Of a DNA stretch of 5,747 nucleotides, positions 1 to 5,747 are shown one piece after another. A program made the translations under genes and the position numbers. The notes beneath the pieces were generated by a model. That model was not told where the DNA came from. It was given only the letters and a program-made list of their open reading frames with translations, and ran no database searches. The DNA comes from an uncultured Prevotellaceae bacterium. Lineage in GTDB: Bacteria; Bacteroidota; Bacteroidia; Bacteroidales; Bacteroidaceae. The stretch spans positions 1 to 5,747 of the forward strand of contig CAMZHP010000229.1 in assembly GCA_947306845.1 (NCBI GenBank). Reading direction: 5' to 3'. Within the stretch, counting starts at the first letter, position 1; the number at the start of each line of letters is the position of its first letter.

Positions 1-20
1 AAATTGATAATTGACATACA

Positions 21-902
21 ATGATGAAAAATAAGTATTTCATTCATACGTTGCTGCTCGCAGTCCTCACACTTGTGTGGGGCTGCGGGTCAGACGATGA
101 CGACAAGACGGAAACTCCGATTCCAGACACTCCGACTCCTGACGTTCCGGTAGATAATCCCAATTATATGACAACGGCAGCAGAGACCATTCCTGCATGG
201 CAGATTGATTGGAGTTCGGATGAGGCAGTACCCAATTGGGAGTCGATGCAGCCAGACCCAAAGGCTTTTGAGACTTGGTCTATGGTAGTGGTGAAGTTGG
301 ACAATACCCTTGCTCCCTTCGCATCTATGGACGACATGATGACTGTGTTCATCAATGATGAGATGAGGGCATTTGCCCATCCTGCTACCCGTGAGGATGG
401 CTCGTTTGTCAATGAGTTGGGCGAGGTGTTCTTCATCCTGAAGATTCTTGGCAATGAGGATAGTGGGAACGATGTGGGATTTACCTTGAAATACTACTCC
501 TGCCAGTTGCACCAGACGTTCTCACGCGTCGGATATGAGACCTTCCAGTCAGAAAAGACCTATGGCATCGAAGAGGACTTCATGCCATCATTGGTGGCAG
601 GGTCAACGAAGTATCCTATACAGATGGAACTCACTTTCAGCATCGCCAATCTTTCGGAGACATCTTTCAAATGTACAGAGAACGACCTGGTGGCAGTATT
701 TGTGGATGATGAATGCCGCGGCATTTCCCATGCAGACCCTGTCTATCCCAAATCCCCGCATACTTTCTACGTATATGGCAAACGGGAGAACGAAGTGGCC
801 ACGGTGTGTTACTATTCGTATGATAAGAAAGTTTTTTACACCTTCTATGACCGTTTTGTGATTAGTCAAGGAAAAAAGAAGATTTTAGAAGTGAATTTAT
901 AA
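21..902 (+). CDS. Surface lipoprotein with two tandem copies of a beta-type domain
   Basis: A 293-residue predicted lipoprotein of unknown function. Residues 1-21 form a lipoprotein signal peptide ending in the lipobox VWG-C22. The following GSDDDD resembles the acidic lipoprotein export signal that sends Bacteroidetes lipoproteins to the outer surface. Residues 29-50 are a Pro/Thr/Asp-rich linker. The rest holds two related units, about 86-190 and 199-293. Each has a core of the form D-(M/L)-hydrophobic-x-V-F-(I/V)-(N/D)-D-E-x-R (103-116 and 222-233), then a beta-rich stretch with G-x-E-x-x and an aromatic YYS motif. This recalls the 'AFVDGECRG' type of module seen in large Bacteroidetes surface proteins, which is recognition from memory and not a search result. 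It lies 13 bases before the fimbrillin-like gene, so the two are probably cotranscribed and may share a surface structure. A second ATG directly follows the first, so the start could be 21 or 24. Its promoter lies outside the window. Confidence 0.85.
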   Translation: MMKNKYFIHTLLLAVLTLVWGCGSDDDDKTETPIPDTPTPDVPVDNPNYMTTAAETIPAWQIDWSSDEAVPNWESMQPDPKAFETWSMVVVKLDNTLAPFASMDDMMTVFINDEMRAFAHPATREDGSFVNELGEVFFILKILGNEDSGNDVGFTLKYYSCQLHQTFSRVGYETFQSEKTYGIEEDFMPSLVAGSTKYPIQMELTFSIANLSETSFKCTENDLVAVFVDDECRGISHADPVYPKSPHTFYVYGKRENEVATVCYYSYDKKVFYTFYDRFVISQGKKKILEVNL

Positions 903-915
903 ATCTATTTGGAAA

Positions 916-1989
916 ATGAATTGTTACAAATTTCTATTGATTGCTTTGCCGTTGGCAATGATTCTGTCGTGCTCCTCTGATGACGACTCAGAGTTTGAGC
1001 AGCCAGAAAAGAAATCGTATCCCATCGTGATGACTGCCACGGAGAGACCGTTGGCTGACCCCGATGCACCAAAGGGAGCACCCGGACGTGCCCCGAAAGT
1101 CACTACATCGACACTCGATGAGTTTAAAGTATTTTTCTGGGGAGAAAAAGTGGTGACTGAAAGTCATAGTCATTTTGGTTCGCCTTTCTTATTGAAAAGA
1201 AGTAAGGATGATTTCTGGGGTGGGCTGCAAAATTGGCCTGAAGGTTATTATGAAGAAGGTGATCAGGGAAACAGAGATAATAAACTGACCTTTTATGCCT
1301 ATAATTATAATGATGAAGATGAGGATCAGGATGACGTTACAAATATTTCATCAAATATGGGTAAGGCTATCATTTCCGTCGTGGTCGATGGGAATTCCGC
1401 CAGTCAGACAGATTTGTTGGCCGGCAAGAATATTGTCAGCTACAATGACCATAATGGCGTTGTGCCCATGACTTTCGACCATATCAGTGCTGCTGTGCAA
1501 GTGAGACTGAAGAAGACCTCAAGCCTCAGCAACTATACCGTCAATGTCGGAAAAGTTGTGCTGCATCATATATTGGGAGAAGGTGAATATGCTTTTGATG
1601 AGGATAATGAGAACTGTTGGTCGTTGGACGATGTTCCTGCAGATTATGTCATCGCAGCATATAGTGATGCTGTTTCCCAAGGAGATGATGATGGTGATAT
1701 CGAAATAGAGGAAGAATACAAACTGCTATCTAAAGAAGGTGATTATCTTTTCCTCCTGCCTCAGACACTAAAAGGATGGGACAAGAATGGTTCGCCAAAA
1801 GATAGCTACATTGAGATTCAATGCAAGATCTACAATGAAACTGATGGATACAAAGTCGGTGAAGCCAACAAGCCAGGATCAGTGTATCTCCCCTTGGGTG
1901 CAGAACTCAAGATGGGGTACATCAACACGCTGAAGATCAGTATGGGAACGGCATTACTAAACGCAAACGGTGAAAAAATATTCCAATGA
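916..1989 (+). CDS. Fimbrillin family (Mfa-like) lipoprotein
   Basis: A 357-residue lipoprotein with the layout of fimbrillin/Mfa-like proteins, the subunits or accessory parts of Bacteroidales fimbriae. Residues 1-18 are a lipoprotein signal with lipobox ILS-C19, followed by SSDDD, an acidic surface-export-like signal. An Arg at 58 (GRAP) lies shortly before the first core strand (TSTLDEFKVFFW, 65-75). In P. gingivalis, fimbrillins are matured by cleavage after Arg in this region; whether that happens here is inference. Typical family marks are DLLAG (166-170), the PMTFDHISAAVQVRL strand (184-198), GEYAF near 223-227, the LLPQTL strand (280-285), and a final strand pair starting with an aromatic turn (MGYINTLKIS). 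Several very acidic insertions occur (132-140, 257-267). I cannot tell shaft from tip subunit. The last codons overlap the next start by ATGA, so translation is likely coupled. Confidence 0.85.
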   Translation: MNCYKFLLIALPLAMILSCSSDDDSEFEQPEKKSYPIVMTATERPLADPDAPKGAPGRAPKVTTSTLDEFKVFFWGEKVVTESHSHFGSPFLLKRSKDDFWGGLQNWPEGYYEEGDQGNRDNKLTFYAYNYNDEDEDQDDVTNISSNMGKAIISVVVDGNSASQTDLLAGKNIVSYNDHNGVVPMTFDHISAAVQVRLKKTSSLSNYTVNVGKVVLHHILGEGEYAFDEDNENCWSLDDVPADYVIAAYSDAVSQGDDDGDIEIEEEYKLLSKEGDYLFLLPQTLKGWDKNGSPKDSYIEIQCKIYNETDGYKVGEANKPGSVYLPLGAELKMGYINTLKISMGTALLNANGEKIFQ

Positions 1990-2174
1990 AATCAAGAAAA
2001 ATGAGAACTTACATACCCCCCATCACAGAGATTGTAATGGACTATCTCTGTCAATCCATTATGTATGTGGATGCAGCAAGCGTAAAAGTGAATGACTTCA
2101 AAGAGAATGAAATAGAATTGGGCGGTGACGAAGAAAGCAATGTCCTCAACCAAAATCTTTGGGAGGAGGAGTAG
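1986..2174 (+). CDS. Small acidic protein coupled to the fimbrillin-like gene
   Basis: A 62-residue protein of unknown function. It starts inside the stop codon of the preceding gene (ATGA at 1986-1989). A second in-frame ATG at 2001 would give a 57-residue form starting MRTYIPP, which matches the start style of many short Bacteroidales proteins (M-K/R-x-Y-x-x-P-x-x-E-V) often found beside surface-protein genes. The N-terminus is basic (MKSRKMR). A short hydrophobic middle follows (about 12-30, with one Cys at 22), then a strongly acidic tail with GGDEE at 46-50 and WEEE at the C-terminus. There is no clear signal peptide or transmembrane helix. The position argues for a role tied to the two lipoproteins, for example as a folding, export or regulatory partner, but nothing in the sequence fixes this. 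The tight overlap and the hairpin 50 bases after the stop support it being the last gene of the operon. Confidence 0.7.
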   Translation: MKSRKMRTYIPPITEIVMDYLCQSIMYVDAASVKVNDFKENEIELGGDEESNVLNQNLWEEE

Positions 2175-2223
2175 CGTCCGTTGTCTGTCTCCGAGTTCGC
2201 CGACAACAATCTCCTATGCTAAA

Positions 2224-2258
2224 ATCCCCACACCCTCTATACGGAGGGATGTGGGGAT
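2224..2258. terminator. Hairpin between convergent genes, probable bidirectional terminator
   Basis: ATCCCCACA (2224-2232) pairs perfectly with TGTGGGGAT (2250-2258). CCCTC (2233-2237) pairs with GAGGG (2244-2248), with one bulged A at 2249 and a six-base loop, giving a 14-bp GC-rich stem. On the minus strand it is followed by TTTTAG, a short U-run, so it fits best as terminator of the exported-protein gene. On the plus strand the tail is poor in T, so its use for the lipoprotein operon is likely but less certain. A weaker 6-bp stem, GTTGTC/GACAAC (2180-2185/2202-2207), lies just upstream. Confidence 0.75.
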
Positions 2259-2297
2259 AGCCATTGTTTATGAGAATACTTGCAGTGTGTTGGTTTT

Positions 2298-2789
2298 TTA
2301 TTCTGCCTGACCGAGAAGTCTGAGAGTTTCCGGCTTGTCAAAGTGTCGGTTGGAATAGAAGCTGGCATCCACCAGGTTGTGGCCACCCTTGTAGGTGAGG
2401 ACCTCAGTTGGCAGCTGCATGAGGAACTGTCCGTTGTCGTAGCGGTTGTTGACAGCCATCATTAAGCCTTCTGCATTCATCGTGAAGGGGCGGCAGAACC
2501 ACTCGCTGGCGAGATATTGACTGTTCTGTGAGTCGGAGAGTACCTGTGCCATGTCGCGGTTGCGGATTTCCCAGTTGAATCCGTACATGTCGGCTTCCTC
2601 GTCAATGTTGAGCATGTAGTCGAGGTTGATCTCATAGACTGCCTCCAGTTGTGATTCAGTCAGGTTGAGTTCGTATGCCATCTTGTCGGTGAGGAACATG
2701 GCTTTGTTACGTGCGTCTGTGTAAGGCATTGCTGCGGCTGTGAGAACTATCGTCATCATTGCAACCATTAAAGTGATTCTTGCTTTCAT
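2298..2789 (-). CDS. Small exported protein with LTxxQ motif, function unknown
   Basis: A 163-residue predicted periplasmic or secreted protein. Residues 1-20 form a classical signal peptide (Lys-Arg start, hydrophobic core, AAA near the cut). Because no Cys follows, it is not a lipoprotein. The first mature part (24-60, YTDARNKAMFLTDKMAYELNLTESQ and onward) looks helical and contains LTESQ (43-47), an LTxxQ motif like that of the Spy/CpxP group of periplasmic stress chaperones. The EINLDY and later YKGGH (133-137) segments recall small exported proteins I associate with Prevotella and Bacteroides; this is from memory only. The protein lacks the second LTxxQ repeat of true Spy/CpxP proteins, so a chaperone role is only a suggestion. 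It is a single-gene transcript, with its own promoter at 2875-2905 and a hairpin past its end. The bases before the ATG are A-rich with no Shine-Dalgarno, which is usual in this phylum. Confidence 0.8.
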   Translation of the reverse strand: MKARITLMVAMMTIVLTAAAMPYTDARNKAMFLTDKMAYELNLTESQLEAVYEINLDYMLNIDEEADMYGFNWEIRNRDMAQVLSDSQNSQYLASEWFCRPFTMNAEGLMMAVNNRYDNGQFLMQLPTEVLTYKGGHNLVDASFYSNRHFDKPETLRLLGQAE

Positions 2790-2874
2790 TTTGTTTTTAT
2801 TTTTTTAGTTTTACTTTCTTGTTGATGATCTCTTTTTTGTTGTGATTGGCTGAGCTTTTTTGCTTTTGCCGATG

Positions 2875-2905
2875 CAAAGGTAGAGCGGTTTTGACGACAG
2901 ACCAT
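2875..2905 (-). promoter_or_regulatory. Bacteroidetes-type promoter for the exported-protein gene
   Basis: Read on the minus strand, TACCTTTG (plus-strand 2882 down to 2875) matches the -7 consensus TAnnTTTG exactly. Nineteen bases upstream lies TGG, a weak match to the -33 TTG. Transcription would start near 2868, leaving a leader of about 80 bases before the ATG at 2789. Confidence 0.65.
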
Positions 2906-2934
2906 GATTTTTTGTGAATTCTTTCCCCAAAGCG

Positions 2935-2993
2935 TGCGACATGGAGCGGCATTTGCGACAAAGCCCTCCACCCCCTTCAAAATATGTCGCAAA
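2935..2993. repeat. Three copies of TGCGACA in the divergent intergenic region
   Basis: TGCGACA occurs at 2935-2941 and 2954-2960 (direct, 19 bases apart start to start) and in inverted form, TGTCGCA, at 2985-2991. The last two extend to a perfect 9-bp inverted repeat, TTTGCGACA/TGTCGCAAA (2952-2960/2985-2993), with a 24-base spacer. The cluster lies between the divergent promoters of the exported-protein and Nudix genes, upstream of both. The spacing of about two helical turns suits a regulator-binding site; which protein binds is unknown, and chance cannot be excluded. Confidence 0.4.
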
Positions 2994-3071
2994 ACACTGC
3001 AAAAACGTGATGCAATCCTATCATTTCATCATGAATGTCATCAGCACCCAACCTCTTTCACTGCCTTCAAT

Positions 3072-3102
3072 TTGCAAGAGTTGCATGAATTGTATATCTT
3101 TG
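3072..3102 (+). promoter_or_regulatory. Bacteroidetes-type promoter for the Nudix gene
   Basis: TTG (3072-3074), a 20-base spacer, then TATCTTTG (3095-3102) form a full match to the -33/-7 consensus of the Bacteroidetes primary sigma factor. Transcription would start near 3108, giving a leader of about 35 bases. That leader holds A-rich sequence with a weak AAGGAAAAG (3119-3127) before the ATG at 3143. Confidence 0.8.
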
Positions 3103-3142
3103 CGGTGCGCAAGAAGAAAAGGAAAAGATACCCAGAGACACC

Positions 3143-3535
3143 ATGAAGCGAATAGAAGTTGTAGCCGCCATTATCCGTAAAAAGAGTGAAGTCTTCGCCA
3201 CCCAAAGGGGATATGGCGATTGGAAAGACTGGTGGGAGTTTCCCGGCGGCAAGATGGAACCAGGGGAGACACCGGAGGAGGCTCTGACGCGGGAGATACG
3301 AGAGGAACTGTCGGCGGATATCAACGTGGATGAGTTCCTGTGTACAGTGGAGTATGACTACCCGAAGTTTCACCTGACCATGCATTGCTTCCTCTGCTCA
3401 TTGCTGACGGAGGCGATGCACCTGAATGAACATGAGGCGGCACGATGGCTCAGGAAAGATGAATTGGAGAGCGTAGGCTGGTTGCCAGCCGACAGAGTGG
3501 TGATTGAGAAATTGAAAGTGAAGAGTGAAGAGTGA
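3143..3535 (+). CDS. MutT-like Nudix hydrolase ((deoxy)nucleoside triphosphate pyrophosphohydrolase)
   Basis: A 130-residue cytosolic Nudix protein, about the length of E. coli MutT (129). The Nudix box runs from G36 to A58: G-x5-E42-x7-R50-E51-I-x-E54-E55, which supplies the Mg-binding glutamates. The usual Gly near its end is Ser57. WWEFPGGK (30-37) before the box and an EHEAARWL segment with a following GWLPAD near the C-terminus are typical of the MutT/8-oxo-dGTP diphosphatase branch, which cleans oxidised nucleotides from the pool. The exact substrate cannot be read from sequence, since close relatives act on other nucleotides. It has its own promoter at 3072-3102 and appears to be a single-gene transcript, convergent with the radical SAM gene. 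The last residues (KVKSEE) and the stop codon are encoded by a GTGAAGA heptamer array, so the C-terminal tail is partly repeat-derived and probably not important for activity. Confidence 0.88.
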   Translation: MKRIEVVAAIIRKKSEVFATQRGYGDWKDWWEFPGGKMEPGETPEEALTREIREELSADINVDEFLCTVEYDYPKFHLTMHCFLCSLLTEAMHLNEHEAARWLRKDELESVGWLPADRVVIEKLKVKSEE

Positions 3536-3573
3536 GGAGTGAAGAATGAAGAGTGAAGAGTGAAGAATGAAGA
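3518..3573 (+). repeat. Heptanucleotide tandem repeat, (GTGAAGA)8
   Basis: Eight head-to-tail 7-bp units: five are exactly GTGAAGA (units 1, 2, 4, 6, 7), one is GTGAGGA (unit 3) and two are ATGAAGA (units 5 and 8). A further degenerate unit (ATTGAAA) precedes at 3511. The array begins inside the Nudix gene, supplies its stop codon (3533-3535), and ends 15 bases before the stop of the convergent radical SAM gene. I recall similar GTGAAGA/ATGAAGA tracts between genes in Bacteroides and Prevotella. Slipped-strand changes in copy number are likely. Confidence 0.92.
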
Positions 3574-3588
3574 GTTACTTTCTTTTTC

Positions 3589-4524
3589 CTATTGTTGGGT
3601 GGCGAAAATGCCTTGGTGCCATCCTTTTTCGCGCATCAGTTCGGTCAGTTTATTGTTGAGTATGGATGGGCGGATGCCCCATTGTGGTGCTATTACCATT
3701 GAGATGGGGGAGGAGGAGAAAAAGCGCTCCAGTACGAGGTCGTTCCGTAGCCTACAGATGTATTGTGCCAGCAGCGACAGATATTCGTTTGGGGTTGAAA
3801 CACGGATATCCCCTTGCTCCCAGCATCTGGCGAGGGCAGTTCCCCGCAGCACTTGGAGCTGATGGATTTTGAGTATCTGAATGGGAAGTTGTGATATTTG
3901 CTGAGCCTGCCGGAGCATTTCCTCCTCGCTCTCTTGGGGCAGTCCGAGAATCACATGGCCACAAGTGATGATGCTACGACTGGCCAAGGCTTCTGTGGCC
4001 TGGAGCACACACCATGTGTCGTGTTGGCGGTTGAGGTTCATCAATGTGCTGTCGTTCATCGACTCGATGCCTATCTCAACCGTGAGGAAGGTACGGCGGC
4101 TTAGTTCTTCCAAATAGTCAAGACAACTGGTGGAGAGGCAGTCGGGCCGTGTGCTGACGACAAGTCCGCGGATGCCTTCCACCGCGAGCGCTTCCTCATA
4201 GCGTTCGCGCAGGATGTCGGTGTCTGCATAGGTGTTGGAGAACGACTGGAAATAGGCCAAATAACCTGTGTTGGGATATTTTCGGGAAAAGAAGCGCTTG
4301 CCCGCCTCCAGTTGCTGGGTGATGGAGGCATTGGGCTGGCAGTATGGCGGAGTGAAACTGCTGTTGTCACAGAATGAGCAACCTTGAGTGGACAGCCGTC
4401 CGTCTCTGTTGGGACAGCTGAAACCAGCGTTGACAGGAAGTTTTTGCATCCGCATGCCCATCCGTTGCCTGATCCATCGCCCGTAATCGTTGTAGGGCAA
4501 TGACCCATCGACAGGTTGCTTCAT
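3589..4524 (-). CDS. Radical SAM protein, YhcC/YtqA family (TIGR01212-like)
   Basis: A 311-residue protein close in length to E. coli YhcC (about 309). Cys37, Cys49 and Cys52 (C-x11-C-x2-C, in SCPNRDGRLSTQGCSFC) are the ligands of the [4Fe-4S] cluster that cleaves S-adenosylmethionine; the long first spacing is characteristic of this family. Other family marks in order are YFQSFSNTYAD (91-101), VVSTRPDCL (122-130), TVEIGIES (148-155), GHVILGLPQE (189-198) and the KIHQLQVLRGT stretch near 216-226. The family is related to the Elp3 radical SAM fold. In Bacillus and Streptococcus, YtqA-subgroup members (MnmL) take part in making mnm5s2U at the tRNA wobble position together with the methylase MnmM. 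No methylase gene is beside this one, and I cannot assign it to that subgroup rather than to the uncharacterised YhcC subgroup. It is transcribed alone from a promoter near 4593. Confidence 0.9.
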   Translation of the reverse strand: MKQPVDGSLPYNDYGRWIRQRMGMRMQKLPVNAGFSCPNRDGRLSTQGCSFCDNSSFTPPYCQPNASITQQLEAGKRFFSRKYPNTGYLAYFQSFSNTYADTDILRERYEEALAVEGIRGLVVSTRPDCLSTSCLDYLEELSRRTFLTVEIGIESMNDSTLMNLNRQHDTWCVLQATEALASRSIITCGHVILGLPQESEEEMLRQAQQISQLPIQILKIHQLQVLRGTALARCWEQGDIRVSTPNEYLSLLAQYICRLRNDLVLERFFSSSPISMVIAPQWGIRPSILNNKLTELMREKGWHQGIFATQQ

Positions 4525-4530
4525 TTTCTG

Positions 4531-4546
4531 TTCAATTCAAATTGAA
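4531..4546 (-). other. Small inverted repeat just before the radical SAM start
   Basis: TTCAAT (4531-4536) and ATTGAA (4541-4546) form a perfect 6-bp inverted repeat with a four-base loop, ending 7 bases before the ATG in the mRNA. It is AT-only except for one pair per arm, so any hairpin would be weak. It could slightly limit ribosome access but may be chance. Confidence 0.3.
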
Positions 4547-4579
4547 ATCGCCATAACACGACCTTTCTTCATCGTTGTA

Positions 4580-4622
4580 GCACATAATTGTGCAAAAGTA
4601 CTCATTTTCTCCCATTTTTGAA
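4580..4622 (-). promoter_or_regulatory. Promoter of the radical SAM gene with a palindrome over the start site
   Basis: On the minus strand, TACTTTTG (plus-strand 4600 down to 4593) matches the -7 element exactly. TTC, a near match to the -33 TTG, lies 19 bases upstream. The expected transcription start, near 4586, falls inside GCACA-TAAT-TGTGC (4580-4593), a perfect 5-bp inverted repeat around four bases, which could be a repressor site. The leader would be about 60 bases. Confidence 0.6.
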
Positions 4623-4644
4623 CCTTCATGAGTTAAAATTAATG

Positions 4645-4665
4645 TATAATTATACGGCAATTATA
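4645..4665. repeat. AT-rich inverted repeat
   Basis: TATAATT (4645-4651) and AATTATA (4659-4665) are perfect inverted copies around a 7-base centre. It lies upstream of the radical SAM promoter and belongs to no obvious terminator, since no U-run follows on either strand. Such sequences arise easily by chance in AT-rich DNA. Confidence 0.3.
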
Positions 4666-4672
4666 TGTTAAA

Positions 4673-4736
4673 GGAACCACGAAAGGCTCGAAATGGCACG
4701 AAGACTAATTCAACACAAAGAGACAGAGGCATAGAG
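4673..4736. repeat. Decayed ACGAA-type dispersed intergenic repeat
   Basis: The stretch contains loosely repeated ACGAA/CGAA words (4679-4683, 4689-4692, 4698-4702) followed by a purine-rich tail with ACACAAAGAGACAGAGGC. This composition resembles a class of dispersed intergenic repeats (CACGAAGG...CACAGAG) that recurs in many bacterial genomes, including Bacteroidetes. The resemblance is from memory. The copy is degenerate and has no coding capacity. Confidence 0.35.
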
Positions 4737-4773
4737 AAAAAAAATGACGGGAAATTGAATAGTTCCCTCTGTT

Positions 4774-4790
4774 GGTTTATTTTGTAAACC
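4774..4790. promoter_or_regulatory. Operator-like palindrome 1 (GGTTTA-N5-TAAACC)
   Basis: GGTTTA, five bases (TTTTG), TAAACC: a perfect 6-bp inverted repeat, extending to 8 bp per arm (TTGGTTTA/TAAACCAA, 4772-4792). It is the first of three copies upstream of the membrane-protein/regulator pair and lies 53 bp (about five helical turns) centre to centre from the second. No promoter of its own is evident. Confidence 0.75.
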
Positions 4791-4824
4791 AATGTTAAAA
4801 AACAGCATTTTCTTCTCCAAAAAT

Positions 4825-4855
4825 TTGGTTTATAAAATAAACCGTACTAATTTTG
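4825..4855 (+). promoter_or_regulatory. Bacteroidetes-type promoter of the membrane-protein/regulator operon
   Basis: TTG (4825-4827), a 20-base spacer, then TAATTTTG (4848-4855) match the consensus in full. Transcription would start near 4862, leaving an unusually long leader of about 150 bases before the ATG at 5012. The spacer is almost filled by palindrome 2 (4827-4843), so regulator binding there would compete directly with RNA polymerase. Confidence 0.82.
4827..4843. promoter_or_regulatory. Operator-like palindrome 2, inside the promoter
   Basis: GGTTTA, TAAAA, TAAACC: same arms and same 5-base spacing as the other two copies. It begins on the last base of the -33 element and ends four bases before the -7 element, the classic position of a repressor site. 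Confidence 0.82.
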
Positions 4856-4896
4856 CCTTTGAAATCATTGGTGTGAGAAGAGAATGATGCTAGCTT

Positions 4897-4932
4897 AAGC
4901 AAGTGAGAGTCGACCTCCTTGCTTCTCTTTTT
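4897..4932 (+). terminator. Possible leader attenuator (hairpin plus U-run)
   Basis: AAGCAAG (4897-4903) pairs perfectly with CTTGCTT (4918-4924). A short inner stem GAG/CTC (4907-4909/4915-4917) is possible, and TCTCTTTTT (4924-4932) follows. This looks like an intrinsic terminator placed inside the leader, between palindromes 2 and 3. An upstream segment AAGAGAA (4878-4884) can pair with TTCTCTT (4923-4929), which would disturb the base of the hairpin, so alternative folds exist. The stem is short, so read-through is expected. Confidence 0.45.
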
Positions 4933-4940
4933 ACCGAGAT

Positions 4941-4957
4941 GGTTTAAAAAATAAACC
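4941..4957. promoter_or_regulatory. Operator-like palindrome 3, in the leader
   Basis: GGTTTA, AAAAA, TAAACC: third copy with identical arms, 114 bp centre to centre from copy 2 (close to eleven helical turns) and 54 bases before the membrane-protein start. Lying downstream of the promoter, it could support repression by looping or by blocking elongation. Confidence 0.75.
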
Positions 4958-5011
4958 GAATGTAAAACCACCTCCTGTTATCATTTGATAGGAGAAAAAT
5001 GAGAAAGAAAA

Positions 5012-5659
5012 ATGGAAGATAAGAAGATTTCTGAGAAAGAGAGTCTGGAGATTATCACCCAGATGATACAAAAGACGAGGCGCAATGTGGTTGATGGGAA
5101 CAATTTCATTTATTTGGGTCTGTTGCTGATGGTCTTGACGTTGTTGACAGGGGTATTTACCATGCTCACAGAAAATCATTGGTTCGCCGTTGTCAACATG
5201 TCCCTTTTGGTGGTATGGAATATCTGTGCATGGTATGTCGTACGCAAGGCCATTAAAAGAAACGGTGCTTCGCTGAGTTATACAGACAATATGCTGAAGA
5301 TCACATGGGACACTGTTTGCGGTATAGGCTTTGCCATTCCTCTGATGATTATGGTTGGGCTCCTTTTTTCTCTGGGCTCATATTTGAATCTGTTGGCACA
5401 TTATTGGGCTGTTCCGTTGATTCAATGCCTTCTGCTCATTATTGGGTGTCTGATAAGCAGTCAGTTGCTTGGAATGAAACTTGCACCGATGTCCGGATTG
5501 CCGGGAGCCTCCATACCTTTGGTGGCGTTTATGGTCAACTTTGAAGTATCACCCATATTCGAATTTGGTTGTGCCATGGTAGTTCTGACAATCGTTGCCG
5601 CCGTGACGATCACCGCCTTTGGCTTTTTTCTTAAAAGGAAGAATTTGGAAACAGCATGA
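5012..5659 (+). CDS. Polytopic inner-membrane protein paired with a winged-helix regulator
   Basis: A 215-residue integral membrane protein of unknown function. A charged cytoplasmic N-terminus (1-30) contains SEKESLEIITQMIQKTR, a start I associate with uncharacterised Bacteroidetes membrane proteins encoded next to small winged-helix regulators. Hydrophobic segments are at about 32-53, 58-77, 103-125, 131-152, 164-176 (short) and 183-206, suggesting five or six transmembrane helices. The protein ends in a basic tail (LKRKN). No catalytic or transport motif is visible. The start is fixed by an in-frame TGA at 5000-5002, and upstream there is only A-rich sequence with GGAG at 4991-4994, 17 bases away. 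The stop overlaps the next gene's start by ATGA, so the pair is probably translated together. It might be a sensor or partner for the regulator, or simply its regulated target; neither can be shown here. Confidence 0.8.
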   Translation: MEDKKISEKESLEIITQMIQKTRRNVVDGNNFIYLGLLLMVLTLLTGVFTMLTENHWFAVVNMSLLVVWNICAWYVVRKAIKRNGASLSYTDNMLKITWDTVCGIGFAIPLMIMVGLLFSLGSYLNLLAHYWAVPLIQCLLLIIGCLISSQLLGMKLAPMSGLPGASIPLVAFMVNFEVSPIFEFGCAMVVLTIVAAVTITAFGFFLKRKNLETA

Positions 5660-5747
5660 AAGAACTTGACCCTTTGCTGCATAGCCAGTTGAGGTTGGCT
5701 GTCATGTCCATCCTGCTGAGCCTTGAGGAAGCCGACTTTGTCTATCT
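5656..5747 (+). CDS. Winged-helix transcriptional regulator, N-terminus only (cut by window end)
   Basis: Only the first 30 codons and two bases of the next are present. They begin MKELDPLLHSQLRLAVMSIL and continue LSLEEADFVYL. This matches the N-terminal helix pair of small (about 100-residue) winged-helix regulators of the HTH_34 type, MarR/ArsR-like, common in Bacteroidetes. In such proteins, D-P-(L/V)-(I/L)-H-x-x-x-R-L-x-(I/V)-(M/L) precedes the helix that packs under the recognition helix. The recognition helix and wing are beyond the window. The start overlaps the membrane-protein stop (ATGA, 5656-5659). Autogenous control through the three GGTTTA-N5-TAAACC sites upstream is a natural inference, as such regulators bind palindromes as dimers. 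Confidence 0.75.
   Translation, partial: MKELDPLLHSQLRLAVMSILLSLEEADFVY

Follow-up and report, generated by a model that had tools for sequence, protein, structure and literature searches.

Three palindromes with identical arms precede a small operon for a membrane protein and a winged-helix regulator, raising the question of which protein acts on them and to what effect. We examined them in the window, the whole 5,747-nucleotide stretch of uncultured Prevotellaceae DNA analysed here, and in relatives across the genus, the order and beyond.

A palindrome inside a predicted promoter

The window holds three exact copies of GGTTTA-N5-TAAACC, as the initial annotation had read them. These candidate operators, which carry no strand assignment, lie at 4774-4790 (copy 1, spacer TTTTG), 4827-4843 (copy 2, TAAAA) and 4941-4957 (copy 3, AAAAA), with start-to-start spacings of 53 and 114; 200 dinucleotide-shuffled versions of the window contained none. 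As had been proposed, copy 2 occupies the spacer of a predicted promoter, between a -33 element TTTG (4824-4827, + strand) and a -7 element TAATTTTG (4848-4855, + strand), and its outer G doubles as the G of that TTTG. From sequence, this promoter agrees with the sigma-ABfr consensus of Bacteroides (TTTG near -33, TAnnTTTG at -7), the -33/-7 form of which is quoted in PMC7366714. The window has two exact TTTG-N20-TAnnTTTG matches where 0.03 would be expected, one at copy 2 and the other at 3071-3102, before a NUDIX gene at 3143. Copy 1 lies upstream of the promoter and copy 3 downstream, in the leader. An operator-like site overlaps the predicted promoter of the regulator's own operon, as would be expected of an autorepressed operon.

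The first gene of this operon (5012-5659, + strand) encodes a 215-residue membrane protein with a conserved N-terminal segment, SLEIITQMI. Its stop codon is overlapped by the ATG of the regulator gene (5656-5747, + strand), of which the window includes 92 bases before it ends. These encode the first 30 residues, identical to those of the close relative L001, and the family was assigned on the full-length L001 copy: HTH_34 (PF13601) at 91.2 bits against a cut-off of 27, with PadR (PF03551) at 22.8 bits, below its cut-off of 27. The expectation that the operon ends with a winged-helix regulator was thus borne out. The regulator's structural model is modest (pLDDT 63) and none of its Foldseek matches reached E 0.001, so the fold matches merely fit a winged helix. 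The membrane protein matched no Pfam family, and its AF2 model, of low confidence and made of helices only, was too poor for a structure search. A stand-alone regulator beside a conserved hydrophobic protein, whose number of transmembrane helices comes from that low-confidence model, is found in the window and in relatives L001-L005 and L007. Upstream and divergent lies a gene for a radical SAM protein (3589-4524), and at 21-1989 there are two adjacent open reading frames, the second with a fimbrillin-like Mfa_like_1 match.

Scanning genomes with the membrane protein yielded seven loci (L001-L007), all from Prevotella or uncultured Prevotellaceae assemblies; those with RUG in their names we take to be rumen assemblies. 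Five of the seven retain the full set of copies, spaced by 53 and 114 bp, with all three exact only in L001 and L003, one imperfect in L002 and two imperfect in each of L004 and L007. L005 has copies 1 and 2 only; L006 has none, and its membrane gene is missing the 5' part. Copy 1, 53 bp from copy 2, is exact in L001-L005 and in the further locus L026, with one mismatch in L007 and L027, and copy 3 recurs 114-115 bp from copy 2 in L001-L004, L007, L022 and L023, in some with one outer-base mismatch. By eye, the sequence before copy 1 varies among several loci while copy 1 itself stays, which suggests that copy 1 probably belongs to the membrane-protein/regulator operon.

Conservation of the dyad upstream of HTH_34 regulators

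A search for the regulator in 200 genomes of the genus found 74 positive, with 85 matches that reduced to 84 loci (one match was in two pieces). Of these, 82 had at least 600 bases upstream, the other two having too little upstream DNA; upstream lengths differ between loci. GTTTA-N5-TAAAC is present exactly in 68 of the 82 and with at most one mismatch in 73, and within 1.5 kb it occurs in 64, against a mean of 0.14 and a maximum of 1 in 50 mononucleotide shuffles. The word had been listed beforehand in 14 of 20 regions of one genus set; the 82-locus count uses every regulator place and so is not selected by the word. Across the order, the regulator was matched in 125 of 295 genomes, and the set comprised 69 loci (68 long enough), being matches down to E 1.7e-22 minus G001 and one with an internal stop. 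Here the dyad was exact in 49 of 68 and within one mismatch in 57, and within 1.5 kb it was found in 47 of 68 versus 0.34 in mononucleotide shuffles. Longer upstream reads added L238, L239 and L240, bringing the exact total to 52, and left L241-L243 with no exact dyad. The site is present upstream of related operons across the order, the first check that had been proposed for it.

GTTTA-N5-TAAAC was the commonest 5-bp dyad in both sets. A second common dyad, ACTGC-N5-GCAGT (38 loci), was rejected, being coding sequence for MTAERSLEII. The common arm of the 140 sites read in relatives is only 5 bp long (GTTTA/TAAAC), so the 6-bp arm described at the outset stands for the window copies and not as a general rule. 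Nor are the spacers free, as had been supposed: at the same sites they are 92% A/T, mostly TAAAA, TATTA or TAATA.

Beyond these sets, 26 plasmid records had a regulator match and three of these were read. Parabacteroides distasonis (L275) has two copies, 80 bp apart, before the operon, and Phocaeicola massiliensis one. Two loci (L088 and L089), whose regulators are 74-77% identical to the regulator, lack the dyad, nor did we see a related membrane gene ahead of these regulators; the 39% identical regulator of Bacteroides finegoldii has no word within 4.5 kb, even at one mismatch. Downstream of the distant pair in that species (L277, 4380-6655) is creD, a gene with a cell envelope integrity annotation. 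The word is kept where other genes separate promoter and regulator, in L079-L082 and in P. distasonis. Two extra genes lie between the operator and the membrane-protein/regulator pair in L079-L082, L228 and L275; in P. distasonis they encode a DUF2141 protein and an outer-membrane beta-barrel, followed by a hypothetical protein and the regulator, and those of L079-L082 and L228 are similar by length and by eye.

Probable operator function and its alternatives

From comparative sequence evidence, we consider it very probable that the three palindromes are operators of the operon's own HTH_34 regulator and that the operon represses itself through the promoter-covering copy 2. A regulator dimer on copy 2, with GTTTA as the putative half-site and two half-sites five A/T-rich bases apart, would cover the -33/-7 spacer and exclude RNA polymerase, giving negative autoregulation. 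Copy 1 could add occupancy upstream, and copy 3 could act as a second block or a cooperative site in the leader.

Site architecture bears most directly on the direction of control. An exact dyad is present at 117 of the genus and order loci (L002-L007 lie outside this set): 95 have one copy, 21 have two and one has three. The gap between a dyad and TAnnTTTG is 5 nt in 95 of these loci and 2 nt in 11; three loci have 4 nt and one has 6 nt, and no dyad is so placed in 7. A perfect TTTG also precedes the promoter dyad in 69. With the gap at 5 nt in most loci and 2 nt in others, the site persists in more than one register relative to the promoter. The same regulator could instead use the word to activate, or to switch between activation and repression, and copy 1, upstream of the -33 element at a constant distance from copy 2, does occupy the usual place of an activator. 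We judge this improbable, given that the gap of 5 or 2 nt puts the dyad in a blocking position in 106 of the 117 loci and that the promoter copy is the sole exact copy in 88.

The initial annotation had also placed copy 1 about 5 helical turns upstream of copy 2 and copy 3 about 11 downstream, suiting cooperative binding or looping. Elsewhere, two-copy spacings are 28, 34, 53, 69-70, 78-82, 88, 114-115 and 155 bp. Being so varied, they obey no helical rule; we rejected phasing as a rule, and looping from the same helix face is not general.

Autorepression by the operon's own regulator also presupposes that this protein, and not another conserved Bacteroidales regulator, binds the word. The word is nearly exclusive to these operons. 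Among the seven close relatives, six genomes contain the exact word, at 12 places, 12 of 12 at this operon, whereas the backward control word occurs at one place, in G003. A strict form, GTTTATAWWATAAAC, occurs at 52 places in 46 of the 200 genus genomes, and at 45 of these places a correctly oriented HTH_34 regulator follows within 4.2 kb; a random genome-wide distribution, the outcome that would have spoken against an operator, is thus not what we see. Genomes with the strict word had a regulator match in 44 of 46 cases versus 30 of 154 without it (Fisher p 8e-22). Its backward control gave 17 forward matches in the 200 genomes, so some strict-word places are background. Six of the seven stray places were read, G147 holding the seventh: one (G185) has the complete promoter, at the edge of a contig, two (G166) stand before an operon that the contig truncates, and three (L215, L218 and L230) look like chance. 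A looser word, GGTTTANNNNNTAAACY, was found in 105 of 200 genomes, at many places away from regulators, and its control word was also frequent. Many Prevotella genomes also carry GGTTTAGATACTAAACT at a distance from the regulator (for example L051, L066 and L067), where it is perhaps coding; backward controls for words of this type are also frequent in the genus.

We then sorted 217 loci by the recognition helix of their regulator: 154 of the GN-S-Q class, 49 of the DGN-S-H/S class and 14 others. The sort took in loci from the wider phylum (28, one duplicating L169, plus 40 from a longer list), and ten earlier reads were replaced by longer or duplicate ones. GTTTA-N5-TAAAC is present at 125 of 154 GN-S-Q loci, 0 of 49 DGN-S-H/S loci and 3 of 14 others, and within an equal 1.3 kb at 113 of 154 versus 0 of 49. 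Since the classes were drawn after a first look at the data and are also phylogenetically distinct, we read this as co-variation of word and helix and not as proof. A variant, CTTT[AG]-N5-[TC]AAAG, shows the opposite distribution (15 of 49 DGN-S-H/S, 2 of 154 GN-S-Q and 1 of 14 others, against 0.16 in shuffles of the 49), having been found at 9 of 15 discovery loci of the DGN-S-H/S class and then at only 6 of 34 fresh ones; 11 of those 34 lie in long frames of more than 200 residues. The top dyads of this class were AAAGT-ACTTT (20) and ACTTT-N7-AAAGT (16). Neither word was found at 34 of the 49 DGN-S-H/S regulators or, over the upstream DNA covered, at 29 of the 154 GN-S-Q regulators. The latter include five (L253-L257) for which the word was absent in 1.5 kb, and a de novo dyad search in these five and in the GNLSFQ and A[AS]GNIS[IL]Q groups (4 loci each) found none shared by more than two loci. 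Binding by some other regulator would accommodate the two of 46 strict-word genomes without a regulator match. One of those two is G166, with its words at the head of a truncated operon, and the presence of the word tracks both the HTH_34 regulator and its recognition helix; we rate this explanation somewhat lower still than activation.

A role mainly in RNA, in which the palindromes would form hairpins or belong to a leader attenuator instead of serving as DNA operators, is less probable again. Between copies 2 and 3 the leader contains a hairpin with a T-tract (4874-4935, + strand), possibly an attenuator, of which 4897-4931 varies at a single column across 6 sequences. The stretch 4858-5014 folds at z -4.83 and holds further hairpins besides this one; Rfam gave no match for the window. 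Copy 3 sits in the expected leader directly behind this nearly invariant hairpin, as an RNA role would have it. Copies 1 and 2 are upstream of the expected start, and at the 88 loci where the sole exact copy stands just before TAnnTTTG it is not transcribed from that promoter.

A different hairpin, absent from the window, marks other leaders. CTGCAG occurs in 33 of 64 leaders read (Prevotella, for example L034, L098 and L121), 32 times as TTCTGCAGG, in the loop of a conserved hairpin between the promoter and the membrane gene. In 29 aligned sequences (four of the 33 were set aside: a duplicate row and the poorer-fitting L044, L099 and L123), 9 of 13 pairs are changed on both sides and 89.7% of cells pair. 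The covariation score was 0.380; shuffles gave 0.181 and sliding gave no more than 0.134, a slid control that leans towards this structure, as the structure came from single folds of the same leaders. Rfam searches of 11 relatives' loci, seven with the CTGCAG leader, returned only a tRNA and no family at the leader.

Promoter conservation or AT-rich sequence alone is a negligible explanation: the word does overlap an AT-rich promoter and share an outer G with its TTTG, and backward control words occur in some genomes, but the shuffles reproduce almost none of the genus counts, second copies lie outside the promoter, the register of word and promoter differs between clades, and the DGN-S-H/S regulators lack the word altogether.

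By analogy, the membrane protein may sense an envelope or membrane signal and antagonize the regulator via its conserved N-terminal segment. A neighbouring open reading frame stands beside the regulator in 141 of 150 loci. Picked regardless of motif, these 141 proteins are most alike at the N-terminus (mean information 2.30 bits over the first 25 columns versus 1.59 over the rest), which would suit contact with the regulator, and 104 of them have an SLEII-like motif. A set of 103 picked by that motif, and biased accordingly, gave 2.45 versus 1.73 bits. That the N-terminal segment itself touches the regulator is our guess, modelled on the HAAS-PadR dyads (PMC11237479) and the autoregulated Listeria PadR operons (PMC6624303).

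A broader reading, which we put forward tentatively and at clearly less than even weight, is that the operator code can be read from the recognition helix, GN-S-Q specifying GTTTA-N5-TAAAC and part of the DGN-S-H/S class CTTT[AG]-N5-[TC]AAAG. HTH_34 regulator and membrane protein would then form a one-step module for envelope sensing, widespread in Bacteroidota, in which the membrane protein sequesters the regulator directly and which takes the place of a two-component system. The low recovery of the variant word among fresh loci lowers the odds of this reading.

A membrane-protein/regulator pair among known systems

HTH_34-type regulators are numerous: at least 7992 sequences pass E 1e-8 (7992 of 8000 candidates scored). 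In the literature searched, which excluded subscription papers and preprints, no paper contains the terms HTH_34 or PF13601 and we found no described operator for this regulator type, in agreement with the initial annotation. An operator predicted from sequence, and absent where the recognition helix differs, offers a concrete target in gut Bacteroidales. It also singles out a membrane-protein/regulator pair and opens the way to a search for its signal; together with its promoter, the word could supply a native promoter-operator for use in these commensals.

The nearest solved chain, by sequence (E 1.3e-06) and by fold, is PH1061 of Pyrococcus horikoshii (PDB 1ub9), an archaeal protein named a hypothetical protein or regulator homologue. 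LmrR of Lactococcus, described in PMC4534193 as a small winged-helix repressor that binds its own promoter, was among the Foldseek matches of the modest regulator model; unlike the window operon, LmrR controls a drug pump, according to the same text. Closer in organization are the Listeria PadR operons of LstR, LltR and LftR, repressors said in PMC6624303 to repress their own genes. Those operons encode transmembrane proteins, so that proposed autorepression and a transmembrane partner are common to both, whereas the window regulator belongs to another winged-helix family and another phylum.

The HAAS-PadR-like dyads, proposed in PMC11237479 as an alternative to two-component systems, differ in their regulator, the one here scoring as HTH_34 and as PadR only below cut-off. 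No HAAS domain (DUF1700, DUF1129 or DUF1048) was found at E up to 5 in the window protein, in P0044 or in a 110-residue Prevotella piece. As that source describes them, these dyads share with the operon studied here its basic layout, a small stand-alone winged-helix regulator adjoining a membrane protein.
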